A stretch of DNA of 64,000 nucleotides from Methanosarcina horonobensis HB-1 = JCM 15518 (lineage in GTDB: Archaea; Halobacteriota; Methanosarcinia; Methanosarcinales; Methanosarcinaceae). The notes below the pieces were generated by a model. That model had not been told where the DNA came from. It saw only the letters and a list, made by a program, of their open reading frames with translations, and made no database searches. The position numbers and the translations under genes are program-made. The stretch lies in the NCBI RefSeq assembly GCF_000970285.1, contig NZ_CP009516.1, positions 785,036 through 849,035 on the forward strand, given 5' to 3'. Below, one piece after another: positions 1 to 64,000 of this stretch (positions are counted from its first letter, which is position 1; each line of letters opens with the position of its first letter).

Positions 1-2
1 AA

Positions 3-378
3 GTGCCTGAATTGTACGCAAAAGATCTGCAGGAATTCTTTGGCGAGTTTCGTAAATAATGGCAGCGTTTGTATCGTACTGAAATGACCGCGCCAGACCA
101 AGGTCTGACTACTTGCATTAGTCTCGAGTATGCTTCTGATGCAGGATACAGGGACAGTAACTCTTTTTTAATTTAACGAAGGAACCGGAAAACTTGACCT
201 GATAGTAGTAGCGTATAAACAGCCCGATAACAGGATTGTGCTCGGGGCAGGCCCTGTAATGAGTTATTACGAATTCTGGCAACGCTCGGGATAAAGGTTG
301 ACGGATGAAGAATGGAGAGAGATGCTGGCAAATAATCCTCCTGAAAGACCGGAATGGGTAAATTCTTTTAAGGTGTAA
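3..378 (+). pseudogene. C-terminal remnant of a DUF3160-family protein
   Basis: Several short pieces in different frames read like the end of one DUF3160 protein. Positions 3-59 give VPELYAKDLQEFFGEFRK then a stop. Around 90-178 another frame gives LEYASDAGYRDSNSF. Positions 181-378 give GTGKLDLIVVAYKQPDNR, then GPVMSYYEFW, an in-frame TAA at 292-294, then RLTDEEWREML and RPEW just before the final stop. The SYYEF...RLTDEEW...RPEW signature is what I associate with DUF3160 C-termini. At least one nonsense codon and frame changes make this a broken gene; its 5' part lies outside the window. Function of the family is unknown to me. Confidence 0.55.
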
Positions 379-587
379 AAAAAATGTTATCTTGGAGCTT
401 ATCTTTTCCACTCATTTTTTCTTTTTAGAATCATCACACCCCCGCTTGTAAAGAGTAATTAAAGGGCTTGGTCGGGAATACGATCGAGAGAATTACTGAT
501 CCTTAAATACGTGGATTATATTTTTAAGACCCTTAGATTAAATTCTGCAACAGATATATAGATCCAAGCGCTTTTTATAAAGAAACG

Positions 588-645
588 ATTATAAAAATAG
601 CTATTATAAAGTAGCTGTTATAAAAAGTAGCTATTATAATAAAGA
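588..645. repeat. short imperfect tandem repeats before the alcohol dehydrogenase
   Basis: About three imperfect copies of a roughly 18-base unit containing TAGCTATTATAAA lie end to end immediately before the first canonical ATG of the dehydrogenase gene. They are AT-rich and contain TATAAA-like strings, so they may include its promoter. No known family. Confidence 0.5.
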
Positions 646-2076
646 TTGCTCTGTGCTACTCTGCATTGCAGGGTAAGTCTAAAAGCCAAAAACCAGCAGA
701 GAACCTTTCTTAATTTTTCTGATTGGGGTGATCTTATAAAAGCCGTTGTTTATAGAGGACCGAATCAGGTCGCTGTAGAGGAAGTGGAAGATCCGAAAAT
801 AGAACATCCTGCAGATGCAATAGTCAGGCTTACCTCGAGTGGAATATGCGGAAGCGACCTTCATATGTATGAGGGAAGAACGGTTGAAAAACCGGGCAAA
901 GTGCTGGGGCACGAGCCTCTTGGGGTTATAGAAGAGGTAGGAGATGCCGTGTTCTCCTTTAAAAAAGGAGATCGGGTGGTTATTACTTTCAACATCGCCT
1001 GCGGACACTGTCTGAACTGTATTCGGGGCTTTACAAGTGCCTGCCTGACCGTTAATCCCGAAAATGCGGGTGGAGCTTTCGGATACGCTAAAATGGGCCC
1101 ATATAAGGGAGCACAGGCTGAGTTCCTGAGAGTGCCGTTTGCCGACCTGAGCTGCACAAAACTTCCCGGGTCTCCGGTAGATAAATGGGAAGACGATTTT
1201 ATTATGCTGGCTGATGTCTTTCCCACAGGCTTTTTCGCTACACAGCTTGCCATGGTACAGCCTGGGTTGCCTGTAGCAGTTTTTGGCGCAGGACCTGTAG
1301 GTTTGCTCGCAGCCTACTCTGCAATACTTCAGGGAGCAACTCAGGTTTTTGTGGTCGATTATATCCCTGAGAGGCTGGAACTGGCAAAGAGTATTGGTGC
1401 CATTCCTATAGATTTCACCCTGAGCGACCCGGTAGCCATGATTGAGGCTTTAAGATCTCAGCACGCAAGAATGGATACGTTGCTGCCAGGAGAGAGGAAG
1501 TTGCAGAAAATAGTTTCAGGTGTGAAAAATTTGGTCAGGAGTGCAGGTGCCAGTTTTGAAGTTGCCAGAAGCGACCCGGTAACCATGATAGAGATGTTAA
1601 GGACAGGGAATCCGGCAATCGTGCAGTCGCTGCTGCCAGGTGAGGAAAAAATGAAAGGGGTCATGTGCGGTATAGACGCAGTTGGTTATCAGGCAAGGGA
1701 TAGGCAAGACCCATCAAGAGAGAACCCTACTCAGGTGATAAGCGACCTGGTAAGGTTGATCAACCCAACAGGTCACCTTGGAGTTATCGGAGTTTACACA
1801 GCTGACGACCCCGGAGCCTACAATGAACGCGCTAAGAAAGGAGAATACATCCTGCCTTTTGGACAGCTCTGGGAAAAAGGAATGACAGTTGGAACAGGCC
1901 AGACTCCGGTGAAAAAACTCCAGCCAATGCTCAGAGACATGATAATCGCCGGAGTAGCAAAGCCCAGCTTTATAATAAGCCATAAGATTTCCATAGATGA
2001 AGCTCCTGATGCCTACAGGGAGTTTGCTAATCGTACGGAAGGCTTTACAAAAGTAACAATTCAATTCGCAAAATGA
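646..2076 (+). CDS. zinc-dependent alcohol/formaldehyde dehydrogenase-like protein
   Basis: Medium-chain dehydrogenase of the glutathione-independent formaldehyde dehydrogenase-like branch, expected to oxidise alcohols or aldehydes with NAD(P). From the ATG at 646, catalytic zinc ligands are Cys68 (GICGSDLH) and His89 (GHEPLG), structural zinc Cys119/122/125/133, and the Rossmann motif is GAGPVGLLAAY. The family normally starts at KAVVYRG, here residue 32. Just before it, GGTGATC at 727-733 is a strong ribosome site, but the codon in the right place (736-738) is ATA, not ATG. The first 30 residues do not look like family sequence, so either AUA is used or the start is lost. Residues about 260-308 and 309-357 are a diverged tandem duplication (147 bp period, SDPVxMIE...LLPGE) inserted in the cofactor domain. 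The gene may be a decaying copy. Confidence 0.8.
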   Translation: MLCATLHCRVSLKAKNQQRTFLNFSDWGDLIKAVVYRGPNQVAVEEVEDPKIEHPADAIVRLTSSGICGSDLHMYEGRTVEKPGKVLGHEPLGVIEEVGDAVFSFKKGDRVVITFNIACGHCLNCIRGFTSACLTVNPENAGGAFGYAKMGPYKGAQAEFLRVPFADLSCTKLPGSPVDKWEDDFIMLADVFPTGFFATQLAMVQPGLPVAVFGAGPVGLLAAYSAILQGATQVFVVDYIPERLELAKSIGAIPIDFTLSDPVAMIEALRSQHARMDTLLPGERKLQKIVSGVKNLVRSAGASFEVARSDPVTMIEMLRTGNPAIVQSLLPGEEKMKGVMCGIDAVGYQARDRQDPSRENPTQVISDLVRLINPTGHLGVIGVYTADDPGAYNERAKKGEYILPFGQLWEKGMTVGTGQTPVKKLQPMLRDMIIAGVAKPSFIISHKISIDEAPDAYREFANRTEGFTKVTIQFAK

Positions 2077-2383
2077 ATTTTCAATTTAATTTTTTTTCGG
2101 TTTTTTTCTTCCGGTTGATATCAGCTCTGATGATTATGTAGCCATCGTTTTTCTTTTTTTCCAATAATTTAACTCATCTTAACACTATCTTAACTCTTGT
2201 TAGCTACTCTAATTCTTATTAATCATTTTATAGTTATATGCAGTTTTTGTGATTTCGAGTGATTTCGAGTGGGTTTAGATGAAAATTGGACGTACCTTTT
2301 AAGGGAAACATTAATAACTTTCATTTCTGAAAAAGAGAAATAGTCTTTAATTTGAATATTGAGTTCAGGAGGAAACTACTGCT
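2077..2383. other. intergenic: T-tract terminator, then leader of methyltransferase
   Basis: T-runs at about 2091-2108 just after the dehydrogenase stop look like an archaeal transcription terminator. GATTTCGAGT occurs twice in tandem near 2252-2271. TTTTATAGTTATATG near 2228-2242 is a possible TATA element. AGGAGG lies shortly before the ATG at 2384. Nothing else is seen. Confidence 0.4.
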
Positions 2384-3085
2384 ATGAAGCCTGAAAAACC
2401 TGCTCAGAACGCTACTCCTCACCTTCCCGAGGACTATGATGCCCAGATATCCCGGGTTCTCCCTTATTACTCATCCTTTCATCAGGAAACTATCAAGCTC
2501 GTCAAATCGCTGCCCTCAAGCCCGAACGTATGGATGGATACCGGATGCGGAACAGGCTCCCTGGTCAATAAGGCGATTGAAGAATTTCTCGACACAAAAT
2601 TCTTTTTACTCGATCCTTCGAAAGGCATGCTGGATCAAGCAAAGGGAAAATTATTATTTTACCCTGCTGGAAAGGTAGAATTTCTGAAAGCCTCCTCTAC
2701 TCAGGAATTCTCTCAGGAACTGGAGGAAAAGCCGGACGTTATCACTGCTATACAATGCCATCATTACCTCAGCCGCGAAGGCCGGGCCAGAGCCACTGAA
2801 GTGTGTTATAATCTTCTAAAAGAAAGCGGAGTTTACATCACCTTCGAGAACATCAGGCCGCTAACAGAAGAAGGCGTGACCATAGGAAAACGATACTGGG
2901 GCAACTTTCAATCAGCGCACGGGAGGAACGAGGAAGAGATAGGGAAACATCTTGAACGTTTTGATACCGAATATTTCCCTATAACTGTTGAGGAACATTT
3001 GAAATTGTTGAGAGAAACAGGGTTCAGGACAGTGGAGTTATTCTGGTACTCTTATATGCAGGCTGGTTTTTACTGCATTAAATAA
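2384..3085 (+). CDS. class I SAM-dependent methyltransferase
   Basis: 233-residue soluble protein with a seven-beta-strand methyltransferase core. Motif I is MDTGCGTGSLV near residue 50, followed by an acidic FFLLDPSKGML strand that would hold the ribose of SAM, and a later ITAIQCHHYLS strand in the motif-IV position. The length fits small stand-alone methyltransferases. A clear AGGAGG precedes the ATG. The substrate cannot be told. Neighbours are a dehydrogenase upstream and broken genes downstream, so the context does not help. Confidence 0.8.
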   Translation: MKPEKPAQNATPHLPEDYDAQISRVLPYYSSFHQETIKLVKSLPSSPNVWMDTGCGTGSLVNKAIEEFLDTKFFLLDPSKGMLDQAKGKLLFYPAGKVEFLKASSTQEFSQELEEKPDVITAIQCHHYLSREGRARATEVCYNLLKESGVYITFENIRPLTEEGVTIGKRYWGNFQSAHGRNEEEIGKHLERFDTEYFPITVEEHLKLLRETGFRTVELFWYSYMQAGFYCIK

Positions 3086-3333
3086 TCTGTTCATTTATCA
3101 TGCAGAGTTCACATGTTTTTTAGCTGAATATAAATCCACTGGCGTAAACCTTGAAATTCGATTTTCATAATTTCACTCGATTTGCGCTCATTATTTGCGC
3201 TCATTATTTGCGCTTATCGAGTTATAAACTCGGCTTCAATAAATTGAAGTCATTTCAACCATTTAAGACCTAATATTGCTGCTTTTTCAGTTCAACCGCT
3301 AAGCCTTCATATTATAAAGAGACAATTATAATT

Positions 3334-3812
3334 ATGGGATCGCAAGAGTTTCGAACACAGGCATCAAGTCCTGCTGACGAATCTTCTATTCGTGCCCTCT
3401 ATCAGCAATTGATTGATGGCTGGAATCAGGGCAGCGGCGAGGCTTTCGCAGCACCCTTTGCCGAGAACGCTGATCTCGTGGGATTTGATGGTGCGCACCT
3501 CAAAGGACGACAGGAGATCGCTTCCTTTCACCAGCAGCTTTTTGATACCTATGTCAAAGATATTCGTATGGAGGTAAGGTCAGAAGTGTGCGTTTCCTGA
3601 CTCCAGATGTGGCTATTGTGCATGTAGCCAGCGGGACGGTTATGCCAGGACAGCAGGATCTCGAACCTGAAAGGAATTCTGTCCAGACACTTGTTGCCGC
3701 GAAACATAATGGGCAACGGTTCCTTGTTGCGTTTCAGAAAACACTGGCTCAGTTCATAGGTAGACCGGAAATGGGTCAGGAACTGATGGAGGAGCTCAGA
3801 AAGAAGTTGTAA
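3334..3812 (+). pseudogene. SnoaL-like / SgcJ-EcaC family protein, frameshifted
   Basis: Two overlapping frames form one protein of the SgcJ/EcaC (DUF4440, SnoaL-like cone fold) type. The first frame carries IRALYQQLIDGWNQGSGEAF and ENADLVGFDG and stops at 3600. The second, open through 3588-3812, carries VRFLTPDVAIVHVASGT, then SVQTLVAAK and FIGRPEM. The expected reading across the join is EGVRFLTPD; the DNA has GAAGTGTG where GAAGGTGTG would restore the frame, so loss of one G near 3586 is the likely lesion. Sequencing error is the alternative. Family members bind or turn over small ligands; the role here is unknown. Confidence 0.7.
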
Positions 3813-3902
3813 GCTTATGGCCTCTTTTCAGCTTTATCCGGCTTTAGCACCTTGCAGTAAGAAGCCTTGATAATTATATGATATACGCAGGAGGACGAAT
3901 CT

Positions 3903-4407
3903 GTGAATAAGCACCAGGTGGGAGAAGTTCTCCTGTGGCTTTTCGTCGTCTGGGTCGGCATCCAATTCGGTGCTGGTCTCTACGAAAAACAAATCGTCGT
4001 TCCGCAATGGAGCACTGTGCCGCCAGAAGTAGTAGGCGAAGCGTTATCTCACTCGGGTCAGGAAAGCTCAGCGCTTAGATTTTGGGCATTCGTATCGTCT
4101 CCTGTTTCTCTGCTCGCGCTTGCGCGAATGCAGTTATAGCGTGGTATGCAGCTGGCAGGAGCCGCAACTGGTGGCTGGCAGCCTCAATCATAATGATAAT
4201 TTACAGTATCTTTACTTACACCTACTTTGTCCCCAGAATGATCTGGCTGTGGCAGGCCGAGACACTGCCCGCTCCAGAGGTCGAATTCGCAGTGTTCTGG
4301 TGGGTGCGTCTTAATTACGTGCGTATGGTAATCGGAGCGTTGGGTGGCTTGCAGCGTTAAAGACATTATCGCTGTCAGGTGAAAGCGACAGCAAGCTTTA
4401 CACTTGA
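3903..4407 (+). pseudogene. DUF1772-like membrane protein, two frameshifts
   Basis: GTG start at 3903 after AGGAGG. The first frame gives VLLWLFVVWVGIQFGAGLYE and RFWAFVSSPVSLLALA, then runs into a stop at 4139. The second frame continues NAVIAWYAAGRSRNWWLAA, a TYTYFVPRMIWLW segment and WWVRLNYVRMV, and stops at 4360. A third frame restores WLAALKTLSLSG and ends at 4407. The first shift fits an extra CG in GCGCG near 4123; the second is near 4341. The assembled product has about four membrane segments and resembles DUF1772 proteins. It follows another frameshifted gene closely, as if both were losing function together. Confidence 0.6.
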
Positions 4408-4662
4408 TTCATTCAAACCTTATAATTGCCTGCAATGTGAAAAAAAGTATACCTTATTTCTTTTTTTTGGGTTTATAGTAATCCTTTCTTTTGGGTTATA
4501 GTAATTTTACATCCTTTAAATAACTCTTTATAAAAAATTTCGGATAAATATAGAATACACTCTCCCAAATTTGTCGGATTTCTCGAAGTTTTGTAACCTC
4601 CGGAATCCTGAAAAAAGAAATGGAAAAAAGAAATGGAAAAAAGAATTGGAAAAAGAATAGAC

Positions 4663-6420
4663 TTAATACGAGGAGTCTCTCTTTTTCGTGCTTCTAGTAT
4701 TTCTTGTATAATTTGTGCCATTTGTGCCGCGAGATTCGCCTCTTGAATCCCCTCTGGATTCGCCGCCTCTAGAATTGCCTCTGGAATTGCTTCGATTATC
4801 GCTTCTGGTCTCCCCTGAATCCTTTGAGCTTTTTCCTCTGGATTTCTGAGCAAGTTCCACGAAGGGTTTGCTTCCTCTTCTTTTGTTTTTGAAGATTTCG
4901 ATCAGGGCTTCAGCCTGGGCAAATGGCAGAGTTACAAAGGAGAAATGCGGGAAAATTTCTGCATCCCTTACTTTGAGTTCGCTGTCCCCGAGTTCTTCCT
5001 GAATGAAATATGACAATTTGTCCGGAGTCATGCCATCGGCTTTACCCATAGCTATAAAGAGCCTGGACTTACCTTTTCTGTCGACATAGGAGCTGGGGCT
5101 GGAGATTTCAGTGTACATGCTTTCATCGAACTTGTCTTTGAAGGTGAACTTCAAGAGGGCAGCCAGAATCTTTTCTGCAGGGTATTCTTCAAGGAGCTTT
5201 TCGCTCATTTCAAGGCAGTCCCCGTACTCTTCCGTTTTTATTGTCTCTTCAAGTTCGGCTCTTACTCTCGCCCTTTTGGCTTTAATTACATCTTTTATTT
5301 CAGGAATGCGGCCTTTCTTCATTTCGGACTTTGAGGTCTTTTTAATATAAGTGAGCCTTCTGAATTCGGTGGATGTGACAAAGGTAATAGCAGTTCCCTG
5401 TTTACCTGCCCTTCCTGTCCTCCCTATCCTGTGCACATAGGACTCAGGGTCCTGAGGCAGGGAATAGTTAATAACATGGGTCAGGTCCATAATGTCGATG
5501 CCTCTTGCTGCGACATCGGTCGCTGCGAGAATGTTTATCTTCTGCTTCCTGAACTTGTTAAGGATTTTTTCGCGTTCCTGCTGGGAGAGGTCTCCATGCA
5601 GGGCATCGGCTAAATAACCCCTGTCGCTCAGTTTCTGGGCAAGCTGGCTGGTGTCGGTCTTTGTCCGGCAGAATACGAGCCCGTAGAATTCGTCCTCAAT
5701 ATCGATAATCCTGCAGAGGGCTTCGAATTTGTCATTTTCCTTAACCTCAAAATAGATCTGTTCGGTCAGGGTTTCTGTAAGTTCCTCTTTCTCAATCGTA
5801 ATATGCTCGTAGTTCTGCATATGCTTCTTGACAATTCCAAGAATCGGCTTTGGCATTGTGGCTGAGAAGAAAAGCATCCTTTTATCAGGACCTGTTGCCT
5901 TTAAGATCTCCTTTATATCATCAATAAAGCCCATGTTCAGCATTTCGTCGGCTTCGTCAAGCACGAAATACGAAATATTTTCGAGATTGAGGCTCTTTCT
6001 TTCGAGATGGTCTATGATCCTTCCCGGAGTCCCAACTACAATATCCACGCCGGTTTTCAGCAAGCGAAGCTGCTGGGTCATGGACTGCCCGCCGTATATA
6101 GGGGCAATGTGAAGCTTTTTGTCTCCTTTTATGGAGTTAAGCTCTTCTGAAACCTGAATTGCAAGTTCCCTTGTAGGAGTCAGGATTATTGCCTGAACGT
6201 GTCCTGATTTCTCAGGAATTTTCTCTATAATGGGGGCTCCGAAGGCGGTTGTTTTTCCTGTTCCTGTCTGAGCCTGCCCTATAATGTCTGATTCTCCTTT
6301 CAAAAAAAGCGGAATGACCTTTTCCTGAATCGGGGTTGGTTCTTCGAACCCTTTCTTTTTGAGGGCTTTCAATGTACTGTCCGAGAGCCCAAGTGCCTTA
6401 AATTTTGCTAATTTTTCCAT
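4663..6420 (-). CDS. deaD: ATP-dependent DEAD-box RNA helicase
   Basis: 585-residue RNA helicase that unwinds structured RNA using ATP, in archaea often linked to cold growth and ribosome assembly. Visible motifs: Q-motif EPTPIQ (27-32), Walker A AQTGTGKT (50-57), PTREL (82-86), TPGR, DEAD (155-158), SAT, and HRIGRTGRAG late in the second RecA domain. A C-terminal DbpA-type RNA-binding domain spans about residues 440-525 (RLFIAMGKADGMTPDKL), and the tail is an SRG/GESRGDSRG-rich basic region of about 50 residues, typical of unspecific RNA contact. It is transcribed alone, with a 518-base gap upstream. Confidence 0.97.
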   Translation of the reverse strand: MEKLAKFKALGLSDSTLKALKKKGFEEPTPIQEKVIPLFLKGESDIIGQAQTGTGKTTAFGAPIIEKIPEKSGHVQAIILTPTRELAIQVSEELNSIKGDKKLHIAPIYGGQSMTQQLRLLKTGVDIVVGTPGRIIDHLERKSLNLENISYFVLDEADEMLNMGFIDDIKEILKATGPDKRMLFFSATMPKPILGIVKKHMQNYEHITIEKEELTETLTEQIYFEVKENDKFEALCRIIDIEDEFYGLVFCRTKTDTSQLAQKLSDRGYLADALHGDLSQQEREKILNKFRKQKINILAATDVAARGIDIMDLTHVINYSLPQDPESYVHRIGRTGRAGKQGTAITFVTSTEFRRLTYIKKTSKSEMKKGRIPEIKDVIKAKRARVRAELEETIKTEEYGDCLEMSEKLLEEYPAEKILAALLKFTFKDKFDESMYTEISSPSSYVDRKGKSRLFIAMGKADGMTPDKLSYFIQEELGDSELKVRDAEIFPHFSFVTLPFAQAEALIEIFKNKRRGSKPFVELAQKSRGKSSKDSGETRSDNRSNSRGNSRGGESRGDSRGESRGTNGTNYTRNTRSTKKRDSSY

Positions 6421-6938
6421 GTACTCACTCTAGAATTTACAATTATTTTCTACAGGCTCTGCAGATTGCAGACCTGCTGTTTGCATACTATCTGCCGCAG
6501 TCCGACGTTTCCTTTAAGGAAAAGCCCATTTATCAACATCGGTTACACGCTACCAGCTAAAACAGGTAAACACACCGCATAAATGGTTAATCTCCCCGGC
6601 ACTGCGAAAAGTTGCCTAAAACCAGGGAAATTCAGGATTAGTATGAATAAACTTATACAGCAAAAAATGGCTTTCTTGGATAAGTTCCGGACACTTTTTT
6701 GAATTCTTCCCCGTGATACAGGCAAATGAGTAATTAGACCGTGATCTTTTACTCCAGTAGATACACACTACACCCCTTTCCTGTATATAATCCTTTGCTA
6801 TCTTTCGGGCAGAACTGGCCCGGAAAAGGCTGTAAAAGCCGGGAAATCTATAATCGAAAACCTGTTAATCCAGAAAAATATACATAATTTTCTTTAAATT
6901 TATATTTTATATGTATTACTTTTCATGTCAGGGCGTGC
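6421..6938. other. long upstream region of the DEAD-box helicase
   Basis: 518 bases without a convincing gene. A TATA-like TTATATAC reads on the minus strand near 6784-6791; if it is the helicase promoter the mRNA leader would be over 300 bases. Cold-inducible archaeal helicase genes are known to have long leaders, so this is plausible, but no conserved structure was recognised. The part next to 6938 is AT-rich and probably ends the upstream gene's transcript. Confidence 0.35.
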
Positions 6939-7364
6939 TCAGTACCAGCCCTTGAGGTGAAGCTCGTCTGTTAGCATTTCCTTTAAAAGGTTCAATCTGT
7001 CTATGGAATTCCGGATCTGCTCAGGCTTGTCCAGCAGTTCTTCGCATCCGGTCTCTTCCTGAATGGTTGTAACTCTCAGGAGTTCGGCAAAATTTACGCA
7101 TTCATCAAGGAAGCTATTAAACAGCCTGCGGGCCTGTGCAAAATAATCCGAAGTTCTGAAATCCGGTTGAAGGGTTTTTTCATATTCTGCCCTCTGCTTC
7201 ATCTCGGCAGCCAGGACACGGGTCTCAACATAGTCACCGATATTCAGAAGATTTCCCAGATTCTGCAGGGTTGTCCCGATGTGCTGGATAAAATACGCAA
7301 CCTCAAAAGCCCACTGTTTGTCATAGTTCGTTCCTGAGCCGTAGTTAAAAGAAGAGGAGTTCAT
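6939..7364 (-). CDS. conserved-looking hypothetical protein, helical
   Basis: 141 residues from the ATG after TTGCAG, with GGAGATGACC upstream. No family recognised. It is soluble and probably all-helical, with amphipathic stretches (AFEVAYFIQHIGTTLQNLGN, LFNSFLDECVNFAELLRV, SIDRLNLLKEMLTDEL). Two cysteines are spaced widely. It stands between the helicase and a divergent acetyltransferase gene. Codon use and low isoleucine/serine shadow content look like a real gene. No function is proposed. Confidence 0.6.
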   Translation of the reverse strand: MNSSSFNYGSGTNYDKQWAFEVAYFIQHIGTTLQNLGNLLNIGDYVETRVLAAEMKQRAEYEKTLQPDFRTSDYFAQARRLFNSFLDECVNFAELLRVTTIQEETGCEELLDKPEQIRNSIDRLNLLKEMLTDELHLKGWY

Positions 7365-7652
7365 CTGCAAGGGTCATCTCCTGCACTTCTATTTATTCTA
7401 TTATTACTTCTTCTATGCTATTTCATACTTCCTTTTTACTTCTCTTTAATTTTCCGAAACGATAATTGTGTTATAGCTGGATACTGGACGTTTACCGAGC
7501 AGCCTCCTCACCACTTTTCCTCTTTTTTCCCTGCTCTCTCTTCCCGGCCCTGTTCATAATTCGAGTAGCCTTTCGGCTCTTTCAATGATTTGTACGGTTA
7601 TACTTTAATACTGGTACGCGAACTTTTTCTTTGAATAAGGGGTCAGAACAAA

Positions 7653-8192
7653 ATGGAAACACAATACACTGTCAGGAAAGGCAAACCATTGGATTTGCAT
7701 AAGATTGTAACCCTTTACAGAACTGTTGCAGCCCGTTCGGGAGGAATTGCACGGGAAGCCGATGAGGTTACGGAAACCTATGTTATGAACTTCATCGAGA
7801 AAAGCCTTCAATCAGGTATCATTCTGACAATCGAGGACCCTGAGAATCCTGAAGTTCTCATCGCAGAGGTCCACACTTATAAGCCTGAAATAAAAGTTTT
7901 TGCTCATGTCTTCAGTGACCTGACAATTGCAGTTCATCCTGACTATCAGGGAAAAGGGATAGGCAAACTTCTCTTCAGAACCCTCCTGCAGGAAACGGAA
8001 TCAAAGTATCCCGAGATTATGCGAGTCGAACTTATTGCAAGAGAAAGCAATAAAAGGGCTATCGAATTTTATAAAAAACTAGGCTTTAACATTGAAGGAA
8101 GGCTCGAAAACCGGATCTGTGACAAAACCGGAAAGTTGGAGGCTGATATCCCTATGGGCTGGACTCGTCCTTTATGCAGGCTGCAGGTTTAA
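7653..8192 (+). CDS. GNAT-family N-acetyltransferase
   Basis: 179 residues with the GNAT fold that moves an acetyl group from acetyl-CoA to an amine. The CoA-binding motif A is clear near residues 88-107: DLTIAVHPDYQGKGIGKLLF, with the Q/R-x-x-G-x-G/A pattern as QGKGIG. The C-terminal motif B region is RESNKRAIEFYKKLGFNIEG. The C-terminal PMGWTRPL is usual in archaeal members. Substrate unknown. Start ATG follows AAGGGGTCAG. Transcribed alone, divergent from the hypothetical gene at 6939. Confidence 0.85.
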   Translation: METQYTVRKGKPLDLHKIVTLYRTVAARSGGIAREADEVTETYVMNFIEKSLQSGIILTIEDPENPEVLIAEVHTYKPEIKVFAHVFSDLTIAVHPDYQGKGIGKLLFRTLLQETESKYPEIMRVELIARESNKRAIEFYKKLGFNIEGRLENRICDKTGKLEADIPMGWTRPLCRLQV

Positions 8193-8262
8193 ATCTCTCG
8201 AAAATACAAGATAAATTCCTTTAATATTTTTTAACTCTCATACCTTGCTTTATATTTCTTTA

Positions 8263-8280
8263 TGTCAACTATTCTTGATA
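8263..8280. promoter_or_regulatory. candidate ArsR-type operator, AhpD1 promoter
   Basis: TGTCAA-CTATTC-TTGATA, an inverted repeat with a 6-base spacer and one mismatch in the outer arm. A TATA element (TTTATATTT) sits at about 8249-8257, so the predicted start of transcription falls in or next to the dyad, a repressor geometry. It precedes the small gene at 8371 and the AhpD-like gene at 8600. The same core occurs at 9608, 12565, 17138, 17177 and 21759. Confidence 0.55.
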
Positions 8281-8370
8281 TTCGTCCACTGTTTTTTAAA
8301 GCTGGTTTCCAATATGTGTTAAGCAGGATTGAGAGTAGCTTAAGAATCTATCTAGCTAAGGAGACAGATA

Positions 8371-8523
8371 ATGGAAAATAAAAAGAATACTCTGCCGGAG
8401 GAAGAAAACTTGGAAAAGGATAAACCGGAAGATGAAGAGGACCTTCTGTATACGCATAAGCCAGAGTCACGTGGCAATGAAATGCGGTGGAACGCCAGTT
8501 TATGCAGAAAACCCGGGCGATGA
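8371..8523 (+). CDS. small acidic protein, unknown
   Basis: 50-codon frame with ATG placed well after AAGGAG (8358-8363). The product begins MENKKNTLPEEENLEKDKPE, is highly charged and ends with a basic SLCRKPGR tail holding its single Cys. It lies between the operator at 8263 and the AhpD-like gene at 8600, 76 bases before the latter, so it could be co-transcribed. It might also be a remnant or a leader peptide. No family recognised. Confidence 0.4.
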   Translation: MENKKNTLPEEENLEKDKPEDEEDLLYTHKPESRGNEMRWNASLCRKPGR

Positions 8524-8599
8524 TACTGATCGATGCCTGAAATATATTATCATTTTGAACGCATTATTTCGTTTTTCACTTTAATCAGGAGGAGTTTAA

Positions 8600-8941
8600 G
8601 TGTCATTTTTAGATGAAATGTTACCTGAAACTGCGGAAGCTTTCGGACAGATGAGGAACTCTATTTTCAAAGACGGTTTTCTTGATGTCAAAACAAAAGA
8701 ATTGATCGCCATTGCTTCTTCGGTCCTTATGCGTTGTCAGTACTGTGTCGATGTGCATTCCCGGAGGGCAGTTGCTGCAGGAGCTGCAAAGGAAGAAATT
8801 GCCGAAGCAATTGCAGTTGCCACATTCATTGCTGCCGGGTCGCAGATAGGATGGACGAATGCTTATGGTGAAAGCATATACGACAAAATTTTTGAAAAGG
8901 ATAAAGATGAAGAGGATTCCTGCTGTTGCTGTGAAGAGTAA
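8600..8941 (+). CDS. AhpD-like carboxymuconolactone decarboxylase-family protein, poly-Cys tail
   Basis: 113 residues, GTG start after AGGAGG. The AhpD/CMD core has the redox motif C46-Q-Y-C49-V-D-V-H53, as in alkylhydroperoxidase-D-like disulfide reductases. It probably acts on peroxides or protein disulfides in the cytoplasm; the real substrate is unknown. An acidic C-terminal tail ends in four consecutive cysteines (108-111) then EE, which is not part of the fold and could bind metal or metalloid. A paralogue lies at 12638 with a GCCCGN tail. Both are preceded by the same kind of dyad operator. Confidence 0.85.
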   Translation: MSFLDEMLPETAEAFGQMRNSIFKDGFLDVKTKELIAIASSVLMRCQYCVDVHSRRAVAAGAAKEEIAEAIAVATFIAAGSQIGWTNAYGESIYDKIFEKDKDEEDSCCCCEE

Positions 8942-9210
8942 AAATAAGAAAGTGAAATCTGTCGAATAAATGGCAGCAAGGATGAAAGAACACAAAATTA
9001 AGTGTTCTTTTTGTTTCTCTCTAAGAATACCCAGATTATATGATTGAGATATTTAATCTACCCGAATTGAAAAAAAGTTTTTAGAATCAGGGAGAGTATA
9101 TATCTGACTGTAACCTGTTTAAACCCTGTAAGGCAGTGAAAAGATAGCTTGAAACCTTCTTTTTCTATTATGGCCAATTTCAATCAATTGATCTGATGGA
9201 TAAGTGATTT

Positions 9211-9570
9211 TTACTCTAATTTTTTATTTTGCACCTGTGATATAGTCTTCAAAATCCCCGCAAATTCGGAGTTCAGTCTATAAAATCTCCATTTTGAGCT
9301 GTTATAGGCTTCAATGATCCCGCAGTTTTTCAAAATTGCCAGGTGGTGGGAAACCAGGTTCTGCCTCTCGTTTAACTTGAATATCAATTCGCAGACGCAG
9401 TGATCTCTTTGAGAGAGAAAGTAGGCAATCTTCAATCTTATCGGATGCCCGAGAGCACTGAATATTTCACTGGCTTTTTTGATGTCATTATCCAGAAAAT
9501 CTATTTCCTGAAGCATTTTCTCTTCCCATTCCTTTTTTTTCTCAGGGTCCGCAGGGCAGCAGTAGCTCAT
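9211..9570 (-). CDS. ArsR-family winged-helix repressor
   Basis: 119 residues. The helix-turn-helix is around QNLVSHHLAILK (70-81), preceded by the CVCEL metal-site motif (Cys58, Cys60) found in As/Sb/Cd-sensing ArsR proteins. Two adjacent cysteines at positions 4-5 (MSYCCPAD) and Cys83 may add ligands. ArsR proteins bind dyads and leave DNA when they bind metalloids. A dyad (9608-9627) covers its own promoter, so it is probably self-repressed. The ACR3 pump, permease operon and AhpD genes nearby carry similar sites, so it may control them. Confidence 0.93.
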   Translation of the reverse strand: MSYCCPADPEKKKEWEEKMLQEIDFLDNDIKKASEIFSALGHPIRLKIAYFLSQRDHCVCELIFKLNERQNLVSHHLAILKNCGIIEAYNSSKWRFYRLNSEFAGILKTISQVQNKKLE

Positions 9571-9607
9571 AAATAAAAGAAGTTAAGCTTTCTAAATAAG
9601 GATTTTT

Positions 9608-9627
9608 ATATCAATTTTGTTTGATAT
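9608..9627. promoter_or_regulatory. candidate ArsR operator at its own promoter
   Basis: ATATCAA-TTTTGT-TTGATAT, a perfect 7-base inverted repeat with a 6-base spacer. The left arm overlaps a minus-strand TATA-like GATATAAAAA (about 9603-9612), placing it to block the promoter of the ArsR gene that starts at 9570. A second overlapping palindrome TTTGATATCAAA lies at 9620-9631. Confidence 0.6.
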
Positions 9628-9927
9628 CAAACATGGTGTTGTTTTACTTTGTTTTTTACTCATAAATTCGGGCTTACTTATACTGATAAATTTTTCCTTA
9701 TCTTTTCCAGATAATTAGATAAAAAAGGCAGTAGGCTGCAAAAATTTATTCTCTGAGAATAACATCTGATTCAAAAGGTATATATATTTATACACATATG
9801 GGTGAAATTAATGTTTCTTCCTTTTAATGGAACAAATATGTGGACTTAAACACTACCCGTCATCCGGTGTAGCTCTGGTTTAATAGATAAAGTATGTCAT
9901 AAAGCAAGATTCGGTGGTATAAAAAAC
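9628..9927. other. intergenic, promoter of the methyltransferase at 9928
   Basis: 300 AT-rich bases between the ArsR operator and the methyltransferase. GGTATATATATTTATAC near 9778-9794 is a strong plus-strand TATA region; the mRNA leader would be about 110 bases. TTCGGTGGT before the ATG is the ribosome site. Nothing else recognised. Confidence 0.4.
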
Positions 9928-10626
9928 ATGTCGAAACCAAAGTCTGTCTGGGAAGAGTTCTTTGCAGATAAGAGGAGCGGAGGCCACAGGTCTTCTGCTG
10001 AAGAGTTCATTTTAAAAGAAGCTAAAGAAAAACTCTTTCATCTGGATGGAGGCGAAAGACTTCTCGACTTTGGCTGCGGAGCCGGAGAGCTCTTGGTTTA
10101 TTATGCACCGGAATATGAAAGACTTGTAGGAGCCGATTTTTCTGCATCAATGCTTGAAGAGGCAGGCAAAAGGATCATAGAAAAAAAGCATGAGAATATA
10201 ACTCTAATCCTAGCTGATGATAAAACCGTCTGGGAAAAACTTGATTCCTCCTTTGACCGGATAACCGCAGCCGGAGTAATCCAGTACCTTACAGATGAAG
10301 AAGTTGATAATTTTATTGCCAATGCATCAAAGCATCTGAATAAAGGAGGCAAAATAATCCTTTTTGATCTTTTGAACCCTCGATTATATCCATTATGGAA
10401 AATAGGATTATTCTCACGAGATTTCGGATGCTGGAACCTTTTTCGTAAAATAGGCTTTGAAGTTTTCACCATTATATCAGCAATCCTGAAAAATCGCCCA
10501 AAAGACATTCTCGGGTATACCCATAAGCCCTGTACAATAGAAAATATCGCAAATAAACATGGCTTTGGGATGGAATATGTGCAGTCCATGTATTACGAGT
10601 ACAAGTACCATGCAATAATATCGTGA
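9928..10626 (+). CDS. class I SAM-dependent methyltransferase
   Basis: 232 residues. Motif I LLDFGCGAGELLVYY is near residues 46-60, followed by the acidic LVGADFSASMLEEA loop. FDRITAAGVIQYL is the motif-IV region. The C-terminal part (KPCTIENIANKHGFGMEYV) is typical of small-molecule methyltransferases. It lacks the three conserved cysteines expected in an ArsM arsenite methyltransferase, so proximity to arsenic genes should not be read as ArsM function. The following surface-carbohydrate-like gene suggests an alternative role in polysaccharide modification, but that is inference. Confidence 0.8.
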   Translation: MSKPKSVWEEFFADKRSGGHRSSAEEFILKEAKEKLFHLDGGERLLDFGCGAGELLVYYAPEYERLVGADFSASMLEEAGKRIIEKKHENITLILADDKTVWEKLDSSFDRITAAGVIQYLTDEEVDNFIANASKHLNKGGKIILFDLLNPRLYPLWKIGLFSRDFGCWNLFRKIGFEVFTIISAILKNRPKDILGYTHKPCTIENIANKHGFGMEYVQSMYYEYKYHAIIS

Positions 10627-10710
10627 CCACTGTTTATGTAATCACACAATAATTTTTGTACATTATTTATCCTCCCACTCCCCACATCATCTGTTTCTCC
10701 GGACCATTAA

Positions 10711-11181
10711 CTTGCTCGTATTCTTCGTTTATCCATCTATATTGGAGGAATTGACATTTTCCCTCATATCGTTAGCCCCAAAACCTCTGAAAATATTGAT
10801 CAGGGTACAATTACCCTATTTTTTCAGGATTATTCCAAAACTAACATTGTCCCGAGTAATATTTTCATTGCAAAACTTCAGGAGAATAAGGTCCATGACC
10901 GGCTATATTCAACAATTTATGGGACACTGAAACCGCAACTTCTTTTCAGTAACATCACAAAAGGACTTGTATATAAAATTACACGGAGCTCCTGGCTGTC
11001 TCCCTGCAGTTTACTCCCGGTTGCAGACACTGTTCTTTATTCTGGAATAAGCAGGTGCACTGGAGGTTTCATAAAATCCTTTGATACTTATAGATTCTGC
11101 GAAGCTGCCTCTCTTCCACTTGTTCATTACCAGGGACAGCCAAGGCAAACCGGATCTCTTTACATCTGCAGGCTTATACCA
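10711..11181 (+). other. open frame in phase with the gene at 11182 but without a start codon
   Basis: From 10711 to 11181 the frame of the 11182 gene is open for 157 codons but has no ATG, GTG or TTG. The first part translates to plausible protein (DQGTITLFFQDYSKTNIVPS, IAKLQENKVHDRLYSTIYGT), the last 60 codons less so. This suggests that the 11182 gene was once longer and has lost its N-terminus, signal sequence included. The alternative is chance openness. Confidence 0.35.
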
Positions 11182-12465
11182 ATGGTTAAATGTGCCTATC
11201 AAATCTCAATGGATATAAAAACTGATGATGTTCACAGTTTTGTTGAACTTAACAGCCCTGGTTCAAAGCTGGTAATTCAGGAAATAAACAACAGGGTTAT
11301 ACTAAAAAGTTATTTTGAAAGCTCTTCCGGTGATATCGGGTTTGAATCCATATTTCTGGGAAATGCCGCAGAGAAAGTGGATTTTGAAATTGTGTTTGAT
11401 GGATGCAGTAAGACAAACACCGTCTCCACAAAAGACGGGAAATGTATCACCACTCCTCTTTATACCTTTGAGAGGCAAAGGCTGCCATATGTGGATTTCT
11501 CAAATGGGTATCTCAAGTTCACATCTTTTCTTGCCGGAAAAGGAAGATACTTTGATGTAAACATATACAGCATAATCCAGAGAGCAGACCGAAAAGTCAT
11601 AACTGCAGTTGGAGATAACGAACTTGCTCCTTTCGGGCTTGACGGGCCTCACGTTCGAAAAACGACTGAGCAGGGTATACGCTATCTTAACACTAAAAAT
11701 AACAGAGGCACGATCTGGTTTGATATAGAGCTTCTTGAACAGTGCAGTGAATCCGACACTGAATACTTACGCAGCCTAATTGTCAATGATTCCTGGGAGG
11801 CAGGGGTACACTATTCTAAAGAACTTAACAATTTCCCGATTGAGCAGACTTATAAAATTATGGATGAAGGGTATCAGTATATTTATGAAAAAATCGGGAA
11901 AAAACCTACAAGCTGGTGCTCCCTGAGAAACAGGGACAACATTAAACACGCCATTTATGCGTTTGAGAACCTTGGAATGTTCTGGAGAAACGGAAACTCG
12001 GGAATTCATGCGGAAAAAGACGTTGGAAACCTGGACGACGATACCTGGAAATGGTGGGAACAGGCGTCAAGGTCAGGTATGGTGTACCCTGGCTTTACGC
12101 ATGAACTTGACCTGGAACCCGCGATAAAATACTCAATAAGCCGCTCAAAGTTCCGGGACTGGGTGGATAATTACAACTCAAATGGTTTATCCATAGTTTC
12201 CTTTTATGAGTATGGTCAAATAAACCGCAATACCCGTGAAGCCAGTTTTGATATCCTTCAATGCACTGAGCATGTCATCAGGTTTAATGTGCATACAAAC
12301 GGTTCCGATGCCCTTGTAAACGTGAACATAAAGGCTGGAGAAGATACCAGGGTTTATGACAATATTTCAGATCAATCTCTTGATTACAGAATAGAGCAGG
12401 ATAAATCGATCACATTCCAGGTTAAAGACAACCATACTTATAGTGTGATATCTGGACAGAATTGA
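11182..12465 (+). CDS. unknown, possibly polysaccharide deacetylase-like, N-terminus uncertain
   Basis: 427 residues from the first available ATG. The N-terminal ~150 residues look like a beta-sandwich (alternating hydrophobic strands). The central part, GYQYIYEKIGKKPTSWCSLR through GMVYPGFTHELDLEPAIKYS, has the look of a barrel with FTHELD as a possible metal or catalytic motif, as in polysaccharide deacetylases. The C-terminal ~90 residues are again beta-rich. No signal peptide is present at this start, which is odd for a surface carbohydrate enzyme and fits loss of the upstream part. The ATG has no good ribosome site. Function call is weak. Confidence 0.55.
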   Translation: MVKCAYQISMDIKTDDVHSFVELNSPGSKLVIQEINNRVILKSYFESSSGDIGFESIFLGNAAEKVDFEIVFDGCSKTNTVSTKDGKCITTPLYTFERQRLPYVDFSNGYLKFTSFLAGKGRYFDVNIYSIIQRADRKVITAVGDNELAPFGLDGPHVRKTTEQGIRYLNTKNNRGTIWFDIELLEQCSESDTEYLRSLIVNDSWEAGVHYSKELNNFPIEQTYKIMDEGYQYIYEKIGKKPTSWCSLRNRDNIKHAIYAFENLGMFWRNGNSGIHAEKDVGNLDDDTWKWWEQASRSGMVYPGFTHELDLEPAIKYSISRSKFRDWVDNYNSNGLSIVSFYEYGQINRNTREASFDILQCTEHVIRFNVHTNGSDALVNVNIKAGEDTRVYDNISDQSLDYRIEQDKSITFQVKDNHTYSVISGQN

Positions 12466-12564
12466 GCAGAAAGTAAGAAGTTCTGCAGGTCGACTGTGAT
12501 TCTGCAGGTATTTTGAGTTCTATCAACATTTCGTTTATTTATGGATAAAACCGCAGATGGTAGA

Positions 12565-12584
12565 ATATCAATGAAAATTGATAT
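12565..12584. promoter_or_regulatory. candidate ArsR-type operator, AhpD2 promoter
   Basis: ATATCAA-TGAAAA-TTGATAT, a perfect 7-base inverted repeat with 6-base spacer. GTTTATTTATGG at about 12532-12543 is the likely TATA element, so transcription would start at the dyad's left edge. The AhpD-like gene begins at 12638. Confidence 0.6.
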
Positions 12585-12637
12585 GTGACTTTCTGTGTTT
12601 TATAAATCAAGATTGTAGAATTGAGTGGAGGAATAAA

Positions 12638-13003
12638 ATGCCTTTCATGAACGAAACACTGCCTGATACTGCTGAAGCATTCGGAAAACTGAGAGATTCT
12701 ATCTTTGAAGGAGGAGAACTTGACCGCAAGACCAAGGAACTTATAGCCATTGCCTCTTCTGTCCTTATGCGCTGCCAGTACTGTGTTGATGTTCACTCCC
12801 AGAGAGCTGTTGCTCACGGGGCAAACAAGAAAGAGATTGCAGAAGCTATTGCTGTTGCCATGTTTATAGCAGGAGGCTCTCAACTCGGCTGGACAAACAT
12901 CTATGGCGAAAATGTTTATGATCTCATCTTTAGAGAAAAAAAGCCTGAGGAGCCGGAAAAAGATAAATTGGAGAAAGAGAAAGGTTGCTGCTGCGGAAAC
13001 TGA
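12638..13003 (+). CDS. AhpD-like protein, second copy, Cys-rich tail
   Basis: 121 residues from the ATG after GTGGAGGAATAAA; a longer in-frame start at 12578 overlaps the operator and has no ribosome site. Same core as the 8600 gene: C46-Q-Y-C49-V-D-V-H53, with KTKELIAIASSVLMRCQYCV identical in both. The C-terminus is a lysine/glutamate linker of about 20 residues ending GCCCGN. The two genes are paralogues with independently varied tails that both keep a run of cysteines, which argues for a function of the tail in metal or thiol chemistry. Confidence 0.87.
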   Translation: MPFMNETLPDTAEAFGKLRDSIFEGGELDRKTKELIAIASSVLMRCQYCVDVHSQRAVAHGANKKEIAEAIAVAMFIAGGSQLGWTNIYGENVYDLIFREKKPEEPEKDKLEKEKGCCCGN

Positions 13004-13104
13004 ATAAAGAGTTAAGGTTTTGAATCCGTTTTGTCAGTTAATTTTTCAATTTCTTTTCCTTTTCTGCTTTCTCCTTTTTGCTTCTTTTTCCTTGTCAAGT
13101 CTTC

Positions 13105-14157
13105 TCAGAATCTGAATTTTTCCCTGTTCCTTTCCATGATTTTCACAAGGGAAAGCATCACAGGCACTTCCACAAGCACTCCCACAACGGTTGCGAGTGC
13201 AGCCCCGGACTCCATCCCGAATAGAATTAAGGCTACTGCTACTGCCAGTTCGAAGAAATTGCTGGCACCGATAAAGGTTGAAGGAGCAGCTTCTGAATAG
13301 GGGATTTTCAGGTATTTTGCTCCTGCATACCCGATCCCGAAAATCAGGTAAGTTTGCAGCACCAGGGGAATTGCAATCAGGAGAATATGCAAGGGATAAT
13401 TTATGATGTTGCTCCCCTGGAATATAAAAATCAGAACAAGAGTTATCAAAAGTCCTGCAGGAGTGATCCATTGTGTTCTTCGGATGAGTTTGTTTTCAAA
13501 CCATGTAATGCCTTTTTTCCTTATCACTACCTGCCTTGTCAGCACAGCAAGGCCAAGAGGAATTGCCACATAAAACAGCACCGAAAAGAAGATCGTCATA
13601 AGAGGGACCGGAAAATCGGTTGTGACTCCGAGGAGAAACTTTCCCAGCGGGGCGAAAAGGACGAGGATGATAAGGTCATTTACCGAGACCTGAATCAAAG
13701 CATAGTTAATATTAGCTCTTGCAAGGTAGGTCCAGACAAGTACCATAGCCGTACAGGGAGCAATCCCGAGCAGGATCATGCCTGCTATATACTGTGCCTG
13801 AAGATCGGAAGAAATCAGGGATTCGAAAAGCACGCGCATGAAAAGCCATGCAACAAATGCCATTGTAAAAGGCTTGATTGCCCAGTTTATGACAAGAGTT
13901 AGAAGAAGAGGTTTTAGATTTGCTTCAATGTTCAGAATTTCTTCAAAATTAATCTTTAGCATGATAGGATACATCATGATCAGTAGCACGATAGCTACGG
14001 GAATTGAAACATTTGCAATCTCGATCTCTCCAAGGGTGTCTGCAAAACCTGGAAAAATATAGCCTATTGCAGTTCCGAGTATAATACAGACTGCAACCCA
14101 AATAGAAAGGTATTTACTGAAAAAATCGAGCTCTCTTTCTTCATCGTCCTCAGGCAT
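13105..14157 (-). CDS. ACR3-family arsenite efflux permease
   Basis: 350 residues, about ten membrane segments, of the bile acid/arsenite transporter superfamily. LLGIAPCTAMVLVWTYLA (Cys135 in the fourth segment) is the ACR3 signature, and VSVNDLIILVLFAPLGKFLL follows. ACR3 exports arsenite from the cytoplasm using the proton gradient. The start overlaps the stop of the universal stress protein gene by 8 bases, so they are translated together. It lies at the distal end of the permease-thioredoxin-DGC gene run. Confidence 0.9.
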   Translation of the reverse strand: MPEDDEERELDFFSKYLSIWVAVCIILGTAIGYIFPGFADTLGEIEIANVSIPVAIVLLIMMYPIMLKINFEEILNIEANLKPLLLTLVINWAIKPFTMAFVAWLFMRVLFESLISSDLQAQYIAGMILLGIAPCTAMVLVWTYLARANINYALIQVSVNDLIILVLFAPLGKFLLGVTTDFPVPLMTIFFSVLFYVAIPLGLAVLTRQVVIRKKGITWFENKLIRRTQWITPAGLLITLVLIFIFQGSNIINYPLHILLIAIPLVLQTYLIFGIGYAGAKYLKIPYSEAAPSTFIGASNFFELAVAVALILFGMESGAALATVVGVLVEVPVMLSLVKIMERNREKFRF

Positions 14158-15037
14158 ACTCTTCTCCTTCCTCCCACTCTTCCCCTTCGAACTCTTTGCT
14201 TGCAGGGATGACCATCACAGGCTTCGTGGTTTTCCGGAGTACGCTTTCTGCCGTGTTCCCTAGCAGAAGGTCAATTAAATCCCCTTTTCCGCGGGCGGTC
14301 AGCATGATCAGTGTGACATCTTCTATACCTGCAATTTTAACAATTTCATCGGATGGGATACCTTCAACAACAAGATACTGGCTCTTTATGCCTGCAAGCC
14401 GTTTCTTTACTCTCCTTAGCTTTTCTTTTACTTCTTCTCTCTGTTCGTCCAGCAGGTCCATATCTTTTATATTATCTATCACATGCAGGAAAAGAACCTC
14501 TTTTACTACTCCTTTAAATGCTTGAAGCTGTTCTACCGCCTTCATTGACTCTTTTGAAAAATCAAGGGGCACAAGAACCTGTGAGAAAGTTGCCCTGCAT
14601 GCTTTCTCATAAACTTCTTTTCCTTCTTTCAAAGCGTCATATTTCTCGATCAGCAGTATTTTTTTTGAACTGCGTGATATGTATTCTGTTGTCCTTCCGA
14701 GAAATTTCCCTTTTATAAATCCTTTAGTGGTTGCTCCCATTATTATAGCATCAACATCTTTTCGATCAGCAACTTCCGAAATTGTCCTTTTAACGTCTCC
14801 TACTATCACCAGGGTTTCGGTTTCAAGTTCAAGTTCCCTGACAAAATCTGTGTAATCCCCAATTCTTTTCTCTGCATTTCTTTCAAACATAGGGGCAAGC
14901 CCCTGGCTTTTATGTATGTCCACTACATGTAGAAGGATAACTTTCTTCAAGCCTGCGTTTTTAAGTTCCCCTATGCAGCTAAGCAAATCTTCCGTTTCGA
15001 TAGTAAAATCAACAGGAACAAGTACGGTTTCAATCAA
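14150..15037 (-). CDS. tandem-domain universal stress protein (UspA family)
   Basis: 295 residues made of two UspA domains. The first starts IETVLVPVDFTIETEDLL and contains AIIMGATTKGFIKGKFLG with TEYISRSSKKILLI; the second starts SQVLVPLDFSKESMKAV and has TLIMLTARGKGDLIDLLLGNTAESVLRKT. The second domain's G-x2-G-x9-G-S/T type ATP motif is recognisable as GKGDLIDLLLGNTAES. Fusion to ACR3 by an 8-base gene overlap suggests a regulatory or stress partner of the pump. Biochemical role unknown. Confidence 0.9.
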   Translation of the reverse strand: MIETVLVPVDFTIETEDLLSCIGELKNAGLKKVILLHVVDIHKSQGLAPMFERNAEKRIGDYTDFVRELELETETLVIVGDVKRTISEVADRKDVDAIIMGATTKGFIKGKFLGRTTEYISRSSKKILLIEKYDALKEGKEVYEKACRATFSQVLVPLDFSKESMKAVEQLQAFKGVVKEVLFLHVIDNIKDMDLLDEQREEVKEKLRRVKKRLAGIKSQYLVVEGIPSDEIVKIAGIEDVTLIMLTARGKGDLIDLLLGNTAESVLRKTTKPVMVIPASKEFEGEEWEEGEEYA

Positions 15038-15236
15038 TCCTATGCCCCCTGTTTCAGGTTATGCTGGTAATATTTTTCACCGAGCTGCCCCTTTAAAGCT
15101 CTTTTTAATAGTATTCTTCTGTCAGTATAAATAAGGCATACAAACCCTCTGCTCAATGCAAAAGCAGGTAAAAATAATATTATAAAAAAGGCTCAAGAAA
15201 ACAACTGAAATATTAAAAGAAAAGATAGGATGGAGA

Positions 15237-15620
15237 TTACTCGGATTGCAGAATCTCCATAACTTTTTCAAGAATCTCGGTAACCTCTTCTCCTTTTGGA
15301 TCTCTATCCTTGGTTTTCTTAACCCCTAATTCAGAAATTATGATCTGGCGGTCAACCTTGAAGCCTGCAAGCTCCATGGTTTTGGTTGCGCAGTTTACTG
15401 AGCAGCCGTCAATGGTCAATATCCTGTCAGAAGCTTCGGCAGATTTCATAAGCCCGGGGGCTCTGGCTCCGATGCCTGCAGTACACATAAGGTTTCCTAT
15501 CCCTTGCTTCTCGAGTTCAATTGCAATTTTGTTTGAGAGCTGTCCGACATTTGCCGCCCCTGCGCAGGGGAAAAGCGCAACATTTGCCGAACCGCATGAA
15601 CATTTAGTTTCTTCTGTCAT
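15237..15620 (-). CDS. DGC-domain putative zinc-binding protein
   Basis: 127 residues from the ATG (MTEETKCSCG) that follows AAGGAG; the upstream in-frame ATG at 15638 overlaps that ribosome site and is rejected. Contains the DGC motif (71-73) in TIDGCSVNCATKTME and other conserved cysteines (7, 9, 19, 46, 77). The family is annotated as zinc-binding; it is often found beside permeases and thioredoxin-like proteins, as here. Possible role in metal/metalloid or thiol handling. Confidence 0.85.
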   Translation of the reverse strand: MTEETKCSCGSANVALFPCAGAANVGQLSNKIAIELEKQGIGNLMCTAGIGARAPGLMKSAEASDRILTIDGCSVNCATKTMELAGFKVDRQIIISELGVKKTKDRDPKGEEVTEILEKVMEILQSE

Positions 15621-15691
15621 TTTTTGTCTCCTTTTCATTTAATAATTAATTCGTTTGTGCCCATTTAACTCGTTTAATGATTCACTTTGAC

Positions 15692-15925
15692 TCATTTGGT
15701 GATCCATTTCTTGATATCTTCCACACTTGGGACTTTGCCTGCGACTTTAACATCTCCGTCAATTACAAGAGCAGGGGTAATCATGACCCCGTATTCCAGA
15801 ATTTTGTCAAAGTCTTCTACTTTGACGATCTCCGCATCCACACCTGTTTCCTTAACGGCTTTTTCTGCAAGTTCTTTCGTCTTATTGCATTTGGCACAAC
15901 CCGAACCCAGTACTTCGATTCTCAT
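15692..15925 (-). CDS. small thioredoxin-like protein (redox-active disulfide protein)
   Basis: 77-residue minimal thioredoxin fold with Cys10-Ala-Lys-Cys13 in GSGCAKCNKTKELAEKAV and a TPALVIDGDVKVAGKVP segment bearing the cis-proline (ITPAL). Family members are called redox-active disulfide protein 2 or thioredoxin_3 and reduce target disulfides. It sits 123 bases after the permease and 71 bases before the DGC gene, forming the typical permease-thioredoxin-DGC trio. Confidence 0.9.
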   Translation of the reverse strand: MRIEVLGSGCAKCNKTKELAEKAVKETGVDAEIVKVEDFDKILEYGVMITPALVIDGDVKVAGKVPSVEDIKKWITK

Positions 15926-16048
15926 TTTTTCACCTTCTGTTCAACTCTTTCTTTATTTTTCATTATGATATTTTTAGATGTGAGCTTCATACAATCATTT
16001 GCGATATTACTTTTTAACTTTAGTTTTATTTGATTCGACTCGGCTTTT

Positions 16049-17101
16049 TTACATAAACATAGCTCCGAATACATACCCGGAGACGGTTGCAATTAGCACC
16101 ACCAGGAGAATATATGTCATGCCTTTTTTCACTCCCAGAACCCTGTTGATTACGATCATGCTCGGTAGACTGAGTGCCGGGCCTGCAAGGAGCATTGCAA
16201 GGGAAGGGCCTTCTCCCATACCTAGAAGAGTCAGAGCTTTAATGATGGGCACTTCCGTAAGAGTGGAGAAATACATGAGGGCTCCAGCTATCGAAGAAAT
16301 AAAGTTTGAAGTCAGGGAATTTCCTCCCACAAGAGCTGCTACATACTCTTTTGGAAGGACTACAATCGCAATCCCTGCAAAGAAAACTCCAAGCAGAAGC
16401 AGGGGAGTGATCTGTTTTACCAGGAACCAGGTTTCACCCATCCAGCTGTTTAGTTCTTCTTTTGAGAACCATTTGAAAGAGAGGAAAGCCGTAAGTCCTA
16501 TCATGGGCGCCCAGGCAAGGAGCTGAGTTGTATATTTCCATTCCAGGGAAGACATTATCTCAGGGGCTATAAGGACAACGATTAGCAAAACAAAGAGTCC
16601 GACGCTGTGTTTGTGTTCCTCTTCCCCGAAAGTCTTTATGGACTTACGTTCGGTTGCTTTTCTTTCATATGCAAGGGACATTATAACACCTACAAGCACA
16701 GACAGAAGGACTGCTGCAAAAGCGCGCGCTGCTCCGAGATCATAGCCCAGGATTTTTGCCGTATAGACGATTGCAAGGATATTGATAGCAGGGGCTGAGA
16801 ACAAAAATGTGGTTGCAGGACCTATGCCTGCTCCCCTCTTATAAATCCCTGCAAAAAGGGGGAGTACGGTACAGCTGCAGACCGCAAGGAGGCAGCCCGA
16901 AACCGCAGCTACCGTATAAGAAACATATTTGGGGGCGTCCGCTCCGAAGAACTTCAGCACAGATTCTTTGGAAAAGAGAGAAGCAATTGCACCAGCCAGA
17001 AAAAAAGCAGGCACAAGGCACATGAGCACATGGAGCGCAAGGTACTCCTGCACTGATTGAAGCCCTACTGATATAAGATAAGTGATATAATCAAGAGTCA
17101 T
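16049..17101 (-). CDS. DUF318-family permease (ArsP-like)
   Basis: 350 residues, about eight membrane segments. The signature CSCTVLPLFAGIYKRGAGIG lies near residues 80-99, with FLFSAPAINILAIV after it and a matching second half (LTEVPIIKALTLLGMGEG). PF03773 permeases include ArsP, which exports trivalent organoarsenicals. First gene of the run permease - thioredoxin - DGC - Usp - ACR3. Its promoter carries two dyads around a perfect TATA box, so it is likely repressed by an ArsR-type regulator. Confidence 0.88.
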   Translation of the reverse strand: MTLDYITYLISVGLQSVQEYLALHVLMCLVPAFFLAGAIASLFSKESVLKFFGADAPKYVSYTVAAVSGCLLAVCSCTVLPLFAGIYKRGAGIGPATTFLFSAPAINILAIVYTAKILGYDLGAARAFAAVLLSVLVGVIMSLAYERKATERKSIKTFGEEEHKHSVGLFVLLIVVLIAPEIMSSLEWKYTTQLLAWAPMIGLTAFLSFKWFSKEELNSWMGETWFLVKQITPLLLLGVFFAGIAIVVLPKEYVAALVGGNSLTSNFISSIAGALMYFSTLTEVPIIKALTLLGMGEGPSLAMLLAGPALSLPSMIVINRVLGVKKGMTYILLVVLIATVSGYVFGAMFM

Positions 17102-17137
17102 TTTTCCACCAGGGGTGTTTTCCAGAATTTCCTGTTA

Positions 17138-17194
17138 TTTCAGATATATTTGAAATAACATATATAAAATTTCCTATTTCAAATAAATTTGAAA
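17138..17194 (-). promoter_or_regulatory. TATA box flanked by two operator dyads, permease operon
   Basis: On the minus strand TTTATATA (17161-17168) is a consensus TATA box. It is bracketed by TTTCAA-ATAAAT-TTGAAA (17177-17194) upstream and TTTCAG-ATATAT-TTGAAA (17138-17155) at the expected start of transcription; dyad centres are 39 bp apart. Arms extend to TTATTTCA/TGAAATAA for the second. Binding at either would block initiation. Confidence 0.65.
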
Positions 17195-17256
17195 CAAATT
17201 TGAGGGTTGTATTCAGGTCTGCAATTGATTTCCTGAAAGGACCGAGTAAAAGTTTT

Positions 17257-17264
17257 TTTATATA
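17257..17264 (+). promoter_or_regulatory. TATA box of the YnfA-like pair, leaderless
   Basis: TTTATATA begins 29 bases before the ATG at 17286, which is the spacing expected if transcription starts at or next to the A of the ATG. There is no ribosome site before that ATG. The mRNA is therefore probably leaderless. Confidence 0.55.
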
Positions 17265-17285
17265 TTCCCACAATATTTTAGAACC

Positions 17286-17666
17286 ATGAAAATTAAAGTC
17301 GAATCAAGCTGCATATCCAGAAAAAGGTGCTTTCTGTATACTATTCTCCTGTTTATCCTTGCAGGTATTTTTGAAATCGGTGGAGGCTATCTTATGTGGC
17401 TATGGTTGCGTGAAGAAAGAGAATTTGTTTTTGCGTTTATTGGGGCAGCAGTCCTGTTTCTATATGGAGTCGTGCCAACTTTCCAGCCTTCATATTTCCA
17501 CAGAGTATATGCGACTTACGGAGGCATTTTTGTTGTTATGTCCCTTTTATGGGGGTGGATTTTTGATAAAATACCCCCCGATACCTATGATCTGATAGGT
17601 GCCCTGATAATTCTCATCGGAGTTTCGATTATCTATTACTGGCCCAGAAAAGAGGAAGCTGCATGA
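17286..17666 (+). CDS. YnfA/UPF0060-family small membrane protein
   Basis: 126 residues, four membrane helices, preceded by a basic 17-residue extension (CISRKRC) not seen in the partner. Family motifs: [34 protein letters not shown] and [12 protein letters not shown]. YnfA proteins resemble small multidrug resistance (SMR) transporters in size and topology; a drug or toxic-cation export role has been suggested. It overlaps the next gene by 4 bases (ATGA), so the two are translated together and may form a heterodimer, as paired SMR proteins do. Divergent from the ArsP-like operon. Confidence 0.85.
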
Positions 17667-18007
17667 TCGATTCCTACGTTATTGACCCGGGAATTTCACT
17701 TGCTCTTTTTTTCCTGGCTGCCCTTTTTGAAATCGGAGGCGGATATCTTGTCTGGCTGTGGTTAAGGGAAAATAAGGGAGTAGTATTCGGGCTCCTGGGC
17801 GGGCTGATTTTAGCTGTCTATGGAATCATCCCAACCTTTCAACCGGCAAATTTCGGTAGGGTTTATGCCGCATATGGAGGAATTTTTATTGTTTCCTCTT
17901 TGATATGGGGTTTTTTTGTTGATAAGAAGAAACCCGACAGGTATGAAGTTATAGGGGCACTGATAGCGCTGGTTGGTGTTTTTGTGATGTTCTATATCCC
18001 GCGCTAA
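17663..18007 (+). CDS. YnfA/UPF0060-family small membrane protein, second of pair
   Basis: 114 residues, four membrane helices, with [40 protein letters not shown] and [14 protein letters not shown]. Clear paralogue of the gene it overlaps. The charge at the cytoplasmic loops differs between the two (basic N-terminus in the first, none here), which would suit opposite topology of an antiparallel heterodimer. Function unproven. Confidence 0.87.
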
Positions 18008-18203
18008 TGCTGTTGATAGTTTCCTAATTGCTAAAAATGAGCAGCGATAATAAATGCTACATTAAATTTTTTGTTTTTGTTGACCTGTAGGTTGTAGAAC
18101 AATCAAATCTGAGTTTCAGAAGTTCTTTCTTAGTTTCCTATGGACGTTATTGGTTTTTTGTCCCTTAATTCTGTCTTTGTCTTTTTGTGGATTCACAAAA
18201 CTA

Positions 18204-18211
18204 TTTATATA
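18204..18211 (+). promoter_or_regulatory. TATA box of corA
   Basis: TTTATATA 97 bases upstream of the corA ATG; predicted leader about 70 bases. GACAGGGAG before the ATG gives a moderate ribosome site. Confidence 0.5.
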
Positions 18212-18300
18212 TTTACGTTTTGCTTAAGGCTACTGAATTACCAGTTAATTTAGAATGAAAAAATGTAGCTTAAAAACAGTTCCGACAGGGAGAATCAGAC

Positions 18301-19236
18301 ATGCTTCAGATATTTAAATCAACAGATGCTGGAATGATAGCTCTGGAGCGGATTGAAAGCGGGGCATGGATTAATCTGGTAAATCCCGGTAAAAGCGAAA
18401 TCTCGTATGTTTCGGAAAACCTCAATATTCCTGTTGAACATATTATAGCTGCTCTTGATGAAGAAGAGCGTGCAAGGATTGAAGTTGACGGAAATTGTAC
18501 TGTTGTACTGATAGATGCTCCTGTGCCAAATGTTGAAGCTAAGGAAGGTGGAGTATATTATACAGTTCCTCTTGGAATTATTATTACCGATAAGAATATT
18601 GTTACTGTTTCTCTCCGAGAGAACCATGTCATAAATAATTTTGTTGAGAGAAAAATAAAGTCTTTTTATACATTTAAAAAAACACGTTTCTTTTTACAGA
18701 TTCTCTACAATAATTCTAAGTTATATCTTCGATACCTCAGGGACATTGACAAAACAAGTGGCTTAATTGAAAACAGGCTGCATAAATCTCTGAGAAATAA
18801 AGAGTTAATTCAGCTCCTCGAACTGGAAAAAAGTCTTGTATATTTTTCTACCTCTCTGAAGAGCAATGAAATGGTCCTCGAAAAAATCCAGAGGTCAAAC
18901 CCTATTAAGATGTATCCTGAAGATTCCGAACTGCTTGATGATGTTATTATCGAAAATAAGCAGGCAATTGAAATGGCAAATATTTATAGCAACATTTTAA
19001 GCGGGACAATGGACGCATACGCATCTGTCATATCCAATAACCTGAACATTGTAATGAAATTCCTGACATCTGTTACCATAGTATTGTCGATTCCAACAAT
19101 GATCGCAAGCTTTTTCGGGATGAATGTTGATGTCCCATTTGAGAGTAATCCTCATGCTTTTACAATCATTTTCATAATTTCCATGTTTTTTGCGATTATT
19201 ATAGCACTGACCATGGCTAGAAAAGAAATGTTCTGA
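18301..19236 (+). CDS. corA: CorA-family Mg2+/Co2+ channel
   Basis: 311 residues. The cytoplasmic N-terminal domain (about 1-235) is followed by a stalk helix and two membrane helices. The hallmark GMN (273-275) ends the first helix in IASFFGMNVDVPF. The last helix ends with a basic MARKEMF tail facing the cytoplasm. It forms pentamers that admit Mg2+ and sometimes Co2+ or Ni2+. Single-gene unit. Confidence 0.95.
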   Translation: MLQIFKSTDAGMIALERIESGAWINLVNPGKSEISYVSENLNIPVEHIIAALDEEERARIEVDGNCTVVLIDAPVPNVEAKEGGVYYTVPLGIIITDKNIVTVSLRENHVINNFVERKIKSFYTFKKTRFFLQILYNNSKLYLRYLRDIDKTSGLIENRLHKSLRNKELIQLLELEKSLVYFSTSLKSNEMVLEKIQRSNPIKMYPEDSELLDDVIIENKQAIEMANIYSNILSGTMDAYASVISNNLNIVMKFLTSVTIVLSIPTMIASFFGMNVDVPFESNPHAFTIIFIISMFFAIIIALTMARKEMF

Positions 19237-19341
19237 AACCTTCTCGATTTCAAGTTCTAATTTTTAATTTCTCCTTTATTAAAAAATTAAACTCCCGACT
19301 GCTTGTTCGGGTCTCTTCAGAGCTTTTTTGTCCCAAATTTT

Positions 19342-19626
19342 TTATTTTCCTGCAGATTTCCGTACCTCTTTTGTTATCTCTTTCATCATCTCTCCCACAA
19401 GTGTTGCTTTTTCGCAATGGGATGCCTCTTTGGGGCTACAGTTTATGAGTATACTCATTAGCCTGTCCGCAGTTCTGTAAAATTTCATGTCCTCGATTCT
19501 CACCAGAAGGGTGGATAAACTTTCACTAAATTCCCTGCATTTTTCATGGTCACAGACTGCCTGTTCATGCAGCCGGCTCACGCATTCTAATTCTTTAATG
19601 ACTTCAGGTGGGAGCTTTTCGGCCAT
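19342..19626 (-). CDS. hypothetical protein, helical, Cys-containing
   Basis: 94 residues, no family recognised. Mostly helical with cysteines at CDHEKC and in ILINCSPKEASHC. It follows the DsrH-like gene by 50 bases on the same strand, and so may be the last gene of the DsrE/F/H operon. Cysteine content would suit a sulfur-handling partner, but that is only context. Confidence 0.55.
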   Translation of the reverse strand: MAEKLPPEVIKELECVSRLHEQAVCDHEKCREFSESLSTLLVRIEDMKFYRTADRLMSILINCSPKEASHCEKATLVGEMMKEITKEVRKSAGK

Positions 19627-19676
19627 ATAATCCGCCCTACCAGGTTGCCTTTCACTTATTCACTACTAAGCTTCAT

Positions 19677-19973
19677 TTAAAACGTGTATGCATATTTACA
19701 GTGTTCCATTACATCCTCTATGAAAGCAGCGTAAAAGTTATCAGGAACTGTAACTTTTTCTCGGTTTTCTATCGCTCTTGCTTCGAGGTCTTCCTGGCAG
19801 GCATAAATTCTGCACCCCGGCAGTTCCTGTATACCGGAAAACAGGTGATAAACCCCATCGCTTGCAAGGTAGAGTCTGGCATTTCCGGAGTGAGCAGCCA
19901 GTTTAAGGCACAGTTCCGATCGCGGGCTGAAAGGAGGCTTTGTAAGCAGGAACACATCATATTCTTCTCGCAT
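19677..19973 (-). CDS. DsrH/TusB-like protein
   Basis: 98 residues with the DsrH/TusB outline: FLLTKPPFSPRSELCLKLA, then LYLASDGVYHLFSG and a closing MEHCKYAYTF. DsrE/F/H (TusD/C/B) proteins form a sulfur-relay complex that passes persulfide sulfur between carriers. The gene follows a DsrF-like gene by 14 bases and a DsrE-like gene further up, the standard set of three. Methanogens use such relays for tRNA thiolation or sulfide handling; the partner is unknown here. Confidence 0.7.
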   Translation of the reverse strand: MREEYDVFLLTKPPFSPRSELCLKLAAHSGNARLYLASDGVYHLFSGIQELPGCRIYACQEDLEARAIENREKVTVPDNFYAAFIEDVMEHCKYAYTF

Positions 19974-19987
19974 ACTGTTACCTCTGT

Positions 19988-20332
19988 TTAAAATAAGATA
20001 ACACAGTCCGAGCTTTCCATCGCTTCGAGAAAGTCTTTTTCATCGACAAGTTCCATGGTCTCTATCAGGGTTTCCCCAAAGAGGCCCCTCTCAATCAGCG
20101 AGGGTTCATGCACAAGTACATTTAACTCTCCATACGAGTAGAGAATATCTGAAAGGTTTGGTACTCCAAGCTTATTGCTGTCCTGGCCTGCAGCTACAAG
20201 ATAAACTCCATCTCCATAAAGGCCGAGGACCACATGCATTTTGTTAAGGCTTACTGCAGCTGCATTCAATGCTCCGAAGGCTTTTTCACTGCCGTATGGG
20301 GCAGTATCCAGCAGATAGAAAACTGATTTCAT
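19988..20332 (-). CDS. DsrF/TusC-like protein
   Basis: 114 residues: VFYLLDTAPYGSEKAFGALN matches the TusC/DsrF start (P-Y-G-S then A helix), followed by VVLGLYGDGVYLVAAGQDS and a closing SSDCVILF. It lacks an obvious active-site cysteine in the centre, as is usual for the DsrF subunit. Middle gene of the relay set, 40 bases after the DsrE-like gene. Confidence 0.75.
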   Translation of the reverse strand: MKSVFYLLDTAPYGSEKAFGALNAAAVSLNKMHVVLGLYGDGVYLVAAGQDSNKLGVPNLSDILYSYGELNVLVHEPSLIERGLFGETLIETMELVDEKDFLEAMESSDCVILF

Positions 20333-20372
20333 TGGTCTGAACCCGTTTCGACAAGCTAATCTTAATTTGTCT

Positions 20373-20747
20373 TTAAAGTGAGATTACTCTATCGCTTTTA
20401 CTCAGCATTTCCGAAAGTTCATAGAGACTGGAAATTTTTATTCCGGGGGTGTAGTCTCTACAGTTACTTCCGTTCTCGGTCTCCTCTTCTGCAGTGTAAC
20501 CTCTTGAAGCAGCACACCGCGCACAGGCTCTTATCACAGCTCCTTTCTCCGCAAGCCCGGCAAAAAGTTCGCCTGTGTTTGTAAAAAATGATGGATTCTG
20601 ACCTTTTTTAGGTATATGAACTGCGTCCAGGTACAGGAATATATTCACATGACATTGTTTAAGCGCACTTTCGGCAAGCTTGCAGGCAATCTCAGCGTAT
20701 TCGGAAATATAAGGGCCGTCAGTGAGCACTATGGTTAATGTCTTCAA
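20373..20747 (-). CDS. DsrE/TusD-like sulfurtransferase subunit
   Basis: 124 residues. Starts LTIVLTDGPYISEYAEIACK, has VNIFLYLDAVHIPKKGQ, and the catalytic region VIRACARCAASRGY with a C-x2-C; in DsrE/TusD one cysteine here carries the persulfide. The C-terminus ISSLYELSEMLSKSDRVISL is standard. First of the three relay genes and 68 bases after the Fe-S regulator gene, so all four are probably one transcript. Confidence 0.8.
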   Translation of the reverse strand: MKTLTIVLTDGPYISEYAEIACKLAESALKQCHVNIFLYLDAVHIPKKGQNPSFFTNTGELFAGLAEKGAVIRACARCAASRGYTAEEETENGSNCRDYTPGIKISSLYELSEMLSKSDRVISL

Positions 20748-20815
20748 AGGCTCCTCCGGTTAAAGTGAAATCTCTTCAAGTAATTGCAGAATAGTCATAG
20801 TTCAGGCACCTTTAC

Positions 20816-21613
20816 TCATATATACGCACTCAAAACCTGCAGGTGTTCGAGGTTGGTTGTATATCCCGGTTCTTTAAGAGATGTGCATTTGTCCAGGGTA
20901 GTTTCCCCTCCCATGAGCTTTATTGCAAATGTGTAACAGCTCTGTTCGCTGCATTTCCCGCAGTTGGTCTGAGGCAGGTATTTATAAATCTCCATGGGTT
21001 CGACCCTTACCTTTTCCCTGGGAGCCGGAGCAACGCCTTTTGCTATAGCTTCATTGATCGTGCTCTTCAAGTTTTCAAGCCTGCTTCTGGCTTCTTCCTC
21101 ATTTTTGATCATGGTCATGGTAACTTTTCCGGTGCCGTATATGGTAGTGATGACCTCGTTTTGCTGTATCATAAGAGCACCTATTCCATCAGAGTACCTG
21201 CTTCTCGAGAAAATTGGTTCCAGAACTTTAAGCACCCCTCCGAGAGGCGGAGCCATGTTTGCAATTGTCCTGAACTTTGAAGAGTCCGCTATGCAGGGCA
21301 AAAGCTGCCTTACTTCTGTAACCTCGACAGGTCTGGCCTGTGAGAGGTCTGCACCCTTCCCCTGCTCTTTTTCCTCTTTACCTTTAAGGAAATTCCTGCC
21401 ATATTCGGTCAAGCTTGCAGTCCCTTCATTTAGCTCTATCAGGCCTGCTTGCTGCAGGACTTTAAGATGGAAGTCGAGCATGGCTTTTCCGGCTGTAGCT
21501 CCTATTTCCTCAACTGTTCTATCGCCATTAGCAAGGAAGTTCATAATCTTCCTTCGGGTAGCATTGGACATAGCATTATTTACCAGCTTTATCTCATTTG
21601 GGTTTCCGGACAT
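20816..21613 (-). CDS. HTH regulator with C-terminal [4Fe-4S] domain
   Basis: 265 residues from the ATG (MSGNPNEIK) 7 bases after AGGTG. The N-terminus is an ArsR-like winged helix (ATRRKIMNFLANGDRTVEEI). A middle region of unknown fold follows (DGIGALMIQQNEVITTIYGT). The C-terminus is a PF04060-type Fe-S domain: Cys218, Cys221, Cys226, Cys243 in TNCGKCSEQSC...LDKC, the pattern found in CdhE/CdhD and RnfB. It would sense redox state, sulfur or metal through the cluster and switch the DsrE/F/H genes behind it. A TCAA-N6-TTGA dyad lies upstream at 21759. Confidence 0.85.
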   Translation of the reverse strand: MSGNPNEIKLVNNAMSNATRRKIMNFLANGDRTVEEIGATAGKAMLDFHLKVLQQAGLIELNEGTASLTEYGRNFLKGKEEKEQGKGADLSQARPVEVTEVRQLLPCIADSSKFRTIANMAPPLGGVLKVLEPIFSRSRYSDGIGALMIQQNEVITTIYGTGKVTMTMIKNEEEARSRLENLKSTINEAIAKGVAPAPREKVRVEPMEIYKYLPQTNCGKCSEQSCYTFAIKLMGGETTLDKCTSLKEPGYTTNLEHLQVLSAYI

Positions 21614-21958
21614 TTCCAACACCTGTAAGAATCCTAAAATTTAACCCCACACTTTTTTCCTGATGCTCGTTAGCTATCAGGCAGATTTTTTCTAAAAAAT
21701 GAAATCCGATTTCTCTTATTAATTATGGAACTGACTTCTTAAAAACCCGAAAGCCCGATATCAAAAAAGATTGATACGAAAAATCTTAATGGTTAGTTTC
21801 TGGGGAAAGAAGATGGATTCACGGCTGTTTAAGCCAGAGGGTAGTTTGAGCCAAAGGCAGTCGAAATGGAAAAAATAGGGAGGATGAGGGTTTAACCTGA
21901 ACCTCTTTCATTTAATTAAATTTTTGTTTATAAAGTGAACCTGATAATAAAGCTTTTT
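21614..21958. other. intergenic between Fe-S regulator operon and first amt gene
   Basis: 345 bases. It holds the dyad at 21759-21776 and the 3' end of the amt transcript. A minus-strand AT-rich stretch near 21713-21726 (TAATTAATAAG) may be the TATA element of the regulator operon. Nothing else recognised. Confidence 0.35.
21759..21776. promoter_or_regulatory. candidate ArsR-type operator upstream of the Fe-S regulator operon
   Basis: TATCAA-AAAAGA-TTGATA, a perfect 6-base inverted repeat with 6-base spacer, 146 bases upstream of the regulator's ATG. It has the same arms as the dyads at the ArsR gene and at AhpD2. Confidence 0.5.
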
Positions 21959-23176
21959 TCAGAAAACCCCTGTATCATAGGCACATTCTCCATGGATTGA
22001 GATATCCAGACCTGCAAGTTCTTCTTCATCCGAAACCTTGACAGGGGTTATTATGTCTATCAAAATCAGCATGACATAAGTAAATACAAATGCGTAGATT
22101 GAAGTAATCACAACAACCACGAGTTCTTTGATAAAGAATGCAGTGCCACCGTAAAGCAGCCCGTCAGTGCCTGCAGGATTTATAGCCGTAGATGCAAAGA
22201 CTCCAAGGAGAATTGTTCCGGTCACGCCTCCGATTCCATGAACCCCCCAGACGTCAAGGGCATCATCCCATTCCATTCTGTTTTTGATATGAACCGCAAG
22301 ATAGCAGGTAATAGCTCCGATGATACCCATCAATGCAGCAACGGGCATACTAACAAGACCTGCTGCAGGAGTAACTGTTGCAAGACCGGCAACTGCTCCT
22401 GTCATGAACCCTACAAATTTTGGTTTTGTTTCTTTTAACCATTCTATTATCATCCAGGTAATAGCTGCAAAAGAAGCTGCAATATCACTGTTCAGGAATG
22501 CAAGTGCCGTAATTCCGTCCACATTTAGTTCACTGCCAGCGTTAAAACCGTACCAGCCAAACCAGAGGAGTGCAGTTCCTATAGCCATTAAGGGGATGCT
22601 ATTTGGCTTTGAATCTTTATATTTCCTTGAGCCCACGTAAAAGACCGAGGCAAGGGCTGCAGCTCCTGCTGTCGCGTGAACAACTATTCCGCCTGCAAAG
22701 TCAAGAACTCCCATTTCTGCAAGCAGACCACCTCCCCAGACCATATGGGCAAAAGGATAGTAAACAAAGAGTTGCCAGACGACCAGGAAGATAAGATAAG
22801 CCTTAAAAGTAACCCTGTTTGCGAATGCTCCTGTAATAAGGGCCGGAGTAATGATTGCAAACATCATTTGATAAGCTACGAAAACAAGTTCCGGGAATCC
22901 TCCGTTTTTAAATGGAGTAAGCGGAGTGATCCCATGCAAGAACATCTTGTCCAGGTCTCCTATAATTGCGCCTTCTCCCCCACTGAAGCATAGAGAATAC
23001 CCGACAAAAAACCACAAAATAGTTGTTATTCCCAGAGAAACAAAACTCTGCATCATAATTCCTAATATATTTCTCTTACAGGCAAGCCCTCCGTAAAAGA
23101 ATGCCAGACCAGGAGTCATAAGCATTACAAGACTTGTCGCAAGCAGCATAAAGCCTGTTGAACCAGTGTTTAACAT
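21959..23176 (-). CDS. amt: ammonium transporter, Amt/MEP/Rh family (copy 1)
   Basis: 405 residues, about eleven membrane helices. Asp159 and His167 (DFAGGIVVHATAG) and His313 (DVWGVHGIGG) match the AmtB ammonium-binding Asp and twin-His pore. It conducts ammonium/ammonia into the cell. The C-terminal LAGLDISIHGECAYD is the conserved tail that GlnK touches. It is a close duplicate of the gene at 23771: the first 49 residues and the sequence before the ATG are the same. Confidence 0.95.
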   Translation of the reverse strand: MLNTGSTGFMLLATSLVMLMTPGLAFFYGGLACKRNILGIMMQSFVSLGITTILWFFVGYSLCFSGGEGAIIGDLDKMFLHGITPLTPFKNGGFPELVFVAYQMMFAIITPALITGAFANRVTFKAYLIFLVVWQLFVYYPFAHMVWGGGLLAEMGVLDFAGGIVVHATAGAAALASVFYVGSRKYKDSKPNSIPLMAIGTALLWFGWYGFNAGSELNVDGITALAFLNSDIAASFAAITWMIIEWLKETKPKFVGFMTGAVAGLATVTPAAGLVSMPVAALMGIIGAITCYLAVHIKNRMEWDDALDVWGVHGIGGVTGTILLGVFASTAINPAGTDGLLYGGTAFFIKELVVVVITSIYAFVFTYVMLILIDIITPVKVSDEEELAGLDISIHGECAYDTGVF

Positions 23177-23190
23177 TTTTTCATCCCATC

Positions 23191-23215
23191 TTTTTTATAT
23201 AATAACTCGGAAACC
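23191..23215 (-). promoter_or_regulatory. amt copy 1 promoter with nif-like half site
   Basis: Minus-strand TTATATAAAAAA (23191-23202) is a TATA element 15-27 bases before the ATG. Just upstream, CGGAAACC on the plus strand (23208-23215) equals the centre of the distal nif operator (CCGGAAACCGG). Confidence 0.35.
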
Positions 23216-23624
23216 TCATACACGCCTCCTCTTTCCTAGTTACTTTTATTTAACTCTTTCCAGTCCTTTGATTCATAACTTAATCTCAAGACAGATTTTT
23301 CTGGCAAAGATGGTTAAGAGATAGAGATATATCGATACAGAAAAAGCGGAAATGGACAGAAAAAAATACTCGAAAAAACCAGTAGTAGGAAAACTTGTTT
23401 GCTTAAGTTAAACGAAGACCTTTATTCTTTTTACTAAATTTTTTATTAGAAAGTTCAAACAAAATTTTATACTTTTAAAGTCTCTGGCTTTGTCCTCGCT
23501 TTTCTTCAATCACCTGTTTTCAGAGAAAGTAAGCTGAAGACTATTTTAAAGAGAAAAGCAAGAAATATGGAGGCAAGGATTTATCCTCCCTCCCTTTACC
23601 TGATCAAATAAACCTGCTGAAAAG

Positions 23625-23720
23625 AAATCTGTTTTTAAGGAAATTCGTTTTTAAGGAAATTTGTTTTTAAGGAAATTTGTTTTTAAAGGATTTTTTCGTT
23701 TAGAGAAATACGTTTTTAAA
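23625..23720. repeat. 16-bp tandem repeats between the amt genes
   Basis: Four near-identical 16/17-base units (AAATTTGTTTTTAAGG and variants) run from 23625 to 23689, with a fifth diverged copy at 23706-23720. They lie 3' of amt copy 2. On the minus strand they are A-rich. Possibly slippage product or terminator-related; no known family. The rest of 23216-23624 is AT-rich spacer with no gene. Confidence 0.6.
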
Positions 23721-23770
23721 CCCTTTACTGCGAATAAAAAATACATTTTTTGTAGGTTTTAAGAATTTTA

Positions 23771-24985
23771 TCAGTGAATCGCATCGTATGCACATTCCCC
23801 GTGCATAGACATATCCAGACCTGCAAGTTCTTCTTCGTCCGAAACTTTGACTGGTGTTATTATGTTTATAAGCATCAGCATAATGTAGGTAAACACAAAT
23901 GCATATATCGAAGCGCCTACAACAACCACGAGTTCTTTGATAAAGAATGCAGTACCACCGTAAAGCAGTCCGTTAGCTCCCACCGGGTTTATGGCAGTTG
24001 AGGCAAAGATTCCAAGGAAAATTGTCCCTGTTACTCCTCCGATTCCGTGAACTCCCCATACATCCAGGGCATCATCCCATTCCATCCTGTTTTTAATATG
24101 CACTGCAGAGTAGCATACAATAGCTCCGATAATACCCATTAATGCAGCCACATGCATGGAAACAAGACCTGCTGCAGGGGTAATGGTTGCAAGACCGGCA
24201 ACTGCTCCTGTCATAAGCCCTACAAACTTCGGTTTTGTTTCTCTTAACCATTCTATTATCATCCAGGTAATAGCCGCAAAAGAAGCTGCAATATCGCTGT
24301 TCAGAAATGCAAGTGCTGTGATCCCGTCTACATTTAGTTCACTGCCAGCATTAAACCCGTACCAGCCAAACCAGAGAAGTGCAGTTCCTATAGCCATTAA
24401 GGGAATGTTGTTTGGCTTTGAATCTTTATATTTCCTTGAGCCCACGTAAAAGACCGAGGCAAGGGCTGCAAATCCGGCCGTTGCATGAACCACGATTCCG
24501 CCTGCAAAGTCAATGACCCCCATACTTGCAAGCAGGCCGCCTCCCCAGACCATGTGGACAAAAGGATAGTAAACAAAAAGCTGCCAGATGACAAGGAAAA
24601 TAATGTAAGCCTTAAAAGTGATTCTGTTTGCAAATGCTCCCGTAATAAGGGCCGGAGTAATGATTGCAAACATCATTTGATAAGCTACGAAGACGAGTTC
24701 CGGGAACCCCGCGCTCCCAAACATATCAGTCGGGGTAATCCCATTCAAAAACATTTTGTCCAGGTTTCCCAGGATTGCACCTTCTCCTCCACTGAAGCAC
24801 AGAGAATATCCCACGCAAAACCATAAAATAGTCGTCAGCCCGAGAGAAACAAAACTTTGCATCATAATTCCTAAAATGTTTCTCTTACAGGCAAGCCCTC
24901 CGTAAAAGAATGCCAGACCAGGAGTCATAAGCATTACAAGACTTGTCGCAAGCAGCATAAAGCCTGTTGAACCAGTATTTAACAT
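23771..24985 (-). CDS. amt: ammonium transporter, Amt/MEP/Rh family (copy 2)
   Basis: 404 residues, nearly the same protein as copy 1 throughout, with the same DFAGGIVVHATAG and DVWGVHGIGG pore motifs. Differences cluster in the loop around residues 85-95 (TDMFGSAG against TPFKNGG) and at the C-terminus (LAGLDMSMHGECAYDAIH). The GlnK-contact tail is retained. The upstream sequence is also duplicated. No GlnK gene is attached to either copy. Confidence 0.95.
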   Translation of the reverse strand: MLNTGSTGFMLLATSLVMLMTPGLAFFYGGLACKRNILGIMMQSFVSLGLTTILWFCVGYSLCFSGGEGAILGNLDKMFLNGITPTDMFGSAGFPELVFVAYQMMFAIITPALITGAFANRITFKAYIIFLVIWQLFVYYPFVHMVWGGGLLASMGVIDFAGGIVVHATAGFAALASVFYVGSRKYKDSKPNNIPLMAIGTALLWFGWYGFNAGSELNVDGITALAFLNSDIAASFAAITWMIIEWLRETKPKFVGLMTGAVAGLATITPAAGLVSMHVAALMGIIGAIVCYSAVHIKNRMEWDDALDVWGVHGIGGVTGTIFLGIFASTAINPVGANGLLYGGTAFFIKELVVVVGASIYAFVFTYIMLMLINIITPVKVSDEEELAGLDMSMHGECAYDAIH

Positions 24986-25000
24986 CTTTTCATCCCATCT

Positions 25001-25025
25001 TTTTTATATGATAAACTAGGAAGCC
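25001..25025 (-). promoter_or_regulatory. amt copy 2 promoter with nif-like half site
   Basis: Minus-strand CATATAAAAAA (about 25001-25011) parallels the copy 1 TATA element. GGAAGCC (25019-25025) equals part of the proximal nif operator (CCGGAAGCCGG). The remaining 25026-25302 is AT-rich with no gene. Confidence 0.3.
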
Positions 25026-25302
25026 TCAAATCTCTTACCTCCTTCCTACTTTATTCTACTTAATATTTTCTACTTTTTCAAATAAAAATAAAAGTATTAA
25101 AATAAATCTCAAAGAATGGATGGTTAAGAATGGGTTGAAAATTGTTAAAAATAAGGGAAAATACGGGATAAAGAGAGAAAAAAACAAAAATAGAAATTCC
25201 TGTTAAAACTCGGAAAAATAGAACTGATTCTTTTTTGTCCATGAAACTGAACCAAAAATTAGAAAGGTACAGGTGGGTTAACCTGTACTTAAATTGTATG
25301 AC

Positions 25303-26496
25303 TCAAATGTTATATGCAGCTTCACCGTGCTGTGTTTTGTCAAGTCCTATGTTTTCTTCACTCTCACTGACTTTGAGCCCTATAGTTTTGTGGAGCACAA
25401 ACCCGATAGCCAGTGTACAAACACTTGCATAGACAAGTGTGGCAATGACGCCTTCTATCTGGAGCATCAGCTGTTCGTAGTTGCCGAGCAGGAGACCAGT
25501 GGATCCTACACTTGCAAACACTCCTGTTATGATTGCACCTGTTATCCCGCCTACTCCATGGACTCCGAAAGCATCAAGGGAGTCGTCATAACCGAATCTT
25601 CCTTTGAGCATTACGGCCTGGTAGCAGATAAAGCTTGTAATCGCCCCAATTGGAATTGCTGCCATTGGGGTAACAAAACCTGCAGCCGGTGTTATTGCAA
25701 CAAGCCCTGCCAGGACGCCGGTCGCAAACCCGAGGGCAGTAGGGCGCCCCAGATGGATCCATTCAAGGGACATCCAGACAAACCCTGCAGCTGCTGGAGC
25801 TACGAGTGTTGTAATGAAAGCGAGGGCTGCGATCTCATTTGCAGCAAGGGAGGATCCAGCATTGAACCCGAACCATCCGAACCAGAGAAGCCCGGTTCCG
25901 AGGAGAGTGAGGGTAACATTATGCGGCTTTATGGAATCTACCCCGTATCCTCTTCTCTTTCCGAGGAAGGTCAGAATTGCAAGGGAAGAAATACCCGATG
26001 TTATATGGACGACAGTGCCTCCTGCAAAGTCAAGGGCTTCTCCTGTCAGAAATCCGCCGCCCCAGACCCAGTGGCAGACGGGTGCGTAGACAATCAGTCC
26101 CCAGAGTGCAATGAATGCAATATATGATTTGAATTTAACACGCCCGACTATAGCTCCCGATATCAGGGCAGGAGTAATTATTGCAAACATTCCCTGAAAT
26201 GCAACAAATGCGTATGTTGGAATTGTTCCTGTTACCGAGTAAGGATCAATTCCCCGCAGAAATAGATGTTCAAGGCTGCCCACAAATCCGTTACCTTCTC
26301 CAAAGGCAAGAGAGTAACCTATTATAACCCATTCGAGAGCCATTACTCCCATTGCAACAAATGAGTGCATCATGCTGCTAAGAACGTTCTTACGTTGAAC
26401 AAGCCCTCCATAAAATAGTGCAAGCCCGGGGAGCATTAATAATACCAGTGCTGATGAAATCAACACCCATACGGTATCTGCTGCTACAATAGCCAT
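25303..26496 (-). CDS. amtB: ammonium transporter, Amt/MEP/Rh family (diverged copy 3)
   Basis: 397 residues from the ATG (MAIVAADTVW) after GGTGG; an upstream in-frame TTG overlaps the glnK stop. Same fold and pore residues (DFAGGTVVHITSG, DAFGVHGVGGITG) but clearly diverged from copies 1 and 2. C-terminal GLDKTQHGEAAY is the GlnK-binding tail. It starts 11 bases after glnK, the classic glnK-amtB operon, so this is the copy most likely gated by GlnK. Confidence 0.95.
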   Translation of the reverse strand: MAIVAADTVWVLISSALVLLMLPGLALFYGGLVQRKNVLSSMMHSFVAMGVMALEWVIIGYSLAFGEGNGFVGSLEHLFLRGIDPYSVTGTIPTYAFVAFQGMFAIITPALISGAIVGRVKFKSYIAFIALWGLIVYAPVCHWVWGGGFLTGEALDFAGGTVVHITSGISSLAILTFLGKRRGYGVDSIKPHNVTLTLLGTGLLWFGWFGFNAGSSLAANEIAALAFITTLVAPAAAGFVWMSLEWIHLGRPTALGFATGVLAGLVAITPAAGFVTPMAAIPIGAITSFICYQAVMLKGRFGYDDSLDAFGVHGVGGITGAIITGVFASVGSTGLLLGNYEQLMLQIEGVIATLVYASVCTLAIGFVLHKTIGLKVSESEENIGLDKTQHGEAAYNI

Positions 26497-26507
26497 TCTT
26501 ATCCACC

Positions 26508-26852
26508 TCAAACAGCAACAGATCCGCTTTCGTCCGTACGAATCCTTATGACGTTCTCAAGAGGGAGCACGAATATCTTACCGCTTCCGATACCACCGTC
26601 ACTGCCTTTTGCTCCTCTCTTTATTGCTTCAATCGTTGGCTGCAGGAATTCATCGTTTACTGCAATTTCGAGCTTGATTTTTTCAAGCAGGTCTGCCTCA
26701 AACTCCATTGCTCTGTAGATTTCCAGATGTCCTTTTTGCGCACCATAACCAGAAACAGATGAGGCTGTCAATCTATTAACTTCCACTTTCTGAAGCTCTC
26801 GTTTGACCGCATCCAGTCTTTCCGGCCTTATTATAGCAATTACGTACTTCAT
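26508..26852 (-). CDS. glnK: PII signal protein GlnK
   Basis: 114 residues from the ATG after GGTGGTC. It senses 2-oxoglutarate and ATP/ADP and plugs the Amt pore when nitrogen is ample. PII features: MKYVIAIIRPERLDAVKREL, the T-loop VSGYGAQKGHLEIYRAMEF, and GKIFVLPLENVIRIRTDE. The residue at the Tyr51 position is Phe, so uridylylation there is impossible. The loop before GKIFV has an insertion (KGSDGGIGSG). Operon with amtB. Confidence 0.93.
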   Translation of the reverse strand: MKYVIAIIRPERLDAVKRELQKVEVNRLTASSVSGYGAQKGHLEIYRAMEFEADLLEKIKLEIAVNDEFLQPTIEAIKRGAKGSDGGIGSGKIFVLPLENVIRIRTDESGSVAV

Positions 26853-27016
26853 CGCGACCACCAACAGGTATCCTCTATCCTATTTGATAGTATTTAATCC
26901 TATCCAAATTGATGGAAATTATTTATATTGTTTTTTATATTGTTTGAATATAAACCTGTCAAATTGTTCGAATTAAATCTGGTCAAAGCGAGTTAGAAAT
27001 AAATTATCTTCTTACC

Positions 27017-27946
27017 ATGCCTACCATAAGAGAGCTTATATTCCCTGAAATCAAATTCAGAGGTATGTTTGGAGAAATCGGAAGCATAAGAAACAAGGCA
27101 GATGAAACTTCCCTGCAAATTCTCTCCCTTTTCAGGGAAAGCATAAGCGAAATCCTTCTGAACGGACCTGAATCCGTATCAGCATATTTCAGCCCGGACT
27201 ATTCACATTATATCGTAGTACATGCCCCTCTGAATTTCCTGTTCCCTGAAAAAAGGGAAGAATGGAATCTGCGTTTTTGCAGGGATGCAGGAGTTTCCGT
27301 TGTAGAACTGGTAACAGCCGAAATCGGCAGTGCTTATGTGCGGGGCTTGATGGCGGTTAATGGCTCAAAGGTTTATGCTATCCTTCCTTTTACCTCAATA
27401 GACGCGGAAAAGTCAAAAAAGGCGGAATTTCCTGAAGACCGCATGGCCCGCGTAAGGGCTCAGGTACTCCCTACCGTGCTCCCGGGAGTAAAAGGAGAGA
27501 TTCTTCTTGATATCGGCAGTGGCTTCGGAAGCCTTACAATGGAACTTGCAAAAAATAATCCGGATTCACAGGTTTACGGCATTGATCTCCACGATTCGCT
27601 CACAGGCCAGGCACAGATGAATGCGGAAGTTCTCGGGGTGCCTAATGTGGAGTTCAGGACCGGAAGCGTCTATGCCCTGCCTTTTGAGAGAAACTCTGTG
27701 AATGCTGCCACCTGCTTTTTCATGCTCCACCACCTTGAAGATATTAAGTTCGCGCTTTTTGAGATTAAAAGAGTGCTGAAAAACGGAGGGTCGTTAACTG
27801 CAGTTGAGCCGCTGGCGCATCAACACCATCACGGACCTCAACTCTCAGAAACCGAATGGATAGAGCTTTTTGAGGATGTGGGTTTTAGTGTTAAAACGGA
27901 AAATCTGGAAGGAGCAGTTGTTCTGAAAGCCGTAAAAAGAGAATAA
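27017..27946 (+). CDS. class I SAM-dependent methyltransferase with N-terminal extension
   Basis: 309 residues. An N-terminal ~145-residue region of unknown fold (IRELIFPEIKFRGMFGEIG...) precedes a methyltransferase domain with motif I LLDIGSGFGSLTMELA near residue 162, YGIDLHDSLTGQ as motif II, and CFFMLHHLEDIKFALFEIKR. A histidine cluster AHQHHHG lies near residue 274 and might bind metal. Divergent from glnK. Substrate unknown; the last three residues KRE suggest a complete gene. Confidence 0.8.
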   Translation: MPTIRELIFPEIKFRGMFGEIGSIRNKADETSLQILSLFRESISEILLNGPESVSAYFSPDYSHYIVVHAPLNFLFPEKREEWNLRFCRDAGVSVVELVTAEIGSAYVRGLMAVNGSKVYAILPFTSIDAEKSKKAEFPEDRMARVRAQVLPTVLPGVKGEILLDIGSGFGSLTMELAKNNPDSQVYGIDLHDSLTGQAQMNAEVLGVPNVEFRTGSVYALPFERNSVNAATCFFMLHHLEDIKFALFEIKRVLKNGGSLTAVEPLAHQHHHGPQLSETEWIELFEDVGFSVKTENLEGAVVLKAVKRE

Positions 27947-28244
27947 TATTGAGAAAAATAATCTCAAAAATGGATCGAAAGACTGTCAGGCACATAAATA
28001 TGGCTCTTGTTTATCTTTCAACCCCTCTTCACACTTCTTGATTTCTATCACATTCTCGCTGCTGCTCTGTGAACATAAATAAACGGGTAAAAAACCTATT
28101 TTTTAGAGAGTGCATCTTGTTTACTCAATTGTTCTGGAACCTATAGGAATAGACAGTTTTCTTTCGATTACGGTTATGATCAAACGAAAACCATGTTGTT
28201 ATTTCCTTTATCGTTCACAGTTTGTACCATGGATATGTCTTACT

Positions 28245-28433
28245 TTATACTTTAGCTCTGTTCATAATATCTTCATTCTTTTGTACAAACTGTTTATATA
28301 TCCCACAGCAAGCTTTATTCACTTCTTTTGTGCAAATGTATGAATCACTTTTATAGAAGGAACACTTCGATTTGTATTCACAGCTTGTGTCAAATAGATT
28401 CATTTTTTCATAAACTGCATTAAAAAAATTCAT
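28245..28433 (-). CDS. small Cys-rich protein, unknown
   Basis: 62 residues with cysteines in an ordered pattern: CEYKSKCSFYKSDSYIC then ACCGIYKQF, suggesting a small metal-binding knuckle (Cys at about 18, 24, 34, 42, 43). A minus-strand TATATAAA ends 16 bases before the ATG, so the transcript would be close to leaderless, and there is no ribosome site. Low charge bias and patterned cysteines make chance unlikely. I recall similar short proteins in Methanosarcina but cannot name the family. Confidence 0.45.
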   Translation of the reverse strand: MNFFNAVYEKMNLFDTSCEYKSKCSFYKSDSYICTKEVNKACCGIYKQFVQKNEDIMNRAKV

Positions 28434-28830
28434 AGGTAACTATACTCTTTTTATATATTAATACCATTCCCCACGTATCTGCTCATAGTTTATAGCATTG
28501 GATTTTTTTCCTGGCATGGCAGGTGTAATCCCTGGAAAGGTCTACCTGAAACGGGAACAGAATATTAAAAACAGTCTGGATGCTTGAAGATCGAAAGTTT
28601 GTAGGCGGATCCCCTCTCCATTATCATCCTGCTTCAGTAATTTTTGCTCAAGGAGATAATGTTACTTCCTGATTGGAATAGGTACTGCTGATTTCTCTGA
28701 CCAGTACTTAACCTACCTTCACCTAAGTTTGTGGTTACCTTTCATGAACTTGCCGGCGCGACCGTTATTGTAATGACAGAGATCAGTACAGGTATAAATA
28801 GAAAAAAGTTCGTTTTCATGTTTTTTCTTC
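28434..28830. other. intergenic, possible gene remnant
   Basis: 397 bases with no complete gene. Two short in-frame pieces look protein-like: 28580-28672 (MLEDRKFVGGSPLHYHPASV...) and about 28728-28800 (FVVTFHELAGATVIVMTEI). They are in different frames and could be pieces of one decayed gene. The region 27947-28244 is likewise without a gene. Confidence 0.25.
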
Positions 28831-29811
28831 TCATCCCGGGAATGTTTGCATTATTACCAGGAGTAAAACGATACATATCAGCCCGGTTTCAACCATGAAT
28901 CCCTCCACGCAGGTTACTCGAAGACCGAGTTTTCTCCCGAATAGGGCAATATTTGTCGGAAGAGCTGTCTTTACATAACCAATCCCAAGGTGCAGTACCC
29001 TTGCAATGAAGAGCATTTCAAGACATTGAAGAACGGTTATCTGTTCCATTACAACTATTGTGCTAGCCGCCGAAAGAACGGCAATCTGACTCAAAAAGCT
29101 TGCTGCAAACACAATAATTGCAGCATCCGGCAGTTGAAGGGTTTTCATGAATGGTTGAAGAACCTCTGCTGAGTACTCTGCCAGGCCCAGATTAAGAATG
29201 ATGATGAATAAAAATGTCGTTGGAACCAGTACAAGGGCAACTTTTCCAAACTCACAGAAGCTTTTCCTGAGTATGGATACTGCTCTGGCTAAGCATCCGG
29301 TTTCCTTTTCCTTCTCCTCTGAAATGGACAGTCCGGTATCATTTCCATATTCCGGAGCTTTTTTGAAAAGAACTCTTCTACCTATAAATACTCCAGTAAC
29401 TGCAATACCGGTGAAAACCAGAAGTTCTAATAAAAGAAGCATCAGTCCAATCTCATAGCCAAGTACTGAAAGTGCAACGGGTGCCTGAAAAAATATTGCA
29501 CTATGAAGCCCTTTTGGTAATTGAGCGATCAAAACTGTCACAATGACGTCCCGCTCTCCAAGAATCCGCTTATGAAAGAAAGAAGAGAGCATACCCATTC
29601 CTGACCAGGAATTTAAAAAAAAGAAGGTAAGTACAGAAGAGCATGTTTTTGGAAGGTGGGCCATTTCTGTAATGGATGCCATAGGAATGCTGGTGTATTC
29701 GAGATACCGGGTTGCCCTCAGGAGATTTGATAGAAAAAAACCGATAAATATCATAGGGAGCATGATCGAGAAAAGCTTCAGAACTTCGGAAAAAATTAGT
29801 GAATAATCCAT
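28831..29811 (-). CDS. Gate-domain (nucleoside recognition) integral membrane protein
   Basis: 326 residues from the ATG following CTGGAGGAGCAGGT; the longer upstream frame has no ribosome site. About eight to nine membrane helices. The repeat of FFLNSWSGMGMLSSFFH-type and AASFLSQIAVLSAASTIVVM segments with conserved small residues resembles the Gate domain of FeoB, NupC and spore maturation proteins. Last gene of the methyltransferase-ABC operon, 77 bases after the ATPase. Substrate unknown; its position suggests it works on the same molecule as the ABC transporter. Confidence 0.7.
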   Translation of the reverse strand: MDYSLIFSEVLKLFSIMLPMIFIGFFLSNLLRATRYLEYTSIPMASITEMAHLPKTCSSVLTFFFLNSWSGMGMLSSFFHKRILGERDVIVTVLIAQLPKGLHSAIFFQAPVALSVLGYEIGLMLLLLELLVFTGIAVTGVFIGRRVLFKKAPEYGNDTGLSISEEKEKETGCLARAVSILRKSFCEFGKVALVLVPTTFLFIIILNLGLAEYSAEVLQPFMKTLQLPDAAIIVFAASFLSQIAVLSAASTIVVMEQITVLQCLEMLFIARVLHLGIGYVKTALPTNIALFGRKLGLRVTCVEGFMVETGLICIVLLLVIMQTFPG

Positions 29812-29888
29812 ACCTGCTCCTCCAGAGTAGCATTGCAGTCTTAATTTAGTCAGTCTTAACTTAAAGAATATATGGAAATTTGAAACTC

Positions 29889-30812
29889 TCAATTCTCACT
29901 GACCGCCCTGCAGGCGACTTTATGGATTCCTCCTCTTAACTGAACCTCGCCAATCCGGCACTCCTGTTTGACCATTGAGCACCTCTCTTTATATGGACAT
30001 CCTTCATCTGTGGTTTGAGATACTTCCGGATTGTGGTATTCTATCTTTTCGCCACAAAAGAGTGAGGCATTAATGAGTTCCTGTGTGTAGGGGTGCAGAG
30101 GGTTCTGAATCAAGTCATCCGTCGGCCCCTCCTCAACAATTCTGCCCCTGAGCATCACCGCAGTCCGGTCACACATCCATTGTACAATTTCAATGTCATG
30201 AGAGATGAGAACACAGGGTATTGGATGTTCTTTCTGTATATTTTTTATCAATGTGAGAATTTGTGCCTGTACTGAGAGATCAAGGTTTGATGTGGGTTCA
30301 TCTGCCACGATCAGTGCCGGGTTGAGGCTGATGGCACGGGCAATCACTATCCTCTGAATTTCCCCGCCGCTTACCTCATGAGGGTAGCGGTTAAGGATCT
30401 CTTCACGTATATTCATACTCCGAATAATCTCCTGTACGGTATCTTCGATCAAATCTCTCTTCCCGGAGAGCAGCAGCCCTTCTACAAGGGAATCCCCAAT
30501 TCGCATCCTCGGGTTGAGAGAAGACCTCGGATCTTGAAATATCATCTGCAGATTTGGCCAGTATCTCTGTAACTCTGCTCCCTTGAGATTTGTGACATCG
30601 AGATCGCCGATTTTTACTCTTCCTCCTGTTGGCTCTAACAGGCGCACAAGCATCTTACCCAGGGTTGTCTTTCCGCACCCGCTCTCTCCCACAAGCCCGA
30701 AAATTTCATCACTCCTGATCGAAAAGCTCACGTCCCGTACGGCATGTACTTCTGTCTTATTTAAAAAAAAACCGCTGGTGTAGGTCTTGGACAGGTGTTC
30801 AACTGCAAGCAT
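29889..30812 (-). CDS. oligopeptide/nickel-type ABC transporter ATPase, DppF-like
   Basis: 307 residues from the ATG (MLAVEHLSKTYTSG). Walker A GESGCGKTT near 46-54, signature SGGEIQRIVIARA, Walker B LIVADEPTSNLD. The C-terminal oligopeptide-type extension carries Cys in CPYKERCSMVKQEC as usual in this family. It overlaps the preceding ATPase gene by 14 bases. Pairs with the DppD-like ATPase to drive import through the two permeases. Confidence 0.9.
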   Translation of the reverse strand: MLAVEHLSKTYTSGFFLNKTEVHAVRDVSFSIRSDEIFGLVGESGCGKTTLGKMLVRLLEPTGGRVKIGDLDVTNLKGAELQRYWPNLQMIFQDPRSSLNPRMRIGDSLVEGLLLSGKRDLIEDTVQEIIRSMNIREEILNRYPHEVSGGEIQRIVIARAISLNPALIVADEPTSNLDLSVQAQILTLIKNIQKEHPIPCVLISHDIEIVQWMCDRTAVMLRGRIVEEGPTDDLIQNPLHPYTQELINASLFCGEKIEYHNPEVSQTTDEGCPYKERCSMVKQECRIGEVQLRGGIHKVACRAVSEN

Positions 30813-31764
30813 AGTGGCACCGAACTCCTCTATTCTCTTCACGCATGTCAGGATGATGCGTTGCACACTTCTCTTTTGCATATGGACACCGGGGATGGAA
30901 ACGGCATCCGGTTGGGAGTTGTATCAAACTTGGACTCATTCCTGGTATCGAGGACATTCCCTTTGATGGCATTGAAGACATCAAACCCTGTGTGTATGGG
31001 TGCCTGGGGTCGTCGAGCATGTCCTGTGCAGGCCCCCTCTCAATAATTTCACCTGCATACATCACCGCAAGATTTTCACAGATCCGTGCCGCACCGATGT
31101 CGTGGGTTATCAGCAGAAGAGAACGTTCCGCAGTGATGCTATCTATCAGTTTCACGGTTTTGTTCCTGAGAATCGTGTCCAGCCCGGTAGTCGGTTCGTC
31201 TGCGATGAGGAGGTCCGGGTTTTGTGCAATACCCATCGAGATCAAAACCCGCCTGTTCATCCCCCCTGAGAGCTGGTGTGGGTATCGGTCCGATACATGA
31301 GGATAAAGTCCAACTGAGTTAAGGAGATCGAAAACCTTCCTGTAGAGTTGTCTTTTATCCTGAGAACCTCCATTTGGATGTATTGCTTTTTGAACCTGGC
31401 CTTTAATCTTCATAAGAGGGTCAAGGGAGGAGATATGCTGGGGGATTAGCCCGATTTCTCCACCCCTTATCTTCACCATGTGATCCTTACCTGTCCTGAG
31501 AAGGTCTCGATTGTGAAAAACAATCTCCCCGGATACCAGTGCATTCTGCGGGAGAAGCTTCAGTATGGTCTGGGCAAGCACGGACTTTCCGCATCCGGAT
31601 TCCCCTATAATAGCCATTCTTTCCTTTTCCTTCAGGTCAAAATCAAGACCGTTCACCGCCCTGACAGGACCATTCCCAGTGATAAAGGTCGTATTCAGCT
31701 TTCTGATACGCAGAATGGGCTCTCTGCCTGTTTCACCTGTAAAATCATGCGATAAGGTATCCAC
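30799..31764 (-). CDS. oligopeptide/nickel-type ABC transporter ATPase, DppD-like
   Basis: 321 residues, GTG start after AAGGAGGAG. Walker A GESGCGKSVLAQ, signature LSGGMNRRVLISMG (usual LSGGMRQRV, so N-R for R-Q), Walker B LLIADEPTTGLD, and H-loop LLLITHDIG. The C-terminal Cys-rich extension has CRFHPRCPYAKEKC. Fourth ABC component gene of the operon. Confidence 0.92.
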   Translation of the reverse strand: MDTLSHDFTGETGREPILRIRKLNTTFITGNGPVRAVNGLDFDLKEKERMAIIGESGCGKSVLAQTILKLLPQNALVSGEIVFHNRDLLRTGKDHMVKIRGGEIGLIPQHISSLDPLMKIKGQVQKAIHPNGGSQDKRQLYRKVFDLLNSVGLYPHVSDRYPHQLSGGMNRRVLISMGIAQNPDLLIADEPTTGLDTILRNKTVKLIDSITAERSLLLITHDIGAARICENLAVMYAGEIIERGPAQDMLDDPRHPYTQGLMSSMPSKGMSSIPGMSPSLIQLPTGCRFHPRCPYAKEKCATHHPDMREENRGVRCHYACS

Positions 31765-31778
31765 ATTCTCTCCTCCTT

Positions 31779-32678
31779 TTATTGAAAGTCAGCCTTTTCC
31801 ACCCTCACCGGATCAATTCTCTCTTTCAGCCAGTCACCGAGGCAGTTGAATGAGAGAACTGTAATTACGATACACAATCCCGGAAAGATCATTGTCTGCG
31901 GTGCGGTCTCCATGAAAGCGATACTTCCCTGAATCATCGCCCCCCACTCCGGAGTTGGAGGCTGGGCTCCGAGTCCGAGGAAACTCAGGCCTGTGATATG
32001 AAGAATTGCGGACCCGACATCAAGTGTGGCAAGGGCGAATATCGGGGAGAGTACGTTTGGGAGTACGTGTCTCCTGATGATGTAATATGAGTTTCCCCCC
32101 ATGAGCCGGGCTCCTTTGACAAAATCCTTTTCTTTTACCTGGAGAACAGACCCACGGATAATTCGTGCATAACTTACCCACCACATCACCGAGAGTGCGA
32201 GCACGATGTTGAAGAGCGAAGCTCCGAATAATCCGACAAGTGCTATGGAAAGGATCGTCCCCGGAAACGCCAGGAAGAGATCCACAGTACGCATAATGGT
32301 CTGATCAACAATACCTCCAAAAAATCCGGCAGTCAATCCTATGAAGGTGCCAAGTACAACACCGACGGCAACCACGGAAAGGGCGGTTACCAGCGAGGTT
32401 TGTGTTCCGTGGATTACCCGGCTAAGAATATCCCGGCCGTGATGGTCTGTTCCAAACGGATGTTCCATATCCGGTTTTGCAAGCCGGTTGTTAAGGTCTA
32501 CAGAATTCGGATCATGGGGAGCTACTGAACCGGGAAAGATAGCCATAATCACAAAGGTGAGGAGGATTATGCAGCTGATGATCACCCCTGTACTCATATG
32601 TGGGAACTTGATCTGGAGGGAATGACCGGTCTGTCCTTGACGGCTGCTCTGTCCTTTTCCATACAAATTGTTACTCAT
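31779..32678 (-). CDS. oligopeptide/nickel-type ABC permease, DppC-like
   Basis: 299 residues, six membrane helices, with a soluble N-terminal segment HPFGTDHHGRDILSRVIHGT that is the DppC/NikC hallmark. The coupling helix loop is GARLMGGNSYYIIRRHVLPN. It overlaps the DppB-like gene by 8 bases. ATG follows TGGAGGGAAC. Confidence 0.93.
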   Translation of the reverse strand: MSNNLYGKGQSSRQGQTGHSLQIKFPHMSTGVIISCIILLTFVIMAIFPGSVAPHDPNSVDLNNRLAKPDMEHPFGTDHHGRDILSRVIHGTQTSLVTALSVVAVGVVLGTFIGLTAGFFGGIVDQTIMRTVDLFLAFPGTILSIALVGLFGASLFNIVLALSVMWWVSYARIIRGSVLQVKEKDFVKGARLMGGNSYYIIRRHVLPNVLSPIFALATLDVGSAILHITGLSFLGLGAQPPTPEWGAMIQGSIAFMETAPQTMIFPGLCIVITVLSFNCLGDWLKERIDPVRVEKADFQ

Positions 32679-33630
32679 GAATGTTCCCTCCAGGTTTCAT
32701 CCTCGGATCGATGTACACGTACAGAATATCAACGAGAATATTGACGATAACAAATATCAAAGCGATAAGGAGCACAAATCCTGCAATGACAGGATAGTCC
32801 CTGCTCATTACCGATGCCAGAAGAAAGTTCCCTATTCCCGGCCATCCGAAGATTTGCTCAATGATAGCTGTGCCGCCGAGGAGCGTTCCGATATCCAGCC
32901 CTGCCTGGGTGACAACAGGTACAGAAGCGTTTCGAAATGCATGCCTCACCACAACCTCTCTCTCACTCAGACCTTTTGCATAGGCTTCAAAGACATAGTC
33001 TTCGGAGAGGACATCGAGCATGCTTTCCCGTGTTATCCTCAAAATTCGTGATATCTGGAGGAACCCGAGTGCAAGTGTCGGAAGGATAAGGTGCTGTATC
33101 CCGCCATATCCGAATGAAGGGAGGATGTCCAGATGGATTGAGAATACGAGGATGAGCAGCAGTGCAAGCCAGAAGGACGGTATTGAGGTCCCCATTGACG
33201 CGATGAAGTTGCCGAATTTGTCAACCGGTGAATGTGGCCTCATGGCTGACAGTACACCAATGCTGATACCCGCTACCAGTGCAAGTGCCATCGCTGTCAT
33301 AGTAAGGATGAATGTCGCCGGAAAACGGGCAGTGAATTCTTCCAGAACCGGATCACCTGTCCTGAGGGATATACCAAGGCTTCCAGAGAACAGGTTTGTC
33401 ATCCAGGCAGCGTACTGTTTTAAAAAAGGCTGTTCAAGCCCGTGATTATTCATAAAAAGTAAAACAGCTTCTCTTGTCGGCTCGTTTCCTGTCTCCTGTG
33501 TTAGAATAATCTCGGCCGGGTTTCCCGGTGCGAAGTACATTATCGAAAATGAGAGGATTGATGCAAGAAAGATCGTTATAAGAGCCCAGGGTATCCTTCT
33601 TGCTAATAAGATGGGTATGTCTCCGGCCAT
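32671..33630 (-). CDS. oligopeptide/nickel-type ABC permease, DppB-like
   Basis: 319 residues from the ATG (MAGDIPILLARRIPWALIT) right after AGGAGGATC; a longer TTG start overlaps the upstream stop. Six helices. Family landmarks: YFAPGNPAEIIL at the N-terminal periplasmic side, the EAA loop YAKGLSEREVVVRHAFRNA, and the ending YVYIDPRMK. Forms the channel with the DppC-like partner. Confidence 0.93.
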   Translation of the reverse strand: MAGDIPILLARRIPWALITIFLASILSFSIMYFAPGNPAEIILTQETGNEPTREAVLLFMNNHGLEQPFLKQYAAWMTNLFSGSLGISLRTGDPVLEEFTARFPATFILTMTAMALALVAGISIGVLSAMRPHSPVDKFGNFIASMGTSIPSFWLALLLILVFSIHLDILPSFGYGGIQHLILPTLALGFLQISRILRITRESMLDVLSEDYVFEAYAKGLSEREVVVRHAFRNASVPVVTQAGLDIGTLLGGTAIIEQIFGWPGIGNFLLASVMSRDYPVIAGFVLLIALIFVIVNILVDILYVYIDPRMKPGGNIHE

Positions 33631-33640
33631 GATCCTCCTC

Positions 33641-35212
33641 TTAAGGCTCAATACTAACCGTGCTCAGGTCGAGACCATAGATTGAGGCAGGGAACGTGAA
33701 GCCTTTCACAGATTTTTTATATGCAGCGATTTTCTCTATATCATAAAGCGGCATACAGGCATATTTCTCCTGAATACACAGGTATGCGGCGCTATAATCT
33801 TCATCTGCACCTGTAGCTATGGCTTTTTCGATCAGCTGGTCAAGCTCTGCATCGTGGTAAGATGCCGGCCATGACCCCCAGGTAGAGTGATATTTTCCGG
33901 TAAGTGGTCCTTCGGGCAGACTTGGGACTCCCGAGCTGTGGTGAAGATACATGTCATAGTTGCCCTTTTTACGTTCTTCACCTGCTGCACCGCTTTCAAG
34001 AACAAGGATCTTGACTTCGACGCCGATTTTCTTCATCTCACTCTGGATATAGACAGCAATCGAGTCGGAATTTGCTTCACCCTGGGGAACGATATAGGTA
34101 AGTGTCAGCTTCTTTCCGTCTTTTTCCCGAATTCCGTCGGCTCCGGCAACTACCCATCCTGCCTGGTCAAGGAGGTTCTTTGCCTTCTCCGGGTCATAGG
34201 TATATTCTGTCCCTGCAAGGCTGCTGGCCCACGGGTATGTCGGGGATACGACCGAGTATGCAGGTTCTGCGGCGCTGGCAAGGAGTTCCTTAACCATCTT
34301 ATCCCGGTCAAACCCAAGGTTAATCGCTTCCCGGAGACGGATGTCACTCAATGGTCCCTCGTTACAGTTCAGTTCCACAACCTGATATCTTCCGTAGGAC
34401 TGCTTCTCGACGATGATATCCGGATCGCTCATCATCTGGGGGATCTGCTCATATGGGACAGTTGAATGGTGGTCCGCCACCCCAATGATATCCACATCAC
34501 CTGCACGCAATGCCGATACACTGGCATAGCTATCAGGAATTACCCGGTACGATATCCGGTCAATTAGCATTCCTTCACCTGAGGCCGGATCATGTCTCAC
34601 AAATTCTGCACTCTGTGCCTTTACATAGTTCTCAACCTCGAACTTCCCAGTTCCAATGAAGGATACGATCTCTCCATCGTTACTCCAGGAAGGTTCGACT
34701 GATGTTGGTGCGATAACCTGGCTGGTCGACTCCGATGAGAGCGATTTGATGAAAGCTCCATATGGTTCTTTCAGAGTGACCTGTATTGTATGTTCATCAA
34801 CCTCACTCACATTGGATATCTTTAAGAATGCAATATCGTTCTTCCTTGGCCCCTGACTGCACCAGGTCAGGAACCATGCAGCAGAACTCGCGTTCCATTG
34901 CGTCCCGTCGTGGAACTCTATCCCCTTATTGAGGTTGAATATATAGGTCAATTCGTCATCAGACTCGTTCCATGAACTGACAAGATGGCCGGGAATCGGT
35001 TTTCCATTGGCATTGATGTCCAGGAAGACATCATAGACATTCATCTTCATCTCTACTCTTGAATCAAAATCTGCGGGTCCGGCAACGATAAGTGTCTGAA
35101 CGTTGTCATCGGTCTGGGCGCTCTTTCCTACGCATCCAGAAGCGGTAATTATACATCCGACAAGGAAGCAGAGTGCCAGCAGTTTCAGCGGTGTAAAACT
35201 TTTTCTCTTCAT
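33641..35212 (-). CDS. substrate-binding lipoprotein, SBP_bac_5 family
   Basis: 523 residues from the ATG after AGAGGATTGAAA. Lipoprotein signal with lipobox ASGC, Cys27. The mature part is a cluster-C binding protein (LVSSWNESDDELTYIFNLNK, IEFHDGTQWNASS, SDIRLREAINLGFDRDKMV). These proteins bring oligopeptides, nickel or metal chelates to the permease. I see no clear nickel-specific signature. It is 2 bases after the methyltransferase stop. Confidence 0.9.
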   Translation of the reverse strand: MKRKSFTPLKLLALCFLVGCIITASGCVGKSAQTDDNVQTLIVAGPADFDSRVEMKMNVYDVFLDINANGKPIPGHLVSSWNESDDELTYIFNLNKGIEFHDGTQWNASSAAWFLTWCSQGPRKNDIAFLKISNVSEVDEHTIQVTLKEPYGAFIKSLSSESTSQVIAPTSVEPSWSNDGEIVSFIGTGKFEVENYVKAQSAEFVRHDPASGEGMLIDRISYRVIPDSYASVSALRAGDVDIIGVADHHSTVPYEQIPQMMSDPDIIVEKQSYGRYQVVELNCNEGPLSDIRLREAINLGFDRDKMVKELLASAAEPAYSVVSPTYPWASSLAGTEYTYDPEKAKNLLDQAGWVVAGADGIREKDGKKLTLTYIVPQGEANSDSIAVYIQSEMKKIGVEVKILVLESGAAGEERKKGNYDMYLHHSSGVPSLPEGPLTGKYHSTWGSWPASYHDAELDQLIEKAIATGADEDYSAAYLCIQEKYACMPLYDIEKIAAYKKSVKGFTFPASIYGLDLSTVSIEP

Positions 35213-35214
35213 TT

Positions 35215-35970
35215 TCAATCCTCTTTCGGTTTTTCAGCTGTGTAGCAGAACTGGCCGTGCCCATGTGAAATTCTATATGGGTAGGGCAGACGCTGGCGTT
35301 TAAGGGCCTCAATCCTGTGCATGGGTTCAGCGAGAACATTAGAGTATCCGGCAGATTTCAGGAGGTCTACAATGACTCCGGGTTTTACACCGCCATTGTA
35401 TGGAAGGTTTACAGCCTGTCTCCCGTTTCCAAGAGTGCGCCATGGATTTCTCCTCTCTGAGAGGAGTATCCAGAGGTTCAGAACCTGTTTCTGGATCGAA
35501 ACTTTCCGGTCGTCGCGGGGTTCGTGAAGGAAAAAACATAGCTTCCCTCCTGGCCGCAATACCCTCATCCATTCACGTACTGCAATATCCGGATGCGGAA
35601 GTGTCCAGAGAACCGCCCTGTTGACTATGGCATCAAAAGAGTTGTTTTCAAAACCTAGATTTTCGGCATCATCCTGATGAAAAGCAATTGGTAATCCCTT
35701 CTCTCTTGCCTTGGCGGATGCACGGGTGATCATCTTCTCCGAGAGATCAATTCCCACAACCCCGTACCCCATATCGGCGAGTATCAGTGAGAGAAAACCT
35801 GTCCCTGAACCAATATCAAGAATTTTTTCGGCATTACCCAGTTTTGACCTGAGGAGCACCTTCCATGCTTCTTCCTCCTCTTTGCTGGCGGCATAATGCC
35901 CCGGAGATTTATCGAATGTTTGGGAGCGGTAGTTCCAGAAATCTCTGATTACCTGTTTGTCTTCGTTCAT
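35215..35970 (-). CDS. class I SAM-dependent methyltransferase, first gene of ABC operon
   Basis: 251 residues from the ATG (MNEDKQVIRDFWNYRSQTFD) after GGAGGGTGA. Motif I ILDIGSGTGFLSLILADMG, motif II GIDLSEKMI, motif IV NSFDAIVNRAVLWTL. It is of the UbiE/small-molecule type. Tight coupling (2 bases) to the binding-protein gene is seen, so the enzyme probably makes or modifies the imported ligand, for example a metallophore or a corrinoid/amine; this is inference. Confidence 0.85.
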   Translation of the reverse strand: MNEDKQVIRDFWNYRSQTFDKSPGHYAASKEEEEAWKVLLRSKLGNAEKILDIGSGTGFLSLILADMGYGVVGIDLSEKMITRASAKAREKGLPIAFHQDDAENLGFENNSFDAIVNRAVLWTLPHPDIAVREWMRVLRPGGKLCFFLHEPRDDRKVSIQKQVLNLWILLSERRNPWRTLGNGRQAVNLPYNGGVKPGVIVDLLKSAGYSNVLAEPMHRIEALKRQRLPYPYRISHGHGQFCYTAEKPKED

Positions 35971-36776
35971 CTTCACCCTCCAGAGGTTAAGGGCAGCTTC
36001 AGCTGCAAGCTGAACCCGGCCGTACAGTATATTCAATATCCTTTCCGGGCCTCAATTGCTCACTTAAAACATGTCATCTCTTAATTATGCAAAATTTTCA
36101 ATCAGGTCTTTTTTACAACATCGAGTCTATTCTCTACAATCCCTTTGTAGTTCCCCTCTATCCCGATTCTTTGTTCTGTAACGATTCTTCTACTTATCAT
36201 ACGATCGATACTGTTACTCTTATGATAATGAGAACCGGGATTTCAGGCAGGATCTCATGGTCAGATGCGGTCTCCTTTGCAGCTTTACCCTATGATTCTT
36301 CATCTCTCTGTTGAGATTTTATCACTCATATTTACATCATATTTTTAGTGTGAATTACTTTGAGTTTCGTATTATTATTTGTTATATTATTGACTTGATA
36401 ACGTTTATAGTATAAGTTATTATTGATTTGATCTTACTAGTTGTTATTGATATTTTTAAATGTATTAAACAGGTGTCTCAAATTAGTTTTTTAAATCCTG
36501 ATCTAATCAGTCAATCGTCCGAAACACTTCACAATAAAGAGTTTATAGAGACAGCGACCAATTTGATGTAATTAATAAATTACAGAAATCGGAAAAAATC
36601 AATGGCTGCTAAAATCAATGAAAAAAGGATAGATAAAAAAGAAGATAGGTAAAAAGTAGGTTTTTAAACTTAAATTCTGATTTAACACTTCTTCTTTTTA
36701 GTTTTTTGTTCTTAAAAGAATCTAATGCTCTTGAATCTCAACTCTACTGTCACAGTCTACTGTACAGTTCGGGAGC
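35971..36776. other. intergenic between modC and the methyltransferase operon
   Basis: 806 bases without a convincing gene. In the likely leader of the operon, minus-strand CAGCTT-N7-AAGCTG near 36000-36018 could form a hairpin. The part 36321-36470 is very AT-rich with several TATA-like strings on the minus strand and is the probable promoter area. T-rich sequence near 36694-36714 may end the mod transcript. Confidence 0.35.
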
Positions 36777-37907
36777 TCAAAAAACAATCATATCCGATGC
36801 CCTGAGTCTGACCATGCATTCATCTCCGGTCCCTATTTTTAATGAGTCAAAGACATGGTTTGCAACCTCTACCTTCAGGACGTCCTCACTTTCTTTGAGT
36901 ATAAGGGACATGATCCTGCTGGTGCCTTTATTCACCACATTCATAATCACTCCGTCGAAGAGGTTTTTCCTGTCTTCCTGGCGGATAACATGCATGTTTT
37001 TCCTGTCCACAAGCTCGATGTTCTCAGGCCTGATGCCCCAGCTAACTTTGTCTCCTGCTTTGCGTTCGATATAGGGGGCGGTAATCTCCGTTCCAAGGGA
37101 CCACAGGAAGGTGCACTCGGCTCCGTTCCCGTGCCTTTCTACCACGGCATTATCAAAGAGGTTTGAGAAGCCCACAAGTTCGGCCACATAGCGGGTTTTC
37201 GGGTGGTAGAATATATCCTCTGGGGAACCTATCTGCTGCACTATGCCGTCTTCAAAGACTGCCATCCGGTCTGCCATAGTAAAGGCCTCGACAGGGTCAT
37301 GGGTAATGAAAATTACAGGAATTCCGAGCCTTTTCTGGATATCCCTCAGTTCTTTTCTTAATTTCAGGCGGACTACGGTATCCAGGGATGAAAAAGGCTC
37401 GTCAAGGAGTAAAACTTCCGGATTGGGGGCAAGGGCTCTGGCAAGTGCGACTTTCTGTTTCTGGCCACCTGAAAGTTCGTCAGGATAGGCAAATTCAAGT
37501 TCTTCTATCCCTACAAGACTTAGCATCTCGTTTACTCTATCCGTTTTTTCAACGGAGCTCATACTTTTTAACCCGAACTCGATGTTCTGGCGCACGTTCA
37601 TATGCGGGAAGAGAGCGTTTTCCTGGAACATGTACCCGATTTTTCTTTTCTGAGGGGGGAGGTTTACTTTTTTCCTGCTATCAAAGTAAACGGTACTGTT
37701 TATTTTTATAGTGCCTGCATCAGGTTTCTCAAGCCCTGCAATGCAGCGGAGAGCTGTGGTTTTTCCTGAGCCGGAACAGCCGAACAGGACCACAAAATCG
37801 GAATCGGCATCAAAACTGCAGTTCATTGAAAAGCTGGGGGTTTCCCCTTTCTTTTTCCTGTTTTTTCTTCCGTAGAATTCCTTTTCAATGTCAACTTCAA
37901 CAGTCAT
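36777..37907 (-). CDS. modC: molybdate ABC transporter ATPase ModC
   Basis: 376 residues. Walker A LFGCSGSGKTTAL, signature LSGGQKQKVALARAL, Walker B VLLLDEPFSSLD, H-loop FITHDPVEAF. A C-terminal TOBE-like domain (about 300-376) senses oxyanion in ModC proteins. It powers import of molybdate for the nitrogenase cofactor encoded just upstream. Last gene of the nif-mod run, 20 bases after modB. Confidence 0.92.
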   Translation of the reverse strand: MTVEVDIEKEFYGRKNRKKKGETPSFSMNCSFDADSDFVVLFGCSGSGKTTALRCIAGLEKPDAGTIKINSTVYFDSRKKVNLPPQKRKIGYMFQENALFPHMNVRQNIEFGLKSMSSVEKTDRVNEMLSLVGIEELEFAYPDELSGGQKQKVALARALAPNPEVLLLDEPFSSLDTVVRLKLRKELRDIQKRLGIPVIFITHDPVEAFTMADRMAVFEDGIVQQIGSPEDIFYHPKTRYVAELVGFSNLFDNAVVERHGNGAECTFLWSLGTEITAPYIERKAGDKVSWGIRPENIELVDRKNMHVIRQEDRKNLFDGVIMNVVNKGTSRIMSLILKESEDVLKVEVANHVFDSLKIGTGDECMVRLRASDMIVF

Positions 37908-37926
37908 TCCTTACTCTCACCTTTTT

Positions 37927-38595
37927 TCATCGTTCTCCCAGTTTGCTGGTGGCTGCAATCGTTATGAGTGACATGACAACCAGGATACTCACAAGCAGGT
38001 TCGCAAGTTCGTTATTTCCTGACTGGTATGCTCCGTAAATGGAAAGAGGCATGGTGCTGGTCTTTCCCTGGATATTCCCTGCGACCATGAGGGTCGCTCC
38101 GAACTCTCCTACAGCCCTTGCAAAACTCAGGACGCAGCCTGCAATAATGCCTTTCTTTGCAAGGGGCAGGGTTATGAAGAGCGCAGTTTCGAGTTCATTT
38201 CTCCCGAGAATGCGGGCAGCTTCCTCAATATTCCTGTCTACTGCCCCGATAGCTGAGGTGGTGGTCTTTACCATCAGGGGCAAAGAGACTACAAAGGCTG
38301 CAATGGCTGCTGCCTGCCAGGTAAAGAGGATCCCGCTTCCTGTAATTCTGGTGAAGATGCTTCCTATAGCTCCGTTTTTTCCAAGCAGGATAACAAGGAT
38401 ATACCCGGTTACAGTCGGGGGAAGAACCATAGGCATGGTAATCATAACATCAGCTAACCATTTACCGGGAAACTCCCTTTTTGCCAGTATATAAGCAATT
38501 AAAATCCCCAGCACCGTCACAAAGAGGGTTGCAATGACGGAAATCTTGAGAGTCAGTAGAAGTGGTGTCGCGATTATTTGAAAGATCTCCATCAA
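37927..38595 (-). CDS. modB: molybdate ABC transporter permease ModB
   Basis: 222 residues, about five helices. Landmarks: MVLPPTVTGYILVILLGK, AAFVVSLPLMVKTTTSAIGAV, and the EAA loop AARILGRNELETALFITLPL followed by GEFGATLMVAGN. Lies 39 bases after modA. Forms a dimeric channel with ModC. Confidence 0.93.
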   Translation of the reverse strand: MMEIFQIIATPLLLTLKISVIATLFVTVLGILIAYILAKREFPGKWLADVMITMPMVLPPTVTGYILVILLGKNGAIGSIFTRITGSGILFTWQAAAIAAFVVSLPLMVKTTTSAIGAVDRNIEEAARILGRNELETALFITLPLAKKGIIAGCVLSFARAVGEFGATLMVAGNIQGKTSTMPLSIYGAYQSGNNELANLLVSILVVMSLITIAATSKLGER

Positions 38596-38633
38596 ATCCC
38601 TCTTTTTATACTGTTTTTCAGGTTCTGAGTATT

Positions 38634-39431
38634 TTATGCTGCGCTGAAGCCATATTCTGCCAGGATCTCCTGTCCTCTGGTTCCGGTTACGAAATCAACG
38701 AATTCCTGCGCTTCTTCCTTATTTGCTGATTCGCTTACCACTGCTATGGGGTAGGAGATCGATTCGTTAACAGGAACCGTGTACGTTATTTCATACAGGT
38801 CTTTACGGCCGCTTTCGGCATCTGTCATGTATACGAAGCCCGCATCGACTTCTCCCGTCTCCACATAAGTGAGTACCTGTTTTACATTTTCTGCAAGGAT
38901 CATTTTGCCTTCAAGTTCATCCCAGACCCCGACGTCTTCCATTGCCTGTTTGGTATATTTTCCCACAGGTGCAATTTCAGGGTCTCCTATTGCGATTTTT
39001 TCAATGCTGCCTGCAGTCAGGTCTTCCAGGGATTTGGGACTTTCAGAGCCATTTTTATCAGGGACCACCATTACGAGAGTATTTGCTGCAAAGTCCTTCC
39101 TTGAATCGTTTTCAATCAAGCTCTTCTCATAGAGTAGTTCCATATCGCTCTCTGAAGCCGAAGCAAACACATTAACAGGCGCCCCGGACTCAATTTGCAT
39201 CCTCAGGGTCCCCGAACCTGCAAAATTGAGTTCCACATTTGTGTCCGGATACTCGGCTTCAAATTCGTGTGTAATGTCAGTAAAAGCCTCGGTCAGGCTT
39301 GCTGCAGCTGAAACAGTGATGGTGGTCTGTTCTTCTGCTCCGGGGGAGGCTGCAATCAGGGCAAGTACGGCAAGGCAGAGAATCGCTGCAAGGGCAGGAA
39401 GTATCAGTTTTTTTGATTTACTGTCGCTCAC
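38634..39431 (-). CDS. modA: molybdate-binding protein ModA
   Basis: 265 residues from GTG, which overlaps the nifN stop as GTGA and follows AGAGGGAG; the earlier ATG would place the ribosome site inside the coding sequence. An N-terminal hydrophobic segment (LILPALAAILCLAVLALIAA) anchors or exports it. ModA landmarks: TVSAAASLTEAF, ELNFAGSGTLRMQIE, PVNVFASAS, VGKYTKQAMED. It binds molybdate or tungstate outside the membrane. The overlap ties Mo uptake to nif expression. Confidence 0.93.
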   Translation of the reverse strand: MSDSKSKKLILPALAAILCLAVLALIAASPGAEEQTTITVSAAASLTEAFTDITHEFEAEYPDTNVELNFAGSGTLRMQIESGAPVNVFASASESDMELLYEKSLIENDSRKDFAANTLVMVVPDKNGSESPKSLEDLTAGSIEKIAIGDPEIAPVGKYTKQAMEDVGVWDELEGKMILAENVKQVLTYVETGEVDAGFVYMTDAESGRKDLYEITYTVPVNESISYPIAVVSESANKEEAQEFVDFVTGTRGQEILAEYGFSAA

Positions 39432-41014
39432 TGCGCTCCCTCTACGCATTCGTCTTTTGCTTTCTCGCCTGCATATACAGCCGGTTCTACCTGTACTGGT
39501 GCAGTGAAAGTATCAGTAGCTTCAAGGATGGTGTTGGTGATCCTGTCCAGAAGTTCCATAGCTCCCCTATATCCGATAGTAAGGATGCGTTGTGCGCCTA
39601 CTCTATCGTGGATTGGCAGGCCAACCCTTACAAGCGGGATATCATGGGCTTTTGCAATGTATCTACCGTTTGAGTTTCCTATCAGGATTTCGGGGCTGCA
39701 TTCGCTGACCGCGTCGTTGAGGCTGTCAAAATCAATTCCGTCCAGAACCACAGGTTCCAGTTCCGGTCTGATCTCTCCAAAGATTTGTTTTATTTTCTTT
39801 TCAAAGTCTCGGCTTTTGCTTCCGGTTGCTATAAGCACCGGGTTCATCCCCAGTTCCAGCATGAAGGTAGTCAGGCTAAATACAGTGTCCGGGTCTCCGT
39901 AGACTGCTGTCTTTACACCGTAAAGGTACTTGTGCACGTCCACCATAGCATCGAGGAGCCTTCCCCTTTCTTTCTGATATTTCTCAGGGATGGGGCAGCC
40001 AAGGATGCGGACCAGTTCCGTAAAGAAAAGGTCGGTGTTTGAGAGCCCTATGGGTATGGGTACATTGTGTCCTGGAACTCCGTGGGAAGCTTCAAGGTAT
40101 TTCACAGCCAGGTTCGTGCTGACAACACCCAGACCGAGGCTTGCCCTGCTGCTGGGCATATCTGCAATCTCGGAAAGTGGAGTGCCTCCAGCTGCTATTT
40201 TTGGAAGTTCTTCTCTCAGGGGTGCATCAAAGGTCTCGGAAATGTCTGAAAGGAAGATGTAATCCCCTGCAGTTTCTGCAAGGATTTCTTTCAGTTCCCT
40301 CACATCAGCCGGGGAAACACTCTCTACCGGGATAAGGTTGAGTTTGCCATTTGAAGCTTCTATCACATCAGGTGCTTCCTCCATGTCAGGATTTTTTGCT
40401 TCCCTTGCGTTTTCCTTTGCCTTTTCTTTTTCCAGGATTTCCGTATACCTCATAATTTCCATGTTTTCCATGTAATCCATGATCTCCATGATCTCGCCGT
40501 CTTCCGTGCTTTTCGGTTTTTCCGGACCTTCCGGCTTTTCCGCAAACTTCCTGACAACGGCATCAAGGGCTTTTATATAGCCGCTTACATGGCTTTCCCC
40601 ATAGCTGGGGGTGGAAACTGGAATGATTATGATATCTTTTTCGAGATCGTCTCCGATCCCTTCCTCTTCTTTGAATTCCCTGATAATTGCAGGAACATCA
40701 TCTCCGATTGTTTCGGCAAGGCAGGTGGTTGCAACGCCTATTACCTTCGGTTTGTACCTGTTGATGACGTTCTTGAGCCCTTTTTTCATGTTTTCCTTAC
40801 CACCGTAGACAGCTCCTTTTTCGCTCAGGGAGCTTGATGCAATGTCCACAGGTTCCCTGAAGTGATGGGCAAGGTGCAGGCGCATGTAAGTGCTGCATCC
40901 CTGGGAGCCGTGGTAGAGGACCATAGTATTTTCAATCCCTTTAAAGGCAAGGGCACTTCCCATGGGCTGGCACATAACGCAGGGGTTCACGGTTGCATAA
41001 TTTCTTTTAGTCAT
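39428..41014 (-). CDS. nifN: nitrogenase cofactor assembly protein NifN
   Basis: 528 residues. NifEN scaffold subunit on which the FeMo-cofactor precursor matures. Start YATVNPCVMCQPMGSALAFK and GSQGCSTYMRLHLAHHFREP match the NifK/NifN family, with CLAETIGDDVPAII. An extra acidic, Met/Glu-rich stretch of about 65 residues (roughly 175-240: TEDGEIMEIMDYMENMEIMR and AKENAREAKNPDMEEAPD) interrupts the fold compared with NifK next door. Precedes modA with a GTGA overlap and follows nifE by 12 bases. Confidence 0.92.
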   Translation of the reverse strand: MTKRNYATVNPCVMCQPMGSALAFKGIENTMVLYHGSQGCSTYMRLHLAHHFREPVDIASSSLSEKGAVYGGKENMKKGLKNVINRYKPKVIGVATTCLAETIGDDVPAIIREFKEEEGIGDDLEKDIIIIPVSTPSYGESHVSGYIKALDAVVRKFAEKPEGPEKPKSTEDGEIMEIMDYMENMEIMRYTEILEKEKAKENAREAKNPDMEEAPDVIEASNGKLNLIPVESVSPADVRELKEILAETAGDYIFLSDISETFDAPLREELPKIAAGGTPLSEIADMPSSRASLGLGVVSTNLAVKYLEASHGVPGHNVPIPIGLSNTDLFFTELVRILGCPIPEKYQKERGRLLDAMVDVHKYLYGVKTAVYGDPDTVFSLTTFMLELGMNPVLIATGSKSRDFEKKIKQIFGEIRPELEPVVLDGIDFDSLNDAVSECSPEILIGNSNGRYIAKAHDIPLVRVGLPIHDRVGAQRILTIGYRGAMELLDRITNTILEATDTFTAPVQVEPAVYAGEKAKDECVEGAQ

Positions 41015-41026
41015 CTTACTGCCTCC

Positions 41027-42580
41027 TCATACCTCACTCTCAACTGCAGCATCCGACCCGGAGTGTAAAAACTCCGGTTTCAGGGCTATACCTTTACACT
41101 TCTTTGCGTGTGGTTTTTCGGAAATCTTTTCTTCGACGGTAGCTTTTTCCTGTCCCAACTCTACCGTGGCTTTTTCCGACTCCAGAGACTCGGGTTTAAG
41201 GGTCCTCTGCCTGACCGCTTTCCAGACAGGGCTGTTGATCGAAGCATCAACTTCCTTTGCGAAGTTTACAAAACCGTCAAAACCTTCAAACTCCACCACT
41301 CTGTCGTGGTTGAAGTCGCAGAAAGCAACTCCCAGCTTGTATGCGATAAATCTCTCTTTAACGCCTGCAACCATCAGGTCAGCTTTCTGTTTCACGAGCA
41401 GGTCTGCAAGTTCCAGGGGGTTTGCATCGTCCACAATGACTGTCCCGTCCCGGACTGAATAACTGATCTGCTCGTAGTCTTCCTTTTTCCCGGTCTGGGT
41501 TCCGATAATGACTACTTCCATGCCGAGTTCCGCAAAACCTTTGATAAGCGTGAGGGCTTTTGCAGGTCCGCCCATGTAGATAGCAGCCTTTTTCCCTTTT
41601 ACACTCTCTCTGACCCGGGAAATTTCAGGCATTATCCGGTTAGTTTCGGCTTCAAGGATTTCTTCTGCTATCTTTTTCATCTCTTCTGAGCCAAAGTATT
41701 CCGCAGTCTTCAGAAGGGCAATGGAAATATCTTCGATTCCGAAGAAACTTATGGTTTGATATGGAATCCCGAACTCTTTCTGCATCCATTTTGCAAGGTA
41801 GGTCATTGACCCGCTGCACTGGACAAGATTAAGATCTGCTTCCGCTGCTCTTGAGATGGATTCGGTAGTCGAATCTCCTGTCATGGAGACTATGACTTCG
41901 ATCCCCATCTGTTCAAAGAGAGGTTTGATGAGCCAGACGTCCCCTGCTACGTTGAAGTCTCCCAGGATGTTGATCTTCGGCCTGTTGACTTCAGTGCCTA
42001 TTCCGGGCTTTTTTTCTTCTTCCGGTCTTTTGATAAGCTGCTTTAAGGCATCACAGGCAGCCTTGTATCCGTCGGACTTGTTGCCTTTGAAGCCTTCGGA
42101 TTTTACAGGGATTACCGGGATACTGTGCTTCTTGCTTGCTGTCTTGCATACCGATTCCAGGTCGTCTCCGATAATTCCCACAATGCATGTGGAATACACG
42201 AAAACGACAGGAGGGCGGTAGATGCCTACCAGCTCATCGATCGCGTTTGAGAGTTTTTTCTCTCCTCCGAAGACAACATCGACCTCCTTCATGTCCGTAC
42301 TGAAACTGCTGCGGTTCGTTTCGACCCCGCTGGACTTTGCACCTCTTATGTCCCAGGTATAGCCTGCACAGCCTATAGGGCCGTGGACCAGGTGGACTGC
42401 GTCGGTTACAGGGTTCAAGACAACTCTTGCTCCCGAGTATACACATGCCCGCTGGCTGATGGCTCCTGCAAGGGAGGTGTTGTCGCAGGCAAGGGGAATT
42501 ACCTGTTCCTTTTCCTGCTTTCTGGTGATGTACGGTTGCCTTTCTTCGAGAGTATCCACTATCCCGGTTAGTTCTTTCAT
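41027..42580 (-). CDS. nifE: nitrogenase cofactor assembly protein NifE
   Basis: 517 residues from the ATG 9 bases inside a GTG alternative; GAGGGGAGTGA fits the ATG better. NifD-like: CDNTSLAGAISQRACVYSGA, HLVHGPIGCAGYTWDIRG, YSTCIVGIIGDDLESVC, LVQCSGSMTYLAKWM. The protein ends with a charged extension of about 55 residues (LESEKATVELGQEKATVEEK and onward) that repeats EKATVE and is not part of the family fold. Confidence 0.93.
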   Translation of the reverse strand: MKELTGIVDTLEERQPYITRKQEKEQVIPLACDNTSLAGAISQRACVYSGARVVLNPVTDAVHLVHGPIGCAGYTWDIRGAKSSGVETNRSSFSTDMKEVDVVFGGEKKLSNAIDELVGIYRPPVVFVYSTCIVGIIGDDLESVCKTASKKHSIPVIPVKSEGFKGNKSDGYKAACDALKQLIKRPEEEKKPGIGTEVNRPKINILGDFNVAGDVWLIKPLFEQMGIEVIVSMTGDSTTESISRAAEADLNLVQCSGSMTYLAKWMQKEFGIPYQTISFFGIEDISIALLKTAEYFGSEEMKKIAEEILEAETNRIMPEISRVRESVKGKKAAIYMGGPAKALTLIKGFAELGMEVVIIGTQTGKKEDYEQISYSVRDGTVIVDDANPLELADLLVKQKADLMVAGVKERFIAYKLGVAFCDFNHDRVVEFEGFDGFVNFAKEVDASINSPVWKAVRQRTLKPESLESEKATVELGQEKATVEEKISEKPHAKKCKGIALKPEFLHSGSDAAVESEV

Positions 42581-42725
42581 CTCTTTCACTCCCCTCTGCT
42601 TCTGTTTTCAGATTTGCAGCGGCGGTTTTCCACTTTTTCCCATTTTTTAATTTATCAGTTTGTTACTGTCAGTTTTCTATCATCTCTGAGATTTGTTCAG
42701 ATCAATATCTTTATATGCAGACTCC

Positions 42726-44096
42726 TTACTGGATGGTTTCAAGCAGCCAGTCCGGTGCGTCTCTGTCTTTCCTGTCGAGCAGGGTGTTTCCTATGCGCTC
42801 CACCAGTCGTGCAGCTCCGGCGTACCCCATGATTGGGAAGTAGTGCAGATTTGCCCGGTCCATGATCGGGAAGCCTACCCTCACAAGGGGCACATCCTCT
42901 GCCCTTGATATGAATTTCCCATATGTGTTGCCGATAAGGAGGTCCACGGGCTTTCGCTTGATGATCTGGTGGAGCATGAAGAGGTCCCCTCCCGAAATAA
43001 TATCGGCGTCCGGGTACTCGGAACCTATGAGTCCTTCTACTTCTTTTTCAAATTCAGAGCTCTGAGTGCCGGTAAGCACTACACTCGGTTCCATGCCCAT
43101 TTCCAGTACAAGGCTCGTAAGCCCTAAAATTATGTCCGGGTCCCCATAGATGGCAACCTTTTTCGCATGGTAATGCGGGTGGGCATCGGTCATCATATCT
43201 ACAAGCCTGCCGCGTTCATCCTCGAGTTCAGGAGGAATAGCTACATTGGCAAGCTTTGCTGCGTTCATTATGAAACGGTCGGTGTTCCTTATCCCTATCG
43301 GGGTAGGTCCTATCTTTGCCGGAACCTTATACCTGCTTTCAAGGTAGCTAGCTGCAGAGCCTCCTGCCATCCTGCAGAGGGCTATCGTCCCGACAGAGTT
43401 TGCGGAATCCTCTATATCTCCGATCGGAGTCCCGCCTTTCGGGTACATACCAGGCTCTCCGTTAAGTGGAGCATCAAAGACATCGGTCGTGTCCGGGAAG
43501 ACAATGTTAGGGATTCCCATGATTGAGAGTATGCGCTTCATTTCCCGGATGTCTCCTGGTTCCACAAAACCGGGGATAAGGTTGAGTTTTCCGTTTGGCT
43601 TGGTCTTTTTGGCAAAAGTGGTCACAAAAGACTTTACCATGTTGTCATAGCCGGTTATGTGGGTGCCCACGTAGCTTGGAGTGGAAGCCGCACAGATCTT
43701 GATTGAAGGGTCTATGAGTTCCTCTGCCCTTACATCTTCAATGATGACTCCTACGTCGTCTCCTATGGTTTCTGCCACGCAGGTGGTGTGGATGGCAATT
43801 ACTTCGGGCCTGTAGATTGCAGTCAGGTTTCCAAGGGCTTCCTTGAGGTTTGCCGCTCCTCCGAAAACTGCGGTCCCTTCCGAGAAACTGCTGGTCGTTG
43901 CAACGGGGTTTTCGCGGTAGTGCCTGCTCAGGCACATACGCAGGTACGAAAGGCAGCCCTGTGAACCGTGGCTGTGTGGCATGCAGTTGTGGACACCAAG
44001 GGCTGCATAGACTGCGCCTATTGGCTGGCAAATTTTTGCAGGGTTAATGGTTACTGCTTCTCTGGTTACTTCTTCACATGGAGTATAGTCTAACAT
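42726..44096 (-). CDS. nifK: nitrogenase MoFe protein beta subunit NifK
   Basis: 456 residues, shorter than bacterial NifK because it lacks the long N-terminal arm, as in other archaeal and clostridial forms. P-cluster ligands Cys23, Cys48 and Cys106 occur in INPAKICQPIGA, GSQGCLSYLRM and HTTCVAETIGDD. Pairs with NifD as the alpha2beta2 MoFe protein. The ATG follows AGGAGGG and lies 13 bases after the nifD stop. Confidence 0.96.
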   Translation of the reverse strand: MLDYTPCEEVTREAVTINPAKICQPIGAVYAALGVHNCMPHSHGSQGCLSYLRMCLSRHYRENPVATTSSFSEGTAVFGGAANLKEALGNLTAIYRPEVIAIHTTCVAETIGDDVGVIIEDVRAEELIDPSIKICAASTPSYVGTHITGYDNMVKSFVTTFAKKTKPNGKLNLIPGFVEPGDIREMKRILSIMGIPNIVFPDTTDVFDAPLNGEPGMYPKGGTPIGDIEDSANSVGTIALCRMAGGSAASYLESRYKVPAKIGPTPIGIRNTDRFIMNAAKLANVAIPPELEDERGRLVDMMTDAHPHYHAKKVAIYGDPDIILGLTSLVLEMGMEPSVVLTGTQSSEFEKEVEGLIGSEYPDADIISGGDLFMLHQIIKRKPVDLLIGNTYGKFISRAEDVPLVRVGFPIMDRANLHYFPIMGYAGAARLVERIGNTLLDRKDRDAPDWLLETIQ

Positions 44097-44109
44097 TTTT
44101 TATCCCTCC

Positions 44110-45708
44110 TTACTCTGCTACTTCTCCTTTCCATGGCGGGCGTACGAACCTCCAGGTGGGGCTGTGAAGCGCCATGTCTATGTCCTTTGCAAAGTTCACG
44201 ACTCCGGAAAAACCGGTGTACCGTCCGCTGTAGTCGTAGGAGTGGATCTGCCTTGAGGGGATCCCATGCTTCTGGGCCCAGTATTTGTCCTTTATTCCGG
44301 AACAAAAGATGTCGGGTTTCAGGGCTTTTACAAGAGCTTCGGTCTCATGGTGGTTCAGGTCATCAATGACAACTGTCCCGTTCCTCATTTCGGGGAAAAG
44401 TCCTTCGTAATCCATAAGTCCGATTTTCTTTTTCAGCTCTTCAATCCTTTCCGGGCTGACTGCAGGTTCTATGCTTTCGTCCCTTTCGTAGTGTACATCC
44501 TCCAGAATTGAGCCAAGAGCTCTTTCAGCGATTTGGGGAATAATATGCCTGCCTTCGTAGTCGTCTCTATGGGCGAACTGGTAGCCTGCAACAATTACTT
44601 TCATGCCGAGTTCTTCAAAGAGATTTATATAGTGATGACTCCTGGAGCCTCCTGCATAAATAAAGGCGGTTTTTCCCTGGAGTTTTTTCCTGTACCTTTC
44701 GATTTCGTCCGCATATTTCGCCTTTTCTTCAGCAACGGTTTCTTCGGTTTTCCTGGTAAGTTCCGGGTCGTCGAAGAACTCTGCCATTTTCCGCAGGGAT
44801 TTTTCAGTACCTTTCGTGCCTATATAATTGACTTTCAGCCAGGGAATCCCGTATTTTTCTTCCATCATACGGTTAGTGTAGTTGATGGAACGGTGGCATA
44901 GGAGAATGCTGAGCTTTGCTCTGTGGGCCTGGGATATCTTGTGGAATGACCCGTCCCCGGTTAAACTTGAGACAATTCTGTATCCTATTTTTTCAAGGAT
45001 TGGCTTGATTTCCCAGAGGTCTCCTCCTATATTGTACTCTCCGAATATGTTTATGTCAAAGGGGGTGGGGCTCTTGATTTCCTCGGTCCCGATCAGGTGT
45101 TCCATCAGGGAGTTGCTTGCAATGTGGTGGCCTGCCGATTGGCTGACTCCCCTGTATCCTTCGCAGCGGGCGGGGATTATTTTGATCCCATGCTCTTTTT
45201 CGGCTTCTCTTGCAACAGATTCGATATCGTCTCCGATAAGCCCTACAGGGCAGGTTGCACAGATGCTGATAGCTCCTGGGTTGAAGATTTTCACAACCTC
45301 ATCAATGGCTTTTTTGAGCTTCTTCTCTCCCCCAAAGACGATATCGGTTTCCTTCATGTCCGTGCATACGCAGTAATTCATGAAGTTGTCTTCGCCTTCT
45401 TCTGCCTTTGCAAAGTTTCGCCTGGTGCCCCATGTGAAGTAAGCACAACCTATGGGGCCGTGGACCAGGTGGACCATATCCTTGATAGGCCCGAAGACCA
45501 CACCCTTGGTACCTGCAAAGGCACAGCCGCGGTTTGTGAGGATGCCAGGAATTACCTTATCGTCGGCTTCAATATGCTGTTCTGTGGAACAGTCCCTGAC
45601 AACTATGTGTTTTCTCCTGTTCCTTGCAGCTTTTTCCGGGAGCACTTTCAGCATGTCATCAACAAGCTGCTGTTTGTCTTCAATTCCTGGATCTATTTCC
45701 GCTCCCAT
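44110..45708 (-). CDS. nifD: nitrogenase MoFe protein alpha subunit NifD
   Basis: 532 residues. P-cluster ligands Cys62 (NRGCAFAG), Cys88 (GPIGCAYFTWG) and Cys153 (ICATCPVGLIGDD). FeMo-cofactor ligands Cys271 (LCHRSINY) and His489 (RQIHSYDYSG). A Cys at 271 within CHRS and the H-S-Y-D region fit molybdenum NifD. A ~50-residue insert around SILEDVHYERDESIEPAVS (near 395-440) is typical of the clostridial/methanogen group. It is the site of N2 reduction together with NifK. Confidence 0.97.
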   Translation of the reverse strand: MGAEIDPGIEDKQQLVDDMLKVLPEKAARNRRKHIVVRDCSTEQHIEADDKVIPGILTNRGCAFAGTKGVVFGPIKDMVHLVHGPIGCAYFTWGTRRNFAKAEEGEDNFMNYCVCTDMKETDIVFGGEKKLKKAIDEVVKIFNPGAISICATCPVGLIGDDIESVAREAEKEHGIKIIPARCEGYRGVSQSAGHHIASNSLMEHLIGTEEIKSPTPFDINIFGEYNIGGDLWEIKPILEKIGYRIVSSLTGDGSFHKISQAHRAKLSILLCHRSINYTNRMMEEKYGIPWLKVNYIGTKGTEKSLRKMAEFFDDPELTRKTEETVAEEKAKYADEIERYRKKLQGKTAFIYAGGSRSHHYINLFEELGMKVIVAGYQFAHRDDYEGRHIIPQIAERALGSILEDVHYERDESIEPAVSPERIEELKKKIGLMDYEGLFPEMRNGTVVIDDLNHHETEALVKALKPDIFCSGIKDKYWAQKHGIPSRQIHSYDYSGRYTGFSGVVNFAKDIDMALHSPTWRFVRPPWKGEVAE

Positions 45709-45710
45709 TC

Positions 45711-46088
45711 TTACATCAACTCCTTGTTAACGGTCGCTTCTCCGCTTTCTCCGGTCCGGATGCGGACTGCTTCAGTAATATTTGACACGAAAATCTTTCC
45801 GTCTCCCGGATTTCCGGTCTGGTTTACCTCGATAATTTTCTGGACCACTTCGTTTACGTTTTCGTCGTCCACAACAATGGTGAACATACGTTTTGGAATG
45901 AAACGAATACAGGTCTCTGCTTCTTTTTCAGGTTCCGGCAGTGGCGGGTTAAATTCAAAGCAGAGCCCTCTTTGCTTACCGCGGCCCATAACCCTTCTTA
46001 CGGTAAAGGAGGGAAAGCCACATTCAAGGAGAACATCCTTGGTTTTCTGGACTTTGTTCATCCTGATTATTGCCGTAATCTCTTTCAC
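45711..46088 (-). CDS. nifI2: PII-like nitrogenase regulator NifI2
   Basis: 125 residues, GTG start after GGAGGAAAATTCC. GlnB-family fold ([38 protein letters not shown]) with an enlarged T-loop ([20 protein letters not shown]) special to NifI2. With NifI1 it binds and switches off the MoFe protein when ammonium appears; 2-oxoglutarate releases it. It ends 2 bases before nifD. Confidence 0.95.
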
Positions 46089-46112
46089 GGAATTTTCCTC
46101 CGAAAATCCGGC

Positions 46113-46439
46113 TTAAAGTCCGGTCTTCCCGGTCCTTATGGTGTAGGCTTCTTCAATCGGGTTTACGAAGATCCTTCCGTCTCCGTACTTTCCGGTCCTG
46201 GCTGCTTCCATTATGGTCTGTATGACTCTGTCCTTGTGTTCGTCTTCAACAACCATCAGGAGCATGGTCTTCTGCAGCTCGTCATAGTGCACGTCTGCAA
46301 TGTGAATCCCTTTCTGCTTCCCTCGTCCGAAGACTTCCATTTTTGTAAGGGAAATGCAGCCCTCTTTTTCAAGGCTTTCGACAACCTTTGACTCCATTCC
46401 AGGTCTTATGATTGCACGTATCATTTGCATCGTTTTCAT
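46113..46439 (-). CDS. nifI1: PII-like nitrogenase regulator NifI1
   Basis: 108 residues (105 if the second ATG, MQMIRAIIRPG, is used; the GAGGAG overlaps the first ATG, so the second is quite possible). PII fold with T-loop FGRGKQKGIHIADVHYDELQ and end GRIFVNPIEEAYTIRTGKTG. Partner of NifI2 in ammonium switch-off. It lies 33 bases after nifH. Confidence 0.94.
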   Translation of the reverse strand: MKTMQMIRAIIRPGMESKVVESLEKEGCISLTKMEVFGRGKQKGIHIADVHYDELQKTMLLMVVEDEHKDRVIQTIMEAARTGKYGDGRIFVNPIEEAYTIRTGKTGL

Positions 46440-46472
46440 CTCCTCTTTCTATCCAGCAGTCTATTATCAGTA

Positions 46473-47297
<825 letters not shown>

Positions 47298-47326
47298 TTA
47301 CCTTGCTCCTTATTTGCTTTCTAGTC

Positions 47327-47373
47327 GGCTACCGGAAGCCGGTAACCGTTGTACTATCTAATAGTATTTATAG
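47327..47373 (-). promoter_or_regulatory. proximal nif promoter and NrpR-type operator
   Basis: GGCTACCGG-AAG-CCGGTAACC (47327-47347) is a 9-base inverted repeat with one mismatch; its core is ACCGG-N3-CCGGT, the form I associate with NrpR sites in Methanosarcina nif promoters. Minus-strand CTATAAATA (47365-47373) is the TATA element about 30 bases upstream, so transcription begins inside the dyad. A repressor here would block nif until nitrogen is short. Confidence 0.75.
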
Positions 47374-47474
47374 TTTTTTATTTACTTAAAACCAGCATCT
47401 ATTGGCATTTTTGTTTTTGCGGTTTAAAGAAATTATTTAGTAATTTTTTGTGAAATTCATGATTATGTCATTTT

Positions 47475-47514
47475 ACCGGAAACCGGCAACCGATGTATCA
47501 TTAAATATTATTTA
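47475..47514 (-). promoter_or_regulatory. distal copy of nif promoter/operator
   Basis: This 40-base stretch aligns without gaps to 47331-47370 (offset 144; 32 of 40 the same by hand count), including TACCGGAAACCGGCAACCG and an AATATTATTTA TATA-like element in the same relative place. The dyad has one arm weakened (GCCGG for ACCGG). It may be a second promoter of the nif operon. The rest of 47295-47638 is AT-rich spacer. Confidence 0.6.
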
Positions 47515-47638
47515 AGTTTTTCTATAATCTGGGTATTTTCTATTGTTTATCTTTATTATTTCTGTTTTCAGGAAAGGATTAATAAACGATTTCTAAGTAA
47601 ATTGCAGAGGAAAAAATAAACAACAGGAAGACCCTTTC

Positions 47639-48829
47639 ATGATTCCAGAAGCCTCTTATGACATCATAGTGGTTGGCGCAGGTCCTGCAGGTTCCACTGC
47701 CGCCCTGTATGCTGCAAGGAATGGAGCCTCTGTCCTTCTCCTTGACAAAAAAAGGGAAATCGGAAGCCCTATTCAATGTGCGGGTTTTCTCCCGGATGCC
47801 TCGGAGGTTAAGGCTCTTTTGCCTGAGGCTGACCTGCCTGAGGCACTGAGAGATTATCCTGACTCCTGTGTGCTGCAGTCAATTAAGACCCAGCGCATTA
47901 TTCCTCCAAACTGCAGTGCAAAGGAATTTGCTGTAAAAGGGTTTGTCCTTGACCGGCGCAGGTATGACCAATTCCTTGCAGGGCAGGCGGCAGAGACAGG
48001 AGCCGAACTTATGATAAAAACGCGCGTTACAAAAATCGAGGGTACGACTGTTGAGACTTCAGGAATTTTCGGGAAACACATGATCAGGGCTAAAGCGATC
48101 ATCGGAGCTGACGGTCCAAACTCCCTGGTTGCTAAATCAAAAGGTCTTGCCCTCAAACAGGAAGCAAAGGAGACCTCTGTTGCCATCGAGTACCAGGTAA
48201 GGAATGTCGATATCGACCCTGAAGCCCTTGAGATGTATTTCGGAAAAGACTATGTCCCGGGTGGTTATGCATGGATCTTTCCCGAAGGTGAGGACAGGGC
48301 AAACGTAGGGATCGGGATTCGGAGCGGGATAGCTGAAAAAGGAGTTTCTGCAAAAGAGTACCTGCACCGTTTTATGCAGACCCATCCCATGGCAAGTTCA
48401 AAATTGAAAAATGCCGTTATAATGAATGTCATTGCAGGCATTATCCCTGTAAACGGAGCTCCTGCAAACACTGCAACCGCAGATTCTCTTATTGTAGGGG
48501 ACGCAGCCGGACATATCATCGCAACAAATGGAGGGGGAATTCCCCCTGCCATGATTGCGGGAAAAATTGCAGGGGAAACTGCAGCCGAATTTGTGGCTGG
48601 AAAGTGCAGGCTCGAAGAGTATGACAGGCGCTGGAGAGCTCAGTTCGGGCCAGCACTTGAAACTTCGGTACATGCAAGGCAGATAATGGACGGCATTATG
48701 AAATCCGATTCCCTCATGAATGCAGCTTTCAAGTTTATTTCCCCTGAGCAGATGAAAGTCATGCAGTGCGGAAAACTTCCCGGACCTGTAAAACTCGGGC
48801 TTCAGGCTCTGAGCCGCGGGAAAAAATAA
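47639..48829 (+). CDS. geranylgeranyl reductase family protein (archaeal lipid reductase)
   Basis: 396 residues. FAD Rossmann motif DIIVVGAGPAGSTAALYAAR (8-27), conserved IQCAGFLPDAS, RRYDQFLAG, GADGPNSLVAKSKGL, and GDAAGHIIATNGGGIPPAMI as second FAD motif. Family members reduce the isoprenoid double bonds of digeranylgeranylglycerophospholipids to saturated archaeol chains; several paralogues exist in Methanosarcina, so the exact substrate is open. ATG follows CAGGAAGACC. Divergent from nifH; followed by a pyrimidine tract. Confidence 0.9.
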   Translation: MIPEASYDIIVVGAGPAGSTAALYAARNGASVLLLDKKREIGSPIQCAGFLPDASEVKALLPEADLPEALRDYPDSCVLQSIKTQRIIPPNCSAKEFAVKGFVLDRRRYDQFLAGQAAETGAELMIKTRVTKIEGTTVETSGIFGKHMIRAKAIIGADGPNSLVAKSKGLALKQEAKETSVAIEYQVRNVDIDPEALEMYFGKDYVPGGYAWIFPEGEDRANVGIGIRSGIAEKGVSAKEYLHRFMQTHPMASSKLKNAVIMNVIAGIIPVNGAPANTATADSLIVGDAAGHIIATNGGGIPPAMIAGKIAGETAAEFVAGKCRLEEYDRRWRAQFGPALETSVHARQIMDGIMKSDSLMNAAFKFISPEQMKVMQCGKLPGPVKLGLQALSRGKK

Positions 48830-48885
48830 ATACTCGGTTCTGGCAATCAGGCAAAATCGACCTGTCAGAGAACCTTTCCAGACCT

Positions 48886-48950
48886 TTTTTTGCTTTTTAA
48901 CCTTTTTTTTCCTCTTTTTTCACTTTTTCTTCTTCTTCTTCTTCTTCCAT
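48886..48950 (+). terminator. pyrimidine tract with CTT microsatellite
   Basis: After the reductase stop, several T-runs (TTTTTTT, TTTTTTTT, TTTTTT) and a six-unit CTT repeat near 48928-48945 form an almost pure pyrimidine stretch of over 60 bases. T-runs of this kind terminate archaeal transcription. The opposite strand is the 3' end of the TPR gene. Confidence 0.5.
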
Positions 48951-48980
48951 TCTCTCTTGTGCCTCAGGTGATATTTCTTT

Positions 48981-49307
48981 TCACTCGCTCGAATTTTCCG
49001 CTGCCTTAATCTTCCTTAGTTCGGTTTCAGCGTCCTCTTTATTGTACTTTGCTTCCGGGTAGTTCGGTCTTATCTCAAGCGCTTTGTCAAAAGAGGCAAT
49101 GGCTTCATCATATCTCTTCATGACCACAAATTCAAGCCCTCTGAGGTTCCAGGCTCCTGCAAAGTCAGGCTTTAACTCCAGAACCTTATCGAAGTACTCA
49201 ATTTTCTTTTCCGGATCAGTTTCTGCTACTGCAAGTCCGTACCATTCCTCTACGGTCTTTCCCTCGATTTTCTTTTTGAACAGTTTGTCCAGAAACGCCA
49301 ATGGCAT
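48981..49307 (-). CDS. small tetratricopeptide repeat protein
   Basis: 108 residues from the ATG (MPLAFLDKLFKKKIEGK) after GGGAAGTG. Three TPR-like helical pairs: EEWYGLAVAETDPEKKIEYF, LELKPDFAGAWNLRGLEFVV, and ALEIRPNYPEAKYNKED. Protein-protein interaction module with unknown partner. It is a paralogue of the next gene upstream (49469), sharing ...DPEKKIE.F and ...EAKYNK. Confidence 0.8.
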   Translation of the reverse strand: MPLAFLDKLFKKKIEGKTVEEWYGLAVAETDPEKKIEYFDKVLELKPDFAGAWNLRGLEFVVMKRYDEAIASFDKALEIRPNYPEAKYNKEDAETELRKIKAAENSSE

Positions 49308-49468
49308 CACTTCCCATTGAATATATGCATGGTCGATAGAAATATGTAGTGATGCCTGTTGTTCTCCCTGTTTGAAAAAAGTAGATTCAACCACATTAAA
49401 ACTTCAGTTCATCCTATCTCACATTAGCTTTCCACGCAGGCTGATTTTTCGGATTTCTTATTTTTTCT

Positions 49469-49792
49469 TCAGGTTTCTATTTTTAACGAGGCTTCTTTCA
49501 TCTTTTTCTCCAGATTCTTCTTGTTATACTTTGCTTCTCTATATCGCGGACAGATAGAAAGGGCATGATCGTAGCACTCCATAGCTTTTTCATAGTCGCC
49601 CAGCTCAGCATAAGCGTTCCCAAGCACTGTCCAGCCGCCTACGAACTTCGGTTTCAGCTTTACGGTGTTTTTAAAGCATTCTATCTTTTTTTCAGGATCT
49701 TTTTCCTTCGCCCCCATCTCAAACCAGTCATGGGAGTTCTTGCCGCCTATCTTTTTCAGGAATATCCTCTCGAATGAACTTGAAATTGCCAA
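49469..49792 (-). CDS. small tetratricopeptide repeat protein, paralogue
   Basis: 107 residues with the same plan as its neighbour: FLKKIGGKNSHDWFEMGAKE, VKLKPKFVGGWTVLGNAYAE, ALSICPRYREAKYNKKN and a basic end. Tandem duplication of a TPR miniprotein; 161 bases separate the two. Function unknown. Confidence 0.8.
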   Translation of the reverse strand: MAISSSFERIFLKKIGGKNSHDWFEMGAKEKDPEKKIECFKNTVKLKPKFVGGWTVLGNAYAELGDYEKAMECYDHALSICPRYREAKYNKKNLEKKMKEASLKIET

Positions 49793-50107
49793 AGCCTCGC
49801 CTCATTTTTACTTTGTTTAATTACGTCTTCTTTCTATTTTTATTCAACCTTTCTTTCACCTACTGCAAGTAATTCAGTTACAAATTTTTCTGGTATACTC
49901 AATACTATCCTTTATCAACCATATTATGCTCTCCTGTACAGGAAGCGGTCTTACAAAAAGGAAGAGAAAATGGCAGGATAGCCTAAAGATAAAAATCGGA
50001 AGTAAGATACGGGGTCTGTGGAAAACTGAAATATGCCACAGAAAAAGCAGTAGATAACAGAAATCTGGAAATAAAAAGAAAAAAATTAAAAAAGAAAGTT
50101 TGCCTGC
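49793..50107. other. intergenic, no gene seen
   Basis: 315 bases between the TPR gene and the end of the membrane-anchored protein. Plus-strand A-rich sequence near 50079-50097 corresponds to T-runs on the minus strand, suitable as terminator for the gene ending at 50108. Confidence 0.3.
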
Positions 50108-51022
50108 TTACATTGAAAGCAGGAGACTTTCGTTATACACACTCTCAAAGTCTGAACTTATTACCAGTTTAGTAATGTTGTCAAGGGTAGTTACGTTGTA
50201 GGTCACTCCACGTTCGCTCGCGTTTGCCTGGTAAGCTGTGATCTTTTCGTTCACTTCGGGTTCAGGGTTAAGGTAGATGGAGGTCTGTATGTAACTTCCG
50301 TCGTCCATTTTTTTGAGGTCTCTGTAGTACTGCTCGGCAGGAATATCTGAGGAATTTGTCTTTTTGGCTACTTCCTGGTAGACACTTCCTTCAAGGTCCG
50401 CCTGGCTCAAAATATGGTCGTACTCAGTGGCAGATGTTTTATTTCCTTCAAGGATACCGATAATGCCGACTACATTCTGAATGGGTCCTATAATAGCAGG
50501 GCTTCCAACAACGTTCCAGATGTTGTAAGTACCGTTTGTCCGGTCGAGGATCTGATATCCCTCATATGGCATTACCTGGGTATTCATAGGCATGCTTATC
50601 TTCTGCTCAGGAATCTGATGCAGTTCAAAGCCGCTTTCATTGCCATAACTTGCACCATATCTTTTTGTAACATCAGCGCCATAAGAGAAAGAAACATTCA
50701 TAGCCTGTTTGTTTCCAAAGACAGCTTCCATGGGGGTTCCTTCGGTTTTTTGAAGGTCAACGTACACCGCATTTGTCACTCCTTCTGGAGACATTTCCAA
50801 TCCGTCGGCAATGGAGTTAAATTCGTGCTGGACATGTTTGCCTTGAATCTGTGAGAACGGAACCGTGATAAGTTCTCCTCCGGTTTCTGAAGTGGAGACA
50901 TCATCATCACTATTTTTTGAATTGCCTGTGAAAAATATCATAAAGGCAGAAAGGAACATTGTTACTGCCAGGAAGATAGCCAGATACTTCTGGTTTTTTG
51001 TTGCTGAACTCTTTCGTTTCAT
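50108..51022 (-). CDS. membrane-anchored extracellular protein of unknown function
   Basis: 304 residues. Basic start, one membrane helix at about 12-32 (YLAIFLAVTMFLSAFMIFF), then an extracytoplasmic domain with several N-x-S/T sites (NVSFS, NGTYN, NKTSA, NASER, NVTTL). It contains VPFSQIQGKHVQHEFNSIAD and SPAIIGPIQNVVGIIGILEG. No family recognised. The serine/glutamate linker after the helix is typical of archaeal surface proteins. Transcribed alone with an AT-rich promoter region upstream. Confidence 0.7.
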   Translation of the reverse strand: MKRKSSATKNQKYLAIFLAVTMFLSAFMIFFTGNSKNSDDDVSTSETGGELITVPFSQIQGKHVQHEFNSIADGLEMSPEGVTNAVYVDLQKTEGTPMEAVFGNKQAMNVSFSYGADVTKRYGASYGNESGFELHQIPEQKISMPMNTQVMPYEGYQILDRTNGTYNIWNVVGSPAIIGPIQNVVGIIGILEGNKTSATEYDHILSQADLEGSVYQEVAKKTNSSDIPAEQYYRDLKKMDDGSYIQTSIYLNPEPEVNEKITAYQANASERGVTYNVTTLDNITKLVISSDFESVYNESLLLSM

Positions 51023-51199
51023 AAATGAAACCTCATAACATAAAGTAAGTTATTTTGAGTGTAAAAAACACATATGTTATCTAAACGTATTGTAATAAAA
51101 TGTTTTCATATCAATTTTCTAATATAAAAATAGTTTCTATGATAATTGAAAATTTTAAGTCCAAACTTGATTTTTCTCAGGTTTCACCCAACTTTGAGT

Positions 51200-52633
51200 T
51201 CATTCAAGAGTCAGGATTTTGAGCATATTGGTGCCCCCCGGCTTTCCGGAAGCAGGGCCCTGAGTAAAAATTACGATATCTCCGCTCCTTGCAAACCCCA
51301 GTTCTTTTGTTTTTTCCGTGGTTTCCTTTTCCCAGTTTTCAGTAGATTCCTTTACAAGAACGGGGTAGACTCCATAAGACAGAGAAAGGAACCTGCAGGT
51401 TTTGGGGACGCGGCTGAAAGCCAGGATCCAGGGGTCAGGATTGAAGCGCGAGATTCTGCGAGGAGTCGCTCCGCTTCTTGTCGGAGTCAGTACGGCTGCA
51501 ACAGGCAGTTTTTGCAGGGCTTCGTAGACCTGAAGGGTGATTACTTCGTCCACTGACATTTCTCTGGCAGTTATCGCTTTGAGCATTGTATCAAGCCCCC
51601 ATTTTGTTCGGGAGCGCCAGTTTTCCGTGGTCTTTGCAATCTTTGCCATCATCTCAACGGCTTCCACAGGGTAGTTCCCAACTGCAGTCTCTTCCGAGAG
51701 CATGACAGCATCCGTCCCGTCAAGGATAGCGTTTGCAACATCTGTAGCTTCGGCTCGCGTGGGTCTTATATTGTCAGTCATGGAAGCCAGCATATGGGTT
51801 GCAGTAATCACAGGAATTCCCAGGAGTTTTGACCTCTGGATCAATTCTTTCTGGACTGAAGGGACTTCCTGGATAGGAATTTCAACCCCCAGGTCTCCTC
51901 TTGCGACCATGAGGGCGTCGGTTTCGTCAAGAATTTCTTCAATATTTTCTACAGCCTGCCTGCGTTCGATTTTTGAGACAACATATACCTGCTTTCCTCT
52001 GGATGCAGCAAAATTCCGGACCTTTCGAATGTCTCCTGCATTTTCGACAAAAGAGATGCTGAAAGTATCAATTTCCTCTCCAAGGGCAAACTCAAGGATT
52101 TTAAAGTCCTTTTCGGTTACGGGGTCAAGGAAAATCTTCGCCCCTGGAAGGTTTAGCCCTTTATGGGAATAGAGCTGCCCTCCAATAAGGACTTCACAGA
52201 GGACATCTTTTCCCGAGATCTCTATGCAGCGGAGCTGTATGAACCCGTCACTAAGGTAGATGAGGCTCCCGGGAGATACGCTTTCAGGAAGTTGTTTATA
52301 ACTGACAGGAATCCGCTTCTCATTTCCCGGAGTGTCTTCAACAGTAAGGGTTATCAGGTTCCCCTTATGGAGCATAATGGGCTCTTTTTCGAGCTTACCT
52401 ATGCGGATTTTCGGGCCTGGCAGGTCAGCAAGGATTGCAATTGTCCTGCCCAGTTCGTCTGCGACCTTGCGGACGCTTCGGATAACTCTGGCATGACTCT
52501 CGAAGTCTCCATGGGAGAAGTTAATCCTTGCTACGTTCATGCCCGCAAGCATAAGCTGCCTGAGCCTCTCTTCAGAAGAAGAGGCAGGTCCTATTGTGCA
52601 GACGATCTTTGTCTTATGGTCCGGGATTTCCAT
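51200..52633 (-). CDS. pyk: pyruvate kinase
   Basis: 477 residues. Converts phosphoenolpyruvate and ADP to pyruvate and ATP. Landmarks: TKIVCTIGPASSSEERLRQL, NFSHGDFESH, VSKIERRQAVENI, MVARGDLGVEIP, and the signature ATHMLASMTDNIRPTRAEAT (usual ATQMLESM) followed by DAVMLSEETAVGNYP. C-terminal allosteric domain present and of normal length. It lies 112 bases after the aldolase gene on the same strand, so a glycolytic pair is likely. Confidence 0.96.
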   Translation of the reverse strand: MEIPDHKTKIVCTIGPASSSEERLRQLMLAGMNVARINFSHGDFESHARVIRSVRKVADELGRTIAILADLPGPKIRIGKLEKEPIMLHKGNLITLTVEDTPGNEKRIPVSYKQLPESVSPGSLIYLSDGFIQLRCIEISGKDVLCEVLIGGQLYSHKGLNLPGAKIFLDPVTEKDFKILEFALGEEIDTFSISFVENAGDIRKVRNFAASRGKQVYVVSKIERRQAVENIEEILDETDALMVARGDLGVEIPIQEVPSVQKELIQRSKLLGIPVITATHMLASMTDNIRPTRAEATDVANAILDGTDAVMLSEETAVGNYPVEAVEMMAKIAKTTENWRSRTKWGLDTMLKAITAREMSVDEVITLQVYEALQKLPVAAVLTPTRSGATPRRISRFNPDPWILAFSRVPKTCRFLSLSYGVYPVLVKESTENWEKETTEKTKELGFARSGDIVIFTQGPASGKPGGTNMLKILTLE

Positions 52634-52745
52634 ATTAACACGGCCTCAGTATATCTCAGGGTTAAATTCCTTTTAAAAAATTTCGTATTTCCTTTATGTT
52701 CTTTCAGGAAATTCCTGTCTCAACCCTTTTGTCTCAATTCTCTGT

Positions 52746-53669
52746 TTATTCTCCCCTGTAAATCTTCAGGGCATCTTCAACACTTGAATCCTCGACGGTT
52801 ATGGCGTAGACAGCATTGCACATGCGGACAGCTTCATCCAGGTATTTCTGGTGGATATTTCTCCCGGTTGCATTCCCTTCGGCTCCGGAAATATGGATCT
52901 GGTCATGGAGTTTTTTGAGGAATGCTTCGGCTTCGTCACTTGTACCGCCAGCGCAAACGACTTTAGTACGCCCTGCTGCTTTGACGGCTTCCTTGAAGAT
53001 CTCAGCAGACTTTGCACCTTCCTTTTTCGGGTAATTGACCTTCACAAAATCGGTTCCGAGGCAGGCTCCCACTCCTGTTGCCCCTGCAATCAGATGAGGG
53101 TCTTTTTCATCTTTTACAGCAGCCCCGCGGGGATAAATCCAGAGTACGGACAACATTCCATGCTGGTGGGCATCATAAATTATTTGGGCAGCCTGTACAA
53201 GCATCTCGGCTTCGAACTCGCTGCCAAGATAAATCGTATATCCAACGCCAAGGATGTTGAGCCCGCTGTTCTCCTTAAATTCGGCTACCTGATCAACATC
53301 ATACCAGAGGTTGCTGAAAGGATCAGCCTGCTCGGTTTCAACCAGATTGGTCTTGGAGTTTACCTTTACAAGATAAGGAACATCTCTATAGTCCATGCCG
53401 TAACGGGCAATAAGCCCTAGCTGGGTTGCAAAAACTCCTATTTTTGACTGAGCCGCAATCCTGAAAAGGTGTTCAGGGTCAGCATCGTCTTCAGGAACTC
53501 CTGCTCCAAAAAAGTCATCGTTCAGGTGTTCTACTTTCTGGTCCCCGGCAAAAAGCATCAATCTGCCGCTGCCCTTCGTGATTTCCATGTAGTTTTTTAC
53601 ATATGTCTCACGCATTGCTTTAGGGACATCTAAAGGTACGATTACGTCTTCTTTGTTAATTGAAACCAT
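52746..53669 (-). CDS. archaeal class I aldolase, DhnA/FBA family
   Basis: 307 residues. Family of archaeal fructose-bisphosphate aldolases and related enzymes using a Schiff-base lysine, here probably the Lys in DFVKVNYP near residue 218. Other landmarks: LFAGDQKVEHLNDDFFGAG, VLWIYPRGAAV, GATGVGACLGTDF, CAGGTSDEAEAF and SGAEGNATGRNI. The usual phosphate-binding G-R-N element is present at the end. It may serve glycolysis/gluconeogenesis with the pyruvate kinase, or another C3/C6 aldol reaction. Confidence 0.88.
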   Translation of the reverse strand: MVSINKEDVIVPLDVPKAMRETYVKNYMEITKGSGRLMLFAGDQKVEHLNDDFFGAGVPEDDADPEHLFRIAAQSKIGVFATQLGLIARYGMDYRDVPYLVKVNSKTNLVETEQADPFSNLWYDVDQVAEFKENSGLNILGVGYTIYLGSEFEAEMLVQAAQIIYDAHQHGMLSVLWIYPRGAAVKDEKDPHLIAGATGVGACLGTDFVKVNYPKKEGAKSAEIFKEAVKAAGRTKVVCAGGTSDEAEAFLKKLHDQIHISGAEGNATGRNIHQKYLDEAVRMCNAVYAITVEDSSVEDALKIYRGE

Positions 53670-54133
53670 GTGTATAAACCTCAGTCTGATTGATAGCAGT
53701 CAATAGGATTGTATGTAGTACCAGAACAGTTCAGTTAGAAGGTAGTAGTAATATGAGAAGTAATTTATTTACTTTATTCACCAGAAATGATTATTTGTCT
53801 ATTTTATTTCCAAGGTATGGTTTATTTACTTTATTCTTCTCTACTATATTTAATAATTTTCTCAGTGGGCTGCTGTCACATAAACTCAGTAGTCCTGCCG
53901 TTCAAAACGCCCTGATATCTCCCAAACCCTTACTGCTAACAAAAAATATTCAATTTTGAATTATTAAGCGTTTCGGAAATTTAAAGCCCGGTCAATTATC
54001 AAGGTTAAGGAACGAAAAAAGATAAAGCTAAAAGCCAGTATCAAAAACAAAAGACAAAAATAAAAGACAAAAACAAAAGACTAAAAGATTCGGATGATCG
54101 TGTAATTTTAAGCAAAAGAGCAAAGATTTCTTA
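53670..54133. other. intergenic between aldolase and tRNA genes
   Basis: 464 bases, AT-rich. A run of AAAAGACAAAAACAAAAGAC-like repeats lies near 54040-54085. Minus-strand T-rich complement there may terminate the tRNA transcript. An open frame at 53690-53959 is low-complexity and not supported. Confidence 0.3.
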
Positions 54134-54206
54134 CGCCGCTTGCAGGGCTCGAACCTACGACATTCTGGTTAACAGCCAGACACTCTACCAACTGAGTTAA
54201 AGCGGC
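54134..54206 (-). tRNA. tRNA-Asn (anticodon GUU)
   Basis: 73 bases. Cloverleaf: acceptor GCCGCTT/AAGCGGC, D arm ACTC...GAGT, anticodon arm TCTGG-CTGTTAA-CCAGA with GTT, T arm GTAGG-TTCGAGC-CCTGC, discriminator G. No encoded CCA. Identical by eye to the copy at 54473. Confidence 0.95.
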
Positions 54207-54288
54207 TTTATGATTGAAATGATTTCTGTTTCTATTTTTACCTTCTCATACAAGAGATTCTTAGGATATATGTTTTATGGGTTGTTTA

Positions 54289-54363
54289 TGGGCCTGACCG
54301 GATTTGAACCGGTGACCGCTCGGTTATGAGCCGAGCGCTCTAACCTGACTGAGCTACAGGCCC
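54289..54363 (-). tRNA. tRNA with CAU anticodon (Ile2 or elongator Met)
   Basis: 75 bases. Acceptor GGGCCTG/CAGGCCC, D arm GCTC...GAGC, anticodon arm CTCGG-CTCATAA-CCGAG, T arm ACCGG-TTCAAAT-CCGGT, discriminator A. The GGGCC start and A73 resemble archaeal tRNA-Ile2, in which C34 becomes agmatidine, but elongator Met cannot be excluded by eye. Confidence 0.9.
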
Positions 54364-54472
54364 TCTTTGTTTCTGTAATGTTCAGTACTTTTTAGTATGG
54401 CTTTAATAATAAACTTTTTGCAAGTGTTTTTATTTTCATGGAAAAAACGCTGGAATCTCTGCAAAAGTTTTA

Positions 54473-54545
54473 CGCCGCTTGCAGGGCTCGAACCTACGAC
54501 ATTCTGGTTAACAGCCAGACACTCTACCAACTGAGTTAAAGCGGC
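54473..54545 (-). tRNA. tRNA-Asn (anticodon GUU), second copy
   Basis: 73 bases with the same sequence as 54134-54206, including the flanking TTTTA/TTA before it. Array order on the minus strand is Asn, CAU, Asn. Confidence 0.95.
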
Positions 54546-55420
54546 TTACATAATCGGGTGTATTAGTTATTGCTTACCCTGTCGCGAACATTTCTAAAGC
54601 GATAATTGTATTTATATATTTCGCTTGAAACTCTTCCCACAGGCAGCTTTCTAATGTTCTAAAAAGAGCTCAATGGTGCAAACCTTTACTATACCTGGAT
54701 AACAACTTTTTGATCAGCAACAACTTTATCTTTTCCAGTTCAACTTAATGAATACTCATTTCACTAATTATTAATTCTGCATCTTTGTCCCGCTTTTTAG
54801 TATTTTTATTAATTATTTACAGTTAACGCCGATTAAAAATTGTCTTATTCGATTCCAATTTAATTTATGTCCATCCAATGAATGTCTTCATTTGATAAAT
54901 ATATCCAATTAATGAGGATAAGCTAGATTTAATACTTATTCGATTAATATTTTATTTTATTAATATTAAATTTGGTACCCATTCAACTAACACCTTCAGT
55001 CCAATATCTGGCATTTTTTTCTGTTTGTTTCTGCATTCTTTTTATAGTATTTCCATTGATGGCATCCTTTTGCCTTTTACTTACATATAAAAATAGTTAT
55101 TTTCAAGCCAATCCTTATATCCTTTCAGGAACAATATATTTGATACTTGTTGTAGCATTAATACAACGAAATCGTACAGATCTAGTTTTTAAGCGATATA
55201 TTCAGTCAGCTTAAAACACCTTTATCTGCGGTCTGTCCGGGGAATTTCAATTTACTTCAGTTAAATGTCGAAAACGGCTTTTAAATTGTTAACTTCAGGG
55301 GTTTGAGGGTAGCAGCTTTCTCTGTACTGTGGGTATTTTATTCAGGTTATCTGATGGTACTGTAAAGGAAACCCTCGGTTCTATGGGACTTTTGACCGCT
55401 CAAATTCTGTAGTTTTAAAA
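54546..55420. other. long AT-rich intergenic region
   Basis: 875 bases. The first ~100 bases hold the promoter of the tRNA genes (minus-strand AATATATAAATAC near 54608-54620). A TTG-start frame at 54972-55214 codes two hydrophobic segments but has no ribosome site and AT-driven composition; not called. Several CCAATTAATG/CGATTAATATT-like strings recur at 54850-54960. No other feature seen. Confidence 0.3.
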
Positions 55421-55585
55421 ATGGAATTTCTAGGGGGTTTATTAACGAAACATCTAAAAATATGTCCAAAATGCCATGCCAAACTGAAAGTTAGCTCAGA
55501 CGGCAAGACCCAGTACTGTAGTATTTGCAGGTACTGGACAAAAATAGGCACTGCAAGGCTCGATTCAATAATGATTTACGAATGA
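55421..55585 (+). CDS. zinc-ribbon miniprotein
   Basis: 54 residues: a zinc ribbon C15-P-K-C18 and C33-S-I-C36 (LKICPKCHAKLKVS, QYCSICRYWTK). The ATG at 55421 has no strong ribosome site. It ends 9 bases before another zinc-ribbon gene with a GAGGAATC site between them, so the two form a small operon. Such proteins bind nucleic acid or partner subunits. Function unknown. Confidence 0.6.
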   Translation: MEFLGGLLTKHLKICPKCHAKLKVSSDGKTQYCSICRYWTKIGTARLDSIMIYE

Positions 55586-55594
55586 GGAATCTCA

Positions 55595-55834
55595 ATGAAA
55601 AACTTCGATATTCACAAGTTTTGCAGTGCGTGTGATACCAGGCTAAAACGCCAGGTAATGGGTTCGAATGTCTTCTACTACTGCCGGAGTTGTGGGCGTG
55701 TGAGTTCGGAAGCATGTTTATCGGGGGGAGTTAACATGCTCCGTGTCCAGAGACCGCTGTCTGCCCACAGGGTATCTTCTACGGCAGACTTTAATCTTTC
55801 TAAAAATACATTAAAAACTATGGTTGAAACTTAA
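55595..55834 (+). CDS. zinc-ribbon miniprotein, second of pair
   Basis: 79 residues. Zinc ribbon C10-S-A-C13 and C30-R-S-C33 (HKFCSACDTRLKRQVM, FYYCRSCGRVS), followed by a basic, Ser/Asn-rich tail of about 40 residues (LSAHRVSSTADFNLSKNTLK). The fold resembles RPB9/TFIIS-type ribbons in spacing. Translationally linked to the gene before it. Confidence 0.65.
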   Translation: MKNFDIHKFCSACDTRLKRQVMGSNVFYYCRSCGRVSSEACLSGGVNMLRVQRPLSAHRVSSTADFNLSKNTLKTMVET

Positions 55835-56100
55835 CCTGGAGAAAAAAGGTTTAGATTTAGAGAAATGTAATAAAAAGGAAACTGCTTTTTTCAAAACTAG
55901 CCTGAAAAGGCTCCTTATTTTCTTTTTAATTTTAACTTTTTTGTTTTCAGTTTTTACCGGTAATTTTCTGCTTGCTATTTGAAAAAAGAATAAAAATTCG
56001 ATTTAAAAAAAGAAAAGACTTAAAAAAGGAAAAATTCAGCTTATTTGTCAAACAAACATCAGTTTCTCCAAAAGACTGGCTTAAAGGCAGTTTTTACTCT

Positions 56101-57150
56101 TCAGTGACCTGCTTTGAGCAGTTTGCAGACATTTTCTACTTCGGTTCTGAACTGGTCCTGGGTAATCCCGAAAAGACCTGCAAGATACATGGCTCCGCCT
56201 GCACCTGCACCTTCTTTTATAGTGCCAGTTTCATACCTGTGAAGCCCTTTTAAGCTGGACTTGCCAAAGCCCGGGTCTGCAACATAGATTACAGGGACCC
56301 CAAGATTTCTGGTCAGCTCAATGAAATTTGCAGATTTATCTTCCACCACATAACGGGTAGTTGCGATTGCGAGTTTCTCAGTATTGAAACCCATATGTTT
56401 GATAAGGGCATAAACTGCTGCCATCTGAGTTCCACCCGCAAGGATAACACTGGTTTCAGTGCCCTGGAAGCCTGCAACAAGTCCCATAACTGCAGGCATC
56501 ATAGGGTCTCCCATGCAGGCAACAGCTTTCATGGGGTCGTCTTTCAGACAGCCAAATGTCAGACCTGAGGCTTTCATTCCTTCTTCAACAACCTGTTTTT
56601 TAAGCTCAAGAGGATTTTCATCTGCACTGCTGCTGACATTTCCATTGTATCCGAGAGCTGTTAAAACTCCCATTGCCGTTGTTGTGCCGCCGGGAATGCT
56701 TTCCCCGATTATAACATGGTCTACTTGGTTTCTGAGTCTCTTGGCAAGGAATTTTGCCCGTTCGTAGATGCCCTGCACATCTCTCACTGCAATAGGTTCC
56801 CGGATATCCTCACCTGGCTTTGCTTTCAAATCAATACATGGGACATCTGGAGTCACTATTAAGCCTGAATTTATGAAATGATACGGAGCGTCCGTAAGCT
56901 TCAGCGCCGAACGTGTCATAATTGCAGGGGTAGGGGTATCATAAGGAGGAGTCATGGGAAGCACCGGTACACTGATAATGTTTCCTGTTTCCATAAGTTC
57001 CGCATCCCCTGCAGGCGTATAGTCCGTAAGTTCAGCTGTTTTTCCTGCTGCCGAGAGTTTTGGGATATGTGCTGTTTTTGTGCTGGAAAGTATGCACAAA
57101 AACATCGGTTTTTTAGGTTTTTTTGTTACTTCCGGTTCTATCCAGGCCAT
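56101..57150 (-). CDS. CobT-like nicotinate-nucleotide phosphoribosyltransferase family protein
   Basis: 349 residues of the archaeal CobT-related family (UPF0284). It should take part in cobamide lower-ligand activation, moving phosphoribose to a base; methanogens need cobamides for methyl transfer. Landmarks: [42 protein letters not shown] (phosphate-binding region), [15 protein letters not shown], and [13 protein letters not shown] near the C-terminus. Single-gene unit. Whether it acts on dimethylbenzimidazole or another base cannot be told. Confidence 0.87.
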
Positions 57151-57577
57151 TCACATCTCCTCTATGAAATTACGCAGATAAGTATGTAAATAATTCTCAA
57201 ATAATTTTTCCGGGATTCTATACAGATTCGCAAGTTCCGTACACAGCACTGAGATAAACTGCTGTAAATCTCCTCGGAGTCTAGTGAAGAATTCTTCTAC
57301 TTAGTATTTAATATTTATCGGCGCTCAATTATAATTTAATTATACTCAAATTAAGTTTACTTTATTTTCTTTTATTTCCGTGGTCAGTAGATTTGCCTTC
57401 ATATGGTCTATACTAAAAATCAATTGATTAAAGGTGTAGAAAGCTTTTAGTGTATAAATATGGCAGTAAATCCGGACGTTAGAACGCAAAAAAGCTTTCT
57501 TTGATTTTTTTAGTCTGCCAACCACTCGCAGGCTCAAACGGAGCCAGACCTGCTAAAAAAGGATATATCAAAAATAT
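57151..57577. other. intergenic between CobT-like gene and ProS terminator
   Basis: 427 bases, no supported gene. TAATTATACTCAAATTAAG and neighbours near 57335-57355 are AT-rich; ATCAATTGAT palindrome near 57418-57427. The promoter of the CobT-like gene is probably at 57290-57350 on the minus strand. Confidence 0.3.
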
Positions 57578-57599
57578 AAAACACCCGAAAGGGTGTTTT
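57578..57599 (-). terminator. perfect hairpin after proS
   Basis: AAAACACCC-GAAA-GGGTGTTTT: 9-base perfect stem with a GAAA tetraloop, about 60 bases past the proS stop. On the minus strand it is followed by T-rich TTTTATATTTTTGATAT. An unusual bacterial-like hairpin terminator or 3'-stabilising element for an archaeon. Confidence 0.6.
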
Positions 57600-57660
57600 C
57601 TAAATGCTGAGGTACTGCGCCCCGAGAGTTATCTTGAACCTTAAAAAACGTTTACCTATT

Positions 57661-59103
57661 TCAATAAGTTCTTGCAACGTAAACGCGAGTTTCGGTTTCT
57701 GCTCCGCAGATAGGGCATTTTTCTTTTCCTTTTCCTCTCGGGGTCAGGGGAATTCCAAGGATACCTGCTCCTATCCGGTCTTCCATTTCAAGTCCGCACT
57801 CTCTTTTACCGCACCAGGGGATTGTTGCAACTCCTTCCTGGATCTTTTCCTTTACCTCGTCAAGTTCGGCGCAGTCAAAGATGCGGCTTTCAAGTTCGGA
57901 TTCAGCTTTGTCGTAAAGGCTTTTCTGAATTGCCTCGAACTTCAGGCGAACTCCGGTCTCTATCTCAGGAAGTGGGATCTGCTCTTTTTCTCCCGTATCT
58001 CTCCTGACTGCAACCGCAACGTTGTTTTCCAGATCGCGGGGGCCTATTTCAAGCCTGAGAGGTACGCCTTTCATCTCCCATCTGTAGTATTTTGCTCCGG
58101 GGCGCAGGTCACTTGCATCAATCTCTACTCTAATTCCGGCTTTTTTCAGGCGCTCCTGAACATCTTTGCAGGCTGCAAGCACTGTTTCTGCTCCTTTCTT
58201 GAAGATAATCGGGATAATGACTACCTGGACAGGTGCGATTTCGGGAGGAAGGACAAGCCCTTTGTCATCTCCATGAATTGAAATTGTGGCTGCAATAGAC
58301 CTCTCTGAAATCCCATAGCAGGTCTGGTGGGCATAACGCTGTTCGCCGTCAGGAGCCTCGTACTTTATATCAAATGTCTTTGCAAAATTATCTCCAAGAT
58401 GGTGGACAGTGCCTATTTGAAGGGTCTTTCCGTCAGGCATCATGGCATCAATGGCATCGGTATAGTCAGCTCCGGGGAACTTATCCCAGTCAGGTCTCCT
58501 TGAACGGAGCACAGGAACTCCAAGCCTGCGGTATATCTCGGTATAGAGCCCGACAGCTTCCTTTACCTGGGCTTCTGCATCTTCCCATGTGGCGTGCACG
58601 GTATGGGCTTCTTTAAAGGAAGTGATCTCCCTGAGCCTGATCAGAGGACGGGTGTGCTTCGTCTCATATCGGAAAGTGTTAACTATCTGATAAAGCTTCA
58701 GAGGGAAGTCAGCATGAGACCTGACCCAGATTTTGTACATGGGATAGATTGCAGTCTCACTTGTGGGACGGAGAGCCAGAGGTATGTCAAGAGGATCTTT
58801 TCCCCCATGTGTGACCCAGTAAACTTCATTCTCAAAGCCTTTAATGTGCTCGGCTTCTTTCATGAATTCATTTTCAGGGATCAGCAGGGGAAAGAGAGTT
58901 TCCTGATGTCCGCTGTTATCAAGAATTTCCCTTATAATATTGTAAGTGTTCCTCCTGATGGCAAAACCAAAGGGATACCAGACGTAAAGTCCCTTTACAG
59001 GGTAGCGGACATCCATTATTTCTGCCATCCACAGGAGTTCGTTATACCAATCGCTGAAGTCCTCTTTTGGAGGGAGTGCTGCTTCTTTTTCGCTTTCTGC
59101 CAT
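57661..59103 (-). CDS. proS: prolyl-tRNA synthetase, archaeal/eukaryal type
   Basis: 480 residues. Class II enzyme charging tRNA-Pro. Landmarks: motif 1 region [20 protein letters not shown], motif 2 [20 protein letters not shown], proline pocket [32 protein letters not shown], motif 3 [21 protein letters not shown]. The anticodon-binding domain follows, and the C-terminal zinc domain has Cys in CGKREC and CPICGAET, typical of archaeal ProS without an editing insert. Confidence 0.97.
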
Positions 59104-59508
59104 ACCTTCACCATATTATTGTAACTTCAGTTAGTTCTTATGATAAACCGTATTGTGAAATGCTTCAATCCTATTACCGTTATTTGTTGCTTTATGACGG
59201 GACGCTGATGAACATAAATTGCATTTCTTTATCTCTTCGGATCTGAAGCTGTGATTCCACGAGGCTTAATAATCTTAATTTCAGGCACATCGATATGTTT
59301 CTTTCAACCATTGCCTGAACTGAAAATCCTGCAGAGAGTTTTTTTCAGGTTTTATATCGGACGTATCCGTGCTACTTTATTTCAACAGGAAGCCTGTACA
59401 GCCCTTGAAGTACTGCATTATGAGATAAAAGTAAATAACTATAATGGGGAATTTATGGGGTATTTCCCCTAACTCCTGGTCGGGCTGTTAAAAAACCGGA
59501 AAAAAGAA
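59104..59508. other. intergenic upstream of proS
   Basis: 405 bases. Holds the proS promoter region (minus-strand AT-rich near 59130-59160) and the 3' end of the ZPR1-like transcript; GGAATTTATGGGG near 59450 repeated GGGG is without meaning I can see. The open frame at 59251-59472 is not supported. Confidence 0.3.
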
Positions 59509-60153
59509 TTAGTCTCCTCCGAGGGGCTTGACATTGTCCGAAACATCATGTTCAAGTTCGGATTTGTTAACATCGAAAACTATCATACCGGTATTCAGCT
59601 TCTCAGCTTCTTCTTTTGAGAGTTTGGTAGCGACAGCTTTTTTAGAAATTATTGCGCTGTTTCCGAGAGGGTCTTCGATAACGACTGTAATTGTCCTCTT
59701 GCCTTCGATTACTTCGTTGAGCATGCACAGGAGTTCCTGGCTGCGGGCAAATTTCTCTTCATCTTCCTGTACCCACCTGCTCGCGGTCATAAGGACGTTC
59801 TGAACCCTCTGCAGCACGCCCTCAATGTTAGTTACATATGAATCAGAAATCGTGCCGGGTTCTACAACAATCCCCATCTCAGGAATGCGGATCGTTCCTG
59901 AGGTTGAGCGTATAACTCTTGCATCAAGATCTTCCGAGTTCTCAACTGACAGCTCATAGCGCATGGGCTCTTTGCTGGAGAGGATCATAGTATCTGCAAA
60001 ACGGAAACTGCAAGGACATTTTGCAGTTATGTACATGATCTCCCCGAAATAGGGAATATTATCTCTCTGCCACGTCATTATAAGTTCATTCTGACACAGG
60101 GGGCAGGAGATCCTAGTCTCAAAGCTTTCATCCTTAAAATATTTATGATTCAA
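59509..60153 (-). CDS. ZPR1-like zinc finger protein
   Basis: 214 residues. N-terminal C4 zinc finger Cys17, Cys20, Cys46, Cys48 (ISCPLCQNEL, AKCPCSFRF), followed by the single ZPR1-type beta domain (IRSTSGTIRIPEMGIVVEPG, SDSYVTNIEGVLQRVQN). Eukaryotic ZPR1 is a chaperone of elongation factor 1A, and archaeal members are single-domain. The gene overlaps sepF by 4 bases, so the two are translated together. Confidence 0.87.
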   Translation of the reverse strand: MNHKYFKDESFETRISCPLCQNELIMTWQRDNIPYFGEIMYITAKCPCSFRFADTMILSSKEPMRYELSVENSEDLDARVIRSTSGTIRIPEMGIVVEPGTISDSYVTNIEGVLQRVQNVLMTASRWVQEDEEKFARSQELLCMLNEVIEGKRTITVVIEDPLGNSAIISKKAVATKLSKEEAEKLNTGMIVFDVNKSELEHDVSDNVKPLGGD

Positions 60154-60530
60154 TATTTTCCACCAATAATCTTTGATCTGTCGATTTTAATGCCTGTAGG
60201 GGTTACAATCACAGTATTTCCTTTGACGCCTGCAATGTCTCCATGGACATCGACAACAACATCTTTCAGCTCTTTTAAAACCCTGTCCCTTAGCAGGTCA
60301 TCTCCTCTTATATTTGATATGTCAACCATAAGGACGTTCCCATTATAAATCTCCTGCTTGAGTGCGGATACCTGGTTAATGCTTGAGATTTCTGCAATTT
60401 TTACGTAAGTTTCTGCAGGCTCGTCCTCCAGAACCTCTTCATATTTGCTGAGGTCAATTTCAGTGTAGTCTTCGGCACTGGTCGAACTTTTTACGTTGCC
60501 GCCAAGGATCTTGTCTATGAGTTTTGCCAT
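60150..60530 (-). CDS. sepF: archaeal SepF, cell-division anchor
   Basis: 126 residues. The N-terminal amphipathic helix MAKLIDKILGG is a membrane-targeting sequence. An acidic linker (about 18-40) leads to the DUF552 core VKIAEISSINQVSALKQEIY, NVLMVDISNIRGDDLLRDRV, and GDIAGVKGNTVIVTPTGIKI. Archaeal SepF binds FtsZ and fixes the division ring to the membrane. No ftsZ is in the window. Confidence 0.92.
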   Translation of the reverse strand: MAKLIDKILGGNVKSSTSAEDYTEIDLSKYEEVLEDEPAETYVKIAEISSINQVSALKQEIYNGNVLMVDISNIRGDDLLRDRVLKELKDVVVDVHGDIAGVKGNTVIVTPTGIKIDRSKIIGGKY

Positions 60531-60702
60531 CTATGCACGCCTTTTGTATTTTTTTAAATTTAGATAGTACTGTCCTATATTGGGATCTATATTAATTAAT
60601 TTTGCTATTATAAAGCCACACCGGTTCCCGACTTCTATTCAGGAATTTTTCCTTCTGTTGAAGGAGGCTTTTTTCCTGGCAAAATTCTGCTTTCTGGCAC
60701 TC

Positions 60703-61188
60703 TCAGAACTCAAAATTCCAGAGTTTGTCTCCTACATGGCTTATTGACTTTATGGCTTTTCCCGAATCTGCATCGACCATCTGCTGCCCTTCCATAAGGG
60801 CTTTTCCTATGGCAAGAGGTTTTCTGTGGATTTCCTCCACTATAATTACAAAATCCCCTTCTTTTATTTCGGTATCGGCTTCCACGATTCCCGGAGCCAT
60901 AATGTCTGCTCCGTTTGATACAAAACGAATTGCTCCTTTATCCACAACAACAAGGCGTTTCTGAAGCCCCATCTCAAGAGCTCCGCGAACTGTAGGAAAA
61001 AGACGCCCATCTATTTCAAACAGAAGAGGCCTGCCTTCCACAAGGATAAGGGAATATTCATCCAGGGTAACCTTTTCGAGAGTTTTCTTTTCAAGCTCTG
61101 CCATTTCTTCACCGAAGGCGGACTCAAGGTCTTTTAGCATCTTATTCTTTGCATTTTTCCTCAGCTGAACTCTTGACTTTATTTTCAA
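60703..61188 (-). CDS. PUA-domain RNA-binding protein (MCT-1-like)
   Basis: 161 residues. N-terminal pre-PUA part (QLRKNAKNKMLKDLESAFGE, LVEGRPLLFEIDGRLFPTVR) and C-terminal PUA domain (LVVVDKGAIRFVSNGADIMAPGIV in two parts, then EGDFVIIVEEIHRKPLAIG). This resembles MCT-1/archaeal homologues that bind the small ribosomal subunit or tRNA, and TGT-associated PUA proteins. 172 bases before sepF on the same strand. Confidence 0.85.
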   Translation of the reverse strand: MKIKSRVQLRKNAKNKMLKDLESAFGEEMAELEKKTLEKVTLDEYSLILVEGRPLLFEIDGRLFPTVRGALEMGLQKRLVVVDKGAIRFVSNGADIMAPGIVEADTEIKEGDFVIIVEEIHRKPLAIGKALMEGQQMVDADSGKAIKSISHVGDKLWNFEF

Positions 61189-61304
61189 TCAATCACCTGA
61201 TTTCAAAAGGTTGAGGTTATTCATAGGATAAGTCTCTGAGCCTTTTAAAGCTTATGTGGAGGCCAGATACTAATTTCTCTGGACACTTGATCTTCTTATG
61301 GTTT

Positions 61305-62468
61305 TTATTCAAATTTTACGAGAAGTATCGTAAGGAGGACCAGAGCACTTCCAAGGAACACTGTTTCGTAGCCTAAAGGTCCTATAAACAAACTTCCAAA
61401 AATCGGTATCAGTCCCAGACCTGTATAAATTCCGGTATTGAAGAGCCCCATTGCAACTCCACTCGAATTTATTCTGGAGACAGCAGCAATAAGCCCTATG
61501 ACTGCCGCTCCTCCTCCGGCACCGATAAGGAAGAATGCCAGCAAAGGCATTTTTAGAGAGAAAAGAATCCCTGTTGCAGCAAGGATTATTCCTGCCTTTA
61601 CTATATTTTTATTCTTTGCCCTGATTCTCCCTGCAGCAAGGGAACTTAACATTGCAGCCAGGTATGAGGCTGAAATCGCAAGCCCAAGTTCCGGTTTTGT
61701 CAGGAAGCCGGCACTGTAGTCTGCATAGTTTGAAGTCAGCAGGCCCGTAGCTCCGTAAAGGAAAACTGAAATTCCCCAGAGTTTCCAGAAGCCGTTTTCA
61801 AAAAAAGCCTGTCCGATTCTTTCTAAATATTTGCGGGGTTTGAAGCTCACTGAAGTTTCAGGCTCCTCTCTTGAAATCTCTCTGCTGTTTGAGACTCCGG
61901 GTTTTTCCTTTTTCCTTCCAGAGTTATCCGGAGATATCAGTTCCCTGGATTCTCGCAAAAGGAGGGCGAAAGAAAAGCCTGCAAGAAGGGTGAAGATGCT
62001 TATTGCAGTCTTGATCCCCAGCTCTGCAAGCATTCCTGAGAAAAAAACTCCTGAAGCCAGTCCGGCATTTAACAGGAAATTGAATTCTCCCAGGCTTTGC
62101 TGGCTGTCTTTCCATTCGGCAAGCATGGAAAATGCCGCAGGAAAAAAAGCTCCGCAGCCCAGACCTTCTACAAAGCGTGAGATGCCAAGAATCCACAGGT
62201 TGTCAGAAAACGAAATAAAAAGTCCGGAAACAACAGTAAGTGTGATTCCCAGCCCTACTACTCTCAAGTTTCCTATTCTGTCTGCAAGGATTCCGAACGG
62301 GAGAAGGGTGAGCAGGGCTCCTACAAAATACCCTGAGTAAAGTAAGCTTGAGATGGCAGGACTCGCATTGCCCTCTCCTGCAAGTTCGGGAAGGACAGGA
62401 ATTACTGCATTGGAAAGGCCCTGGATCGCAAAGACCGAAGAGTAAAGTATGAGTTTTTTCGAGTTCAT
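61305..62468 (-). CDS. major facilitator superfamily transporter
   Basis: 387 residues, twelve membrane helices. MFS motif A-like GILADRIGNLRVVGLGI between helices 2 and 3, FVEGLGCGAFFPAAFSMLAE in helix 4, and a cytoplasmic central loop of about 40 residues rich in charges (SGRKKEKPGVSNSREISREE). Paralogue of the following gene; a drug or metabolite exporter is likely. Substrate unknown. Confidence 0.88.
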   Translation of the reverse strand: MNSKKLILYSSVFAIQGLSNAVIPVLPELAGEGNASPAISSLLYSGYFVGALLTLLPFGILADRIGNLRVVGLGITLTVVSGLFISFSDNLWILGISRFVEGLGCGAFFPAAFSMLAEWKDSQQSLGEFNFLLNAGLASGVFFSGMLAELGIKTAISIFTLLAGFSFALLLRESRELISPDNSGRKKEKPGVSNSREISREEPETSVSFKPRKYLERIGQAFFENGFWKLWGISVFLYGATGLLTSNYADYSAGFLTKPELGLAISASYLAAMLSSLAAGRIRAKNKNIVKAGIILAATGILFSLKMPLLAFFLIGAGGGAAVIGLIAAVSRINSSGVAMGLFNTGIYTGLGLIPIFGSLFIGPLGYETVFLGSALVLLTILLVKFE

Positions 62469-62616
62469 AGTTTTTAGTTTATGTTTTTTTCTGTTCTGCG
62501 TTTTTGATCAATAATTTCTATAATTAGTTCTGTAATCAGCCAGTAAAGGATCATTGGTCAGATAATGTGGCTGCCGTGAAAGTATCCTGTAAATATATGA
62601 ATACGGAGGCTGTTTT

Positions 62617-63750
62617 TTAGTCTCTCAGTAGAAGCGTCCCTGCGAGAACACAGCCGTTTACAATAAATAGTTCCTCAAAACTCAAGACTTCTGTAAGGAG
62701 GCCCGCGACAATTGGAAGTAAGGAAAGCCCTGCATATATAGTTGTATTAAATAGTCCCATAGCAAGACCTCTATCAGCATTCATTCTTGCGACAGCCAGG
62801 GCAAAACCCACCATTGCAATTCCTGATCCGCCTCCAAGGCTTGAAAAGCCAAGGAATGGATACTTTACCGCAAAAAAAACCCCAAGGACAGAAAAAACCA
62901 GTCCTATCCAGATTATAGTTCTTTCCTTTACACTAAAACGTCCTGCAAGAAGAGAAGTTATCATAGCGCAGATATAGAGGCTCGCAATTGCACTTCCAAG
63001 CTGGACTTTTGATAAAGTTTCAAGGCTGTAATCAGGATAGTAGGCTATAAGAACTCCGATTACTCCGTTAAGCAGAAAAGAACTCAGCCATATTCCTGAA
63101 TTGCGGTGGGAAATAAGTCCTGCCACTTCCTTGAAAGAGTGTTTGAAATGGGCTTTTAAAGAGTTCGGGCCTGGAAGTAAGTCCGGTTTCTCTCCTGCTT
63201 TTTTCGAATTAATGAGTTCACCGCATCTGTGAAGAAGAGGAATTCCCGAAAGCAGAGCTATAGAAGTGAATATGAGAACAGCACCTTTAAGATAAATATC
63301 GGCAAGCAGCCCTGAGAATAAAGCTCCCGAAGCCAATCCTGCATTGAAAAGAAAGGTGAATTCTCCCATACAGCGCCCCGGGTCTTTACACCTTGAGAGT
63401 GTGGAATATGCCGCAGGAAAAAAAGCTCCGCAGGCAGAACCTTCAATGAACCTGGAAATAAGAAGGACCCACAGATTATCGGAGAAAAAGATAATCAGCC
63501 CTGAAATAACCGTAAAGACAATGCCGAGCCCTATTAATCTGAGGTTTCCGAATCTGTCAGCGAGAATTCCGAAAGGGAGCATTGTCGCAAGGGCTCCCAG
63601 AAAGTATCCTGAAAAGAGAAGGCTTGATGCAAACTCCCCATATGTACTGTGGTAAAGGGCTGCAAGTTCCGGAAGGATGGGGATTACGGCATTGGAAAGC
63701 CCCATGATTGCAAAAACCGCAACATAAATCAAGCGCCTATCGGGATGCAT
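62617..63750 (-). CDS. major facilitator superfamily transporter, paralogue
   Basis: 377 residues from the ATG (MHPDRRLIYVAVFAIMGLSN); a TTG six codons earlier is possible. Twelve helices with GILADRFGNLRLIGLGIVFT and FIEGSACGAFFPAAYSTLSR at the same places as its neighbour. The two genes are a tandem duplication, separated by 148 bases. The central loop is shorter here. Confidence 0.87.
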   Translation of the reverse strand: MHPDRRLIYVAVFAIMGLSNAVIPILPELAALYHSTYGEFASSLLFSGYFLGALATMLPFGILADRFGNLRLIGLGIVFTVISGLIIFFSDNLWVLLISRFIEGSACGAFFPAAYSTLSRCKDPGRCMGEFTFLFNAGLASGALFSGLLADIYLKGAVLIFTSIALLSGIPLLHRCGELINSKKAGEKPDLLPGPNSLKAHFKHSFKEVAGLISHRNSGIWLSSFLLNGVIGVLIAYYPDYSLETLSKVQLGSAIASLYICAMITSLLAGRFSVKERTIIWIGLVFSVLGVFFAVKYPFLGFSSLGGGSGIAMVGFALAVARMNADRGLAMGLFNTTIYAGLSLLPIVAGLLTEVLSFEELFIVNGCVLAGTLLLRD

Positions 63751-63948
63751 AGAACTTAAAACCCGCAATCTCGTATAAGTTTTTTATCGTATCTTTTCTT
63801 CAAGAATTTATTTTTTCTTTTTTGAAGGCTGCGGGTTTTTTCTTAAACGTAGATAAAATTTATATGCAAAGCATAAAATTATGAATTATGTTCCAGCATG
63901 ATATTTTTTATATTATATTAAACTGGTATGAAATGCATAGCTATTTAT

Positions 63949-63957
63949 ATAATTAAT
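63949..63957 (+). promoter_or_regulatory. TATA box of a gene leaving the window
   Basis: ATTTATATA on the plus strand, 16-24 bases before the possible GTG at 63973. The rest of 63751-63948 is AT-rich spacer. Confidence 0.35.
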
Positions 63958-63972
63958 TTGAATAGGGGTTAT

Positions 63973-64000
63973 GTGAGTAATGTGAGCGGGAAACTTTTTT
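63973..64000 (+). CDS. possible start of a gene cut by the window edge
   Basis: GTG at 63973 after AATAGGGG opens VSNVSGKLF and stays open to the edge. Too short to identify; the alternative ATG at 63980 meets TGA at once. Call rests only on the ribosome-like AGGGG and TATA box. Confidence 0.25.

Follow-up and report, generated by a model that had tools for sequence, protein, structure and literature searches.

Outside the locus reported here, sulfur transfer of the TusBCD type is familiar from the thiolation of tRNA and the oxidation of sulfur; the closest described counterparts are TusBCD of Escherichia coli and DsrEFH of Allochromatium vinosum. In a window of 64,000 nucleotides from the archaeon Methanosarcina horonobensis HB-1 (the whole stretch of DNA analysed), genes of the DsrE, DsrF and DsrH families, one of each, likewise lie side by side. 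The DsrE active-site cysteine is kept as Cys75, and the TusB-like protein has a conserved Cys22. Unlike the described systems, however, the archaeal relay comes without TusE/DsrC, which was detected in 0 of 6 genomes tested (E. coli control positive). Its TusD and TusC fall below the NCBI equivalog cut-offs, and the operon is headed by a protein combining HTH, TBP-like and Fe-S domains, with ars-type genes around it.

Each part of this head protein, hereafter the regulator, has a described relative from which it departs. As in ArsR/SmtB metalloregulators, the N-terminal HTH scores above the PF01022 cut-off and matches ArsR folds, yet it has no CVC motif, scores 27.5 against an HTH_metalloreg cut-off of 55 bits, and is joined to TBP-like and Fe-S domains. 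The middle domain resembles TBP significantly by both profile and fold, but has one repeat rather than two, a conserved cysteine in its first strand and a score below the Pfam TBP cut-off. The Fe-S part shares the CX2CX4CX16C pattern of CdhE/AcsC and RnfB, with its four cysteines conserved, whereas its attachment to an HTH and a TBP-like domain, with no corrinoid or electron-transport domain, is unlike either. With ars operons (ArsR, ACR3, ArsP, ArsC, ArsM) the locus has islands and a palindrome in common. To our knowledge, no described ars operon combines such an Fe-S regulator with TusDCB. A literature search found none, nor any description of the HTH-TBP-FeS fusion or of DsrE in Methanosarcina. 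In Thioalkalivibrio, arsenite differentially changed the expression of DsrE/F-like genes of unclear role (PMC6620896).

Re-reading the open reading frames in the window gave a five-gene operon, all on the minus strand (Table 1), with a gap of 68 bp between regulator and TusD, in agreement with the first-pass annotation in genes, coordinates and spacing. Upstream of the operon lie three tandem ammonium transporter genes (window 21959–26499).

Table 1 Features of the operon, its ars-type surroundings and its palindromes (window coordinates, or residues for domains of the regulator)
Feature	Position	Strand	Remarks
94-aa Cys protein	19342–19626	-	no family match
TusB/DsrH-like	19677–19973	-	PF04077, TIGR03011
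TusC/DsrF-like	19988–20332	-	PF02635
TusD/DsrE-like	20373–20747	-	TTG start
Regulator	20816–21613	-	ATG start, 265 aa
Regulator, ArsR-type HTH	residues ~13–62		PF01022
Regulator, single TBP-like domain	residues ~97–192		invariant Cys107/Arg115
Regulator, CdhE/RnfB-type FeS domain	residues ~205–248		Cys218/221/226/243
Canonical ArsR/SmtB regulator (ArsR1)	9211–9570	-	CC near the N terminus, CVC motif; candidate owner of class A sites
AhpD-like gene	12578–13003
ACR3 arsenite efflux transporter	13105–14157	-	TIGR00832 above cut-off
DGC-domain protein	15237–15638	-	PF08859
Thioredoxin-like, MTH895/ArsE family	15692–15925	-	TIGR00412
ArsP_1 permease	16049–17101	-
Class A palindrome TATCAA-N6-TTGATA, regulator promoter	21759–21776		operator-like
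TATA-like GGTTTTTAAG	21738–21747	-	~12 nt downstream of the regulator palindrome, by eye
Class A palindrome before ArsR	9609–9626		38 nt ahead of start; same distance in 8 loci
Class A palindrome before AhpD-like gene	12566–12583
Class B palindrome TTTCAA-N6-TTGAAA before ArsP_1 permease	17177–17194

The regulator had been annotated as a winged-helix protein carrying a CdhE/RnfB-type cluster domain, and HMM searches bear this out: the Pfam ArsR family PF01022 matches the HTH (E = 3.5e-6) and the Fe-S family PF04060 matches residues 213–244 (E = 3.3e-11), both above cut-off. Solved ArsR chains are among the matches of the HTH in profile and fold searches, and the Fe-S part matches the corrinoid/iron-sulfur protein chains 4djd/2h9a at ~2e-11, as well as RnfB chains. 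The cluster cysteines hardly vary among orthologues: in the alignment, Cys218, Cys221 and Cys243 are invariant in 34/34 regulators and Cys226 is present in 33/34, being absent from one second copy.

The middle region, in which the first-pass annotation recognised no fold, proved to resemble TBP. A profile of the regulator alignment, searched against solved structures, matches M. jannaschii TBP (2z8u) at 8.4e-6, and at 2.7e-7 with a wider alignment. The same structure is the top Foldseek match of the AlphaFold2 model (E = 8.1e-4, rmsd 2.4 over 80 columns). The best model has a mean pLDDT of 77, the other four 51–58, and pTM is 0.48; the Pfam TBP match, at residues 149–187, is sub-threshold (18.5 bits vs a cut-off of 22.9). 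Sequence thus gives good support, and the predicted structure moderate support, to a single TBP-like repeat in this region. Cys107 and Arg115 are invariant across 21 divergent members of the family so defined, HTH-less ones included. The domain occurs standalone in ~100-aa proteins, with the Fe-S domain in widespread ~180-aa proteins of other archaeal families, and with the HTH as well in the regulators.

Behind the regulator, likeness to TusD, TusC and TusB is supported by PF02635 for the first two and PF04077 for the third; among the NCBIfam models, only that of TusB (TIGR03011) is matched above its cut-off. Cys75 of TusD, which aligns with the A. vinosum active-site cysteine, is invariant, as are TusD Cys78 and TusB Cys22, and the TusC-like protein has no invariant cysteine. 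A SaoD/selenium-associated system was rejected, the SaoD/DsrE match in NCBIfam being weak (0.011) and far below cut-off and the literature silent for these archaea. The 94-residue protein, first described as a Cys-containing unknown, again found no known family by HMM or structure search; it has no PDB sequence match, and its fold matches are generic helical bundles only (E > 0.2). It is all-helical and restricted to Methanosarcinaceae, with Cys25 nearly invariant and Cys30, Cys63 and Cys71 conserved. In Methanothrix a ferredoxin occupies its position.

A scan of GTDB genomes returned 28 regulator relatives in Methanosarcina, Methanothrix and related Methanosarcinales. By tblastn on the loci, the order regulator–(second regulator)–TusD–TusC–TusB recurs in Methanosarcina, related Methanosarcinaceae and Methanothrix far more often than chance allows, and a chance origin is ruled out by recurrence in two families. 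A second regulator copy is frequent before TusD, and the 94-aa gene joins the operon in Methanosarcinaceae; the genome of the window has another copy of the cluster, with two regulators followed by D, C and B. TusD of the operon type (E ≤ 1e-18) is present in 35/393 sampled genomes of the phylum. All 33 genomes with a close TusD (E ≤ 1e-49) also encode the three-domain regulator or, in G351, an HTH-less relative, and the two genomes with a more distant TusD have neither. Three genomes (G051, G134 and G293) have a full-length regulator without such a TusD, G361 has both intact and far apart, and both are missing from G004, G010, G011, G017 and G019 among the first genus-level genomes, some of them incomplete.

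A decayed TusD remnant between the two regulators in one locus (L036:8853–9086) and a third, partial regulator copy in another (L040:2541–3191) make it seem that the cluster grew by tandem regulator–TusD duplication. In several genomes, soluble MtrA-like and DUF6951-like proteins adjoin the regulator (L064:5457–6337, L110:4214–5870), a possible tie to corrinoid chemistry.

Within 12 kb in the window lie genes for ArsR, AhpD, ACR3, a universal stress protein, a DGC-domain protein, an ArsE-type thioredoxin and ArsP_1. In Methanothrix, DsbA-like and CcdA genes precede the operon and a ferredoxin and an ArsC-like gene follow it; ArsR is divergently oriented, and ACR3 lies farther out. A different Methanothrix lineage has ACR3 immediately before the regulator. 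Elsewhere, HTH-less TBP-like genes accompany ArsP, thioredoxin, DGC, ACR3 or TauE genes.

The region at 21759, already singled out in the first-pass annotation, contains a conserved operator-like palindrome, which we term class A. It is kept in 14/14 aligned Methanosarcina regulator promoters, with the spacer TCTTTT almost fixed. Pattern matching with the exact class A motif across genomes found 3–8 sites per regulator-bearing complete genome, against 0–2 for the reversed control. In seven genomes, which are related and so not independent, 32/39 exact sites lie within 21 kb of a regulator; with regulator-promoter sites left out, 23/30 do so against 0.35 expected, the relatedness making any p-value only indicative. 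With one mismatch allowed, the window has 5 sites against 0.31 expected. Deduplicated sites precede the regulator (36), ArsR (11, of which 8 at exactly 38 nt), the second ArsP-type permease ArsP2 (8), AhpD (7) and the arsenite methyltransferase ArsM (1), and ~29 further sites have no assigned gene, some being within coding sequence. Near-palindromes with at most one mismatch occur in Methanothrix in the divergent region between ArsR and the DsbA-CcdA-regulator operon. By eye, the palindrome lies upstream of a TATA-like element in the regulator and AhpD promoters, and downstream of TTTATATA in the permease promoters. A second class, B, precedes ArsP_1-thioredoxin-DGC genes at many loci, including the window, and stands before a TBP-FeS operon of an unrelated family as well.

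Because the regulator promoter carries the same palindrome as nearby arsenic-defence genes, the operon probably belongs to an arsenic/thiol-stress response. The fuller reading, to which we give about an even chance (roughly 0.5), is that it forms part of a response to soft metal(loid)s, most plausibly arsenite, and to thiol stress in aceticlastic methanogens, wired through ArsR and with the Fe-S protein as a second layer. We are led to it by the conserved operon, the domains and cysteines of its products, the clustering of the palindrome and the genes that it precedes, and the ars-type flanks in Methanothrix. The canonical ArsR repressor encoded at another place in the island, or more than one ArsR-type factor, would occupy the palindrome in the regulator promoter; binding of a thiol-reactive metalloid to ArsR would then allow expression of the operon together with ArsR, AhpD, the ArsP-type permease and ArsM. 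The protein encoded first in the operon, with its HTH, TBP-like and predicted [4Fe-4S] domains, may report damage to its cluster or cysteines and tune transcription locally, as that second layer. TusDCB, working without TusE, could direct persulfide sulfur to the repair of thiols or Fe-S clusters, or to arsenic-sulfur chemistry, with the 94-aa protein (ferredoxin in Methanothrix) as a putative redox or metal-binding helper. Some observations count against this reading: in the regulator and AhpD promoters the TATA-like element comes after the palindrome, an arrangement more typical of an activator; one 560-contig draft genome (G016) keeps the regulator and its site with no ArsR1 match; and the ~29 deduplicated sites mentioned above stand before no assigned gene. 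Aceticlastic methanogens produce much of the methane derived from acetate, and such a response would link a sulfur-transfer complex lacking its usual TusE partner to apparent arsenic or thiol stress in these organisms. The predicted operator and gene set are specific and can be tested in the genetically tractable Methanosarcina.

The first-pass annotation had instead proposed a self-sensing system. Spelled out as a private circuit, this would have an Fe-S/HTH autoregulator whose cluster reads redox state or sulfane sulfur, and which binds the palindrome at 21759 and controls TusDCB. In its favour, the regulator heads an operon whose gene order two archaeal families share, it has conserved cysteines for the cluster, and its own HTH is of the ArsR type; the palindrome, moreover, is found in the regulator promoter of every aligned Methanosarcina locus, and G016 has site and regulator with no ArsR1 match. 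However, the palindrome also fronts genes unrelated to the relay, namely ArsR, AhpD, the ArsP-type permease and ArsM, and in G019 class A sites are kept at ArsR with no regulator detected. Every Methanosarcinaceae genome checked that has both ArsR1 and the regulator carries an exact class A site before the latter, and the exact site is absent from this position in the regulator-bearing G194, G270, G293, G134 and G051. In the complete genome G270, which lacks ArsR1, the site is degraded and TusDCB intact; in G194, also complete and without ArsR1, class B replaces class A, as it does at locus L054. Since the site stays at ArsR in G019 and is altered in the ArsR1-less G270 and G194, the comparison favours an ArsR-type factor other than the regulator as the main binder, although the regulator may bind as well. 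The private circuit is thus unsupported as stated, and we consider it unlikely. The regulator gene of G270 has an in-frame stop at codon 71 (L082, G270:C1:940492 region).

It is likewise improbable, in our estimate, that the locus is a generic thiol/disulfide-stress island whose relay works for tRNA thiolation or the general supply of Fe-S clusters, with only incidental regulation. Arsenicals attack thiols, and the ars-type genes may therefore mark such an island rather than arsenic itself; CcdA/DsbD, thioredoxins, AhpD and the universal stress protein are recurrent neighbours, and TusA is detected in Methanosarcina. Against this, TusE is missing from the six genomes tested, the search for TusA was negative in two Methanothrix genomes carrying the operon, and the ACR3 and ArsM proteins within the islands score above curated cut-offs.

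We are more doubtful that the TBP-FeS part serves mainly as a partner protein for the relay, either as a scaffold for Fe-S clusters or as a persulfide acceptor in place of TusE, to which the HTH, and with it the tie to DNA, was added later. HTH-less TBP-FeS proteins are indeed widespread, one of their genes overlaps tusD of the TusD-TusC-TusB operon in G351, Cys107 is invariant even where the HTH is lacking, and TusE/DsrC is absent from the genomes tested. Yet the HTH is present in all aligned Methanosarcina and Methanothrix copies except pseudogene-like ones, and three genomes have solo regulators without TusDCB.

Least probable, and in our view very unlikely as a whole, is a new class of archaeal activator in which the palindrome shortly before the TATA element would be bound by the ArsR-type head, the TBP-like module with its invariant cysteine and the [4Fe-4S] tail would gate how the basal machinery is recruited, and the TBP-FeS module would accept sulfur from TusDCB in place of TusE. 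Transcription would then be set by the flow of sulfur through the relay.

Before ArsP_1-thioredoxin-DGC genes, class B palindromes are often paired ~39 bp apart, in several archaeal families (L036:12369/12408, L041:8460/8499, L069:6724/6764). One also lies just upstream of a further operon (L099:3852–6149), which encodes a thioredoxin-like protein, a TauE-type permease, a universal stress protein and an HTH-less TBP-FeS protein.
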